Source of the DNA: Salvia splendens
Taxonomy: Eukaryota > Streptophyta > Magnoliopsida > Lamiales > Lamiaceae
Direction of reading: 5' to 3'
DNA length: 64,000 nt
Assembly: GCF_004379255.2 (NCBI RefSeq)
Contig: NC_056041.1
Span: forward strand, 14,787,559-14,851,558
Positions 1 to 64,000 of this stretch are shown piece after piece. Numbering within the stretch: position 1 is the stretch's first letter; every line of letters starts with the position of its first letter. Made by a program: the position numbers and the translations under genes. The notes beneath the pieces are model-generated. The model saw nothing but the letters and a program-made list of their open reading frames with translations, was not told the DNA's origin and made no database searches.

Positions 1-9
1 ACAGTATAA

Positions 10-402
10 CAATTTCAAAAAATTAAATAAGCAAAAACAAATAATAACTCTTGGATCCGCCGCAAGTTGCAAACGCATAAATATATTTTGATATATGAAT
101 TTTTTACAATCATAAATATAGAATATCTGTACAATTTCAAAAAATTAAATAAGCAAAAACAAATAATAACTCTTGGATCCGCCGCAAGTTGCAAACGCAT
201 AAATATATTTTGATATATGAATTTTTTACAATCATAAATATAGAATATCGAAAATTTAATACTCCTCCATCCTATAAGAATATGCATACACTTTCTAATT
301 TTGGTATTTTGATATATGAATTTTTTACAATCATAAATATAGAATATCAAAAATTTAATACTCTCCCGTCCCATAAGAATATGCATACACTTTCTAATTT
401 TA
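10..402. repeat. Tandem duplications, AT-rich
   Basis: A 118-bp unit (10-127) recurs almost unchanged at 132-249, a period of 122 bp. Its last 44 bp recur a third time at 305-348. Two copies of a second unit, starting near 250 and 350, carry a Stowaway-like terminus (ACTCCTCCATCC-type) and run into TTTCTAATTTT. The arrangement looks like local tandem duplication of a MITE end. The short reading frames that cross it are only the repeat read through and I do not consider them genes. Confidence 0.85.
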
Positions 403-793
403 TAAATTCTCTTCTATGTAACGAAGTAAGATTTATTTTTCACTAATAATAGTTTAATAGTACTTTTTATCTCTACCTCTTTCTTACTTTATCAATTATT
501 CATTAAAACTCATGTTCATGAAAGTATTACCACTGTACATGGCAAACTCCAAGTGCTGTGTAAAAACTAAAACCATATCCCATATTCGCTTGCTCCACCA
601 ACTACTCCAACATCATATAAACAAGAAAAAGTCTACAAACCCAACATCACACAATATTTCATTACACAACCAACACACCTAAAACATTACTTCAATTTGC
701 ATAAAAGATTACACAAAGCACATGTAACCCAAAAAAAAGTCATTAGCGGAGCCAAACATAGCTCTCTCTACTTCTTATTGTAATCCTACAAGC
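403..793. other. 3' flank of the HIPP26 gene
   Basis: AT-rich non-coding DNA. Its right part (about 650-793) is expected to hold the 3' untranslated region of the minus-strand HIPP26 gene. I see no other gene or clear element. Confidence 0.5.
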
Positions 794-2160
794 TCACATG
801 ACCACACATGCCGAAGGATTTTCATCACTGAAAGCAGTTGTGTAGCGAACCTCGGTCGAGCTTGCACGTGCAAGCTGCGAGACATGAGGGTCCATCGCAT
901 TCCTAACATAGCCAGCTGGAGCCTTCTTGTCATACACACCGGCCGCATAAGGATGCTCAACCACATCATACGGGACGTAAGGCCATAACTCAGCCTTCTT
1001 GCCTGTGCGATGGGCCACACGGGCCACAACCTTCTCGGGGTCCACGTACCCGACTACAGTCAGCTTGTGTTGCTTGGGGTTTACTTCAATAGAGCTCACC
1101 CCTTTCATTCCTTCGACCGATCTTCGTACCTTCCTCTCACACCCTTCGCAGTCTATTTTGATCTTGATCTCGACTGTCTACACACCCAACAAAATCCCAA
1201 TAAAATCAGCCAACACTATCAAAATTTCTATAACTGCCACAAGATTTGTAAATTAGACACAACTATAATATGCGGACTAAATAATTGCGACCATTATTTT
1301 TCATTCTAACGTACGTCCACATTAACAAATCGTCAATAATTTAGAAAAAATAAATAATTTTCCACTAAGGTTCACTTTCATGAGGAAAAAAATTCCTAAA
1401 TGTGCCTACACCAATAATGTGCTTGAAACAGGGCTGCAAATAGTGGACATTCTCCATCCTAAATTAAACATCCAACTTAACGAATAAAATAATTTTACAT
1501 ATGGTGAAAATATAACACAAATTACCAAAATAAAAATATCTAAATGATTAAGAATTCTTACTGAGAAGTAATCCCAAATTTTGCGGTGAGTTGTCAAAGA
1601 AATGTCAAGAATTCTTACTGAGACAACATTTTCTGTCAAACCAGTAACCAACATCAAGTGAAATGCATCAGATTCGATTATTTTTATGCATTATTTAAGG
1701 TAAATTGACTTAAGTGTGAAATAATATAAAACTCCACAAAATTAAGTAGTACTACTACTAGTTTAGAATTTAGATGAAGGAAATACCGAAATATACTTGT
1801 TTAATCTATGATAGCCGATTGAATCTCATAAAAGCAACTGTTGAGCTAGTACCGGTCATTGTAAATGATGAAGTCAATTTTTTTAATGTAAAGTCGGTCG
1901 TCTCAATTATTTCAAGGAAAATCTAATCTCGAGAAATGCATTCCATCAATAAATTAAACATAGCAACTAAATTCGAAAAAAGCCTGCATCTTCTTCATTC
2001 CACCCAAAATCCATCCTATATCTCCTTCACAAACAACTAATTAAATACTATAAATCCATAATTATAAAGTAATATCTCACGCGACAATCACGTAACAAAC
2101 AGAAAATAAATAAATAAAAAACTAATTCAATTTACAAATGCACGAAATTCATGAATTTCT

Positions 2161-2192
<32 letters not shown>

Positions 2193-2456
2193 TTAACAAC
2201 ATCTCACTAAATCATAATCACTCAGCTAGCTAACAAACAGGAAATACTTCAACGAAATAAAAAACTAATTCAAGTAACATTGTGCATAAACTAAGGCAGT
2301 TTCATGAATTTTATATATTTAATTATTTAAATTTAAAATAAAATAAAAAGAAGAGAGAGAGAGAGAGAGAGAGACCTGAAGCTGCTTGCGTTTCTTATGC
2401 TTGGAGTGGCCGCTGGAGCAATCGAACATGTTGGAGAGATGATCCAAAGCCCCCAT
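794..2456 (-). CDS. HIPP26: Heavy-metal-associated isoprenylated plant protein, HIPP26 type
   Basis: Two exons: 2376-2456 (27 codons, starting MGALDHLS) and 794-1177 (127 codons plus stop), giving 154 residues against about 153 for Arabidopsis HIPP26. The 1,198-bp intron obeys GT-AG and falls between codons. The HMA domain spans residues 28 to about 90, with the metal-binding pair Cys37 and Cys40 in DCEGC followed by ERKVRRSVEGMKGV. The C-terminus is CVVM, a CaaX farnesylation signal, and the HIPP26 tail ASSTEVRYTTAFSDENP is intact. HIPPs bind soft metals such as Cd, Cu or Zn and attach to membranes or enter the nucleus by prenylation; HIPP26 in Arabidopsis interacts with the drought factor ATHB29. 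The donor is weak (CAG then GTCTCT) and followed by a long CT tract. No frame damage is seen, so the gene is probably functional. Confidence 0.95.
2160..2188. repeat. (ATTT)n microsatellite in HIPP26 intron
   Basis: About seven perfect ATTT units lie inside the single HIPP26 intron, well away from either splice site. Confidence 0.9.
2353..2374. repeat. (GA)11 microsatellite abutting the HIPP26 donor
   Basis: Eleven GA units on the plus strand read as CT repeats in the HIPP26 transcript and begin right at the intron GT (2374-2375). They replace the usual purine-rich donor context. Confidence 0.9.
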
Positions 2457-2663
2457 TCTCTTCGTGCAAATTAAGATCTCAAAAAATTCTCTCTGCCTCG
2501 CGCTATTTCACTTTACAGCAACCTGCACACAAAGTGCGTGTGTGTGTGAGAAAGTGTGGATAGTGAAGAATTGGAGTGATTTCCTTTTGCTTAGTGTGAA
2601 AGCTTTGACAGGGGGGGAAGTGGACTGCTGTGTTGTTATTTAGCTTGTTTGGTAGAACATGGC

Positions 2664-2672
2664 TTTTTTATA
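2664..2672 (-). promoter_or_regulatory. Probable TATA box of HIPP26
   Basis: TATAAAAAA on the minus strand lies about 210 bp upstream of the start codon at 2456. A second TATATATTTC-like box lies a few bases further upstream (about 2676-2684). The predicted leader would be about 180 nt. Position and base composition are the only evidence. Confidence 0.45.
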
Positions 2673-3001
2673 GAGAAATATATACAGCTCAGCGATTTTG
2701 GTCAAATTTCGGCCGTTGGATGTTGGTTCTGCGGATGGGCGCCACGTGTTGGTTTGGCATTGGGTGGCTGTTGCCCGCGCACCGCACCGACCCGGATCTT
2801 GCCGTTCTTCAAAATTCGGAATCATGGGAAAGCGCAATTGTACCAGACCCGAGCTAGCAAGCGACTTTGGATTTGGATCCAGAATATTATTTCCTTTTTT
2901 ATTTTTAAGAAATGGATAATAATTTTTTGTTCGTATCCAAACTTTCAGCATATTTTTGTTTATAAAAAAATGTCCATAATTTTTAATGGGTTGATATAGT
3001 A

Positions 3002-3227
3002 CTCCCTTCTTCCATTCCAAGATATAAGATATTTTTTTATATGAAATTTAATAATTTAATGTTTAGAGGTTGAAGTGGGTAGGCAATAAAATCAAATAAA
3101 GAATAACGTATGAAAGACAAAATAAATAAAGTGGAGAAAAAATTAAATTATTTACTAAAAAAATATATGATGCAACTATTTTGGAATGATCTAAAAAAAT
3201 GACTTCACTAATTTGGAATGGATGGAG
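3002..3227. mobile_element. Stowaway-like MITE
   Basis: The ends are inverted copies of CTCCCTTCTTCCATTCCAA, flanked on both sides by TA (3000-3001 and 3228-3229). Length is 226 bp with no coding capacity. TA duplications and ACTCCCTCCGTCC-type ends are characteristic of Stowaway (Tc1/mariner) MITEs. Confidence 0.75.
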
Positions 3228-3862
3228 TACTATTTTTAACATTTTGTGAAATATAATAAAATTGGGGATACAAAATACTCCTTATTACTTATCGCCAAAA
3301 TTTAATTCATCACATGATCTTTCATGGTTTATGGCTACGAGCCTATGACTACTATGTCTCCATTTTTTGCATGTAGCCTAGTAACTAATGTTTATTTTTG
3401 TGTAAGATAGTTTGAGCTATTTGAATCTTTTTACGATTTTATTACTCCACTTATTAGTCATTTTATTGAAATCATAGGCAAATTGGATAACATTGTCGAG
3501 ATTTGCCTTCAAGATTTGTGTAGTTCAGTTCATCTCAATATGAATTTGTGAATGAAAACGAAATGAAAGTTATATCACAATCGAAAAAGATATGGTCAGG
3601 CTTTTGCGCGACATGGTCCACGTTATTTTATGATATTGTATGTATTGAGACACTAATATTTAAAAATTAAATAGCAAAATATACATGACTAGTTTCAATA
3701 TTAAATTCAAAGTTCGTTTCTTAGCCGTGTTGATATGGGTTTTTATTTTATGCATTTACTTTCCGAATAGGAAAATGATTAAAGCCCATGATGCAGAAGT
3801 TATGATTTTAGAGTTGCCCATCACCTTTTAATGTTAAAGCTTGGTCGGCGAAACCACCTTTA
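3228..3862. other. Intergenic, nothing recognised
   Basis: AT-rich DNA between two MITEs. I see no coding signal, RNA gene or repeat structure. Confidence 0.5.
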
Positions 3863-4808
3863 GGGTATCCGCTATGCAGTGGACGCGGCTATACTATAGC
3901 CGCGTCCACGGGCGGGCGGCAGGCGGGCTATAGTGGCAAGGTTGTCCGCCCCGGGGTGGATGCGGCGGGCGTGGCGATGGGGGGCGGACGGGCGGTCGCC
4001 GGGTGCGTGGCGAGGACGCGGGGGGGGGGGCATAGCCGCGCCTATAGGCGCGGCGACCATAGTGGCGACATCCGCCGCGGCGCATGCGGCGCCAATGTCA
4101 AAAAAAAAAATTTCCTTTATAAATACCACTCCCCACCACATATTTTTCACCATTTTCACAAAATCCCTCCACTCACTATCTACACAACCACTCTTTAAAA
4201 AATGCACCGAGGAGACGACGAATCACCCGACTCTCAGGAATCGGGATATGGCAGCAATCCATCAAACCCCTCGGGCTATCTTTCGCAGCCATCGGGTTTT
4301 GGCGGATATGCTTCTCAGCCGTCGGGCTTTGGCGGATATGCGCCTCCGTCCCAGCCTTGGAGTTGGAATCAATCTCCCCCACTGTGCGCATCGAGTCCAC
4401 CCCTTCCTCCATCTCAGTCGTGGAGGTCTTCTCCAACTCCGCCACCTTTACATCGGAAGACGAGGAAGACGAGGAAGCCGACTCCGACACCGAGTAGACG
4501 GTGGCGGAGTTTTGTAGTTGTATTTTATTTTAATTATTCGTTGTATAATTTTACCGATTTGCAATACAACGAATATTCAGCCCTAATTACCCCGTATTCT
4601 AGTTATTTACACTGCGATTATTTAAATTACACTTGATTGAAACTAAAAATATTTAAAAATGAAAATTGATTATAAAATTTGGGGGCTATTGGAGGTGTCC
4701 ACTATAGTGGCGGAAATAGAATTTTGGTGCTATGGATAATAAAATTGGGGCTATGGATAAAAACTGGGGCGGGACTATTGGGCGTGTCCATGTTATAGTG
4801 GACACTCC
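3863..4808. mobile_element. Non-autonomous PIF/Harbinger-like element (copy 1)
   Basis: The ends are imperfect inverted repeats (GTATCCGCTATGCAGTGGAC at left; GTGTCCACTATAACATGGAC for the right end reversed; 16 of 20 match). TTA flanks the left and TAT the right, so the target duplication is not clean. The ends are very GC-rich and the interior AT-rich. The interior holds TATAAATA (near 4118), a leader and a short frame, all shared at high identity with 34141-34842, so the two are members of one family. The 3' part after the frame (about 4500-4740) is also shared between the copies. Confidence 0.75.
4202..4498 (+). pseudogene. ORF1-type N-terminus remnant in MITE
   Basis: A frame opens at ATG 4202 (MHRGDDESPDSQESG), runs through Gly/Ser/Pro-rich repeats (SQPSGFGGYA twice), then loses phase. 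The original ending, acidic EDEEDEEADSDTE and stop at about 4498, is in another frame. The opening resembles the low-complexity start of Harbinger ORF1 proteins, but the Myb/SANT core has been deleted. I regard it as the residue of an ORF1 gene; homology to ORF1 is inferred from context. Confidence 0.45.
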
Positions 4809-6696
4809 TATGCTTCCTTGTGTTTATTGTCTTAATTAGTAGCATAAGATTGACTACTTTATTGATTATTTTTATATGTAGAATTTTATTGAGTTTAAAA
4901 TTTTGGATCATGATTGTTTAAACATGTATTTGGGATATTCAAAATCATATTGATAAGATGTAGTATGATAATAACACTATAAAAATTCATATATAATTGT
5001 ATGTTTTGTCACACATATATATTAAAAAATTTGGATTCATGTTTCAATTATACATGCGAATTTGTCACTGGTGAAAATTCACTAACATGCATTTTTGCAC
5101 TACAATTCATAAGCCAAAAAAACCACAAGGCATAAATGGTACTCAATTATTTATAATAATACTATGATAGTACTAGTTTGTTTATTTACATCAATTAAGG
5201 GATAGATAATTTAATCATATCTCACGCACGTACATACCATGTGCATATAAATGTAATTATAAAGGCCATATGCATTGTACCGACGCCACTCAGTATTGCA
5301 CCTTATAATATTATGGAGTAGTATATGTGTACGTAATAAAGAAAGGGGTAGTGATAAATATAATAATTGTATGTACGTGATTTAACATTTTTTTAACATT
5401 TTATATTAAAAATTGATTTATAAACATTAATTAATTTTAATAAATTCAACACTTTGAAAAAAATTAAAATTTAAACTAAAATATTTGTATATTCAAAAAA
5501 AATTATTTTAATAATATTATATTATTAATTCGAATTAAGCTAGAAATTATGTTATAATTTGACATAAAATTTATTTATGACTTCTTTCTTATTGCTATAT
5601 ATAATATAATAAATAACAAAATTACTTTTTAATTAAATTCAATTAAATTTAAAAATTTAAGGATATTATGTACTTGTACAACTTATGTATATTTATATTT
5701 TCTCTAAAGAAAAAAACAAAATATCCAAAATTAATTATTATTGTTCTATTATTTCAAAGCAATGCATAATGTGGTTGTTAAGTCGTTGCCAGTCTTAATT
5801 CGAGTTTGTTAGAAAATTCAAGACTCGTCTTATTAAAGTACTAGGAATTTGCTTTGCAAGTCACCGAATTTGTCGTGTAATCCGCATGTTAGTAACATTC
5901 TCAAATATTAATATAATTTAAAATAAAATGGATATATAAATGTCATTATCATAATACTAATTTAAAATGTCTTATTGGGACTATTAATGTGAATGATGAT
6001 GTATGTGAAGGAACACACACATGAGTCCAGGGACGGAGATAGCACTGGCCAAGCCATCGCTCCAGCGGGGGCTTGGCTGGTGCCGGACCCAGTATCCCCG
6101 CCCTGGCCGCCATCGTCGTTCTGCAACTGTGCGTGTGAGAAATTTGATTTAGGGAAGAAGATAGTTTTACTCGGCTATTAGTTATATTTTATGTTGGGCT
6201 TAGGTCATTATGGATTAGTGATTGGAATCGAAGCCCAATTTTCTAAGTATCTAATTAATTAGTATATTAAATCTTATTTATACAGCTTCACATTATTAAG
6301 AAGATGCAATAATAAATATTCTATCACATTCCAAGTTTCCACGCACAATTTTTAGTTTAATATTTTTGTCATCTTCTTCTTAATATTATAGTGTATACTT
6401 TATTTGGGATATTTCTATAGTCTCTTTTTTATATTCATCTATTTTTCAATATTATGAATATTTGTATACTACTACTTTTTATACATATTATTATATGTAA
6501 GTGTAAGTTTTGAGACAATCACTTCCTTTTTACTATAAAAATATTAATGGTAAAGTTAAAGGCCTCTCTCTCCTATATACTATAGTAGAAGAGCATATAG
6601 AGTATTCAAGTGATCCAAATATTAGTGAAATATTTTTTCGAAAAAAGTTGATATTTATAGTTTAAAGTCATGCTGATCCGTCTAATACAATTACTA
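4809..6696. other. Intergenic, AT-rich
   Basis: No gene is visible. A small GC-rich patch at about 6025-6140 begins CCAGGGACGGAGATAG, which resembles the end of a degenerate DNA transposon. Nothing else stands out. Confidence 0.5.
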
Positions 6697-6916
6697 CTCC
6701 CTCCGTCCCCAATTAAGAGTCACTCTTTTCCATTTCGGTATGTCTCCAATTAAGAGGCACTCTTCTTACTTACTATATTGGACAACAAAAATACCCTAAA
6801 AGTCAAAGAGGTCTCACATTCTACTACCTAACTCCATTTATTACACCACACATTCAAACACTTCCTTAAAACCCGTGCTCGGTCAAAGAGTGACTCCTAA
6901 TTGGGGACGGAGGGAG
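6697..6916. mobile_element. Stowaway-like MITE
   Basis: 220 bp with near-perfect inverted ends CTCCCTCCGTCCCCAATTA, flanked by TA at 6695-6696 and 6917-6918. Non-coding. Confidence 0.9.
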
Positions 6917-7013
6917 TATAATTTAGTGTCTCCTAAAAACTATAAAATATTATAAATAAAAATAAAATTAAATATGTTAATATTATTTTTAAATTCAGCA
7001 CCTGATTCCTTAA

Positions 7014-8739
7014 GAGCATCCACATCCGTGCTCTTGCCAGCGAGCACGGATGTGAGCCTGGTCCCACTTTTTCTGCCTGCTCTTAGGCAAGAGCACAACA
7101 CCCACATCTGTGCTCTTCCGCAAGGACGTGCACAATGGTCCCACCATTCTATTATTCAATTTAAATAAAAACATTTCCACAAAATTAAAATTCATTAAAA
7201 ATACTCGGAATAATATTACAAATTAAAATAAAACTAAAAATTACATAATTAAATTCCTAAAAAATAAAAATTACATAATTAAAATCCTAAAAATGAAAAT
7301 TACATAATTAAACTACTAAAAAATAAAAATTACACAATTTAAGCGTAAAAATTACATCCGGGGAAGACTAGTCATCATCCGGAAATACCCCCAACGTTCT
7401 TTGGAGACCCCGTATCATCGCCACATGCGACCGAAGTTGCTCGGGGGTCATATTTGACCTATCAGCCAAATTGAGTTGGGCTAAAACCCCCCACAACGAG
7501 TTGGTGGGGGTTGAGGTGGCACATAGGGAGCGGGATTGGGAGCGGGTTCGGGATCGGGGGCGGATGGAGTCGCGGCGCGACGACGGTTGGCCGCTGCCTT
7601 CTTCCTTCCTTGCGGTCAGCGTTGGGAACCGCTCGGGCCGGCGTCGGGGCTACTCAAGTTAGCTCCGGCAAGTTGGCTAGCCACGTCTTCGGAGCCTGCG
7701 TCGGATAGGGATACCGACCTTGACCGTTTGGAGGAGCCGCTAAAGGAGGATGTTACGCCTCCCCTATACTTCGGATGCGACCGCGTCTCCTGCCAAATGT
7801 TGAGGTACTTGAATGGCTTGTATTTCATGGATTGGTAGGTCGACAAGGCGGAACTGATGATGTCGACCTCGCTCCGGCCGCTCCCCGCCGACCGCTCTTC
7901 CTGGAGGTAATACCCCTGAAACTTTTGGATTTCTTCGTTGGCTCTGTATATGGCATTGCGCACCATACTCTCGCTGCGCTCGATTGTTCCAGCCGGTCGG
8001 TTTTCATTGTACCGGCGACAGATGCGCAACAAATAATGATCGCCGGATTGGTTCGTGCCAACCTCCGGATCTTTGGAGATTGACAAGAACGCTTTGAACA
8101 ATTGCTCTAGGCTAGGGTGTCCACCCGTATTGCCCTTCAGGGGCATCTTGGTGGCCGATCGGGTAAGGCCGGTAGCTACCCGGAACTTTCGAACCTTAGG
8201 TTTGAGGAGTGGCTGAATATTCCGTTTCCGGACTAGGAAACGGTTGTGAACCGAACCACTCGGGGTTCCAACCGTGGGAGACGGGGGTGATCGCCGTGGC
8301 CAGACATTGTGATGTTGTAGGAGTGGAAGAAAGATTGAGAATTGAGAATGGAAATGAGAGAATGTAGATGAGAATTGTGTAGTGTGGTGTGAATTTTTTA
8401 GTGTGAAAGTGGGGATATTTATAGATGAAAATGTGTATTTTTGGGGAAAAAATTGAAAAATAAATTAAAAGTTTGTAGAAAACGGATATAATTTTTTGGG
8501 AAGTGGGGAAATATTTTTTTTATTTTTAATCGATTTTTTTAATTAAAATCCGATTTAAAAAAAATATAATTGGCCGTTGGCCAATCATCGCCTGCCACGT
8601 ATGTTGTTCGTTGGCACGGACGTGTCGATGCATCGAGCAGCGCCGTGCCAGAGGCAAGAGCGCAGCGGCAGACAGCGCTGCCGCGCCGCTGGCACGGACG
8701 GACGGACGAACGAGCTATAGCTCGCCGATGTAGATGCTC
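7014..8739 (-). mobile_element. PIF/Harbinger element, family A, ORF1 only
   Basis: The inverted ends are GAGCATCCACATCCGTGCTC and, reversed, GAGCATCTACATCGGCGAGC, with TAA duplications at 7011-7013 and 8740-8742. Subterminal copies of a GTGCTCTTGCC motif lie near the left end. The left 180 bp and the right GC-rich end match those of 20728-22681, which carries a transposase instead. The only gene is a decayed ORF1 on the minus strand. With no transposase, this copy would depend on another element for movement. Confidence 0.9.
7368..8307 (-). pseudogene. Harbinger ORF1 (Myb/SANT-like), broken
   Basis: Reading starts at ATG 8307 (MSGHGDHPR) after a TATAAATA promoter near 8420. The longest open part (7616-8146) encodes a SANT/trihelix-like region (FLSISKDPEVGTNQ to RNAIYRANEEIQKFQG) followed by the FKYLNIWQETRSHPKY block found in NAM-associated C-terminal domains. 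The original end, LGVFPDDD and stop at 7368, is in another frame. At least three changes of frame and stops (for example near 8195 and 8105) break it. ORF1 proteins of this superfamily bind DNA and help transposase reach the nucleus; many plant genome annotations call them glutathione S-transferase T3-like, which is misleading. Confidence 0.8.
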
Positions 8740-8742
8740 TAA

Positions 8743-10979
8743 AATCCTAGTTCGTCCGGCATGAGTCCATGACTCGTTTTAACAACCGTCAACATGCAAT
8801 TACGTAGCTTTACAACGTACTCCAAATAAAACAATATACTTATATTCAACGCACTCCACCTATACATACATATATACTAGTATATTATATTATAGGATGA
8901 TGCAGTCAATATTATATTAATCTCATTAGATTTAATTATCCATAAATATAACGAAGTAGATACACCTGATGAAATTAACAATATTATTGGCGTTTCATTT
9001 GACCTAACTGACATGATACATTGATTTTTTTTTAAGTAAAAGTTAAATAAATTTTATATTTTGAGGATAAAGCAAGTTCAGTTAATCAATCCTTCTAAAC
9101 AAATAAACAGCGAATTATTTTATAGTATCAATTTATCATGTCACTTGAATAAACGTTTTCAGATTTTAATTAATTTATGTTTTAGTTTCTACTATGATTA
9201 TTACCCTATTTATTGTTTATACTTAGTAGTTAATTTTTGCAACTGGAATTTTATAAATAAAATAATACATATATGTGAATCCATCGACCTTATCTCATCC
9301 GAAATGGGCCCAACTATATAGATAAATAGATATAGCCCACAACATGTCATTATTACAGCCCATCAGCTGGAAAAGCTATAGCAATCATATTAAGTTATGG
9401 ACTAACCCATAAATTGTTTGGAAATTAAGGGCATACCAACTTAAGACATGCCAAGACTCGAATAGAATAAAATATGAACATAATATATTACTATAACATA
9501 AGTTTGGATCTGAATTTTGTTCTAACTTTTGTGAATATTCAATTAGACTTTCTCAAATAAGAAGCGATTCTGTATCTTGGAACCACGTCGCAGGGGTTAG
9601 GCTCTCTCTAATGGAATATTCCGTGACTATGCATCATTGATTCAATCTTATATCGAGTCATGGATATAATATTGCCAACCAAACATGGGCCGAAACTAAT
9701 CTTGAATTGAATATAGCCAACTGAACTGGCCCTATATGTAAAAAATCTCATCCTATTGACTGAGACATGTTTTTATTGGCACGCAAACTATGAAAGTTAT
9801 ACTCCATTGTGTACGTAAAATTGTAGGATATATTAAATTTGAGTAATTTTTTAATGTTAAAGCTTTATTATCTGAATTAAACCACTTATAAGAGCAGGAT
9901 TTGTAAAAGTTGAGTAACTAACTTTGTATGCAAATCTTTCTTTATTTTAAAACAAAGTACTTGATAATCCAAAGTGATATACAAATATTTATACAATCAA
10001 CTTTTAACGAGGAGTACTTAAATTCCATATCGGTATTGACTTTATTGTCATAGTTATAAGATTTAATAAAAATGTTTAATAGGAGTAGTAGTATGGTCAA
10101 ATGTGAAGGCGAATGAGGTGTATATGCTTTGATTGTGGTGTGTTTATTTATGATAGTGTGACTGTGGATGTGGATGAATCACGGGCGACTCCAACTTATA
10201 AATTCGTAGTCAAAGTTGGATACCATTTTTCATAATTTCTTGTACAAATAAAATATTAAATGTTACCTTTTTCAGTTAGCTTTTTCATCAACCAAATTGT
10301 GAAAGAAAAATCGAATATATTACTACTACTAGTTATAAAACCATATCGCTTTGAGTGCACACGCTTAATTAAATTTTGTTTTTACCATGTCTTATTATGT
10401 TAAGGTACTTTGAAAATCTTAATTTTTTGATAATTTATTTTTATATAAAATGAGGATCGAGTCTTCGTTTTCTGTCGTCTTTATATATGTGACGAGTGCT
10501 TTTGAATTATAGAAATTGTGAGGATCAAAACAATTCAAAAGTCACGTTTTGAGACACCAATGAATGAATGCACCATAACTTTTCCCCTTAAAAAACTAAA
10601 TAAATAAACAATCACTTGATTTGTAACTGTCTGATTATGGAGTAATTTAATCATTATTTGCGAAATAGATAAATAAATAAATAAATTTTGTAGTTTTTCT
10701 TATGAAATATAAAACGTTTCATTTAGTCCCGAAGTTGAATAATCAAAGCTTAACCATTTCATACCACGTATTAAATTAATCATAACATAGCTCACGGAAA
10801 AACTATGATAATAATACCAAACATCATAAAAATTAAATGAATTCTCACTCAAAATGTTGATTTAAAATATCCAAGAGCCTAAATTCCCATTTATTATCTC
10901 GTTCCTAGAGTCCAATGCAGATTTATAGTATTAAAATTTATAATTAAAAAAATCCCACAAGATGTCTGTCAAAATTGTA
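8743..10979. other. Intergenic, AT-rich
   Basis: No coding region, RNA gene or complete element is seen in this stretch. Confidence 0.5.
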
Positions 10980-11158
10980 CTCCCCCCATCCCAGACTACT
11001 CGCACATTTCTTTTTCGGCACGGAGATTAAGGAATGAGTGTATAGCAAAGTCAACAATTGCGGCTGTAGGTGATAATTTTTACTAAAAATGGAAAGAGTG
11101 CAAATAACTTGGGACGCCCAGAAAGGAAATAAGTGCAAGTAGTCCGGGACGGAGGGAG
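10980..11158. mobile_element. Stowaway-like MITE
   Basis: 179 bp with ends CTCCCCCCATCCCAGACTA and its imperfect inverse, flanked by TA at 10978-10979 and 11159-11160. Confidence 0.85.
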
Positions 11159-11881
11159 TACTAGTACTATTAATTAAAATATTAGCTAGCACTAACCGAC
11201 ATTTGGGTGTGTGATAATATTATGTAACATAAAATTATTAGAATGAATTTGAGCCATCAAAAGTGTCCATATTGGACGCACTATAACTTTTTAAATGAAT
11301 GATTGAATCTTTCTATGCTTAGAAATTAATCTCAAGACAAGATCCAATTTAGGTGATAGACTGATGCCAAGCATTTAACAATTCCACAATTACATTGTCG
11401 AAATAGTAAAATACAATATTTGGCTTGTCACTTTATTAATCTACGTACCATCATTTTTTAATTGATGATCAAATGGCTTCGACGCCCAATCAAAGTTGTG
11501 ACATATAACAATGTATTAATAGAAAAACTAAATACACATTTGATTAAAATCGTCGGTTAAAATCAATTTCGTTGGGTCCAGTTTGATTTTCAGCACGATA
11601 ATAATATAATCACTAATATTTTCGTGTGTAGCAAAATATGCTAGGTATGTAGAGCAATTTCGATGGGACCAAGTAATCAACAAATTTTGTAAGACTTAAA
11701 TACCCAAAAAAGAAATTTTAGAATTTGGCAAGGACATATTATTTACAATCAACCAAAACTAACTTTTAATTTTTTCTGTATAAAAAATGTAGTGACAAAG
11801 TAAATTCATAGTATTATTTAATTTTGACCGTGCTCTTACTATATTACTAACAATTTATCACAAGATGTGTCCTATTTAGTA
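11159..11881. other. Intergenic, nothing recognised
   Basis: AT-rich DNA between two Stowaway MITEs. Confidence 0.5.
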
Positions 11882-12112
11882 CTCCCTCCGTCTCAATTAA
11901 GTTGAGATAAATCTTTGAGGCACGAAGATTAAAAAATTGTGTTGAAAAGTAAGGTAAATGAATAGAGTATGAAAGATAAAGAGAGAGTAAAATAGATAAT
12001 GAAATAAAGTAAGAGTGATTGAATATTTTTTTATGTTAAAAAATGAAATGACTCAATTTAGTTGGGACATCCCAAAAAGGAAAACGAGTCAACTTAGTTG
12101 GGACGGAGGGAG
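11882..12112. mobile_element. Stowaway-like MITE
   Basis: 231 bp with ends CTCCCTCCGTCTCAATTAAG and its inverse, flanked by TA at 11880-11881 and 12113-12114. Confidence 0.9.
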
Positions 12113-14926
12113 TAGAAAAAATGGAATTATTTATACCTATATGATCATGTGAAAAATGAAGTGACAAAAAATAAAAATAACTATATAATAAAATTCACGT
12201 AATTATTATTCAGATAAGTTTATTGCAGATAGAATCAGGGGCCATTTTATTTGGTAGGGAATTAATATACTCAACCACAGAAAATAAAAGTTATTGGTGC
12301 AGTAGATAAAACCAGTCACTCTGCGTCAATATTCATAATTGCTGCTTATCCTTTGTTTGTCATTCTACTTTATGTCCAAAAATATAAAATAATGCTCTTT
12401 AACTGATTATGATAATATTGTGGAATAATATTTATTTCATAGATTTGTCGATAAAAATTCTTTATAAGCTTAAACTATATTTATAAAATCTATGCCTATA
12501 ATTTTTTTTACGGATTTAGAAAGACTCAAAACCGCAAAATAGGTCCAACCATCCAACGTACAAAAAGAGATAAAAATAGCTATCGAGACAGGAAGGCCTA
12601 CAGAACCACAAAAAAATACCAAATGCAACCAAACAGCAGAACACTCCAAGAAAGCATCCAAGAATAAACTAGAGGAAGAAAAGCATATCCTCGGACTTCA
12701 TAAAGCAACACGCCTGTCATCTTAAACGATAGTCAGTCGAGATAACAGAGATGCGGATGACAAATTAATGTGCTAATCAAAAGAAATACCATTACATGTA
12801 TATCCTAAATATATATCGACAAATATTATGCTACTTACTTTATATTATATGTAAGCATCATGCCTAAGCACCACTCTTGTTCAATTTATTTAATGCTATT
12901 TTTTTTATTATATACATTTAGTTTAATTTAATACAGTGAAAATTGATATTATTAAGATTATTTATTTTCTACTATATTACATAACAAATTAAAGTTTAAT
13001 TTGTTATTTTATTCATCTATTTAAAATTATAGTACAAATTAAAATTAACAATTCGAGCCTTGACTCTTTCTTTTTTTTATATAACTTATACAATTAATGA
13101 CAACTCTCTCATAAAACATAATCTAAGCAAGAGTTGTCTCGCTTAATATATATACACTAATGTAACAACTCTCTCTCTATTTAATTACAACTTAAATTAA
13201 AATATATGAAGATAGATTTGAATCGCATAGCGTAGGGTCAAATTCACACATAAATGCAGTCTATGATAAATACGCAAGGTAGAGACAAGAGATCACATAA
13301 AAATTAAATTTCTGCCAAATCATAATGTATAGGAAAGGGGTAGAATGGTCCATCTATCTACATAGATGGACAAGACAAATGTACAAATAAAACAAACGTG
13401 GCCCGTGCGTACTGATTATCCTTATTAAATTATTACTACTATTATTGCATATTTGTAATTTGTACACGTACTTTTATTTTAAAATTTGTACAAGTACATT
13501 GACATTAAATTCTCAAGAGTAATTTGCCTAAATTTGACTTAGTACTCAATGAGCCATGAAATTGATGTTGCTGTTAGATCCTGGAATTAAATATGAAGAG
13601 TTTGAACTATCAATAATTTTATATATTAAAAAAAACTTGTAAATAGAATGATTTTACTACGTGAGTATATTATGGGAATTGGAAGAAAATAGTACCCCTA
13701 CTAGTATTAATTAGCACCGTAATGCTGGGAAAACTTGATCTTCAATATTGATAAGAATGACTCCTAACTTATAGTGTTATTATTTGGCCTAATATTTTAG
13801 AAAATCCAGGTGATTTAAATGCATTACTATTATGAGTCTATGGCTATAGTTTCGAATGCATAAGGCATCGAAAGTAAGATTAAAATATGAGCCAAACCAA
13901 GTAAATTTAAGTTGCTTAAATGAAATAATCATGTTGATTGTTGAAATCCAGATATTGTCAATTTAAAATAATTCAGGTTTCTACTCGATGACTGACTGAT
14001 TGAAAACCAAAACAACGTGCAAATTAAAATAAATTTTGTGCATGGCGTAGTACTTTTAATAGTTTATAAATTTTGATCGAAGCTAGAGTTGTTACCCAAG
14101 ATTATAATACAAAGATACTTTAAATCGTGTTTACACCATTGAATTGGGAACTAATACTGATCGATATAAGATAATAACCCACTCTGAGCAATAAATTTCA
14201 AATATTTCAATTATTAACTAAATTTATAATTTCAATATGCATACGACGTTTGCGGGAAAAAAATGTGCAATTAGATTAGATTAAGAATTAAAGTACAAAT
14301 CACGACGCTGACATGTCATATCATTGAATAGATAAAATCCATATTTGTTGAATTACTTGATCAGCTTAAAATAATTGCGTTTTAGTGAAGGTTAAGAAAA
14401 AGCGAGGAAATGGGGAGAAGAGGCACCGATCCACTTAATTCGAATAATATTAAATTAATGTCGTCTTCACATATATAATAACAAAAAACGAAAACGGTTT
14501 TTACGTATTCATGATTAACACTTAAAGAAAAAATGATTATGTTGTTACGTCTATCTATTTGAACTTTGAAGTGTAAACTAATGATGGCTTCAAAGAAGCC
14601 GAGTTTACGCCTTTTATGGAGAAAGTTACAAATTGATGATTGCTATTTAATTGTTTATCAATTTGTGCATCATTGCATCAACGTGTTACGTGTTCACTAA
14701 TTTAATTGAATACGTGTGATAATACTGATAGATACTAGATATATATTTTATATATAATTACTACAATAATTTTCATGAATATGCATATATTATTGACAAT
14801 GAGATGTAGAAGGCTCGTGACGGTTCATGCACTTTAGGAAAGTTGGCATCTTCTTGAAACTACTACTAGCTAGGTACTCCTATCTAATTAATCTATTTTG
14901 AATACTATTTTGTAAACAATATATTA
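12113..14926. other. Intergenic, AT-rich
   Basis: No gene recognised. A less AT-rich patch at about 12495-12760 has an open frame on the minus strand (MDAFLECSAVW...) that might be the worn 3' end of a LINE, but no diagnostic motif supports this. The remainder is featureless. Confidence 0.45.
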
Positions 14927-15200
14927 CTCCCTCCGTCCCCAATTAATTGTCATTCTTTTTCATTTCGGTCTGTCCCTCAATAATTGTCACACTTCATTTT
15001 TATCATAGATGGTAAGTAGATTTCATATTCCACTAATTCAGTTCACTCACATTTTATTATAAAACTAATATAAAAAATGGGTTCCACATTCCATTAACTT
15101 TTTCAACCAACTTTTCTTTACATTTCCAACCAACTTTTCTTTACATTTCTTAAAACCTGTACCCGGTCAAAGAGTGATAATTAATCGGGGACAGAGGGAG
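14927..15200. mobile_element. Stowaway-like MITE
   Basis: 274 bp with ends CTCCCTCCGTCCCCAATTAA and its inverse, flanked by TA at 14925-14926 and 15201-15202. A short internal duplication of CAACTTTTCTTTACATTTC lies near 15110-15145. Confidence 0.9.
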
Positions 15201-16738
15201 TATGATACATTGAAAAAGAAGAGCAAAAAAAGGCCTTCAAACTCTTGTGATCATACGTTTGTTGGAGGAATTGGCTGTCAAATTGTTAAACTTTCAAAAA
15301 TGAAACTTATATAGCCATATTCAACGGTCCAATGATGAATTTAGTGTAACTAAAATGAGAAAAATATTATTCAACAAATATTTATAGCCAAATAGAAACG
15401 GTGGTTGCATAAGATCTTGAAATTACTAAAGTCATATCTTTGCTTTTGTCATGGCATTGGTTTTGATATAATGCGTTTGAATACTTCCACTTTTCCCAAC
15501 CTGGTCCTTATTTAGAGGGTTGCATTTTTTGCCTTTAATTTTGGCATCTATTCTCGACTTTGCTATTCGTAGATGCTTTTCACGTAGTAATAAACAAACT
15601 TACTTCACATATACACAAAATAACAAAATCAAGCTGTGTTTTCATAATTTAAACTTTTATTTTAATGTGTTGTGTATAATGTATTAATGGTAGTATTTTA
15701 AATCGATTATCTAAATCTTCGCATATTGACCACAAATAAGGTAAGATTTGCTAATCAATCACAACGACTGGCGAAATAATAATTTTTCAAATATTGATTG
15801 GTGGTATATTTGAATATATATTTTGACGTAACGTAATCATGCCGTGATTCCCTTATCTTGCTAACCAAGAATAAATCCATGCATGACCCAAAAATCATGC
15901 TCCATAAAAGAGAACCCTTAATCGCAAAATCACATTAATACTCTTACATTTACATGCCTAATTTTAACAATTTACAGAAAATCATCTCATACGTAAAAGT
16001 AAATCTATAGTCACAATATGGCAACCGCAACCATAAACTGATTCAATATAAAAATAACCCAACTAACTTTTATATATAAAAAAATTATAATACCCATGTC
16101 CCATAAAAATGTATATTCTTTTCATTTTGATTCATATCATATAGTTTTAATATTTAGTATTTTTCACTTTAATGAGTTTGACTCATTCTACAATAACCTT
16201 AATCCAATCATTTCATTTCCTATTTCTATCATATATTAAAATTTGTGTTTATTCTATAATACTCCATTCGTTTCATAAAAATATGAACTCTTTATTTTTT
16301 AGTTCGTCTCACAAGAATATATACATTTTCTAAATTTGAAAACTCTTTTATGAGTATCTAATAAGGACACACGAACAATATTTTAATAACTTATTCTTTA
16401 TATTTTTTTCTTACTTTATCAATTATGTATTGAAATATCAATTATATTTTTGTGGGAAGGGTAGGGGAATATTTAATTGAGTGGGTAGAATAGAATGAAA
16501 GTTGGTCTTCTCTAGTGCATTGCCAAACGAGAATTTTATGCTGTCAAAAGTGGAGTACTCGCTGACAGTAAAAGCTGCTAATTTACAACATATAAAAAAA
16601 TAAGGTTAGGTTTGAACTTTGAACGTATTCACCGAAACTTGTTTATTGAAAACACAAGATCCAAATATATCTGTCTCACCATTTTACCTGTATAATACGT
16701 ATGACCCTTTTATTTTCCTCAATATATTTTCTTAGCTT
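15201..16738. other. Upstream region of the RING E3 gene
   Basis: Non-coding. Two further MITE-like termini with imperfect CATAAAAATAT-type ends occur at about 16085-16160 and 16259-16350. Without clear target duplications I cannot delimit them. The last few hundred bases should contain the promoter of the RING gene. Confidence 0.45.
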
Positions 16739-16746
16739 TATAAATA
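16739..16746 (+). promoter_or_regulatory. TATA box of the RING E3 gene
   Basis: TATAAATA sits 33 bp before the chosen ATG (16779). This leaves a leader of only about 10 nt and makes the in-frame ATG at 16701, which lies upstream of the box, an unlikely start. Confidence 0.6.
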
Positions 16747-16778
16747 CACCTCTCTCCCCATTTTCCTCATCTGCTGCA

Positions 16779-17502
16779 ATGCCGATTCAAGCTCAGATAT
16801 TCGTCTCTGGTGGATGCCACGACGAGAAAGCCTACGGATTAAACAATCTCCGCTGCTACCATTCTAATTCCAACCGTCATCATCTCTCTATCCCTCACAT
16901 CGTCTCCGCTCAATTCCACAATCAACCAATCGAGATTGATCACTACCTCAATTCACTGGTAAATCAACCATTCTTCTCTTTCCAATTCATGAAAAAACTA
17001 ATTACTAAATTGCAATTTTCTTCAATCGATACAGAACGAGAGCTTGAGAATGGCGCTGCAGGAGCAGCGGCGGCGGCAGACCGCGCTCCTGGTGAGGAGC
17101 TACGAATCGACGATTCAGTCTCTGCTGAAGCAGAGAGACGACGATATCTCGAGAGCGGGGAGGAGGAATGTGGAGCTGGAGGAGTGCGTGAGGAGGATGG
17201 AGATGGAGAAGGCGACGTGGCAGAGATTGGCGCAGGAGAGCGAGGCGATGGCGGCGTCGCTGAGGAAGGAGGCGGCGGAGGAGGACGCGGGGTCGTGCTG
17301 CGTGGAGAGAGAGAGAGAAGGAGAAGAAGAGGAGGAGGGAGAATCGAGGAAGATGGTTTGCAGATGCTGCAATTCTAGGAAATCGTGGGTGATAATGCTG
17401 CCGTGCAGGCATCTCTGCTCATGCAGAGATTGCGATGCGTTTCTCGATTCCTGCCCTGTTTGCAATGTCGCCAAGAAAGCAAGTTTGGAAGCTCTGCTTT
17501 GA
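16779..17502 (+). CDS. BOI-related RING-type E3 ubiquitin ligase
   Basis: Exons 16779-16958 (60 codons) and 17035-17502 (155 codons plus stop) encode 215 residues; the 76-bp intron obeys GT-AG. The start MPIQAQIF and residues HHLSIPHIVSAQ and INSLNE-like region match the BOI/BRG family (BOTRYTIS SUSCEPTIBLE1 INTERACTOR). Residues about 60-150 form a charged coiled coil (RRMEMEKATWQRLAQESE). A C-terminal RING begins near residue 169 with CRCC, continues LPCRHLCSC and ends SCPVC. The family ubiquitinates targets such as the MYB factor BOS1 and represses gibberellin and cell-death responses. It is shorter than the usual 300-350 residues of BOI. An acidic Glu-rich insert precedes the RING. The upstream in-frame Met at 16701 is rejected because the TATA box follows it. 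Confidence 0.9.
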
Positions 17503-19988
17503 CATTTTTATGTATTTAATTTAAAATTTTAAAAAATTACTAGTTCTTGGTTTTTGATATACATCGGCTCAATGTTTTTTTTAATTAGGTTTTAGTTGTA
17601 GAGAATACTAACTTTGGTTGATCGATGATGTGTATATTGTCATTTGTCACACTTGTTTGTCCCTTTGTGTAGTTCCTTATTAGGTTTGGGTTCGTTTCGA
17701 AATTATTAAAAATTTTACAAAAGAATTCGAATATTGTTTAGTACTACTATTTATTTAACACCCCATAACTTTCAATCTTCACGCAAAAACTAATTGGCAG
17801 ACTGAAAGTCAATGCTATGTATGGGTAAAATGCATGTAAGTTACACTAGACATAAATGTTATGAAATCGTACATATTTTCTTTATATTTTCGAAATATTT
17901 GTGTTGATTTTCTTACCTTTAAATATGCAAATAGCTGTTGGGCTGGCACCCAATATATGGAAAATTAAACATTATGGATTTCTTTGATAAATATGGGGTG
18001 ATTCATTGAACACTCGAGTTATTTGCGCAACATATTGTACAAAAAAGGTGGAACTGTAACGCATTTCTCAAAAAAAGATATTCACCAAATTCCCTTTTTT
18101 TGTTTGGAGATTTGCGTTGTAAATCCTTTCCTTAATTATATGATTTTCATCCAAAATCGATGAATTACGGCATGCTATTTTTTTAAATCATCAATCTGTT
18201 TTAAATATCGAATTAACTACACAATGAAAGTGGAGTGTGAATTGACGTTTCAAATTTTGTGTCTATATTAAAACTATTAATATTTGAAATGTCATGCATT
18301 ATTTGGGAATTAATTTAATTTGAACAACACTCTGCGACTTTCTTAATTAACTAAGGGAGAAAGCTACGATAACTTGATTCAGTAGAATCAGTTCTTTTGC
18401 ATAAATCTTGACGATTTGCTTTTCCCCCTTTTAGGACTTTTTTTATCTGCACAATACATAAATATATGCATTAATTTTTTTTCCGTTTTAAATCTTTTCA
18501 TGTCCTAATAGTAATTGGTTTTTAGCCTACTAAATCGATGAATCTGAAATTAAAAATCTAAACAGAGTGAATATACAGTATTAAATCAATCAATGATTTC
18601 TTTACCGACATTCATTTTTCCTGCGCCATTTTTTTCTGCTATGTCACGTTCCATGTACTACTCCTATTATTTAAATATAGATCTTACATGTTTTTATTCT
18701 CCTTAAACACATAAAGGAAGATAACAATAACGGGTGTGTGTACTTATAGGAAAAAATCATGACAATAGACTTGATTTTTATTCATGACATTTTTTTCCGT
18801 AAATACTTACACATTATTAACTAGGTCTAGATTTCTTGGAAATATATATAAATACAAAATTAAATATGTGAAACAAATTATTCTATAAAAAAAAGGACGT
18901 GCTCTCGAGTTTTAGCTGGCCCGACCTGGTCCTTACTCCTTTCTTAAATATTAATACGTTCCAATTAATTTGTATACATTAAAACAGGAATTGGTAGTAG
19001 TATTTATGATCAATAATATTCACTTTCACAATAATTAATCGTGTTTAATATAAAAAATGTCACCTTTTAATTTATTTGTAACATACAATAACATAAGTTT
19101 AATGAACGACTTTGATGTAAACAACAATTAATCTTTTGTTGGTGTTGGGAGAAAGTTCACGCATTTTTTTTTCAAAAACTAAAAGATTTGAGTGCAACGT
19201 CGAAGACGCTGCTTGCTCGAAACAACCAATTCAGGGCAGGCATGCTTCATATGTTAAAGTCTTGAAATTGAAATAATATTCGACCATTTTTAACCAAAAA
19301 TTCAAATTACTATTTTTCCTACTTTTAACTGACTGGTGACAAGCAACGACTTCAAATTCGATGTTATTTATTTATTAACTTTTCTTCTTCAATTTATAAA
19401 TATATTTTCTGCTTTTAATTATGTAATTGTATAGTTGAATTATGCATTTTTTGGATTTTAATCGAAGTTTTAATTTCGGTTCAATTTTTATTGCCAATTT
19501 TGTGTGCGGTCGGTTATTGATTAATAATTGACTATTAACTGAAATTATAAATAAAATATTAAAACTTTTATTTTACAGTGTTTTGGAAAGATAAACTCAA
19601 TAACATATGGCCCTATAGCCCACATAGCTTAGGCAAGAGGATAATATTCTTGCAAAACGATAATAGTAATTGTGAATTAAGTAGGCTCATGTTTTATGGT
19701 GTAGCATTGTTTTGTGTACTTTTGTCAATGATTAATGTGAAATAAATTGCCTTAACTCGTTCCTCAAACAAATGCAATTGAGATTTTGATTTTAAAGATT
19801 TCAAGAGTTAGATAAGTTTGAGAACAAAACTAATACTCCTCACCAAAAAGTTTTTACCAATTACCGTTGATTACAGATTTAAGAATAATAACATTAAAGA
19901 TAGAAATTCATTTTTATTTTATTTATCTTTTTCAATTATTTCTATATAGGAAGAGTGTGCAACAAAAATTTCATTTTTACTATAGCAA
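17503..19988. other. Intergenic, AT-rich
   Basis: The first 200 bases should hold the 3' untranslated region of the RING gene. The rest shows no gene, no clear inverted ends and no RNA gene. Confidence 0.5.
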
Positions 19989-20665
19989 GAGCATCAGCAA
20001 TGGACGGACTATAGTTCAGACAATGCATAGTCCGGACTATAGTCTACCGTTGCGGATGGCGGCCCTAAGCCTTGCCCCATGCACCGCCCCTATCAGTGGC
20101 GGATCCATAGAGGGGCAGGAGGGTGCGGTTGCCCCTCCCCGGCAACCAGCTATTATGGATCCGGGCGTATATTTTCCATGGTCGCGCCCCCTCCAATTGC
20201 TTCTAATTTCGCTTCGAGGATGAAGAGTTATGACAATTCCGTCCTTTCCATTTTGTAGTGCTGGATCCGCCACTGCCCCCTATGTATAGACCGGGCTATA
20301 GTCCTTGTCCTAGCTATAGTCTGCCATTGCGGGCACCTTGACTATAGTACGGACTATGATTTCTATTTTTTTTCAATTTTTCGTACTCTAAATACCACAT
20401 TTTATCTTCATTTCTCACGCCTTCCAATCTCTTTTCCAACTTTTCATTGAAAAAATTTGGTCATGTAACCGTTAAAATTGTTTTTTTAGTATTTCGCATT
20501 ATACTTTTTCGGCTTTTTAATAAAATGAAGATTTTCATACTGATTTATGTATATTTTCCTATTTTATTTTATTCAAAAACAAAAAAAAAACAAAAGAAAT
20601 ACAACATGGAGTAGTTGTTAAAAAGTTAGGACGGGCTACAGGGCACCGTATTGCAGGTTAATAGA
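19989..20665. mobile_element. Degenerate Harbinger-type MITE
   Basis: The left end GAGCATCAGCAATGG with repeated ACTATAGTCCGGACTATAG palindromes is typical of the other Harbinger elements here. The right end is worn (reversed, near 20660: CTGCAATACGGTGCCC) and the target duplication is not clear. The interior keeps a CTAAATACC promoter-like block followed by AT-rich DNA. It hosts a hAT MITE at 20094-20275. Confidence 0.5.
20094..20275. mobile_element. hAT-type MITE nested in a Harbinger MITE
   Basis: 182 bp with perfect 14-bp inverted ends CAGTGGCGGATCCA. It is flanked by GCCCCTAT (20086-20093) and CCCCCTAT (20276-20283), a target duplication matching at 7 of 8 bases. The 8-bp size and CAG ends indicate the hAT superfamily. 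Confidence 0.85.
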
Positions 20666-20727
20666 TATGACTATAAAATGCTGACGCGTAGGATTATAAA
20701 TTGGTATAGGGCAGGATATGAGCATAA

Positions 20728-22681
20728 GAGCATCCACAACCGTGCTCTTGCCAGCGGCACGGTTGTGGGCCCGGGTGGTACTATTCATGCCTGCTCTCTG
20801 GCAAGAGCACAACACCCACAACTGTGCTCTTCCGCAAGGACGAGCACAATTAATTTAATATTCAATTAAACATAAACATTTCCATAATACTAAAATTCAT
20901 TTAAAAAATATAAATAATATTACAAATGACAAATAAAATAAAAAACGACATAATTAAAATCCTAAAAATTACATAATTAGAATACTAAAAATTAAAAAAA
21001 CCACTACTCGTTGCCGAATTTCGTCCACATGTGTTTGATTAGGTCTTCTTGTAGCTGAATGTGGGTTCGGGTATCGCGCATTGTGTGTCTTGTCTCGATC
21101 CTCTGGCCAACCGTCGTATGCTCACCTCGGCGTGGGGGAGACCTCGCTGTTGAGCTTCCGGCTTCATCCTCGTCGTAGAAGCTAGCCGCCCTTGGCCCTT
21201 CGTCGGCTATAATCATGTTGTGTAAGATAATACACGTGAACATGATGTCGGCGATATTATTCACTTACCACAGCCGAGCCGGAGCCTTCACAATGTTAAA
21301 TCGGGCTTGAAGGACCCCGAAGGCTCTTTCAACGTCTTCCGCGCGGACTCTTGACGCTGCGCAAAAAGAACCCGCCTCGGGTCGTGCGGGTAGTGGAGCG
21401 TCTTCACGAACGTCGACCACCTTGGGTAGATACCATCGGCGAGATAGTAACCCATGTGGTATGTATTTTCGTTGATGGTGAAGTCGATCGCCGGTGCTAC
21501 ACCATTCATCACATCATTGAAGAGTGGTGAAGAATAGACCACGTTCAAGTCGTTGTTGGCTCCGGCAACGCCGAAATATGCATGCCAAATCCATAGGCGG
21601 TAGTCGGCGACCGCCTCAAGGATAAGTGTTGGGCCGCCGCCTTTGTGACCGCTTAAGTGTTGCCCCCTCCAAGCATTCGGGTAATTCTTCCACCTCCAAT
21701 GCATGCAGTCAATGCTGCCAAGCATTCCGGGGAAGCCATGGACTGATTCGTGAAGACGCAGCAACCGTTGGCAATCATCGGTGCTGGGTGCCCAAAGGAA
21801 ATCATCCCCGAAAGCTGAACGAACGCCCTCGCAAAAATTCTTTAGACAAAGGATTCCAATGGACTCACCGATATGCAAATACTCGTCGAAGATGTCGGCC
21901 GTTTGCCCAATAGCGAGTTGTCGGATGGCACACGTACACTTCTGCAACGGCGTGATACTTTGCCGGCCGGCTGCATCTTGACCTGTTTGGGAGAATTCAA
22001 CACGTGCGGACAATGTGTTGACAATTCGCATGAACAAGCGCTTTGACATGCGAAAACGGCGCCTGAAGTAATCTGCCGGAAACCGCGGCTGGTCGGCAAA
22101 GTAGTTGGCAACGAGCCTTTCGTGGGCTCCCTCCCGGTCACGATGGATGTAGCGCCGATTTGATCTGGTTCGTTGAGGAGGAGGAGCGGGGGTATTCGCC
22201 GTGACATATGCTTCGTAAGCGGCACGATGTTGTTCGTAGTATTCTTGTTCTTCGCGTTCCGCTTCCGCCATAATATGGGTGAAATCCATTTGAGGTTTTG
22301 AATGAGGGATGAATGTGTTGATAGTTTGTATGAGAGATGAATGGGAGATGAATTGATGTGATAAATGGATGATGAATTTGTGTATTTATAGATGATTTTG
22401 GGGGGAAAAATAAAAAAAAACTCAAAAAAATTCAGAAAAAACGGGAAAAAAACGGCCATATTTTTGGGATTTGGAAATTTTTTTTAATCATTTTATATAA
22501 TTTAAAAACGATTTTTAAAATAAAAAATAAATAAATTCAAAGGCAACGGCATAGCCGTTGCCCAATCATAAGCCGCCACGTCGCCTGCTCGCTGGCACGG
22601 CGCGAGCGCAGCGGCGGCGGTCCTCGTCCTCGCCGCTGGCACGGACGGCGGCCTTCACTCCCACCACCGTTGTGGATGCTC
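20728..22681 (-). mobile_element. PIF/Harbinger element, family A, transposase only
   Basis: The inverted ends are GAGCATCCACAACCGTGCTC and GAGCATCCACAACGGTGG (right end reversed), with TAA at 20725-20727 and 22682-22684. The left 180 bp, with GTGCTCTTGCC and GCAAGAGCACAACACCCACA motifs, match 7014-8739. The only gene is a transposase on the minus strand with a TATAAATA box at 22383-22390. There is no ORF1. Its right-hand TAA is at the same time the left-hand TAA of the next element. Confidence 0.92.
21004..22289 (-). pseudogene. PIF/Harbinger DDE transposase, nearly intact
   Basis: The frame runs from ATG 22289 (MDFTHIMAEAEREEQ) with an N-terminal helix-turn-helix-like region (FPADYFRRRFRMSKRLF), first catalytic Asp in GSIDCMHWRW and second in GANNDLNV. 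Near 21340 a one-base loss shifts the phase; the following DVERAFGVLQARF segment, with the catalytic Glu, is in the new frame. One stop (TAA near 21267) precedes NNIADIMFTCIILHNMI, and the tail ends at 21004. Family proteins are about 380-430 residues and cut DNA at TWA sites. With only one shift and one stop, this is a recently disabled gene. The promoter TATA (22383-22390) is intact. Confidence 0.9.
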
Positions 22682-22684
22682 TAA

Positions 22685-23368
22685 GAGCATGCCCATCGGT
22701 GCTCTTGCGCAAGGACGCGTCCCTGTCGTCGGCAAGAGCAGACCCTTGTTCTTGCCGACGGCACGACCCTGCTCAATGCTTAGAGCACGTCCGTGCCAAT
22801 GGCAAGAGCACGAGCAGCCGACGTGACATGCTTTAGTTGGCAGTTAGTTTATCATTTTTTAATAGTTTTTTAAAAAAATTTGAAAAAATCTGAAAAATTC
22901 AGATTTAATAAAAAAATATTTTCCCACTTTCTAATAAAATACATCCATTTTTCACACTTTTAATTTATTTTTTCATTAGTTTTACCCCAAAATTCATACT
23001 TTCATCTATAAATACTCTCATTTCAAACACAAAAAATGACACTATACCAAACAACTATCTCAATCTCAATTTTTAGGATTTTAATTATGTAATTTTTAAT
23101 TTTTAAGATTTTAATTACGTAATTTTTAATTTTTTTAGTAATTTGTAATGGTATCGGGTATTTTTAATGCATTTTAATATTGTGGAAATGTTTTAGTAAT
23201 TGAAGTATTTAAATTGAATAATGGAATGGTGGGACCCTTGAGCATGCTCACGGAAGAGCATGGATATGGGTGTTGTGATTTTGCCAAAGAACAGATAGTA
23301 AAAAATGAATAAAAGTGGGTGCGGGTCCACTTCGATGCTCTTTGGCAAGAGCATGAATGAGGATGCTC
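22685..23368. mobile_element. Harbinger-type MITE abutting 20728-22681
   Basis: The inverted ends are GAGCATGCCCATCGGTGCTC and, reversed, GAGCATCCTCATTCATGCTC, with TAA at 22682-22684 and 23369-23371. Subterminal GTGCTCTTG motifs, a leader like that of the autonomous relatives (CTATAAATACTCTC near 23007) and AT-rich filler remain, but there is no reading frame. It is an internal deletion derivative of the same superfamily. Confidence 0.88.
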
Positions 23369-23371
23369 TAA

Positions 23372-25371
23372 AGTAATATGGATCTAGCCCTACACAGCCT
23401 ACAATTGGTGGAAGCCCAAGACCTAGACGAAGGTTGTGTACAACATTTGCTAGGATGGGCCTAACTTCAGTGGGATGATATATTGGCCCAGACCGTCAGT
23501 TGTTGGGCTTGTGCTTATTGCTGTTGATTATACTCCTAATTAGTACTGGATGTTTCTTTTTAACACTCCCATCCTTCAGATTTGTTTTATATTACGCTTC
23601 AAAATTAATTTGGGTCCACTAATTTCAGAATGTAGTTACAATTATAAAATTTAATAATTAATTACAAAATAATATGATTACGAATTAATAGTGTATAATT
23701 AAGATTTACAGAGTCTGTCCATAAATTATTTTCTCAAATTAAACTACTCATACAAGTCACACCGTTCCTTACTTCCTCCGTTTTGTTGATTTTTAGATGA
23801 CTTTAGTAGGAGCCAAATATTAGTCATAAGTTTCTCAAGCCAGTCCAAGAGTTTATTTTATTTTAGCAGAAATAATCATTATTATTGTTTTTTGAAGGAC
23901 GTAAATATTAGTCATAAGTTTTTCACTATTAATTTATAATTTCATCCAGAAGTAGGATTTAAACCATAGCTATATCCAGACAATATTAATATCTATCTGT
24001 TTCTGAAAGTTTTAATTGTTAGGGGACCGCAAGATGTTGAAATGCGATTTTGAAGTTAATTTATTGGAATTCAAATTTAAAGTTTACAGATATTAAATTT
24101 ACATAAGTCATTTACTCCTCATATTGTCATGCAGATGACTCTATTTCACATTTATATTGCAATCTCTTTATTCTTTTAGTACTAATGTGACTAATTTAAA
24201 AGGTAATTACCACTTAAAATAGTAGCAAATTTGACTAGTTAACAGCTCATATTTTAAGAATTTTAACTTTGTCTGGCTCATATACATTTTGAACTGAGTA
24301 TAATTCCAAAAACTAGGTTTTTATGCTCTGTGAATGAGATATATCACTACTTAGGTTACTACTATTTCGTTGCAAATTTCAATCCTTCTTCACATGCAAA
24401 GATTGACACTCAGAGATTTTCTTGTCGATTCCATAATTTTATTGGATTTTTCGTGGTGTGGTGACAATATTTGCCAACCTTTTTGAGTGTATCAAATTTC
24501 ATAAATTGACATGCACAACTTATCTATTAACTACTACAGATAGTGGCCAAAGTAATTTGAAACAAGCTGAACTATATTATAATTGGCAAATTAATTAGTA
24601 ATTAAGAAATGTAGTATTTTTTTTAGTGTGATTAATAGTTGCAAATATATTGGTGTCGTGCATGTGGGCTGCGCTGGAAATTTGGTTTCCACATGGCTAT
24701 AACCAACTGCATCATTTTTTGTTTTATGCAAAATTGATTTGTCCTCCAACTTATATAAAAAGGGTAAAAAATCTAGCTGTCTTTTATAAATAGACATGAC
24801 ATTATATGCAATAGTTTTAATTCTTATTTAAGGAAAATAGATTTCTACAAATTAAGACCACAAACAATTATCAAAAGTGGAAAGATAGATTTACTCTCCA
24901 TCTTAAAATAATAATATAAAAAACAAAAATCTAGCTGTCAAAGAACTGGAGGCCCTAAATATACCAAAATGATAATGCATAAAATTTGGTGGGTAGCTCA
25001 CTGTACACTTACCTATTTTATGTAAAAACATTATAAAATTAATGCATATAGTCGTTTCTAGTATAATTTTATTGTAGTAGTACCATAATAAATAAATCGA
25101 TATTCTAACACTTCAGGTAACCCTATTTTTTTTAAATTTATATTGCACCAAAAGAGAGATTGATCATGTATCTAAAACAGGTGATTAGGTTCATAAAATT
25201 GGCGCTCGCTTAAACGGCCATATATTAACGGCAACAAATAAGACCGTTACGTCTCGAAAACTCTCGAACACTCCAGTTATTTTTGTGGGTCCCTTCCAAA
25301 AAGTGTGACGTGGCTGTTACTCTATGGTTATCCATTTTTACGTTTGAATCAAATTTAGATGACTATGTTTA
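23372..25371. other. Intergenic, AT-rich
   Basis: No gene recognised. A lone CTTCCTCCGTTTTG near 23773 resembles a Stowaway end without a partner. The stretch at 25195-25330 is less AT-rich but not coding. Confidence 0.45.
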
Positions 25372-25986
25372 GAGCATTTATAATATGAAGGACTTTCTCA
25401 TGGACTACTATTAGGTCTTCTCAAAAATATCTTCTTCCCACTCCACTGCCACATTGCTAGGACGTTCCACTGCATAATAGTGGACAAGCACTAGGATATC
25501 CCGAGGACACGCACAATAATAAAAAATTCACAAATACGCAATTACGAAATTAAAATTTCGACAAGAATACGGGCGGAGAAAGTGCAATAATAATTTTATT
25601 AAAAAATATACAAAGCAACAAAAAAAAACAACAATTTAAACAAAGTTCAGTATGCCTTGAATCTTTATAGTTTGTCGGTAGCCGAACGGGGTCTCGCTGA
25701 CCGGTCAGCGAGCCAGGGGTCAAGGGGGGTGACACCCCCGACGGTGTGATATGTTTTTGTTTTAGCCCTTCATTTTCGACGATCGTTGTGCCTGAAATGA
25801 AGTGCAACGAGCCGGATATATAGAGTTGAATTTAAAAAAAATGAAAAATACTTTCGTCCGTCGAGCACCCACAATAGCGGACGAGCCGACGGACAAGCGC
25901 CTTATCTGACGGACGAGAGATCGTCCGTCTGGCTCGTCCGCCTCAATAGTGGACGTCTACCGGGACGTCCGTTACCGTGGATGCTC
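25372..25986. mobile_element. Harbinger-type MITE with transposase-tail remnant
   Basis: Left end GAGCATTTATAATATGAAGG and right end (reversed) GAGCATCCACGGTAACGG; flanks TTA at left and TAA at right. The right end has repeated GACGGACGA/CTCGTCCG motifs. On the minus strand near 25770-25800 the residues TTIVENEG resemble the MIVEDEG block close to the C-terminus of Harbinger transposases, suggesting an internal deletion derivative. Confidence 0.7.
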
Positions 25987-25989
25987 TAA

Positions 25990-26733
25990 GATAATATCGA
26001 TTGATTCGGGTTGGTTATTATCAAATTATCGACCGTTTCTGTTCAAATCCGATGGTAACAACTTTGGCCACATTTGTCTATAGAAGCGAATATAGGAAAC
26101 AGTATGTACAACACAGATTAATACAAAATACGAGGCGGCCCGTTTGGCTGCACCTTATACTATAAGATAGAAAATTAATAATTTTGATGTGGATTTCTTT
26201 TTGTTTCTCACCTTTTCTTATAAATGTAAAAATTATAAAGTGGTCCAAATCAATTTTATGTTTTTTCTCTAATATGTTAGTGCTAGGCAGCTGTTTTCCA
26301 CGTGATACTTTTCAAGTTTTCACTCAACCTCAACCTCAACCTCAACCTCAACCTCTCAACCTCACAAATTTTATATACATAAATTAAATACAACAAAAAA
26401 GCAAAAAAGATTCCAGATTGGTCGAATAACCTAATGGGCCAGAGTATGACAGGCCCAAGACTCGTATGCCTGTGAGGACTTGGGACTAATTATTTAAATA
26501 TTATTATGATTTTTATTATCAAATCTAAGAATATACTAGAACACTTTAGCTCAACCACTTGTGATTTCATCAAAAAACTCATGAACTTTCTTAAGTAGGT
26601 GTTGTAGTTCTTGGCCATGAAATATTAGTATAATTATGATGCAATAACAACTAGAATTATCGAATAATAAGTTATCAACGTATTTACGTGCATAATTCAA
26701 TAACACAACGTATAATGACACGAGACATAGTAA
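25990..26733. other. Intergenic with a hexamer microsatellite
   Basis: Non-coding. Contains about six CAACCT units at 26323-26364. No gene recognised. Confidence 0.5.
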
Positions 26734-26742
26734 ATAAATAAA

Positions 26743-26927
26743 GGGTAAAGCTATGTGGCCATAATATGGTTGGCCATAATATGGCATTTCAGTAAATATA
26801 GATATTTTTGGATATTAATAATTTAATGATCTCATTTAATGCTTAATTCAGTTGACAATATTACTCTTAGTTTTAAATTGTAGTTTCTTTCTTTATTCAA
26901 GTAATTTGTACTCAACTTTTTACTACA

Positions 26928-26986
<59 letters not shown>

Positions 26987-28725
26987 TATATAATCTTAAT
27001 AATAGTTTTTTTAATTTTAGTTATCAGGAGTACAATACTCCATAATATATAATGAATAAGATAATGATGAAGTTACTCCACTCATATTATATACATATAT
27101 AGTAAATTAAATGATATATCAAAATATAACATCATAATTTTAAGTGAAATACTCTTATTCGAAAAATATTAAAATAATATTTTTATTAATTTTTGTAAGT
27201 TACTTGAATATTATGATTAAATTTAAAAAAAAATAGTTAAAACTAAAATTTTAGTTATTAATTCAAAGCATTTCTACGGAACATCTAATATGAAGCTACT
27301 ACAAAAAATTTGTGACACATATACCAAAAAATGTTGTGTATGGTTGGAGTAAAATCACTTTTTGGTGTGACATATATTCAAAATTCAGTTTGAGTTTAGT
27401 GTAAATAGTTGGAGATGTCTTTATAGATTTTATTTTTCAAGTAAAGTAATTTTTTTTAGTATTATTTAATTTTATAAATTATTGATAAAGTCTTGTGAGA
27501 TTGAGGATTTTAATATATTTAGATTTAATTATTAATTTTATGTACCATAAGATGTTATGGCATAGCATACTCAAGAAAGAGGGAGAAGTTAAATTACTAT
27601 GCTACATACTTTATGTGAGAATTATTCATAAATACAATTCTGATTTAGTCCATCTATGCATTGGTTTTTTTCATTTTTTCCGTTTAGTTTATCACTTTAA
27701 AAGTCAATATTAATTCATTATTTTACAAGCTATTGAAATATCAAAATTCAATTTAACAATTTTCTATATAGTTTCAAAATAAGTTGTGAATATGTAGCAT
27801 TACATTTCCTTATTAGTGAGTAGGTTGTGATATAACACCAAGGTTAAATATATTTTATATATAAAATTAGTTATAAAATTTAGTAAATAGTTAAATCTGA
27901 ATTATCTTGACAAAATATTAATATTATTAATAGTATGTGTTTTCATTAAATTTAAATTATTTCACTATAATTAAACAGAAAATTAATCTGTACTATAACT
28001 AAAATTGAATTGTTTTTATATCAATAGATTGTTATAGTATTTACATGTATTTTAATCACAACTTGTTTTAATAATAGGATAAGTTATAGTATACTTTAAA
28101 TTAGTTTAAATTAAATAAGTGAAGCTAAACATAAATAATCACTAATAATAGAATTGAAATATCAGGAGCATATTTTATTAGGATTTCAAAATTAATTATA
28201 CATATTAAATAATCTGAATAATTTGTAGTACCTCTTTTTGAATTAATAAAATATGTGTTTGATTACAAATAAGTGCATGTTTGATTACTAAACAATTTTA
28301 TAATAATTAAATATTAGTATAATTAAAATTTTCAAAATAATTAAATTACGTAACTAAACTGTATGGTTCATGTTTTCTAAATGTCTAGGCATTAGGAAAT
28401 AACTAGGAAAAAGTACATTTTTTCATCATGCCTTACAGTAAGATCTATTGATTTTCCAATCAAGACAAGAATGAAGAATGAAATTTGAAGTTCAAATTGT
28501 CGTATTATTGGTTGGATACGAATATACGAGTACCATTTATATTTGAAGATACAAATACAATATATTCTACTACTACATAAGTATTTAATATTTGAGGGTA
28601 TATTAGTCTTTAAAAAATTACAATTCTCTAGATGCATAAATTTCACCAATTTAGCATTAAGTACACAGAATTTTAATAATTTTTAATATTATGATTGACC
28701 ATAATATGGTCATTTAGCACCACTC
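26743..28725. mobile_element. Putative Mutator-like non-autonomous element
   Basis: The terminal 27 bp match the reversed right end at 19 positions; the shared core is CCATAWTATGG. Both sides carry ATAAATAAA (26734-26742 and 28726-28734), a 9-bp duplication as expected for MULEs, although the motif is low-complexity. The 1,983-bp interior is extremely AT-rich and includes a perfect TTA microsatellite (26934-26984). I see no credible gene in it. A chance match of AT-rich flanks is the main alternative. Confidence 0.55.
26934..26984. repeat. (TTA)n microsatellite
   Basis: About 17 perfect ATT units. It produces a spurious poly-leucine reading frame. Confidence 0.95.
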
Positions 28726-28972
28726 ATAAATAAATTACACAACGTAAAATATAAGTCAAGAATTAATACGTGTGGTGGTCCTGGTTAACACTTGTCATCT
28801 TCTGAAAAAGTTAAGCACACCTTAGTTACCACATAAATCGATGCCAAATACACCCAAATCATAGAAGAATCAAGATTAATTAGTACTAGTACATTTCTCG
28901 AGCCACTCAAATTCAACTCTCTTCTCTTCCCAAAGTATGTTTCTTTTGACTATGGTCGGCTGGTAAAAATTA

Positions 28973-29247
28973 CTCCATCCCATCTTACTATGTACTACCG
29001 TCATCACTCAAATATTGACACACTTTGACCCGGCACATATTTTAAAAAATATAATATAAAGTGAGTTGAAAAAGTTAGTAGATTATGAGTCATACTTTTA
29101 TATATTAGTTTTATAATAAAATGTTAGTATGAATGAGTTAGTGAAATATGTGATCAACTATAAAAAATGATAAAAAGTGAAATAGGACAAACTTTGAGGG
29201 ACGGACGGAAATGAAAAAATGAAACAAAATTTCAGGGACGGAGGTAG
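28973..29247. mobile_element. Stowaway-like MITE
   Basis: 275 bp with ends CTCCATCCCATCTT and, reversed, CTACCTCCGTCCCTGAAA, flanked by TA at 28971-28972 and 29248-29249. The right terminus appears twice (GGGACGGACGGAAATG then GGGACGGAGGTAG). Confidence 0.75.
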
Positions 29248-30809
29248 TATTTGGATTAGAGTATTTCTAATTCAGCGTAAGATTTTATATAATTTTATTT
29301 TGTAAAAAAGGGGAAAAAGAATTATTTTTCTATATTTATGAATGTGTCGACATTCCAAAAAGAAAATGTGTGTGATGAAAAATTGGGTAAAGAAATGGCA
29401 AACACAACAAAATTATTTTATTACTATAAAGAACAATAAAAGAAAGGAAAAAGGAAACAGAAAAACAATATTACAGCCTTGGAAGCACATGGAATGAAAC
29501 TAGAAAAAGTATATAGTTGAAAATGTTTATTATGCATAAAGGAGGTAGGTGACAATGTGTTGTTTTTATATGGGCAGCATCAATCCTTCAGTATTGTACT
29601 TCTAATTTATAAAAATTAATTTACTGTTGGATTGGAGTAATGCCAAATGATCGGAGTGACAGCAAATTTTGACTCCTATTCCACCTAAAAATATAAGTAT
29701 ATAAGATTTAATCATATTCAATACAAGCTCCATGAGTACTGATTATTAATATAATCGAATGTAGGTTTCTGTTCCACCCACCACGCTCATTTAATTTAAA
29801 TGGAGATTCTACATAATTTTATATTTTGTTAACCTGCATTAAAGTATTTAAAATTTCTCATGTTTGATAATAGTATGTTTTTTTTTATTTGATAATTAGC
29901 TTGCATTAATTATTAGCTCTTGCTTGAAGAATGGTAGTCTTTGAGGAATGATTAGCTAGTAAGGAGTAATTAATTATGGTTCATGCTTGAAGAATTCATT
30001 CAACTTTGGTTAAAATACAAGCATATTATTACCTATACTTAGGTAATACCCCCTATTCATATGGTATTCAATAATTTTCAAAGAAGATTATAGAAGAACC
30101 ATGAATCATTATTTCAAAACTAAAACTCAAATGAACCAAGAAATAAAATTCTAGTAATACTTACTTAAAATAATAATAGCATTAATAATAACGAGTTACA
30201 CAAACTTGACATGAAATTATCATAGCTTAATTGTGTCAAAGTTATAAGCATTTAAACATTAACATACCAATTTGTGATAATATTTGATTAACCTTTTTTA
30301 AATTTTTACTCCATATAGCATATAGTGGTAGTAAATACTACTCTTTCATAGTCGTGGAGTCATTTTGCCATTTTAGTATATTTGATAGTAGTTCATCTGT
30401 TTTATAGCAGTGGAGTCATTTTGCCATTTTAGTACGTTTGATAGTAGTGAAGTCATTTTTTTAGTAAAACTCAACACATTTTTTCTCACTTACTTTTATT
30501 CGCTTTTACTTTATTTTCTTTTTATCTTTCTACTTTTTTCAATTTTCTACTTTATTATACAATTACTTAATTTATTTAATATATTTTTTCTTAAATTATG
30601 TGGTGAAAAGAAAAGTCCAACAGAAATCGGAAGGAGTAGTATCCATTGTTGACACCATATAATCATATATATTCTCTGCGCTTGGTAATAAGTCATAGAT
30701 AAAGGACTATAATAAGTCGTGTAAACAATCACTTCAACTGAGAAAAAGTAAAAAAGTTTGCGCTGTTAAAATATCTCATTAACTTGGAAAAGGTGAAACT
30801 GGAAATTTT
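29248..30809. other. Intergenic with a degenerate Stowaway-like remnant
   Basis: AT-rich. At 30352-30450 the segment GTGGAGTCATTTTGCCATTT is present twice, 60 bp apart, and the region ends AGAAATCGGAAGGAGTAG near 30640, which suggests a worn MITE. No gene recognised. Confidence 0.45.
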
Positions 30810-30812
30810 TTA

Positions 30813-32851
30813 GACCATCCACAATAGGAATAGCCCAGCAATAGCCCAGTCATAGCCCAACCACTGCCACATCATCAGCACTAAAAATCCTCCTGCCACA
30901 TCATAAATAGCCCAGCCATAGCCTAGCCACATCATAAATAGCCCAGCCACATCACTAATAACAATTATATAAAATGACATAATTAACAATCACACAATAT
31001 ACGGAATTCAATTTACGAGACATATACGGGAAAAGTTTAATAATACTATTAAAATTTAAAAAAGTACAATAAATTAAAAAAAGTACATTAATTTAAAAAA
31101 AATACATTAATAAAAAAGAGTGACAATTCACTCCTCGTCTCCGTCGTCGTCGCCTCCGTCGCCACCATCGCCGCCGCCACCATCGCCGTCGCCTCCGCAG
31201 CCTACGCCGCTGCCGCCGCCACCGGTCTCCCTCCGTATAGCCTCCAACTCGTCCTGCAGGCTCATGAGCAAGGTTTGAAGCACGCTCTTCTCCACGGGAT
31301 CCGTCGCCAACCGCCATTCGGCCATCGTCTTGATCAACTGAGCGCGTGTTTGGGCGCGAGCGAAGAATTTGAGGTCCTGGGTGGATTGGCCAAGGGGGGA
31401 TGCCGACTGGACCTCCTGGGAAGCCCCGGCGTTACTTCTCGCCGCCTGCTGAGCGCGTCTGCGCCCAATCGGGCGAGGTCGGCCACCGACCGAACGCGGC
31501 GTGGGGAACTCCTGCGTCGTCTCGGGGAGGTCGTGGGAACCTCCGCTGCTGCCGCTGTAATCGCCGGTGTAGTTCAGTCGTTGCTTCTTCGGCCAGCCAG
31601 AGTCGACACCTACTCGGAACTTCTCGGACTCGCTCAGTACAAGATAGCAGTTCCAGTAGGTGAAGTCCTTGTATAAACCCTTCACTGGGAAGGCTTTCTC
31701 CGCTATTCTCCTGCAGTCATCCTCCGTTTGGCCACTGCTCATCATGCGGAGTGCGTTGGAGTACAAACCCGAAAATCGGGAGACTGCCGCCCTGATTCGG
31801 TTCCAGCCCTTCCGGCAATCCTCCCCGTTGCGGGGCCTCCCCTCCGGGCAAAATCTCTGGTAGGCTACTGCTATCTTGCCCCACATGTTGACGATCCTTT
31901 GCTCGTTCGAAACGAGAGGATCGTCGCAAACACTCACCCACGCCTTGCTGAGAGCGACGTTCTCGTCGTCCGTCCACCTCCTCCGTACCTCCTCCTCACC
32001 CGGCTGCGACGACTCGCCGACCTTCTTCTTGCCCTTCTTCTTTGGGGCGCCACGCCCCGGCACTGCCCCCCCGAACTAGAGTCTCCGGAGCTCCGAGAGT
32101 ATCAAACCCCAACTCATCCAAGGAACAACTATCAAACCCCAAGGGTGTTTGGGTCGATGTGTGCGAAGACCCAGTCGAAAAATCAAAACTAGGGCGATAG
32201 ACATCCCCCGCCGTCGCCGGGGACCCCCCAGGAGTCCCCTGTGTAGCCGGTACGACCCCCGGAGTCCACTGTGTCGCCGGTACGACCCCCGAAGTCCACT
32301 GTGTCGCCGGTGCTCCCCCGGGCATCATCTGCATCCCGGGTACCCACCCCGATATCGGCGGAAACCCCCCCGGCGGACTCCCCCCCATTGGGGCCCCGGG
32401 CATCATCTGCTGCCATGGGTACATGTTGTAGTACCCGGGCACCTGACCCCATCCACTTCCCACAGGGATCGACGGAGTTTGTGACCCGCTACTCCCGGAA
32501 CTAGGCTCGTTGTTGAGATACATTTCCCGTTGTTGATCTTGAACAGAAAGAAAGATAGAGAGAGTACTCGTTAAAACAAGTGGTGCGAATGAAAATGACG
32601 AGCAAAACGCGTATATACAGTGTTTCGGAAAAAAAAAATTAATTTTCGCGTTGGGCGGTGCGCTGGGCGATCCGGGAGCTGCAATAGCGCCAAAAGGACC
32701 GCCCAGCCGACCGCCCAGCGCCACGCCACCGCCCAGCGCTGCGCGGTTTCTCTCTCCAGTCAGCGGCTGGGCGGCTGCAATAGACCGCCCAGCGAACCGC
32801 CCAGCGCCGGCGCTCGGCTGGGCGGTCGCTGGGCGGTTATTGTGGATGGTC
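30813..32851 (-). mobile_element. PIF/Harbinger element, family B, ORF1 only
   Basis: Inverted ends GACCATCCACAATAGGAATA and GACCATCCACAATAACCGCC with TTA at 30810-30812 and 32852-32854. The left 100 bp (AATAGCCCAGC..., CATCATCAGCACTAAAAA, TCCTCCTGCCACATCAT) match 36575-38480. The right end carries repeated CCGCCCAGCG motifs. The single gene is ORF1 on the minus strand, with a promoter and leader (32540-32635) shared with the transposase-only element of the same family. Length is 2,039 bp, with clean ends and a single frame lesion, so it was probably active recently. Confidence 0.93.
31128..32523 (-). pseudogene. Harbinger ORF1 (Myb/SANT-like), one frame shift
   Basis: Starts at ATG 32523 (MYLNNEPSSGSSGSQ) with a Pro/Gly/Met-rich N-terminus containing ATQWTPGVVP-type repeats. 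The phase changes at a run of seven C on the plus strand (32066-32072), after which RRWTDDENVALSKAW opens the Myb/SANT-like domain, followed by a NAM-associated-like region (FKDFTYWNCYLVL-type) and an acidic Gly/Asp tail ending at 31128. The interval is 1,396 nt, one base over a multiple of three, so a single extra base explains the break; read with it, 464 codons. Such proteins are predicted nuclear DNA-binding partners of the transposase. The lesion could be real or a homopolymer sequencing error. Confidence 0.9.
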
Positions 32852-32854
32852 TTA

Positions 32855-33218
32855 AAGTTAAGCTGCTCATATTTGTGCTGGTGTGACAGAATACAGGTAA
32901 ATGTAAAACTATAAAAAACATACTCTACAGTATAAATTCGACACACAATTAAATCAATATAATTGTGGTTTGTATCTAAATTTTGTTCTATTAATTGGCT
33001 GATTTTTTTGTATGTAAAAGAAATACTTTAAACTCAATGAAACTAACGGACCCATCATAATGGATAGGAGGAAATATTACTTCTCTTTTTTATTTTCATT
33101 CCTTAATTATCTACCTGCAATGTCATGATCTTCATCTATATAATCTTCAAGTTGGTATGTATTTGTAGATGACAATTTTTTTTTATCACGAACAGGTACG
33201 TAGACTTTTCATGATTAA
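32855..33218. other. Intergenic, nothing recognised
   Basis: AT-rich spacer between a Harbinger element and a Stowaway-like element. Confidence 0.5.
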
Positions 33219-33220
33219 TA

Positions 33221-33828
33221 TTCCTTTCGTCTCTGATAAATATAAACTTTTGACGTAGCACGTGTTTTAATGCAAAATTTAAAAATAAAATTTCGATTGG
33301 ATATACTATGTTTTAATATAGAATCGATAAAGTAAAAGAGAAGAAAGTAAAAAGTAATGAAAATAATATTAGTAGATTGTGAATCGACGTCACTAATAAT
33401 GTGTGGTTAGATTGTAATAGTAGTACAAGTTGTTAAAACTCTCTAAGTCTTGTCTCACATTGACTTGGTGATGATTTCAACCCATCTATATAAGTATGAA
33501 TAACTCTCCCCCTTATAAGGCATTTTAAAGGATGAGTGATCAATTTCTAATATATATGGTATCAGAGCGGACTCAAGTCGATGATGAATTTTATCACTCT
33601 ATCTCTTCTTTTGCCTACCCACGTGATGGAAATCCGATGTGTCATTCTGGCCACACGTGAGAGGGCGTGTTAAAACTCTTAAATCTTATCCACGTTGACT
33701 TAGTATCGATGATCCTAGCTCCCATTTCTAATAAATTAATAAAATAATAAGATAAACTCAAATATTTTTTCCAAAAAAAAAGTTTATAATTTTCAGTGAT
33801 TGATTAAAAAAATTAAAGGAAGAGGGAG
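33221..33828. mobile_element. Stowaway-like MITE interrupted by a TRIM
   Basis: The ends TTCCTTTCGTCTCTGATAA and (reversed) CTCCCTCTTCCTTTAATT, both followed further in by ATAAACTTTT, with TA at 33219-33220 and 33829-33830. The middle is occupied by the TRIM at 33431-33733. Without it, about 300 bp remain. Confidence 0.65.
33431..33733 (+). mobile_element. TRIM retroelement, second LTR truncated
   Basis: An LTR-like segment (33431-33552, TGTTAAAACTCTCTAAGTCT to TTTCTAATA) is followed by TGGTATCAGAGC (33557-33568), the primer-binding site for initiator tRNA-Met, then about 100 bp, then a second copy of the LTR (33668-33733) with its middle deleted. There is no coding capacity, as in terminal-repeat retrotransposons in miniature. 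The copy in aquaporin intron 1 belongs to the same family. Confidence 0.8.
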
Positions 33829-33830
33829 TA

Positions 33831-34137
33831 AGATATATGAACGATTATTATTTGTTTCATTATTACCTTTTCTCTATTAATTACTATACCAGTCATTTGA
33901 AAATAAATTATTTTTATTTTATTATATTTTTAAAGTTAGAATTTTTTATTATTTTTTTCTGTTTAATAAAATAGACTTATGTTCTACAGCAACAAATATT
34001 TTATTTATTATTTTTATATCTCTTATTTATTTATATATATTCGTGACATTTCAAAAAAAAAAATTAAAAGATGAGGTAATATTGGATTCAAAAAACAAGT
34101 AGAAGTACTAGAAATTAGGTCAAACGTGAAACGACAA
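33831..34137. other. Intergenic, nothing recognised
   Basis: Very AT-rich spacer before a Harbinger-like element. Confidence 0.5.
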
Positions 34138-34140
34138 TAA

Positions 34141-34842
34141 GAGTACCCATAATAGTTAGGCGCGGGCCAGCTCGGGGCGGTCCATAGTGGCGGAGGTGTC
34201 CGCCCACGGGGCGGACGACGGATAGGCGACGGGGGGGCGAGGACGCGACAGGTTTCCTTTGCGCCGCGCCTGTAGCCGCGGCTGCCATAGTGACCGGTGC
34301 TCGTCGCGCCGATTGACATTTCACGAATTTTTTTTATTTACCTTTATAAATACCACTCATCCACTCCAAAATTTTTCACCATTTTCACACAATCCCTCCA
34401 TTCACTATCTACACTTTCACTCTCTAAAAATGCACGGTCGCGAGGACGAATCACCCGGCAGCAGCGAGGGAGGAGGAGGAGGAGGAGGAGAAGAAGAAGA
34501 AGAAGAAGACGAGGAAGCCGACTCCGACACCGAGTAGACGGTGGCGGAGTTTTTAGTTGTATTTTATTTTAATTATTCGTTGTATAATTTTACCCGTTTG
34601 CAATAAAACGAATATTCGGCCCCTATTACCTCGTTTTCTAATTATTTACACTGCGATGATTTTAATTATACCTGATTAAAACTAAAAACATTTTAAAATG
34701 AAAATTGATTATAAAATTTGGAGGCTATTGGAAGTGTCCATCATAGTGGCGGAAACAAAATTTTAGAGCAATAGACAAAAAAACTAGAGCTGGATAAAAA
34801 CTGGGCGGGGCTAATGGGGTGTCCGCCTTGTCGTGGACACCC
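34141..34842. mobile_element. Non-autonomous PIF/Harbinger-like element (copy 2)
   Basis: TAA flanks both ends (34138-34140 and 34843-34845). The left end GAGTACCCATAATAG and right end (reversed) GGGTGTCCACGACAAGG are imperfect. It shares TATAAATACCACTC (about 34347), the leader, the start of the reading frame and about 240 bp of 3' sequence with 3863-4808. Its right TAA is also the left TAA of the next element. Confidence 0.8.
34430..34537 (+). CDS. 35-residue acidic micro-ORF in MITE
   Basis: ATG 34430 opens an uninterrupted 35-codon frame: MHGREDESPGSSEG, seven Gly in a row, then acidic EEEEEEDEEADSDTE and stop. It keeps the first and last residues of the longer frame at 4202 and lacks everything between. 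It lies 80 bp after a TATA box. It may be translated, but more likely it is what remains of an ORF1 gene after deletion. No function is proposed. Confidence 0.35.
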   Translation: MHGREDESPGSSEGGGGGGGEEEEEEDEEADSDTE

Positions 34843-34845
34843 TAA

Positions 34846-35852
34846 GGCCATCCACAAAGCTGTTCCCCCACCGTTCCTAAACCGTTCCTTAAACTACTAT
34901 TTGCGGGCCTCACTGTACTTTTTTACTCCATTCCTTAACTAAAGAACGAAACCTGCAACCCTCCGTTTCTTATCCGTTCCTTAACCGTTCCTTAAATTAC
35001 TATTCATTCAATTTCATTTTTTATTTTTATTTCAAACCCAATTCAATTAAAACAAACACACTTCATTAAAATTAAAATAACATTACATCTTTAAATTCAA
35101 AAAATAGAAAAAGACATAATTAAAATTCTAAAAAAATAAAAAATGACATAATTTAAAATACAATTTTATAGAGACAACCAAGAATGAGTTTGTCCCACAT
35201 CGAAAGTGGAACATAAAACATTCAAGGATGTCTCTATAAAATAGAGACAACCAAGAATGAGTTTGTCCCACATTGAAAGTGGAACATAAAACATTCAAGG
35301 ATGTCTCTATAAAATAGAGACAACCAAGAATGAGTTTGTCCCACATCGAAAGTGGAACATAAAACATTCAAGGATGTCTCTATAAAATAGAGATAATCAA
35401 GAATGAGTTTGTCCCACATCGAAAGTGGAACATGAAACATTCAAGGATGTCTCTATAAAAGAGAGACAACCAAGAATGAGTTTCATAAATTCGCAAGCCT
35501 ATCAAATATATATGGGCTAATACGAATTTCTAGTATTCATTTATTTGTAAAATTATTTTTAAATATAAAAAATAATTTTTATAAATAATTTTTTTTTAAA
35601 AAAAATGAATTTATGGCGTCAGCGTGACGACGCCCACTCGCGGGCCGGCGAGTGAGCGTCACGCACGACGCAGGGCGAGCCACGTCGCCGAAGCGCGTGG
35701 CGGCACAGACCGTGCCGCGTTTCGTTCCGTCGGCACCCAGCACGGAATGGGAACGGAACCGGGACGAAACCTTGCGCCGCAACGCGTTCCGCGGCGAAAC
35801 CGTTCCGGCGGAACGGCATGCAGAACGCCGGCGGCCCGCATTGCAGGTGCTC
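34846..35852. mobile_element. Harbinger-type MITE with internal tandem repeats
   Basis: TAA at 34843-34845 and 35853-35855; ends GGCCATCCACAAAGCTG and (reversed) GAGCACCTGCAATGCGG. Both ends repeat ACCGTTCC/GGAACGG motifs. The interior AT-rich part contains the 73-bp tandem array at 35164-35483, apparently acquired from another element. No gene is present. Confidence 0.8.
35164..35483. repeat. 73-bp tandem repeat, four copies plus a partial
   Basis: Units begin GAGACAACCAAGAATGAG at 35171, 35244, 35317, 35390 and, incomplete, 35463; the period is exactly 73 bp. Each contains TTGTCCCACATCGAAAGTGG and ends TGTCTCTATAAAA, the perfect inverse of the TTTTATAGAGACA that opens it, so every junction can form a hairpin with 9-bp arms and an AAA loop. 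Copies differ by only a few substitutions. The sequence resembles the U3/TATA part of a TRIM- or Cassandra-like LTR, but I see no primer-binding site. Confidence 0.9.
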
Positions 35853-35855
35853 TAA

Positions 35856-36477
35856 GAGTTGGGCAATATTCTTACACAATTGTGGAGTAATACTCAGTAT
35901 TAGGAAATAATTTCATTTTAAATACGAAAAACAAAATTAATTTATTGGGAAGGGTGATAGCAAGGGCAAAAGTGTGAGGGGCGAGCGGATAAAGACGTTG
36001 GATCGGTGGGAGGGGGGTGGGACCCACAGCAGTACAGCACACCACAGACACAGATGATTAGTTCTCACATGGTCTGGTCTCGCTGTTGTTATGGGCCCAC
36101 CCCCTCTCTCTCCTATCTCTCTCACACACACACACACACCCATCATCTCTCACTCTCTGCTAAATTTTAAAGAGAAATAAAATTTTGTGGGTGACAAGTT
36201 GTAATTCCAGACATGTTTATTCACGACGTTCACGAGTTCTTGTCCAAAATTCCAACCAATTAAATTTCCATAACAAATTTGTATAGTTTGCAATTTACAT
36301 AGCTTTAATAAATGCAACTTATGATAATGGGTTATGAATTTCGATGTGTGCATAGCATATCTTTTTTTATTAATTAAGAGGACATGAAATTTTACTATTT
36401 ATAGATACAGTATGGAACTCTCTTGTCCGCTGGAAGTTTCCCGAAGGGAGTGCTTCTTTTCATTAGTACTCCATGGT
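35856..36477. other. Intergenic with promoter-like segment
   Basis: The part at 35950-36150 is GC/pyrimidine-rich, with GTGGGACCCAC, GGGCCCACC and a CT/CA microsatellite (36106-36140). It looks like a plant promoter and leader, but no coding region follows. The rest is AT-rich. Confidence 0.4.
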
Positions 36478-36574
36478 TTAGGGCAGCATTGGGGTGCCCT
36501 AAAGCCCGCCCTATATATCGTCACGTCAGTATTTTATCCTTCTATCCTTTCACCTGCAGTAGGGTGCCCTATAA

Positions 36575-38480
36575 GAGCATCCATAATGGTTTTGGACAAG
36601 CAATAGCTCAGCCATAGCCTAGTCACAAATCATCAGCACTAAAAACTCCTCCTGCCACATCATCAGGACAAACAACTAGACAAACAATAGCCTAGCCATA
36701 ATATAGCCACAATAAACAAAATAATAAAAATAACAATCACACAAAATACGGACTTCAACTTACCACACAGATACGGGAAAATGCAATACTATTATTTAAA
36801 TAAAAAAAAGTACATTAAAAAAATTTACATAATTTTAAAAAAAACATAACTCCGTGCAGTCCTCCGCGCCCATAACTCTTCAATTAAATCCTTTTGGAGT
36901 CGAATATGAGCTTCTACTTGGCGCATGTCGGCATGTGCTTGGAGGCGGCCGACTTCATCGTGAGGTACCCCACTTCGTACGTTCGGGGCGGCCACGCCGT
37001 GGCTTGGACCGGCTTCATTATCGTCGTTGGCCCAACTAGTCAGTTGTACACCTTCATCTTCGACAATCATGTTGTGCATGATAATACAGGCTCACATTAT
37101 ATCAGCAACGCAGTCGACATGTCACAACCGCGTTGGACCCCTAATTGCCGCCCATCGAGACTGGAGCACACCAAATGCGCGCTCCACGTCCTTGCGCGCC
37201 GACTCTTGCCGTTCCGCAAAGTAGGTCTTCCTCTCATCTGATGCGCACCTGATCGTCTTCACAAAGACGGGCCACGTAGGGTATATCCCATCCGCCAAGT
37301 AGTATTCCATATCATGCTGGTTCCCGTTGGCGATAAAACTGATGGTCGGACCGACGTCCTGGCACTGCTCGTTGAAAAGGGGCGACGAGTTGAGGACGTT
37401 GTTCGACCCGACTACCCCAAAATATGCATGCCAAATTCACAGCCGGTAATCAGCTACGGTCTTGAGGATCATCGTGGGATTCTTTCCCTTGTAGCCGGTC
37501 GTGTAGAACCCCTTCCAGGCAGCGGGACAGTTCTTCCACTCCCAATGCATACAATCTATTATGCCGAACATACCCGGGAACCCATGTTTCTCCCCGTGCA
37601 TCTGCATCAGCTCCTGGCAGTCTTCGGGGGTAGGGCTTTGAAGGTACTGATCACGGAATATTTCAACCACGCCCTAACAGAAATACTTCATACATTCAAG
37701 GGCAGTCGTCTCACCGATGAGGAGGTACTAGTCCCACATGTCTGCCGCGCCTCCGTAGGCCAACTGCCTGATTGCCGCAGTGCACTTTTGAATAGGTGTG
37801 TGGCCGAGTTTGCCAGCCGCATCGTGCCTGAAGCGGAAATACAGATATCGACGGTCCAAAGCGTCAACAATACGCATAAACATGGTCATGCTCATCCTAA
37901 AACGCCGCCTGAAAAGGTTGGCGTTAAACCGCGGCTCCGTTGCGAAGTAGTCTTCATATAGCCGCTAATGTGCAGCTACGTGATCCCGCTCAATCACTGC
38001 TCGGCGGTGGACAACGGGTCCAGGTACCGCCGGCTGCAAGGCCCTCTGTAACAGCCGGTCTATCTCACGGGACGTATACGCCTCCAACGCTTCGTTCATT
38101 CACCGGTTGTAATCCTCAGCATCCCCACCACTACCACCACTACTACCACCCGCGCTACTCGTTTCGCGTTGTTGCTCTTGTATAGAAATTACGATAGAGA
38201 GAATACTCGTTAAAACAAGTGGTGCAAATGAAAATGACGTGTAAATCGCGTATATATAGTGTTTCGAAAATTAAATAAAAAAATAAAATCCGCTCGCCGG
38301 TCGGGAGCCTGCAATGGTGGACAACCGATCGGCAAGCGCATCGGCCAGAGGTCGGGAATAGGCGTGCGCTCGCCATTTTTTTCGCCGATTTGGCGCTCGC
38401 CGGCTGCAATGGTTCGGCGAGCGGACCGGCGAGCGCCAGGGATCGGCTAGTGGGTGGGCTCGCCGCCATTGTGGATGCTC
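36575..38480 (-). mobile_element. PIF/Harbinger element, family B, transposase only
   Basis: Inverted ends GAGCATCCATAATGG and GAGCATCCACAATGGCGG (reversed) with TAA at 36572-36574 and 38481-38483. The left 100 bp and the promoter/leader (about 38175-38270, CTCGTTAAAACAAGTGGTGC and a TATATATA box near 38253) match 30813-32851. The right end has repeated CGCTCGCC motifs. The only gene is a decayed transposase on the minus strand; there is no ORF1. Confidence 0.9.
36825..38162 (-). pseudogene. PIF/Harbinger DDE transposase, heavily mutated
   Basis: All parts are in one frame: EDYFATEPRFNANLFRRRF, FGIIDCMHWEWKNCP (first catalytic Asp), YYLADGIYPTW, RKDVERAFGVLQ (catalytic Glu) and the tail MIVEDEG to EELWAR. 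About seven in-frame stops interrupt it; three (near 38098, 37441 and 37127) stand where relatives have Trp, TGG changed to TGA. The second catalytic Asp is missing: GSNNVLNSSPLF lacks three residues found in GANNDLNV of the related copy. Comparison with the leader of the ORF1 element suggests that the start codon (38160-38162) is now ACG. It cannot make active transposase. Confidence 0.9.
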
Positions 38481-38597
38481 TAAGCAGCCCGAAGCATTTT
38501 TTTATTTGAATATTTAAATAAATAAAAAATTGGGAAAACCTTCATTTCATTTATAAAATTAATACATTACAATGCGAATTAAAAAAAATACGCAAAC

Positions 38598-38910
38598 TCA
38601 GCGACGACGGTTACGGGCCCACACTTCTTCAATCATGTCGTTCATTAGCTGAGCATGGTCTTGTTGGTTGCGCATTGAGGCCAGTCTAGATAGACCCTCA
38701 TTGAAGCCCGTCGGTAATCCTCGAGCGAGGGGCGCGGTTGCCGTGATGGAGGAGCTAGATGCACCTTCATCATCGGTCCAATCGGTGATTCTCTCACCTT
38801 CATGTTCGACTATCATGCTCCCAATCGGTAATTTGAATGGCTGCATTTAAGGCTTGAGTCAAGGTCGGACTACCGCCCTCCGAGGAACTCCGGTCGTCGT
38901 CGTGGTTCAT
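38598..38910 (-). pseudogene. Transposase C-terminal remnant fused to a new N-terminus
   Basis: From ATG 38910 the frame reads MNHDDDRSSSEGGSPTLTQ, probably the original N-terminus. After a deletion and phase change it continues with the transposase tail: MIVEHEGERITDWTDDEG to MIEEVWARNRRR and stop at 38598. The catalytic core is gone. The tail aligns with MIVEDEG...IEELWAR of the transposase at 36825. Confidence 0.7.
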
Positions 38911-39214
38911 TTGGGTTTGTGAGAGATGGAGAAATGTGAGATGCGAGAAATGTTCGTATGAAAAATAGAATGAGAAACGAGGTTTAATAAATAGACAAAA
39001 TTCGAAAAAAAAACAAAAACAAGTTGCATCGTCCGCGTCGCCCACGGTGGGCGGACGATGGTGCGGATGATGCCATATCGTCCGCGCTTCCTCTGCGGAC
39101 TATCTGTCGGGCGAGGACGACGCATCGTCCATCGTCCGCGCACCCACAGTGGCGGGCGATGGCGCGCCCGAGGCATCGGGCGGTCTATCGTCCGCCCTAC
39201 TGTGGGTGCCCTTA

Positions 39215-40080
39215 GAATAATCACACGCTTTAATAGTTCAAAAAGGAATTAACGAAATTTTATTATCTTGTATACTACTGTGACAAAAAACATAAAGAAT
39301 AGTTAGTTCATATTTAGGTCGTTTAGTTGCGGAGTCAATTAGAAATAAGCTCTTTTGATTAATACTTTCATGGAGTATTATAATACTCCTACTACTTTGT
39401 AAATTGTTTATGATATGATTTTTGGTTGACTTTTTATCTTGCACGTTTATAATCATTTTTATATCACGCACAAAATCGATCCAGCTGTTTAATACTAAAT
39501 GTAACTATTTTATATCTATATTTTAAGGTAAACATATTAACAAATTAAGCTCTAACTTTTAAACCGAGTTCATAATAAAGTCACGGCTATAGGAATCAGG
39601 CTCATTTTGCTTAGGTGACAAGTTGGAAATCCGCATCGTTATTTCATAGATTCTCTCAATTATTTCACTTTGGTAAAAAATGTATGAATTCAACACTTCG
39701 AAAAAGGACATGAACTGAAGAATCAATCGAATTACTGTGCATTTTAAATAATAATTTGTATGTCAATTAGGCAAATATAACCCGAATTTTTATGAAATCG
39801 AGATATCGACTAGGTGTAACGGGCTAGATTTTGGTTATGAGAGTATAATTGGGAAATGATAAAAAAGATTAGGTATAATTGTTAATGTGCTTATGTTAGA
39901 ACATAAATGTAAGAAATCATAAATATTAGTAGAACATTAAATTATAGTATCTACCATTCTAAAATTAAGCGAATTTGTTTTTATTTCACCACAACTAATA
40001 AATTCATTTACTACAATATCACAAAGTACATGTGATTACATGGGTAGTTGATGACAAAATAGAAAATAATGATACAGCAC
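39215..40080. other. Intergenic, nothing recognised
   Basis: AT-rich spacer between two Harbinger elements of family C, with no gene or repeat. Confidence 0.5.
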
Positions 40081-40083
40081 TAA

Positions 40084-41752
40084 GGGCATCAGCAGTGGGG
40101 CGCCCTAAGGCGCGCCACGTCATCAGTTTTATCCTCCTTCCCCCACCTGCAGTGGGGCGCCCTAAGGCGCGCCTTATGGCGCGCCACATCATCATTTTAC
40201 TGTTTTGTTTAATTAATTTAAATGTTTTCAAATAACAAGTAACGAGTAAATAAAAAGCGTCTAAATAACAAATGACGACGCATTAATAAAAAAAAGTTAC
40301 ACCATTCAACTTACAAAAAAAAAACAACTAAGTCGGTGCAATTCACAACTTCCACGCAGCTCATCGATTAACGCCCGGAGATATTCGCCTTCGTAGGGGT
40401 CGGTACACTTCTTGAGGGCCTTGTGCGTCTGCAATAACGTCCTCGCCATTGACGTTGTTGCCAACGACTCAAACGCGGTGGCCGTCTGGGTCGGGAGCGT
40501 TTCCGGGAACGGAGATGGGTTTGCAGCGGTCGAGGATGAGGTCGCGGCCGCCTTCCCCTTGGCTTTCGCAGCCTTGACGCCGGGAGGACGCCGGTGTGCC
40601 GGAACTCCCTTCATCCACGTACGTCCGGTTGAGGTCAACCGGGTGATTGCCGCTGCCGCTGCTCGTGTAATCACCAGCTTCGTTAGTCTTCGTCCTCTTC
40701 GGCGCACCAGTGTGCAGAATTCCACCTTGGAACTTCTGCTTGTCCCTCAAGAGCGCCCAGATGGCCTCGTGCTTGAAGTCGTCGTACATCGACCGGTACG
40801 ACAACAGCGCTTTAGCGCGCACGTTGCTCAAGCTCTCGCCGCTCCCCTGTGCCCGCGTGAACTTCTCGAACTCCGCCGCGTACAAGTTCACTTGCTTCTT
40901 CACTTGATCCCAGTGCTTGCGGAGTTGCTCACGTTTGCGCTTGTACGCGGTCGGCGGCTTGGCCTCATTGTAGAGGCCGACGATGGGCTCCCAGTACGCG
41001 ACCTGCCTCTGGTTGTTCGCGAAAATCGGGTCTTCCGATATATCTACTCAACACCGGGCCAATATGAGGGTTTCGTCGTCGGTGTAGTTCGTACGACCGA
41101 GGGCGTACTCATCGTAATTTCTGGGAGGCGGCAACTTCTGCGCCCGCTGCCGATTCCGCTTCTTTTTGGCTGGGGCGGAAGCGGTGGCGGCGTGTTCGGG
41201 ATCGGCCGTTGCGGCGTCACGGCGGGAGGGAGCGCTTGGTCGGTTTGGAGACGGCTCCATATCAGACAACCCGTACGATTCCGTACTGAAATCGGGATCG
41301 TACTGGGTGTCGGCGTCGAACGAACGATATTCGCAGGGTTCTGTACCCGGCCAACGCGCCTCTCCGCTAAACATAGGACTATTGGGACTTGAATCCATTT
41401 CGTAGTAATTATGTAAATGTAATAAGTTTCGAAAGTGAAATCGTTAAATGAAATTACAAATGAACTCTATTTATAAAAAACGAAACCGCGTGCCATCGCC
41501 CGCGTCGATCGTCCGCGTAGCCCACAGTGGGCCGGACGATGGCGCGGACGATGGCCTATCGTCCGCGTAGGCCGTATTGAGGCGGACGATGGCGCGGACG
41601 ATGGGCATCGTCTGCGCTATACTCCGCGCCCTTAGTATAGGGCGCGACGATCTTCCGCGGCCTATGTCACGCACCCGCAATAGGGCGGACGATGGCGGCG
41701 CGGACGATGCGCGCCATCGGGCGTGCCATCGTCCGCCCCATTGCGGATGGCC
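40084..41752 (-). mobile_element. PIF/Harbinger element, family C, ORF1 only
   Basis: Ends GGGCATCAGCAGTGGGGCG and (reversed) GGCCATCCGCAATGGGGCG with TAA at 40081-40083 and 41753-41755. The right 250 bp hold at least eight CGTCCGC/GCGGACGATGG motifs in both orientations, likely binding sites. Both ends match the interrupted element 36481-39211. The sole gene is ORF1 on the minus strand. Confidence 0.92.
40306..41398 (-). pseudogene. Harbinger ORF1 (Myb/SANT-like), one stop and one frame shift
   Basis: Starts at ATG 41398 (MDSSPNSPMFSGEARWPG). The region NYTDDETLILARC begins the SANT-like domain and is cut by TGA at about 41046, where related proteins have Trp (ARCW); the same frame continues with VDISEDPIFANNQRQ and the NAM-associated-like part LLSYRSMYDDFKHEAIWALL. 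Near 40600 a one-base change shifts the phase to the Ala/Lys-rich tail, which ends at 40306. Damage is slight. Confidence 0.85.
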
Positions 41753-41755
41753 TAA

Positions 41756-42500
41756 ATAATTCGAGTTTTTTCTAATAAAAAAGTCCCTGAAAGCGATGTT
41801 AGTTAACATGATTTATTTTGCAGGGATGGATAATGATAAGATTAAGTGATGATAGCTATTTAAATCACATGTTTTGTTCAAATTCTCATAAGATTAATCA
41901 TTCTTGGGAACATAATAGTATTAAAATTTCAATTTTGATCAATTATCTCATGTATGTATTTATTGAAGTCTTGGTGATTCTCATAATAATGTTATTTTAT
42001 AACCTAATCAAATTAATTGTTTCGTACACATAATGAATAATTAAAAAAGTTTTAAACCATGTAATTTGTAATTTTTATAGATCTAATTAGAATTTGATCA
42101 AAATTTATGATTAATAACTATTATTCTTAAAGTTTAGTATTTTTCCATTCGTATATAGATAATGTAAGATTTAAAAATGTAATGAAAAACGAGCGGATAT
42201 TAGTTAATAGTACTAATAATGATTCTATTTTATAAGTAATAAAATCTAAGTAAAACATGAATATATTTATTAAATTATTAACAAAAGAAATAAGAAATTT
42301 AACGGTAATTCCAATTGACGATACGAGATAGTTGAGGAAAGAGGGACTTATATTATTATCTACTACTACTAATATTAATTAATAGGAGTAATAAAATAAA
42401 CATGGAAAAGCAAAACATTAGGTCCCATAATGGTATACCTAAAATACCCTTACCTTATCTGTTGATGATCAAGTCTCTTCTCCCACCCTTAAATGCCATC
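41756..42500. other. Former upstream region of the PIP2 gene
   Basis: AT-rich. The last 100 bases (about 42400-42508) joined the aquaporin leader directly before the hAT insertion, and so probably contain its original core promoter. No gene is present. Confidence 0.45.
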
Positions 42501-42728
42501 ACCACCACCTGTGCGGCACCGATACGGATACGCGTATCGGTATCCGAAGGATACGGATACGCGGATACGGCTCTTTCCCAAACAACCCGATACGCGGATA
42601 CGTTTTAACTATTTTTTTTAATAAATAATAATAGTGCAAAATAAATTACAAAATAGATATTCTAATTCAACATAGAGACATTAAAGGTCTATTACACTCA
42701 AAATAACATGATAGCAGCAGGTTCTAAA

Positions 42729-43211
42729 TTAGGAAATAATTGCTCTAACAATTAAAGCATCCAAGTGCTTGCGGTCTTGCAATGCCCATGATTTTTCCAA
42801 TTGAGAAACAGGCCCCCTCTTGGTCCTCTTGCTGTTGTCTGAAGGAGCTACAGGCAAAGAAACAGTGCATGCCTTTGATCTTTCCAATAGCTCCTTACAC
42901 TTTTCCACTTCCCTCCTCATGTCACTCAGCATTTCAAATGAAACATTTGGACATGTCTTAATCCCCTGTCTTAATTTTTGCAGCAAATGAGCTTCAACTC
43001 TTGTATAGCTAGTGCTTTTTGAAAATGGACAATAGTTGCATCTCCATAATATATTTCCTCCACCAGGTTTAGGCTTCTCTAGAATGGTGACATGATCCCA
43101 CAATGGAGCCCTGATATCAGTTATTTGTCTGGACCCAGATCCAACACTAGAACTAGCAGCAGAACTAGCACTAGAACTAGCAGCAGTAGCACTCAGATTT
43201 GGAGATGCCAT
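42729..43211 (-). CDS. Truncated hAT transposase, BED zinc finger
   Basis: ATG 43211 (MASPNLSATAASSS) opens a 160-codon frame without stops. After a Ser/Ala stretch come APLWDHVTIL and WRCNYC...RVEAHLLQKLRQGIKTC, the BED zinc finger typical of plant hAT transposases (CxxC, HLL and a following GIxxC). The hAT dimerisation domain and catalytic region are missing; the frame ends 480 bp after the start. It could encode a DNA-binding repressor of transposition if expressed, but this is inference. It is transcribed away from the aquaporin. Confidence 0.8.
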   Translation of the reverse strand: MASPNLSATAASSSASSAASSSVGSGSRQITDIRAPLWDHVTILEKPKPGGGNILWRCNYCPFSKSTSYTRVEAHLLQKLRQGIKTCPNVSFEMLSDMRREVEKCKELLERSKACTVSLPVAPSDNSKRTKRGPVSQLEKSWALQDRKHLDALIVRAIIS

Positions 43212-43679
43212 ACTGCTGAAATTATAATTGAATTGAATTGGGGGAGCAAAAAACTGAATTATAACATAGAAAAGCGATGGCAAAAATAGATACATAAAAC
43301 GAAAAATCTAAAAAAAAAAGCATACCGAATCTATGGAGGCGGGGAGTTTTTGACCTAGCTGCGGCTTTCTCAATTGTGTGGAATCTTATATTGTATAGAG
43401 CATCATTATTTATAGAGCTAGATTTGTTCATCCAGCTGCAATGGGCTACATCACAAATGGGCTTTTTGGTCCAGCCCGTTAATTCTATCGGGCCGGCTCC
43501 TTTAGATGGGCTTTAAACTGGGCCGTATCCACCGAGATACGTATCGAATCTGAGGTTTCCCGGCCCAATACGGCCCATCCCGCGGATACGCCCAGGATAC
43601 GTATCCGTCGCGTATCCGTCGCGTATCGGTATCGGATACGTATCCGATACGCGATACGGCAACAAAGTGAAGTATCCGT

Positions 43680-43688
43680 GTTATATAG
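43680..43688 (+). promoter_or_regulatory. Candidate TATA box of PIP2 at the hAT terminus
   Basis: GTTATATAG forms the last bases of the hAT element, 65-73 bp before the aquaporin ATG. With initiation about 30 bp downstream, the leader would be about 35-40 nt and contain the GA repeat before the ATG. No other TATA-like sequence lies in the remaining 56 bp. Confidence 0.45.
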
Positions 43689-43752
43689 ACCACCACACTC
43701 AGCTCAGCCGCACAAACAAAAAACAAACTAGAGAGAGAGAGAGAGCTGAGAT

Positions 43753-45060
43753 ATGACGAAAGAAGTTAGCGAAGAAGCCGCTTCCCACGGCAAGGACTAC
43801 GTGGACCCTCCTCCAGCCGCCATCATCGGCGCAGATGAGCTCAAGCTCTGGTCCTTCTACAGAGCTCTCATCGCCGAGTTCATCGCCACCCTCCTCTTCC
43901 TCTACGTCACCGTCGCCACCGTCATCGGCCACAAGAAGACCAACGCCCTCGACCAATGCGACGGCGTCGGCCTCCTCGGCATTGCCTGGGCCTTCGGCGG
44001 CATGATCTTCATCCTCGTCTACTGCACCGCCGGAATTTCAGGTTATAATTTAATTCAACAAAAGACCTAATTTTGCCCCCAATTTCTTTTTTCCTCACCT
44101 TTTGTGCTGTTTTTGTTAAAATTCTTAATATCTTGTCCCACGTCGACTTGGTAACGATATTAGTTCACTTATAAGGCCTTTTAAGGGGTGAATGACTCAT
44201 TTCTAATTTGGTATCAGAGTGGGTCCATGTCGATGATGATTTTATAATGATCCTAGTTCACCTGTAAAAGTGTGGATAACCTTCTCCCTTATGACCCCTT
44301 TTAAGGAGTAAGTGACCCATTTCTAATAGTTTCCAGGTGGTCACATTAACCCCGCGGTGACGTTCGGGCTGTTCCTGGCGAGGAAGGTGTCGCTAATTAG
44401 GGCTGTTTCGTACATCGTGTCGCAGTGCTTGGGCGCAATCTGCGGCGTGGGGCTGGTGAAGGCGTTCATGAAGGGGCCGTACAACAGACTCGGTGGCGGC
44501 GCCAACACCGTCGCGGACGGGTACAACACTGGCACAGCGCTCGGAGCTGAGATCATTGGCACCTTCGTGCTCGTTTACACCGTCTTCTCCGCCACTGACC
44601 CCAAGAGAAACGCGCGTGACTCTCACATCCCGGTACGTCACTGTTTCTTCAGTGAGGAATTTCATTTTTGTGCCGTGACAATTTCGAATTAATTGCTTTT
44701 TCTGCTTTCTAGGTTTTGGCTCCGCTTCCAATCGGATTTGCTGTGTTCATGGTGCATTTGGCGACAATCCCCATCACCGGAACTGGAATCAACCCGGCGA
44801 GGAGCTTCGGCGCCGCCGTGATCTACGGCCACAAGAAGTCGTGGGACGACCACGTAAGTAGTTGATTATTGTTTGTGGTATAAATGCAATAGACTTGTCT
44901 AGGGTTTTTAGCTGATTTATGGAGTTGTGAAATTTTGCAGTGGATTTTCTGGGTGGGACCGATGGTTGGAGCGCTGGCGGCGGCGATCTACCACCAGTTC
45001 GTGTTGAGGGCCGGCGCGGTGAAGGCGTTGGGGTCGTTCAGGAGCAATCCGACCAACTAA
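43753..45060 (+). CDS. PIP2: Plasma-membrane intrinsic protein aquaporin, PIP2 type
   Basis: Four exons: 43753-44041, 44337-44632, 44713-44853 and 44941-45060; all introns are GT-AG and the total is 281 residues, normal for PIP2. The six-helix channel has NPA motifs at 101-103 ([10 protein letters not shown]) and 222-224 (GINPARSFG). The selectivity filter is Phe81, His210, Thr219 and Arg225, as in water-selective PIPs. Regulatory positions known from spinach PIP2;1 are kept at the same numbers: Ser115 in loop B, His193 in loop D (cytosolic pH gating) and Ser274 at the C-terminus (SFRSNPTN). The short N-terminus (MTKEVSEE) places it in PIP2, not PIP1. PIP2s carry water, and often hydrogen peroxide, across the plasma membrane. 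A TRIM lies in intron 1 and a hAT element directly upstream. Confidence 0.97.
44114..44328 (+). mobile_element. TRIM retroelement in PIP2 intron 1
   Basis: LTR-like TGTTAAAATTCTTAATATCT to TTTCTAAT, then TGGTATCAGAG (44209-44219), the initiator tRNA-Met binding site, then GGTCCATGTCGATGATGATT and the 3' half of a second LTR ending TTTCTAATA at 44328. The 5' half of LTR 2 is deleted. It is the same family and orientation as 33431-33733. It fills most of the 295-bp intron, ending 8 bp before the acceptor AG. Confidence 0.8.
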
Positions 45061-47023
45061 GAGAGAGAGAAGAGAAAGGAATTCTTGTTTGATTTGAGAT
45101 GTTTAATTGTTGTTAGTGTTATTTCTTCGTCTATTGTGAATTCTGTTAATTTGCTATAATTTGTGTGTAATGAAGAGAGGAGATTGTTAATTATGAAACT
45201 TTTCTTTTCTTTTCTTTTCTTTTCTTTGTAATTTTCTATCTTTAGCTTTTGTTATAGAGTTCTTTCTCAAATCTTTACCACTACTATTGTTAAGAGTTTG
45301 TGTATTTATTTTGAACGCAACCGAAACTAATGCTCCTGTAGTGTAGCCCTGTGTTACTTTCATTTCCAGTAGATTCTTAATAAAGATAAGACTTGAATTA
45401 TTAATGTGGTGAACTCCACTACATTCTTTAGATTCCCTTCATCACAAGGAGAGTGAAAAACTAGAATAACCCATTTACCTAACCCTAGCTACACATTATT
45501 ATATTCTCAATTATAGATTAGGTGAGGTTGCATGCTTTCCATGTCAATGAGTAATTATCTGGACTTACAACTAAGCTTATTAATTAAATTTGTACTACAA
45601 GAAAAACAAAATTAAATAATTAAAACATGATATTGGAATTTCTTTGTTATCTCCCAACAACGAAAATGATACATATAAACGTTTTTAATATTCATTTCAT
45701 TTGTTTAGGGGATTCGAGAAGATTGATCGAGGTTGGAGTTATCGACCCGGAATTTTCGCTACTAAATTAATTGCTTCATTTAGTTTGCTTTCTTTTTTCT
45801 CTTTAAAAACATGACTACTTTTTCTCGAAATAGATGTTCCCAAAATTCCACTCAACTGAAACAAGTGAAGGAATCCAATTATCCAGCTTTCATAATCCTC
45901 GAACCATAATCACTCTAGAACTTTTTTTCTTTGTGGACGAGTGACATAATCTTTATCCACTTTTGACTACGAACCCCAATACACGACCAAATCATGTATA
46001 GTCGAAAAACTCTGGCCAACATGAGTATATATATACACTATATTAAAGCAAAGCATTACTCATTAGTTATGAGAATTATTCATTTTGAGCCACCATTTTA
46101 TCCAAGGTTTTCATGTTCCATGAAAAAGTCATGTCGTAAAATCAAGAGACTGTATAACATATTTACATGTGTATGCTACCACCCATATGTTAAGCCTTCC
46201 GTTACATGTTGATTTTCCGCCTATCCCAAAATCCTTACATTATTTCTATTTGAAGTAATAATTAAGACATTTAATTGAAATATTAGAATTAATTAAATAT
46301 TTCTTTATTAAGTATTTCTTATTACACTTAGAATATTAGTTGAATTATACTACTAATTACTCAATCTTTTATTTACAACCCAAAAAGAAATGTTGCGGAT
46401 AGCATGGGAAGGAGGGAGTAGGAAAATATTTTTCATTACGACAAGAGGGATAGCAATATATAGGAATTGCTAGCTTATGATGTTTTCTCGAATCAGAGAG
46501 GTTAGTTGCTCACATAAAGAGCCATGGAATGAATTAATATGGGTGTTTTTTTAATGAGGGATGTAGTTTTCTGGCAAAAGTGGGGAATTGCAATTCCAAG
46601 TATATATCTCGTGATGTGAATATTTACCCATAAATTAGAAGCACACGATCACGAGAAAGTATATCTGCATTAGGACCACATTTGATTTTTACGTTGCCGG
46701 TTCAACACATATAGGTAACAAAGGATGTTGTGTGGTTGCAGTCTGCTATTTCTTCATAACAGGAAAAAGGAGAGACATAAGCAGACACATTAGTCTGCTC
46801 CTCTCTCTGTGTCTTAAGGTGTTTTGTTTAGTAGTAAAAAAATTCAGGCAGCAGAAGAAAACACAAATGGCACACGTAAACGGTAGCTTTAAACAAGTTC
46901 CATCATACAAAATATTAGTGGAGTACTATTTTTACATCTTTCTCAAAGTAAGGTGAAGTAGCAAATACAGAAATAGAAATGAAGCAGCACACCATGTAAA
47001 ATGGGAGGTAATCAACCAGTACA
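45061..47023. other. PIP2 3' region and intergenic spacer
   Basis: PIP2 3' untranslated sequence probably extends to about 45180-45250. It includes a TTTTC pentamer microsatellite (45199-45227). A lone Stowaway right end, GGGAAGGAGGGAGTA, is at about 46406-46421. No gene recognised. Confidence 0.55.
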
Positions 47024-50000
47024 TTAGTCGGGCAAAGCAGTACCTCTCTCGAGGTTGTTCTTGATCTCCAAAGTGTATTTCCCGAAGGCTCGCTCAATCT
47101 TTTTATTGAAATGCTCGTTGCGATCATTGATCGAGTCGACATCCTTTTCTTCGCGATACTTTCGCCTCCTACTAAAGGACCTTGATTTGTCCTCCCTGCT
47201 CGTGAGTTCTTTGACCATTTTATCAATCTTCTCATCCGATATGTGTGGCGTCTGTCCAATAAAATTACCATGAACACCGACTTCCAGAAAAAGAGATCTC
47301 CAAACGAAATAGGATTGTCAAGAAATTACAGTGATGTTTACCTTTCCATATTGGAGACTTGAAGCCCCTCGATAGAATTCTGGATCCTCTTCTTTCAGTC
47401 GGTTGTAGGCATCAAGGTCTACCTCGATTTTTTTGGTCCTCTTCTTATGAGCATCATACAGAGTTTTTTGATTGAATACTGTTACATTCAAGAGAAAAGT
47501 TATTTTAAGAAGTACAGAAAAATGGAATGCATGGAAGATACATCAATCAGAATATGGTTTCCGTAAATTAAAATGTGTCACTATCCATGCTTGTTTGTAT
47601 TTAAAAAAACTCGAGCAACAGGGATCAAATAAGTAAAGGTCACGTTGCCACACATCCAAAGGCTAAGCTTTACATTGAATGTTATCAGTCACCCAGCATA
47701 ACAAAGAAGTGCATCCTGTGTGTGAAGTAACTCTCACAGTTCACATAATGCACGATGTAACAAACATACAGTAATCAATCTGTGCATGGCAGCAAAGCAA
47801 CACGGAAAAATTAAGAATTATGTGGCACGATAAAAAAAATCTGCAGCAATAAACAACAGAAAAGATTGCTCACTTACCATCCCATCCTGCAGGGGCAGGT
47901 GCCTTCTCCCACTTTTTGTACTTCGACTCCGCCATCTCTTGTGTATCAAGCATATATGCTTTGCTCATATCCAGGCCATTGGCATCCAAAAGTTTTCCAA
48001 TCTTCTTCTTCCTCTCATCGAGCCATTTCTGCTTGGAAATTCCTCTAGCTTCTGTTGGAGCTTCCATTTTCTTCTTCTCAGTCACCATGGCAATCTGATT
48101 GGCCTTTCTTGCCTCATTCTGCGTGAGAAAAATACTAAACTGTAAATACTGATTACCAGTGTTGTCAAAAACGCGCCCGGGGCGCGCTCGGGGCGCGGGT
48201 CGCCATGATCGAGCCCGGCTTCGCCCCAACATGGGTGAGCCGAGCGAGATACGTGGGGCGCCGTCGGGGCGCGCTCTGGGCGGTCGGGGCGACTGGAGCG
48301 AGAGACGGATCGGGGGCTTACCTGTTGCCGTCCGCCCTGGTTCGCCGGTTGGCTGCAATTTTTTTGCTTTTACAGAGAAAAAAGAAGAGGGAGGGGAGGG
48401 GAGGGGAGGGGAGATAGATAGTGACTACATTGGGAAATGAAATTACTTTGTACTCCATCAATTATTGTTTATTTCTATTGTTACCCCATCAATTATTGTT
48501 TATTTCTATTGTTATTATTTGTATAAGTAACATATTTTTATTAATTCCTTATATTTATAATTTAATTTTAGGTTTATATAAAGCTAATTTAGTAATCTTT
48601 AGAACATTACAATCTCTATTTATGGAGCTTTTCATTTTACCTAATTTTATTTTATGAATTAAATGAAGAGAAATAAAATAATAATTATATGTTTATTTGA
48701 TAATTTGTTTTACGAATTAAATGAAGAGATTTAAAATAACAATTATGTTTATTTAAATGAAGAGAAATAAAATAATAATTTATTATTTTTTCCAATCTTT
48801 CATCTTTTTCCAAAATGACTCTATTATAAAATCCATTAATTAAATATTATAATAAGTAAATTGATTATAATTCCTTCAATAATTCTTTTCTACCCAATGT
48901 CAAAATTGAACTTTAAAAATATTTTTTACCTGTTATGTAAATATACTATTTATATTATAGTGAATTATCTTTAATCATTATTATTACTAATATATAAATA
49001 ATAAATAATTTTGTGACCCGATTCGTGGGTCCCTCGTCCCGGCGCCCCATCGCCCCGCGACCCGGGGTCCAGCCTCATCGCCCCGCGACCCTAACAACAC
49101 TGCTGATTACCGAAACCAGAACCAAGATGACATGACAACAAAGAGAAATGCCTATCATGTGTATGATGATATAAACTAGGGAGAAAATTTCCATCCACAT
49201 TATGTTTTAAGGCACATACCATTTTCATTCTCAGTTCAAATAACTTCTTCTTCCTTCCTGTAAGATTAGCAAAATCAACAGCAGCGTACTCATCATTCAC
49301 GCCAGCCTCCCCATCAGAATGCTCCTGGGGGCCATCATTTCCAGTATCCTGTTCTTCTTGCTGATCTGTCCCAGCCACCACCACACTTGGCTTCTGATGA
49401 TCAGCATCTAATCCTAGGATATTAAACACGAAAATATTGTTGAATCTGTAACATTCCAAACAATGAAACAATTGATTATGTAGATCTGATGCAAATAATA
49501 TATCACAGAACAACAGTTTAAGAATAAAGAACTTATACAAATCACAACCGATTTTTATCAACAAGTCTTAGAAAAATATTACTACTCCCTAAGGTATCAA
49601 TCATAGACCAATCAGAATGGTCTAGTTTCAGCAAACACAACAGATTTTCATCAACAAGTCCAAGAAAAATATTACTCCCCATCAAAGACCAATCAGCATC
49701 ACATTAGCTATTGTCTTCCTGGCTTCAGCAATGCTCTCGAATTAGTAACTTAGTATTCATTCATAAAGAAAGTTTGCCAATTTAAGCATAATAGTGTGTG
49801 GAATTACTTCTGCGCAAGGCCGCAAGCTATCCTGGACAATATATACTAGTTATAAGCTTAACTAAACTATCGGATCCCATTTTATAAGAAGTCATCAATA
49901 GTTTATGCATGTCGCCTATACAGTATACACAGGTAATAACATAAACCCACATATCTAGTAAGAACATATTCGTTACATAAACATAAAAGAAGTAACTCTA

Positions 50001-50236
50001 AAGGATAAATCTAGCTGACATAAGAAGCAATTCTGGGTATTTTTCTATCCTTTTTCTAATTTTCAATTAAGCAATAACACCTTAAGATTCACGATTGAAA
50101 GAAAAAACCAACCTGAATCACTTGCATTCGTTTTCAGTTTCGCTTCAGCAATAACATTGAAGCAATAATCGCTACATTCGTGATACGGATTCGACGCATT
50201 CCTGCAATCCGGATGAACTGCTCTCTCTTCAACCAT
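47024..50236 (-). CDS. SYF2: Pre-mRNA-splicing factor SYF2
   Basis: Five exons: 50113-50236, 49220-49413, 47878-48118, 47342-47478 and 47024-47251; all junctions are GT-AG and the sum is 924 nt, 307 residues (plant SYF2 is about 300). The start MVEERAVHPDCRNASNPYHEC is typical. A Gln/Glu-rich linker follows, then the SYF2 domain from FANLTGRKKKLFELRMKMNE through KQKWLDERKKKIGKLL and the conserved YNRLKEEDPEFYRG to the C-terminal KIERAFGKYTLEIKNNLERG. SYF2 is a component of the Prp19/NineTeen complex and acts in the nucleus at the activated spliceosome. A 946-bp hAT MITE lies in intron 2. It is divergent from TRAPPC2L, 1.55 kb away. No frame damage. Confidence 0.96.
48157..49102. mobile_element. 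hAT-type MITE in SYF2 intron 2
   Basis: CTGATTAC flanks both ends (48149-48156 and 49103-49110), a perfect 8-bp duplication. The ends CAGTGTTGTCAAAAACGCG and (reversed) CAGTGTTGTTAGGGTCGCG are inverted repeats. Subterminal GC-rich arrays of GGGGCGCG/CGCCCCG frame an AT-rich interior with two internal duplications (ACCCCATCAATTATTG twice near 48450 and 48483, and GAATTAAATGAAGAG twice near 48657 and 48715). There is no gene. The element starts about 40 bp from the exon 3 acceptor. Confidence 0.92.
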
Positions 50237-51785
50237 AACTTTCTACCTTAATCTTTAAATCAGGTAAGAGTATAACAATATCTGCATCATAGAGGAATAA
50301 TATAGAAATTTATGAATTAGATTTAACCCTAACTAAACCCAAATATCAAATTACTAACCAGAACAGCTGAATTCAGAAAATAGGAAATACCCAACGAATA
50401 AAACGGGAACCTAGGGTAGAAGAAAAACAACTCAACGAAATTCAGATTGAAAAACGAAAAGTACCTCTGAATTATGCAATCGAATTTTAGGGCGCGAGGG
50501 CTTAATGCTCGGAGATGATGGAAATAATCAAATAAAAGTAATTGGGGATTTTTATCGACGTCTTTCGATTTGGGCTCTGAAACTTGGGCCATATATACAC
50601 CGACTACCATACGGCCCAAATCTTACAATTCTACAGTAAACTAATGCCTTCCACCATATAATTCTCAATTTACTACTCAAATTATAAATTTATTATTGGT
50701 GAAAGTTTTGGATCCTTATAATCTGAGCAGAACCACCATTTATTAATTAAATTGAATATTGATTATTGAGTACTATTATCATGAATTTGACATGACATGT
50801 AGCAGCATTACGAAAAGTATACTACTGCTGCTACTACTAGTACTATTTAAACATGCCAACATCAAATTTGCACGATTTTTAGTATTTTTTCATTTATCGA
50901 AAATCAGTGATTCGGGATATAAAATGATAGTAGTTTGTAAGATGCAACTATTTAATCATTAATTTAAACTTTGAAAAATTGAAGATAGCAAAAGTAACCA
51001 ACCAAAATTACTAGTACTAGTATTTATAGGGATACAAAAGGGAGGTAAAGTTGCAGCAAAAACTAACATAATAGTGGATAAAAAACACAGCCTACTTCAC
51101 ATGATCAACTGTTTTCAAAGCCTCACTTCTTGATCATAGACTTCCTATCGACCTCCACCGCAGGGGATCGAGGTTTCCATCGTGGAGCCGACCAACCACC
51201 CGACATTGAACATCTCCTTAAACCCGCAGAGCTCTAGGCTTGCAATCGACACATAATGAAGTCGATCACCTCATGCTCGGCAGAAAAAGCCACCTAGACA
51301 AGGTATTTCTTGTGTAAAAATACTTTATATTCTTATATTATATGACCTATGTATCTATTGGTTAAATTGAAAGGTCTAAGTTCAGTTAAATGAAATGTCT
51401 TGAAAATGGATTGGAGCATAGAGAAATGGAAAGAATTCCCTATGCACAAGTGGTTTGGAGCTCGGTATTCATCCGATGCTTTCATCTGAAGCCTCTGCCC
51501 CTAGCGCGGCCAACATTAAACAAAGCCCGATCCCACTGATCGAGGATCTCGGTCTCGAGCTTTGCAGTCAGCAAGGCTTGTAGAAATGCATAAAATTTCA
51601 TGTACATATTACATTCAAATACTACAAGATCTTCACGTGCTAATATGAACTAATATGAAAAGGCTATTTTATTAACGAGTATAACGATATACATAATTTG
51701 TTGATGGTGAAAGTTATTGGTTATATTTTTTTTCTCACTTAATTAACTCTGCAAAAAAGATCTGAGCTCAACCAAGAGTGAAGGC
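50237..51785. other. Divergent promoter region, SYF2 / TRAPPC2L
   Basis: The leader of SYF2 lies at the left and that of TRAPPC2L at the right. In between, two GC-richer islands (about 51150-51300 and 51465-51585) have short frames but nothing I recognise; they may be non-coding exons or a decayed gene. Confidence 0.5.
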
Positions 51786-52071
51786 ATGATCGTCTGCGTC
51801 GCCGTCGTCGGCCACCAGGTCCTCACCCTTTTTTTCCGTTTTGATTCTACATTAATTCAATCTGTCTCCTAAAATCCGAATTTGAGCTTGATTGATCAAA
51901 AAGCTTGAAAATCGAAATGAAATTTTGGCTGTAAAATCCGTTCTACATACAGAGTTTTACCGAGGCAGATGATTGTTTTAGCTAACTAAAAAATGTTGAA
52001 AATGGTAAAATCGTGTTGTGTGCAGAATAATCCGTTGTACATACAGAGTTTTACCAAGGGGGATGATTCGC

Positions 52072-52743
52072 TGTTAAGGATCTCGATCCTCAACGTCGAA
52101 GTTCCAACACAATCAAGAAACACACGTCGGAATTGTCGAGCGCCCAAGAACCTTGGGTCGGCGATTCTTCCAACGAAGGGCGGCTGAGCGCGAGATCGTT
52201 CTCGTCGGCAGCCTTAGGAGAGGTTTCTTGTTTGATAAGCTATTGAGCCAAAGTTAATATTATTCATTCATAATCGTTTGCTATCACAACGGCTCTATTT
52301 ATATCTAAACCCTAGGGTTGGTTCGACCTAATCCTAATACGTTCGGGAAAGAACCAACTAAGAAAACCCGAACGGGGCTTATAATTCGCCCGACTCAATT
52401 GCCACAAAAATAATAATAATATTCCAAAAATAGAAGAAACAATAAAGACGTAAATAAAGAAGTCTACTACTAATCGATCGCGGATACGCGATCCTAATCC
52501 CCAAGCCTCTGCGGTGGTCTAATTCGGTTCCTTGGCCTCAACGACCTCGTCGTTGCTGCTGTGCTCGGGTTCAGCTGTCGGCGCGTGGGCGACTCGATAA
52601 CAGCCTCTCGTTCCCCTATGCTCTGTTCCTGCTCAGCCTCTTGCTCCCCCTGCTCCGAGGCATCGATGCTCTGTTCCTGCTCAGCCGAACGCTCCCGCTG
52701 CTCCGAGGCATCACGCTCGTTACTGATAGGGATGCTCGTATCA
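52072..52743 (-). repeat. 3' LTR of the chromovirus
   Basis: Contains the last part of the gag-pol frame (stop at 52494), a TATAAATAG box at 52294-52302 in element orientation, and ends TG...CA. The coding overlap lies in the U3 part, before the TATA box. Confidence 0.95.
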
Positions 52744-55700
52744 ACTCCCCCCTCCTTAACAACATCCTTGTCCTCAAGGTTGAGGTTCGGAAAATGCCTG
52801 CGAATATCGTCCAAAGGTTCCCACGATGGAGAGTCCGTACCATCCGACCATCGCACAAGAACATGTTCCCGTGCCTTTCCCTCGTGCCACATAATCTGGC
52901 TGTCGACCAAGGCCACCGGGTAAACGACTGGGCGACCCCCAACAAAATCCGACGGCAAGGGAACGTGCGTCATCGACCCCTCACCCGCCACAAATTCTCG
53001 CAGAAGGCTGACATGGAAGACGTCATGTATTCGGCTCCCCTCCGGCAGACGTAGTCGGTAAGCAACAGGGCCCACTCGTTGCATCACCTCAAAAGGTCCG
53101 TAATATCGCCTTGCAAGCTTGGCCGAAAGTGGTTTGGCCACCGAAAACTGGCGATAAGGCTGTAATTTCAGCCACACCAAGTCTCCCTCCTCGAACTCCA
53201 CGTGATGTCTGTGTTTATTTGCGGAATCCCGCATCCTCTGCTGGGCTCGTGCCAGATTATTGCGCAACTCGTGAAGCAACGACCCCCGTTGACGTATCAA
53301 TTCTGCAACTTTCGGGGGGGTGGCAGCCAAAGGCGGGGCCGCGACCAATAGAGGCGGATCGCGACCATAAAGAGCTCGGAAAGGTGACGTCCCAAGTGCG
53401 GCGTGGTGGAAACAATTAAGGGACAACTCCGCCCACGGTAACAAATTACACCATTTAGAGGGCCGATCTACTGCAAATGCGCGCAGATATTGCTCCAAGC
53501 CTCTGTTCCGGACCTCCGTCTGCCCATCGGACTGCGGATGGTATGCCGTGGAAAAATGAAGTTTGGTGCCGCTCAGACGGAGCATTTCCTCCCAAGTTGC
53601 ATTTAAGAATACCGAATCCCGGTCCGAGACCAACGTCTTCGGAAACCCATGGTGTCGGACCACCGGGTTGATGAACAAATGTGCTACTCGTAAGGCATCA
53701 AATTTGGTAGGCAATGGCGCAAAATGTGCATACTTGGAGAGCCGGTCCACCACCACCATGATCACGGTGTATCCCCGAGAGGGAGGAAGGCCCGTAATGA
53801 AGTCCATGGACACATCCTCCCACACCTGCGACGGAATTGGCAGCGGCTGCAATAATCCAGCTGGTTTTTGTGTGGAGTACTTCGTCGATTGACACACTGC
53901 GCAAGATTCGACAAATTTCTTCACATCCTTACGCATGTTCGGCCAATAAAATCCTGCCGACAGTAGACGAAACGTACGCTCATGCCCCGGGTGGCCCGCA
54001 AGCGGCGTGCAGTGGTGTTCCGTCAAGAGGACTCGTTTGAACTTAGAGTCGGGGCTGAGCAATATTCGGCGCTTGAAATAAACAAGGCCGTCACTGAAGC
54101 CCAAATGCGGGGGAGCCGTACCTGCCGTGATCTGGTCCACAAGCGCGCGTAAATCCGGTAGCCGCGACGTCTCTTCCCGCAGTGATTCCAGTAGCCTGGG
54201 TATCGGATGAGCAATGACGGCCAACAAGGTGGCGTCGGTGCCCGTTAACTGGTCCGCGGCCCGGATGTCGCCCCCGACGGTGTCATTGCTGGCGTCTCGT
54301 CGGGACAGGGCGTCTGCGACCTTGTTCGTGATTCCCTTCTTATATTCGATGCTGAACCGATAACCCATCAGCTTCCGCACATATAGGTGTTGGTCCGGGG
54401 TCTGGACAATCTGTTGGAGGAGATCCTTCAAGCTCTTTTGGTCGCTTCGAATGATAAATTCACGTCCGAGGAGGTACTGTCGCCATTTCTGTATTGCCTC
54501 CACTATGGCGTACAATTCCTTATGATAAGTCGAAGCGACACGTCGTCGAGGCCCCAATTTCTTACTAAAGTAGGCAATCGGGTGCCTATCCTGGATGAGG
54601 ACCGCACCGATGCCTATGTCCGAGGCGTCAGTCTCAATGCAGAACTGTTTTTCAAAATCCGGAAGACTCAAGACTGGCGCCGTCGTCATAGCCTGTTTGA
54701 GGGCGGAGAACGCAGATTCCGCCGCTGGCGACCATGCAAATGCCTCCTTTTTAAGGAGATCCGTGAGGGGTGCCGCGATCATAGCGTAATTCGCGACGAA
54801 TCTCCGATAATAACCTGTCAGTCCCAAGAATCCCCGCAGCTGTTTCACCTTCTTGGGCGGCGGCCATGAAGTCATTGCTACGATCTTAGTCGGGTCTGCC
54901 TTTAACACTCCGTCCGACACTAAGTGACCCAAGTACTCCACCGTCGTGCCGCAGAAAGAACATTTGGACAGCTTGACAAAAAACTGATGCTGCTGTAGTA
55001 ATTTTAACACCTCCGCCAAGTGTGAACCATGTTCTTCGAGAGTTGGGCTATAAACAAGAATGTCGTCGAAGAAAACGATCACACATTTCCGAAGCAACGG
55101 CTGAAAAATCCCGTTCATGGCCGCTTGCAAGGTAGATGGGGCATTGGTGAGGCCAAATGGCATAACAAGGAACTCAAAGTGGTCGTCGTGTGTGCGGAAA
55201 GCCGTCTTAAAAACATCTGAGTCATGCATGCGTATCTGATGGTATCCCGAGCGCAAGTCCAACTTAGTGAAAAATTTGGCCTTCCCGAGTTCATCGAAAA
55301 GTTCATCTGCCGTCGGTATTGGGAAATGGTCTGGGACCGTGGCCAAATTCAGTGCTCGGTAATCAATGCAAAACCTGAATGTCCCATCCTTCTTCCTGAT
55401 TAGGAGGACTGGAGAGGAGAAAGGGCTATGGCTCCTCTGAATTATCCCTTGCTCTAGCATGTCGCGCACTTGGCGCTCGATCTCGTTTTTCTGAAAGTAC
55501 GGATAGCGATAAGGACGCACATTGACCGGCTTCGAGTCCGGACGTAGATGTATACGATGGTCGAACTCCCTACGCGGCGGCATGCCTGTTGGCATCGAGA
55601 ACAACTGGCGGAACTGCTCCAAAATGCGGCTAACCTCGGGTGGAGTGTCCGGTGGAAATTCTTCCTCCGCCGCTGCCGCGGTCGCCGCACCCTCTGTATC

Positions 55701-57500
55701 AACCCCAATAATTTCATAAAACTCGTGGCTCGGGGAATGAGCTGTGAGCATTGCCAGCGACTGTAAGGAAATTAGGCTTGGGGAAGGTTGGACGCCATGT
55801 AGTGTCACCCGGACCCCATGCTGACTGAACTCCAAGGTTTTCCCAACAAAATCGGCGGATACCTTGCCCAACGACTCCAGCCAATCCATACCCAAAACCA
55901 CATCCGGTCCGTGGATCTCCATAATGTGTAGATCAATTAGGAAGTCCACCCCTTGCACTAACAGCTTCGTACGGCGTGCGATGTGGGAGCAGATTATCGA
56001 TGCGCCGTTGCCCACATACACACGGAATGGGCGAATAGGAGTGAGTGCTAATTGTAACTGCTTCGCCACTCGCGGGTGAAGGAAGTCATGTGTACTGCCC
56101 GTATCTATAAGTATGCTCACCGTCGTTATCCCGATTGTACCCACTACATTGAAGGGACGAGATGTAGAGCCCCCTGCTAAGGACTGGAGGTGCGACAAAT
56201 CCGCAGCTATAACCGTGTCACCCTCATCCTCGGCTTCCGATTCCCCTTGACCCGCGTCGGGCTCGTCCTTGCCCACATAAGAAAGCATCTTCTGTTTGCA
56301 CACGTGGCCGGGTGTCCACTTTTCTGGGCAATGATAGCATAGGCCCTTTCGGGAACGCTCCGATTTCTCCGCGTTCGACACCCGAATCGGTCTAAAGCTT
56401 GGTTTTGCCGATTCCTTGGGTGACGGGTCCGCTTGCCCACCTGCCGGGCCTTGATTGGCCGAGGAAAATCGTGAATCCCGATTCTGCCATTTACCCCGAC
56501 TCGACGACTGCAGGCGCGCCTCGTGCGATGCCCCCAGCCGCAATGCCAACGCCATAGCCTCAGCCAGTGACCCTGGCTGTTGCAACTCCACTTTTTCCTG
56601 AAAAGGCTCCTTCAGACCAGTTATAAAAATCGGGATCAGCGCCTCCTCGGACAGCCCTTGAACTCTGTTAAGGTAGCGTTCAAACGCATCGTGATATTCA
56701 GCCACCGATCCAGTCTGAACCAATTTGGATAATGGACCAATACTGTTGCGAAAACTCTGCGGATCAAACCTGTGGCGCACGTCCTCCAAGAATTCCAGCC
56801 AAGTCACCACCGGATTGTTAGCTCGGTAATTAAAGATCCACTCGGCGGCCGGTGGTTGAAAAAGCATGACCACGTAGTGCAGGCGTTCAGAATCCGGCAT
56901 CTGTAAGTGATCGAAATAATACTCAACGCGTGAAATCCAATTCGCTGCATCCGATCCGTCAAAACGGGGCGCCTTCATGGAGAGATCCTTGGGTCTATCT
57001 GTCCTTGCCGTGGGGTGAGCCGTGCGGGGTGCATCCCACGCGGTAGGTTGGCGATATCCCTGAAAACCCCGATCGATATCACCCCCGTAACGATCCCTCG
57101 GTCTGTCCCAACTTGTGCGCTGCCTGGTATCGGGCCGAACACGGGAGGCTATAGGATTGTAGTCGTTCTGCCCATAATTGTCGTCGCGCCTGAATCCAGC
57201 GCGCAACGCGCCCCGGCGGTTACGGATATCCCCACCACGGCCGTGCCTGCCATGGATGAAAGTCCGGGGGACACCCTCGTCCGCCATCCACTCATCACGC
57301 GGGGAACGAGTCCCCTCCAAATCAACATCGTCCGAGTAGTAGGTAATTTCCGGCTCGGAGTTGCGCGGTGCCTCAATATTGTCTACACGTCTGTTCGTCG
57401 CCTTCAAACTGCTCTCTAATTGATCAAATCGGGCCAGGAGTATCTCGAAGCCGTTGGAAGGAAGAGTCGTCGCCCCTGCGACGTCTTGCGGGGGTCTCAC
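52494..57500 (-). CDS. Chromovirus gag-pol polyprotein
   Basis: An open frame of 1,668 codons without stops. In order: retrotransposon gag region (about 190-300), zinc knuckle CYHCPEKWTPGHVC (near 387-400), aspartic protease with IDTG (near 463), reverse transcriptase with FFDDILVY (near 810), RNase H with ETDASD, integrase with an HHCC zinc finger and a DDE core (MDFITGLP near 1231, SDRDSVF, YHPQSDGQTE near 1321), and a chromodomain (about 1533-1575, LVRWSDGTDSPSWEP). The last 82 residues lie within the 3' LTR and hold AEQEQSI repeats. The frame as given opens with GTG at 57500. The likely true start is ATG 57636 (MDGSDNLIPPAG), in another phase, so a single frame break near 57430-57520 is suspected. 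Function: reverse transcription and targeted integration of the element. Confidence 0.95.
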   Translation of the reverse strand: MRPPQDVAGATTLPSNGFEILLARFDQLESSLKATNRRVDNIEAPRNSEPEITYYSDDVDLEGTRSPRDEWMADEGVPRTFIHGRHGRGGDIRNRRGALRAGFRRDDNYGQNDYNPIASRVRPDTRQRTSWDRPRDRYGGDIDRGFQGYRQPTAWDAPRTAHPTARTDRPKDLSMKAPRFDGSDAANWISRVEYYFDHLQMPDSERLHYVVMLFQPPAAEWIFNYRANNPVVTWLEFLEDVRHRFDPQSFRNSIGPLSKLVQTGSVAEYHDAFERYLNRVQGLSEEALIPIFITGLKEPFQEKVELQQPGSLAEAMALALRLGASHEARLQSSSRGKWQNRDSRFSSANQGPAGGQADPSPKESAKPSFRPIRVSNAEKSERSRKGLCYHCPEKWTPGHVCKQKMLSYVGKDEPDAGQGESEAEDEGDTVIAADLSHLQSLAGGSTSRPFNVVGTIGITTVSILIDTGSTHDFLHPRVAKQLQLALTPIRPFRVYVGNGASIICSHIARRTKLLVQGVDFLIDLHIMEIHGPDVVLGMDWLESLGKVSADFVGKTLEFSQHGVRVTLHGVQPSPSLISLQSLAMLTAHSPSHEFYEIIGVDTEGAATAAAAEEEFPPDTPPEVSRILEQFRQLFSMPTGMPPRREFDHRIHLRPDSKPVNVRPYRYPYFQKNEIERQVRDMLEQGIIQRSHSPFSSPVLLIRKKDGTFRFCIDYRALNLATVPDHFPIPTADELFDELGKAKFFTKLDLRSGYHQIRMHDSDVFKTAFRTHDDHFEFLVMPFGLTNAPSTLQAAMNGIFQPLLRKCVIVFFDDILVYSPTLEEHGSHLAEVLKLLQQHQFFVKLSKCSFCGTTVEYLGHLVSDGVLKADPTKIVAMTSWPPPKKVKQLRGFLGLTGYYRRFVANYAMIAAPLTDLLKKEAFAWSPAAESAFSALKQAMTTAPVLSLPDFEKQFCIETDASDIGIGAVLIQDRHPIAYFSKKLGPRRRVASTYHKELYAIVEAIQKWRQYLLGREFIIRSDQKSLKDLLQQIVQTPDQHLYVRKLMGYRFSIEYKKGITNKVADALSRRDASNDTVGGDIRAADQLTGTDATLLAVIAHPIPRLLESLREETSRLPDLRALVDQITAGTAPPHLGFSDGLVYFKRRILLSPDSKFKRVLLTEHHCTPLAGHPGHERTFRLLSAGFYWPNMRKDVKKFVESCAVCQSTKYSTQKPAGLLQPLPIPSQVWEDVSMDFITGLPPSRGYTVIMVVVDRLSKYAHFAPLPTKFDALRVAHLFINPVVRHHGFPKTLVSDRDSVFLNATWEEMLRLSGTKLHFSTAYHPQSDGQTEVRNRGLEQYLRAFAVDRPSKWCNLLPWAELSLNCFHHAALGTSPFRALYGRDPPLLVAAPPLAATPPKVAELIRQRGSLLHELRNNLARAQQRMRDSANKHRHHVEFEEGDLVWLKLQPYRQFSVAKPLSAKLARRYYGPFEVMQRVGPVAYRLRLPEGSRIHDVFHVSLLREFVAGEGSMTHVPLPSDFVGGRPVVYPVALVDSQIMWHEGKAREHVLVRWSDGTDSPSWEPLDDIRRHFPNLNLEDKDVVKEGGVDTSIPISNERDASEQRERSAEQEQSIDASEQGEQEAEQEQSIGEREAVIESPTRRQLNPSTAATTRSLRPRNRIRPPQRLGD
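52744..52757 (-). other. Polypurine tract of the chromovirus
   Basis: AAGGAGGGGGGAGT on the minus strand directly abuts the 3' LTR, where plus-strand synthesis is primed. It is also coding, for residues just before the LTR boundary. Confidence 0.85.
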
Positions 57501-57636
57501 GCTGTTGTTGTCGCGGCTGACCGTCGCTGCGACGATTGAATGTTGATGCTCGGCGCGACGGGTCGCCGACCAGTAACTGTGCGTTGCCTCCGGTGAGGAG
57601 GCCCGCGGGTGGAATTAGGTTATCCGAGCCGTCCAT
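57424..57636 (-). CDS. Probable gag N-terminus, out of phase with gag-pol
   Basis: ATG 57636 (MDGSDNLIPPAGLL) opens 70 codons that are Arg/Gln-rich before a stop at 57424. It overlaps the long frame by 77 bp but is shifted by one base. As it starts just after the primer-binding region, it is most simply the true start of gag, separated from the rest by a frame break. A programmed frameshift cannot be excluded. It is not an independent gene in my view. Confidence 0.5.
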   Translation of the reverse strand: MDGSDNLIPPAGLLTGGNAQLLVGDPSRRASTFNRRSDGQPRQQQRETPARRRRGDDSSFQRLRDTPGPI

Positions 57637-57646
57637 GGAGAGTACG

Positions 57647-57661
57647 CAATGAAAGACACCA
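57647..57661 (-). other. Candidate primer-binding site
   Basis: TGGTGTCTTTCATTG follows the 5' LTR after two bases in element orientation. It begins TGG, as expected for pairing with a tRNA CCA end, but is not the usual initiator tRNA-Met sequence. I cannot name the tRNA. Confidence 0.4.
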
Positions 57662-57663
57662 GT

Positions 57664-58335
57664 TGTTAAGGATCTCGATCCTCAACGTCGAAGTTCCAAC
57701 ACAATCAAGAAACACGCGTCGGAATTGTCGAGCGCCCAAGAACCTTGGGTCGGCGATTCTTCCAACGAAGGGCGGCTGAGCGCGAGATCGTTCTCGTCGG
57801 CAGCCTTAGGAGAGGTTTCTTGTTTGATAAGCTATTGAGCCAAAGTTAATATTATTCATTCATAATCGTTTGCTATCACAACGGCTCTATTTATATCTAA
57901 ACCCTAGGGTTGGTTCGACCTAATCCTAATACGTTCGGGAAAGAACCAACTAAGAAAACCCGAACGGGGCTTATAATTCGCCCGACTCAATTGCCACAAA
58001 AATAATAATAATATTCCAAAAATAGAAGAAACAATAAAGACGTAAATAAAGAAGTCTACTACTAATCGATCGCGGATACGCGATCCTAATCCCCAAGCCT
58101 CTGCGGTGGTCTAATTCGGTTCCTTGGCCTCAACGACCTCGTCGTTGCTGCTGTGCTCGGGTTCAGCTGTCGGCGCGTGGGCGACTCGATAACAGCCTCT
58201 CGTTCCCCTATGCTCTGTTCCTGCTCAGCCTCTTGCTCCCCCTGCTCCGAGGCATCGATGCTCTGTTCCTGCTCAGCCGAACGCTCCCGCTGCTCCGAGG
58301 CATCACGCTCGTTACTGATAGGGATGCTCGTATCA
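57664..58335 (-). repeat. 5' LTR of the chromovirus
   Basis: Contains the promoter of the element; a TATAAATAG box lies at 57886-57894 in element orientation. It carries a second copy of the polyprotein tail sequence, which is not translated from here. Confidence 0.95.
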
Positions 58336-60125
58336 TTCGCTCAAGCGTCATCACATCGTGCATTGTTCTCTCGACGTCGTTGATGAAAGAGGTACATATG
58401 CTTGTTAGTTCGGGTTTGGTTTTCTACTCGGTTCATTGTTGATCAGTGTAATACTTAAACTTTAGAATCGAGGCATTTTCATTTTTTCGATATAGAGCAA
58501 ATGATGATTCGCGTGGAATGCGTTTGAATCTACATTGCGTGTTAGGATCTTCAGAAGTCGATCAACAGAGATTCAATTTGAAATTCAATGAAAGAGAAAC
58601 TTAGCTAGATAGAGAGCAATTGGTGGAACTGAGGGGAGGATTTTTAGGTGTTTTGAATGCTGTAACTTACTCAGATTTGTGTCAGTCTACAGGTGGGTGT
58701 AATGTGTGATTCAGTGTTTTAACAGTTCTAGAATACCATGATGCAGTGCACCACATGTATGGATGCATAAAATTCAAGGTTTATGTTGATATAAGTGCCT
58801 ATGAATCGTGTTGCATGTACTTAGATTGAACTGCAGCATATATGGGGTTGGGCAGATGTAGAGAGAGAGAGAGCATTATAACACCACCACAGATGCACAA
58901 AATTGTCGTATTTCAGAGCGTGCATACATAAGGTAGAGGTAATACAATCGAGGATTGTTAAGTTGGTGTGTAGCAGTGAAAATGATCTATTAAGTACCAC
59001 ATCTAGAGTTTGTAACAAGTGGAGCAGTTTCCATCCAAGCAAAATTTACATTAGAATCATTTGAGTTGATCTAGAAATATATAGAGGAGTATTTTGGTAT
59101 AGTCAAGATTCAAATTGTAAAGGGAACACTTGGTAGTATCATGTGGAAGAGAAGTGTAAAGAAATAGGTCTAGTTTTCTCATATGCCCTATCTGTTGTAG
59201 CTTATGATGTTACTTATATGCTTTACTGGAATTGTGTCTCTTATCTGTTCATTTAACAATGGCATGTTTCTAATTATTAGCATATTTTTTCATCAGTGAA
59301 CAACCCGAAAAAGTCTGGCCTTATAATAAACGAGACATTTCTTGGTTTGCTGAATCCAACCGAAAACTACAAAGTGTAAGCACAAAATATACTTATCTTT
59401 GGTGAAAACAGAAGATGGATTTGCTTATTCGTCCATAGGTAAGTGCTCACCTGTGCTCATGATCTAATGCTTCTCAGGTATGGTTACTTGACCAATACCA
59501 AGGTGAAGTTCATATTGGTAACAACTGATCTTGAAGTTCGAGATGTAGATGCTAGAGTTGTAAGTGTCACAATTTCGACAAATGTCTGCAACTGCTTCTT
59601 GCTCATCCTATTTTACTTACCATGAGAATTTTTTTTTTGTCTTAATGGAAACATGCTTATTCCATCTATATTACAATCATGAATCTTATATCTGTTATTG
59701 TAGTCACTTCATTTAAAACTTGACCACCAAAAACCGCAAGAAGCCACTTTTTATCATTGTTAGGCTCTTCATGCATTTGAATCTCTCCTCCTCAATCTTG
59801 TGCTCATTCAGATATATTACTATCATAATTTGGCTCAACAGCATGAAATCAGTTGCAACCAGAGTTTGATCATTATTAGTCCTTTCTTTTTACTATGCTG
59901 CATGTTGTTAATCAGATTACAAACTTTTCTATTCTGATTGTTTTTTGTGCCAATGCTTTTTCATTGTCATCTGAATTTTCACAGTTTTTCGGGAGGTTCC
60001 ACACTGCCTATGTTGATGCAGTTTCAAACCCGTTTCACATCCCGGGGAAGAAAATAACATCCAGAAAGTTTGCTGAAAGAGTTAGCACAATTGTCAAGTC
60101 CTTTGGGTTAAGTTCGGGTGGCTGA

Positions 60126-60909
60126 ATGATTTAAAGCCCCTCCTCTGTTGACATATTCACGTTGTAACTAATACATGTTGATTTTCCAAGATGCCAAATG
60201 TTTTGATTTGCATCCAATATAATCAGAAGCTGTGCATTCAAACTTGAATCTTTATGTATTTCTTTCATCTTTGATGTACCGAAAGGTCCCTGTTTCGAGT
60301 TTAATAGAACCACAATAACTTACTACTCCTAATGAGATCATTCAATCATGATTAATGCAACAAGAAGGCGACGAATCAAGATCAAGATACAAATTGCATA
60401 TAACAATAATAACAATTGCATACATCACATATCTGAGGTGTACATATATTCCTTCCCAACTCTAATGTTTCTTCCAAATTACAACTGTAGAGCCAAAACA
60501 TTCATTGCGAATATATGCACCACCTCTGTCCCAACTTAAAGACGTTTTATTTTTGGATCTATTTTGAAAAAATGATGATAATATTATTCTTTCTCTTACT
60601 TAATTTCATCTCCACTTTAATTATTTATTATCATTTCCCAAAACAGGTCAGAAAATGAAACGCCTCGCTTAGGCTGGGTGGGACGGAGTTAGTAGAAGAA
60701 AGGGGGTTATTTTTCCAGTTCCCACTGACCGAATCAGTTAAAATAGGTAAAATAAACAAATTAAAACACTTGAATTCTAAAACAGAAAATTCATACAATA
60801 GAATGCAAAAGCTATAATGAGAGAATAGTAGTAGCACATGCAGTTTATGGAATTAGAAATGAAACTCCGTTGCTGAAAACTCAGAAAATTCTTGAATAAA
60901 AGGAAGGCC
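60126..60909. other. Convergent 3' regions of TRAPPC2L and RPN3
   Basis: Three-prime untranslated sequences of the two convergent genes should lie here. A Stowaway-like MITE (about 60519-60692) separates them. No further gene. Confidence 0.5.
60519..60692. mobile_element. Stowaway-like MITE
   Basis: The right end reversed, CTAACTCCGTCCCACC, pairs imperfectly with CACCTCTGTCCCAAC at the left. Inward, AAGACGTTTTATTTTTGG pairs with the reverse of GAAAATGAAACGCCTC. A TA flanks the right side (60693-60694); the left one is uncertain. Confidence 0.55.
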
Positions 60910-63900
60910 TCAGAATTCATCATCATCCTCCTCAGCTATATGTTTAGCAAGTTCTTGCTCTTGCTGCTGTCTCTCTCTCCTCTTTTCTGCACTTTCCTTT
61001 TCTTTATGGGAGTTAGGCGGGAAACGGAGGGCACGGACAGCTTCATTGTGCATATTCAGGCAGAAGGCGATCCTCGAGTTGAATGCTATTTGAGGCTCAT
61101 TTGTGGAGTAAATGTCCCCAGTCTCCTTTGATACCATCCATCCATTAGCACGATCCAAAGTAGCATCGATTGCACCATCTCTGATTGCTTTAGAAACAAT
61201 GCTCTCAGCATCAGCAACAGGATTCGGAGAATCCAGTCTTAGCTTCTTAGCTACATCAACAAGTGAGATTCTGGAGTATGAGATGCTGATGTTCCGCAAG
61301 CCAGTCCGGATAACATTGTGCCGTAGCCTAACTATCAAATTGCTTGTTCCATCAGAGCTGAAGGTGCTGGCAAACTTCTCAGCCACAGATTTGAAGAGCT
61401 CCAAATCTCCAATACGAACAGCCTGTGCCCACAACAGAATATGTGAATGCCAAATAACTATGGGATAGAGCATTACCTATTAGAGAAGCTAAAAAAGGCT
61501 CCCATGTATTTAATACTTCCCTCCTTCCCAAACTTTTGGAATGGCCAGATAAGTCATTATCTTTTCAGTCCAAACAGCCCCAAAGATTTTACAACTTCTT
61601 AATGCCGAATAAAGTTGAATAATGATTTTGTTAATTAGCTTTTTTTTCTCAGCTATCCTGCAAATTTCACTCTCTTCATTTATAGGTTGGTTGACAAGGA
61701 CAAAAACCAGACTCTAGATAGAACAAAACCTGGACTTAAACATGAAGGTGATTCTTACGGTCAGAATTTACGAGTGTTGTACTCACATTTGTAAGCTCGA
61801 AGTATGGTCGCAGTGCCTTCTCCATCCCCTTCTGCATGAAAACAGTTCTTTCTGGAATCTCCCCAAGCAGCAAGCGGACAATCACAGCCCATTTGTTGCA
61901 CTGAACTCGGAAACCAAGGGCAGAAATGGGTGCTTTCCTGGCAGCTTGGAGCAGAGACTCTTTGGCGTCAGTATATTCTAATTGAATTGTCCTGATCTTT
62001 CCAAGGTAAAACAGATACTGAGAGAACTGCAGAAGATTCATAGATGAGAATAATTAGAATGTATAGGCATAAACTCCAACAACCTAAGTTATAGCTACCT
62101 ATAGCCAAAGAACAATTACCATCCACACCTCCCTAGACAAGATGACAACAAAATAAACCGAAATAAAACCCTAAGTAACTATATAATAGTATGAGCAGTA
62201 GTAACATGGCTGAGAGAAGTTATACTTTTGTTAATTTTCAATAATCAGAGTCTAAAAACAAATCCTTAGCAAAATAATGGATCCTCTTGATATTAATGAG
62301 TCGGAACTGAGTACAGTACAGTAAGTTATTCAGGCCCTTTACCAACCCTACAAAGACTGAGAATACATGGGAATTCATAAGCCCATTGCTTTAAATTACA
62401 TTTCACATTTTTGTCCAATTCCAAATTTCCAATATCAGTTTGACACAGGGGCAGGAAATCTGCCTTGAAACTGACCCACATAAAACTATGAATTGATTTA
62501 CCTGCTGATTTGAGTGAGCTTCAAAACGAGGAGCCTTTGATCTCAGTTTCTCTGCCATATCGTATAAGTTGTAATGGAGGTAATTCCTCAGTAACAGGTT
62601 CAGAAGTGTTTCCTGTATTATGCCAGTATGTCATCAGTCACAAAAAACAATAACAAGATTATAACTAAAGAGCGATGACAACCAACCTGACCCAACTCGT
62701 CATGGCGCATAGTCGAAGTTCGGTGTAGAGCGAGAAGATTACTGTTAAGAAATGCTATTCCATTAGATGCGACACAAGCTTACAAACAGCAGACAAATAT
62801 ACATACCCTCGTATTTCAGCAAGAGCCCCAGTAAGTTCATAGCTTAGAGAGTAGTAAAAGTAGAGCCTGGAAGCAAGGACATCAACAGTTCTTCTATTGA
62901 GATTCTTTAAACGAGCTATGCCAGCTGAAGAGCAAGCCTTAGCCTGTAGACAAACAAGAACCACCCATATATTCCAAATGTTCAGACATCATGGAAGTGA
63001 CAAGCTTCTGGTGCTAAAATAATCACACACCCATACCTCATCATATCTCTTCTGATCAATCAGAAATATCAGAACAAGCAAATAGCTATAGATCTCAAGC
63101 TCGGGTAAGGAGTGCTTTGCAGGAGTTTGGGTACCAGATGTTGCTGTATCAATTACCATATCATGCTCGTCCTCCTATAACCATAAAAAATCTAGTAAAG
63201 TGATGCTACCAATACATGCAGCCCCTTAACTTAAAGAAACGATTCAATTAGTAAACTTTATAGATAGGACAAAGAATAGAAATAGAGGGAAAACTGAAAC
63301 CATCACATATACCAACAAGTGAATGTAAAAATGTAAGAAAATTTTGGTGACAGATTAAACACATGGTCTGTATAAAATATACCAATCACCTATCAACACC
63401 TTACAAGCCGAACAACACACTCTGTACAGTAAATTCAACAATTCAGTCGAATATAGACATGTTTACCTTAGGAACATAAGAAGACAAGCGAGTATGCACG
63501 TCTGATCCTGGCAAAAGCACAAACTTAAGAAAAGCAGAAACCACAGAAGCTGTAAGATTCTTCCTCAGCTGGATTGTCCATCGAATAGCTCTGACAATCC
63601 TACGAACTTCTCTTGCATAAGCCCCCACCTCGATTAATGCAGCTATGTCCTTCAGTTCTAATACAAGAAACCAAAAATGCAAAATACAACCCAATGAAGT
63701 GCATTGATTATAAAATTGATGCTCATACTAATTTCCAATTAAGCATCAATTCCACAATATTTTCAAATGTAACAAAATACTACAGAAAATGAACTCCGAC
63801 ACTTCAAACTATATCCCCAAAGCGAATTACGATTAGGCAACGCCTTACAGTAAATCCAAAGTAAATTTGAAACGCCTAAGTAGTAAATACTGACGCTGAA

Positions 63901-63976
63901 GAGCCGAAGGAGAAGTTGATGAGACAGGATTCGATGGAGTGGGCTGCTGCTCTTTCATCTCAACGTCTTGCGTCAT
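60910..63976 (-). CDS. RPN3: 26S proteasome non-ATPase regulatory subunit RPN3 (PSMD3)
   Basis: Eight exons: 63895-63976, 63467-63657, 63037-63174, 62807-62943, 62687-62741, 62502-62612, 61787-62026 and 60910-61422. Every intron is GT-AG and the sum is 1,467 nt, 488 residues, the same length as Arabidopsis RPN3a. The start [20 protein letters not shown]-like helical repeats ([37 protein letters not shown]), the PCI domain in exon 8 ([10 protein letters not shown] to [15 protein letters not shown]) and the charged C-terminus (EEDDDEF) are all present. RPN3 is a scaffold of the 19S lid, in cytosol and nucleus, needed for proteasome assembly. It is convergent with TRAPPC2L. No lesion is seen, and the start codon lies 24 bp from the window edge. 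Confidence 0.97.
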
Positions 63977-64000
63977 TTTCTTCGAAATCTGATACACAAA

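Follow-up and report, generated by a model that had tools for sequence, protein, structure and literature searches.

A recent Ty3/Gypsy retrotransposon insertion in exon 2 of one TRAPPC2L homoeolog of tetraploid Salvia splendens

The window, a stretch of 64,000 nucleotides on contig C10 of the tetraploid scarlet sage S. splendens, carries on its forward strand a TRAPPC2L gene of five exons. Exon 1 (51786..51818) encodes MIVCVAVVGHQ and differs from the homoeolog on contig C9 at 0 of 33 bases. It is followed by exon 2 in two separate parts, the left one (52026..52071) ending in a first TTCGC and the right one lying at 58341..58391, and by exons 3 (59297..59375), 4 (59478..59559) and 5 (59985..60125, stop codon included). 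When the element that lies between the two parts of exon 2 is left out together with one TTCGC, the five exons amount to 143 codons plus a stop, which bears out the statement of an earlier note on this DNA that the host frame resumes exactly past the element. In this empty-site reading, the predicted protein matched the Sedlin_N domain (PF04628) at 119.7 bits over residues 7-135, and the comparison with solved structures gave an E value of 8e-29 for Drosophila TRAPPC2L versus 1.6e-6 for sedlin. On the basis of the Pfam match, the Drosophila structure and the plant homologues, the gene is assigned to TRAPPC2L of the plant At2g20930 type, as had been proposed from the sequence at first sight. 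In Arabidopsis, TRAPPC2L was tested in the yeast two-hybrid system as an adaptor subunit of TRAPPIII (PMC11907232).

Exon 2 is interrupted at 52071/52072, and the C10 locus thus does not present uninterrupted coding exons. The interrupting sequence is a complete LTR retrotransposon of 6,264 bp (52072-58335) on the reverse strand, antisense to TRAPPC2L, with a 3' LTR of 672 bp at 52072..52743 and a 5' LTR of 672 bp at 57664..58335 (both on the reverse strand). The LTR ends read TG...CA, and a purine tract, recognized by eye, adjoins the 3' LTR. Immediately outside the element, the target-site duplication TTCGC is found in a left copy at 52067..52071 and a right copy at 58336..58340 (forward strand). 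The LTR pair, this duplication and the split exon agree with the initial description of a 6,264-bp retrotransposon interrupting exon 2. A gag-pol ORF of 1,668 aa (52494..57500, reverse strand; its start is a mechanically listed GTG) is free of stops and encodes capsid, protease, RT, RNase H, integrase and SH3-like domains in Ty3/Gypsy order. This order from capsid to integrase, the LTR pair and the target duplication place the element in the Ty3/Gypsy group. The narrower label of chromovirus, given to it in the earlier note, stands less firmly: for a candidate chromodomain behind the integrase, the match to PF00385 scored 12.4 bits, far under the cut-off of 25.1 (E 0.16), and a match to a cpSRP43 chain reached an E value of 0.012 for the whole sequence but of 1.7 for its best stretch. 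Of the 672 LTR positions a single one is mismatched, a CpG transition with A at 52124 and G at 57716. With the rate of PMC8408255, 1.3e-8 per site and year, this corresponds to an LTR age of about 57,000 years, with a Poisson 95% range of 1,400 to 319,000. The youth that had been attributed to the element is supported. No further copy of its LTR was detected by blastn within the window. With respect to the host gene, the insertion point separates the first base of codon 27 from the other two, so that 26 whole host codons remain. Codon 27 is chimeric, yet still encodes Leu, and the frame, when read straight on, continues for 37 more codons into the LTR and then meets a stop.

An uninterrupted homoeolog encoding 143 aa is located at C9:16532287-16534413. 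Its exon 2 runs through a single TTCGC and represents the empty site, in keeping with the TTCGC duplication claimed previously. Exon lengths are the same in the C9 and C10 genes, 14 of 429 coding bases differ (dN 0.021, dS 0.076), with 5 differences in the 79 bases of exon 3, intron alignments reach 92-95%, and the flanking sequence is alignable on either side. By arithmetic (dS 0.076, 1.3e-8), the two homoeologs split about 3 million years ago. In the main text of PMC8408255, chr09 and chr10 are described as a homoeologous pair and WGD-1 is placed at a Ks of ~0.08; the C9 and C10 loci fit this pair and this peak, if contig numbers follow chromosome numbers. The S. hispanica protein P0002 was considered as proof of an empty-site orthologue and set aside; over 143 residues it shows 3 differences to the C9 and 6 to the C10 protein, and for this reason the C9 homoeolog was used as empty-site reference. 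The perfect 5-bp duplication, the LTR termini, the exact resumption of the frame and the collinear empty-site homoeolog all agree, to an extent beyond chance, and the exonic insertion itself is real and recent.

The earlier note had suggested that another copy might exist and that the genome be searched for an uninterrupted TRAPPC2L. A six-frame genome search with the protein, which scores the best candidates and could miss unassembled or more distant copies, returned 18 matches, 17 of them in four TRAPPC2L loci and the 18th at E 1.29. In addition to the C10 gene, three open copies of 143 aa were found in this way, the C9 homoeolog and an older pair of uninterrupted genes, L011 (C9:1189471-1191577) and L012 (C22:24504815-24507137). 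L011 and L012 are separated from each other by a dS of 0.044 and each from the C10 gene by a dS of ~0.75, and dN between the older pair and the C9/C10 pair is ~0.1. The value of ~0.75 lies within the WGD-3 range of 0.6-0.8 given by PMC8408255, in whose main text the corresponding peak is described as not clearly seen in S. splendens itself. Compared with the C9/C10 pair, the older genes have kept residues nearer to those usual in plants. The contigs of L011 (C9) and L012 (C22) are not partners in the published chromosome pairing, where the partner of chr22 is chr21 and that of chr09 is chr10 (PMC8408255). A translocation may possibly lie behind this placement. Other PF04628 matches, on C4, C3 and C6 (two), align weakly to TRAPPC2L, with E values of 4e-4 to 7e-4 for three of them and above 1 for the fourth. 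The former three are presumably TRAPPC2-like. As three uninterrupted TRAPPC2L genes are present in the same assembly, loss of the C10 copy is probably buffered.

The Ty3/Gypsy insertion splits one TRAPPC2L homoeolog, and we consider it likely that the normal product of this C10 copy is lost or strongly reduced and that the other copies supply TRAPPC2L. Most likely, judging from its sequence, the C10 copy is a homoeolog whose function was recently lost or strongly reduced, and the insertion is an ordinary early step of homoeolog loss in a gene with three more uninterrupted copies. The Ty3/Gypsy element jumped in antisense orientation into exon 2 of the C10 homoeolog, probably no more than a few hundred thousand years ago. 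Because a read-through transcript would end at the stop within the LTR, the normal product of the C10 copy would be lost or strongly reduced. The remaining copies, which are presumably expressed, would furnish TRAPPC2L to TRAPP complexes, and the insertion would be tolerated because they do so. Weak sites in the LTR ends may also allow a minor share of transcripts to be spliced free of the element. The case resembles the general picture of S. splendens in the main text of PMC8408255, a tetraploid in which recently accumulated LTR elements often overlap genes; the word TRAPP has 0 occurrences in that main text. The insertion was not found in a literature search covering titles and the beginnings of abstracts among the matches listed, from queries that named gene and species at most one at a time.

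A different outcome is suggested by a public S. splendens TRAPPC2L protein of 159 aa (P0003), which is identical to the product of the C10 locus with 52101-58321 removed. The candidate intron implied by P0003 comprises 6,221 nt (52101..58321, forward strand), with its GT (52101) in the left LTR and its AG (58320-58321) in the right LTR. P0003 retains 16 residues from the two LTR ends and the frame is restored. The element might therefore act as a new intron, in which case the locus might still encode a working TRAPPC2L whose loop ahead of the first helix is longer by 16 residues, an alternative which we hold to be unlikely. In its favor, P0003 keeps the frame through splicing, and this protein record bears a name which, as listed, is without a pseudogene mark. 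With regard to the earlier statement that the allele is null after 26 residues, the number of whole host codons that remain was correct, but the null status is contested by this in-frame, putatively spliced record.

The predicted splice sites are of unequal quality. Scored by splice-site base frequencies, the implied donor GAA|GTTCCA (52100) is weak; it stands at the 30th percentile when the window's 3,148 GTs are ranked, whereas the gene's four own donors range from the 87th to the 98th percentile; the implied acceptor is good (91.8th percentile). Eight GT-AG pairs with a donor in exon 2 or in the first 300 bases of the element would restore the frame; four lie near the junction. When the LTR ends were shuffled, at least one frame-restoring pair was obtained in 1,413 of 2,000 shuffles, and in 1,078 a product not exceeding 159 aa resulted, which speaks against reading much into the restored frame. 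Among the four pairs near the junction, that of P0003 has the better donor and acceptor, so that a predictor joining homology and site scores could pick it even when RNA evidence is missing. By homology to S. hispanica, the same pair is the lowest of the four, a point on the side of the new intron. Removal of the element by splicing is thus possible but, given the weak donor and the frequency of frame-restoring pairs in shuffled ends, unproven. A protein search with P0003 as query led back to the TRAPPC2L family, and the best 120 of 229 rows contained no additional S. splendens name, a result of little weight regarding other copies since these rows are 90% clusters with one name each.

Splicing of exonic LTR elements from plant transcripts is documented for two elements of Arabidopsis, Evelknievel and ONSEN, and this counts in favor of a new intron. 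ONSEN is a Copia element, unlike the TRAPPC2L element, which belongs to Gypsy. Evelknievel, in exon 13 of CMT1, is spliced out in three ways, one of which (25% of splicing incidents) is in frame; very little full-length CMT1 mRNA was present, and none was obtained from the cmt3 mutant (PMC6238269). Evelknievel and the TRAPPC2L element are both LTR retroelements in a plant coding exon where the frame is lost unless the element is spliced out, and for both the splice sites, which are candidates in TRAPPC2L, lie at or near the LTR ends. In contrast to Evelknievel, for which three splice variants were sequenced, the TRAPPC2L case is a protein record with 16 extra residues, and TRAPPC2L, unlike CMT1, has an uninterrupted homoeolog (PMC6238269). 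For ONSEN, most full-length intragenic insertions were reported to be removed as new introns, an exonic case included, but the outcome named most frequently for exonic insertions was a gene-element transcript that arose by a change of start or termination (PMC12112155). This last point is on the side of a lost or reduced C10 product. The candidate in TRAPPC2L would likewise be a full-length LTR element serving as a new intron; however, ONSEN was freshly mobilised and followed by long cDNA reads (PMC12112155), whereas the TRAPPC2L case is known from DNA and a protein record.

The 16-residue insert of P0003 is positioned in the loop before the first helix. Loop and residue-29 counts were taken from the best 120 of 232 proteins, 6 of which lacked a scorable loop and one a scorable residue-29 motif. 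Among the 114 scored plant proteins of the matches listed, this loop has 6 residues in 112, 8 in one and 22 in P0003 only, which argues against a functional variant; the same loop is longer in sedlin. A first AlphaFold model of P0003 (26 sequences) had a mean pLDDT of 58.1, and a second one (66 of the 120 listed proteins, P0003 included) reached 64.6, with one of five models above 50. Residues 12-45, that is strand 2 and the insert, stayed under 50, and this modest model also weighs against the new intron. The predicted P0003 structure still aligns with sedlin, which would be weak evidence, and with mean pLDDT values of 58.1 and 64.6 the models were not used as evidence of P0003 function. That the LTR ends gave both splice sites of a new 6.2-kb intron, and that one homoeolog thereby encodes a TRAPP subunit with a 16-residue retrotransposon-derived peptide, appears to us quite improbable. 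If true, the birth of an intron and a change of protein would be seen at an age of no more than ~0.3 million years, and the uninterrupted homoeolog would serve as an internal control.

Alternatively, the C10 copy might have been a pseudogene already decaying ahead of the insertion, for which we see little probability. The five-exon gene had been called otherwise perfect, which is nearly but not fully right: outside the insertion there is neither stop nor frameshift, but residue 29, close to the insertion site, is Arg. Among 119 scored proteins of the matches listed, this residue is Leu in 100 and Phe in 17 (117 together), His in one and Arg in one, the sole Arg29 protein being P0003, the predicted product of the C10 gene itself. 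This deviation would suit earlier decay; the intact frame and a dN/dS of ~0.28 between the homoeologs, with seven protein differences, would not. At residues 44, 49, 107 and 133 the unusual residue, judged by the alignments, is on the side of the C9 copy and not of the C10 copy, and for this reason the C10 gene seems to have been under constraint before the insertion.

That a foreign element was misjoined into the exon during assembly is very improbable, for although the assembly is a polyploid long-read one with a mean PacBio read of 7.4 kb, barely over the element length (main text of PMC8408255, if this is the window's assembly), the perfect 5-bp target duplication, the TG...CA ends, the exact continuation of the frame and the collinearity of the homoeolog on both sides contradict it, and P0003 carries both junctions, though cultivar and reads may be shared with this assembly. 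The insertion into the C10 homoeolog, with loss or strong reduction of its normal product as the likely consequence, provides a clean natural test for the fate of exonic LTR elements in polyploids, which may either leave one homoeolog silenced or become an intron. The empty-site homoeolog, the young insertion and a public record asserting a spliced product are assets for such a test, and the case shows that a gene model is able to mask a possibly broken gene.

Intron 1 of the C10 gene contains a decayed tandem copy of the intron 1 end and the first 43 bases of exon 2 (51881..51974, forward strand). Its partner stretch is 51976-52068; 3 bases separate the end of the repeat from the place where the element later inserted. 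The fossil copy spells the usual FTEADD, the working exon FTKGDD. As the C9 homoeolog has the tandem copy too, it predates the C9/C10 split. At the gathering scores, nothing in the window matched Rfam. Just downstream of TRAPPC2L, a convergent ORF (60910-61473, reverse strand) encodes PCI and Rpn3_C domains of a 26S proteasome regulatory subunit of RPN3 type. Also, a Plant_tran (PF04827) transposase ORF of 333 aa, which we take to be PIF/Harbinger-like, is present at 21288-22289 on the reverse strand.
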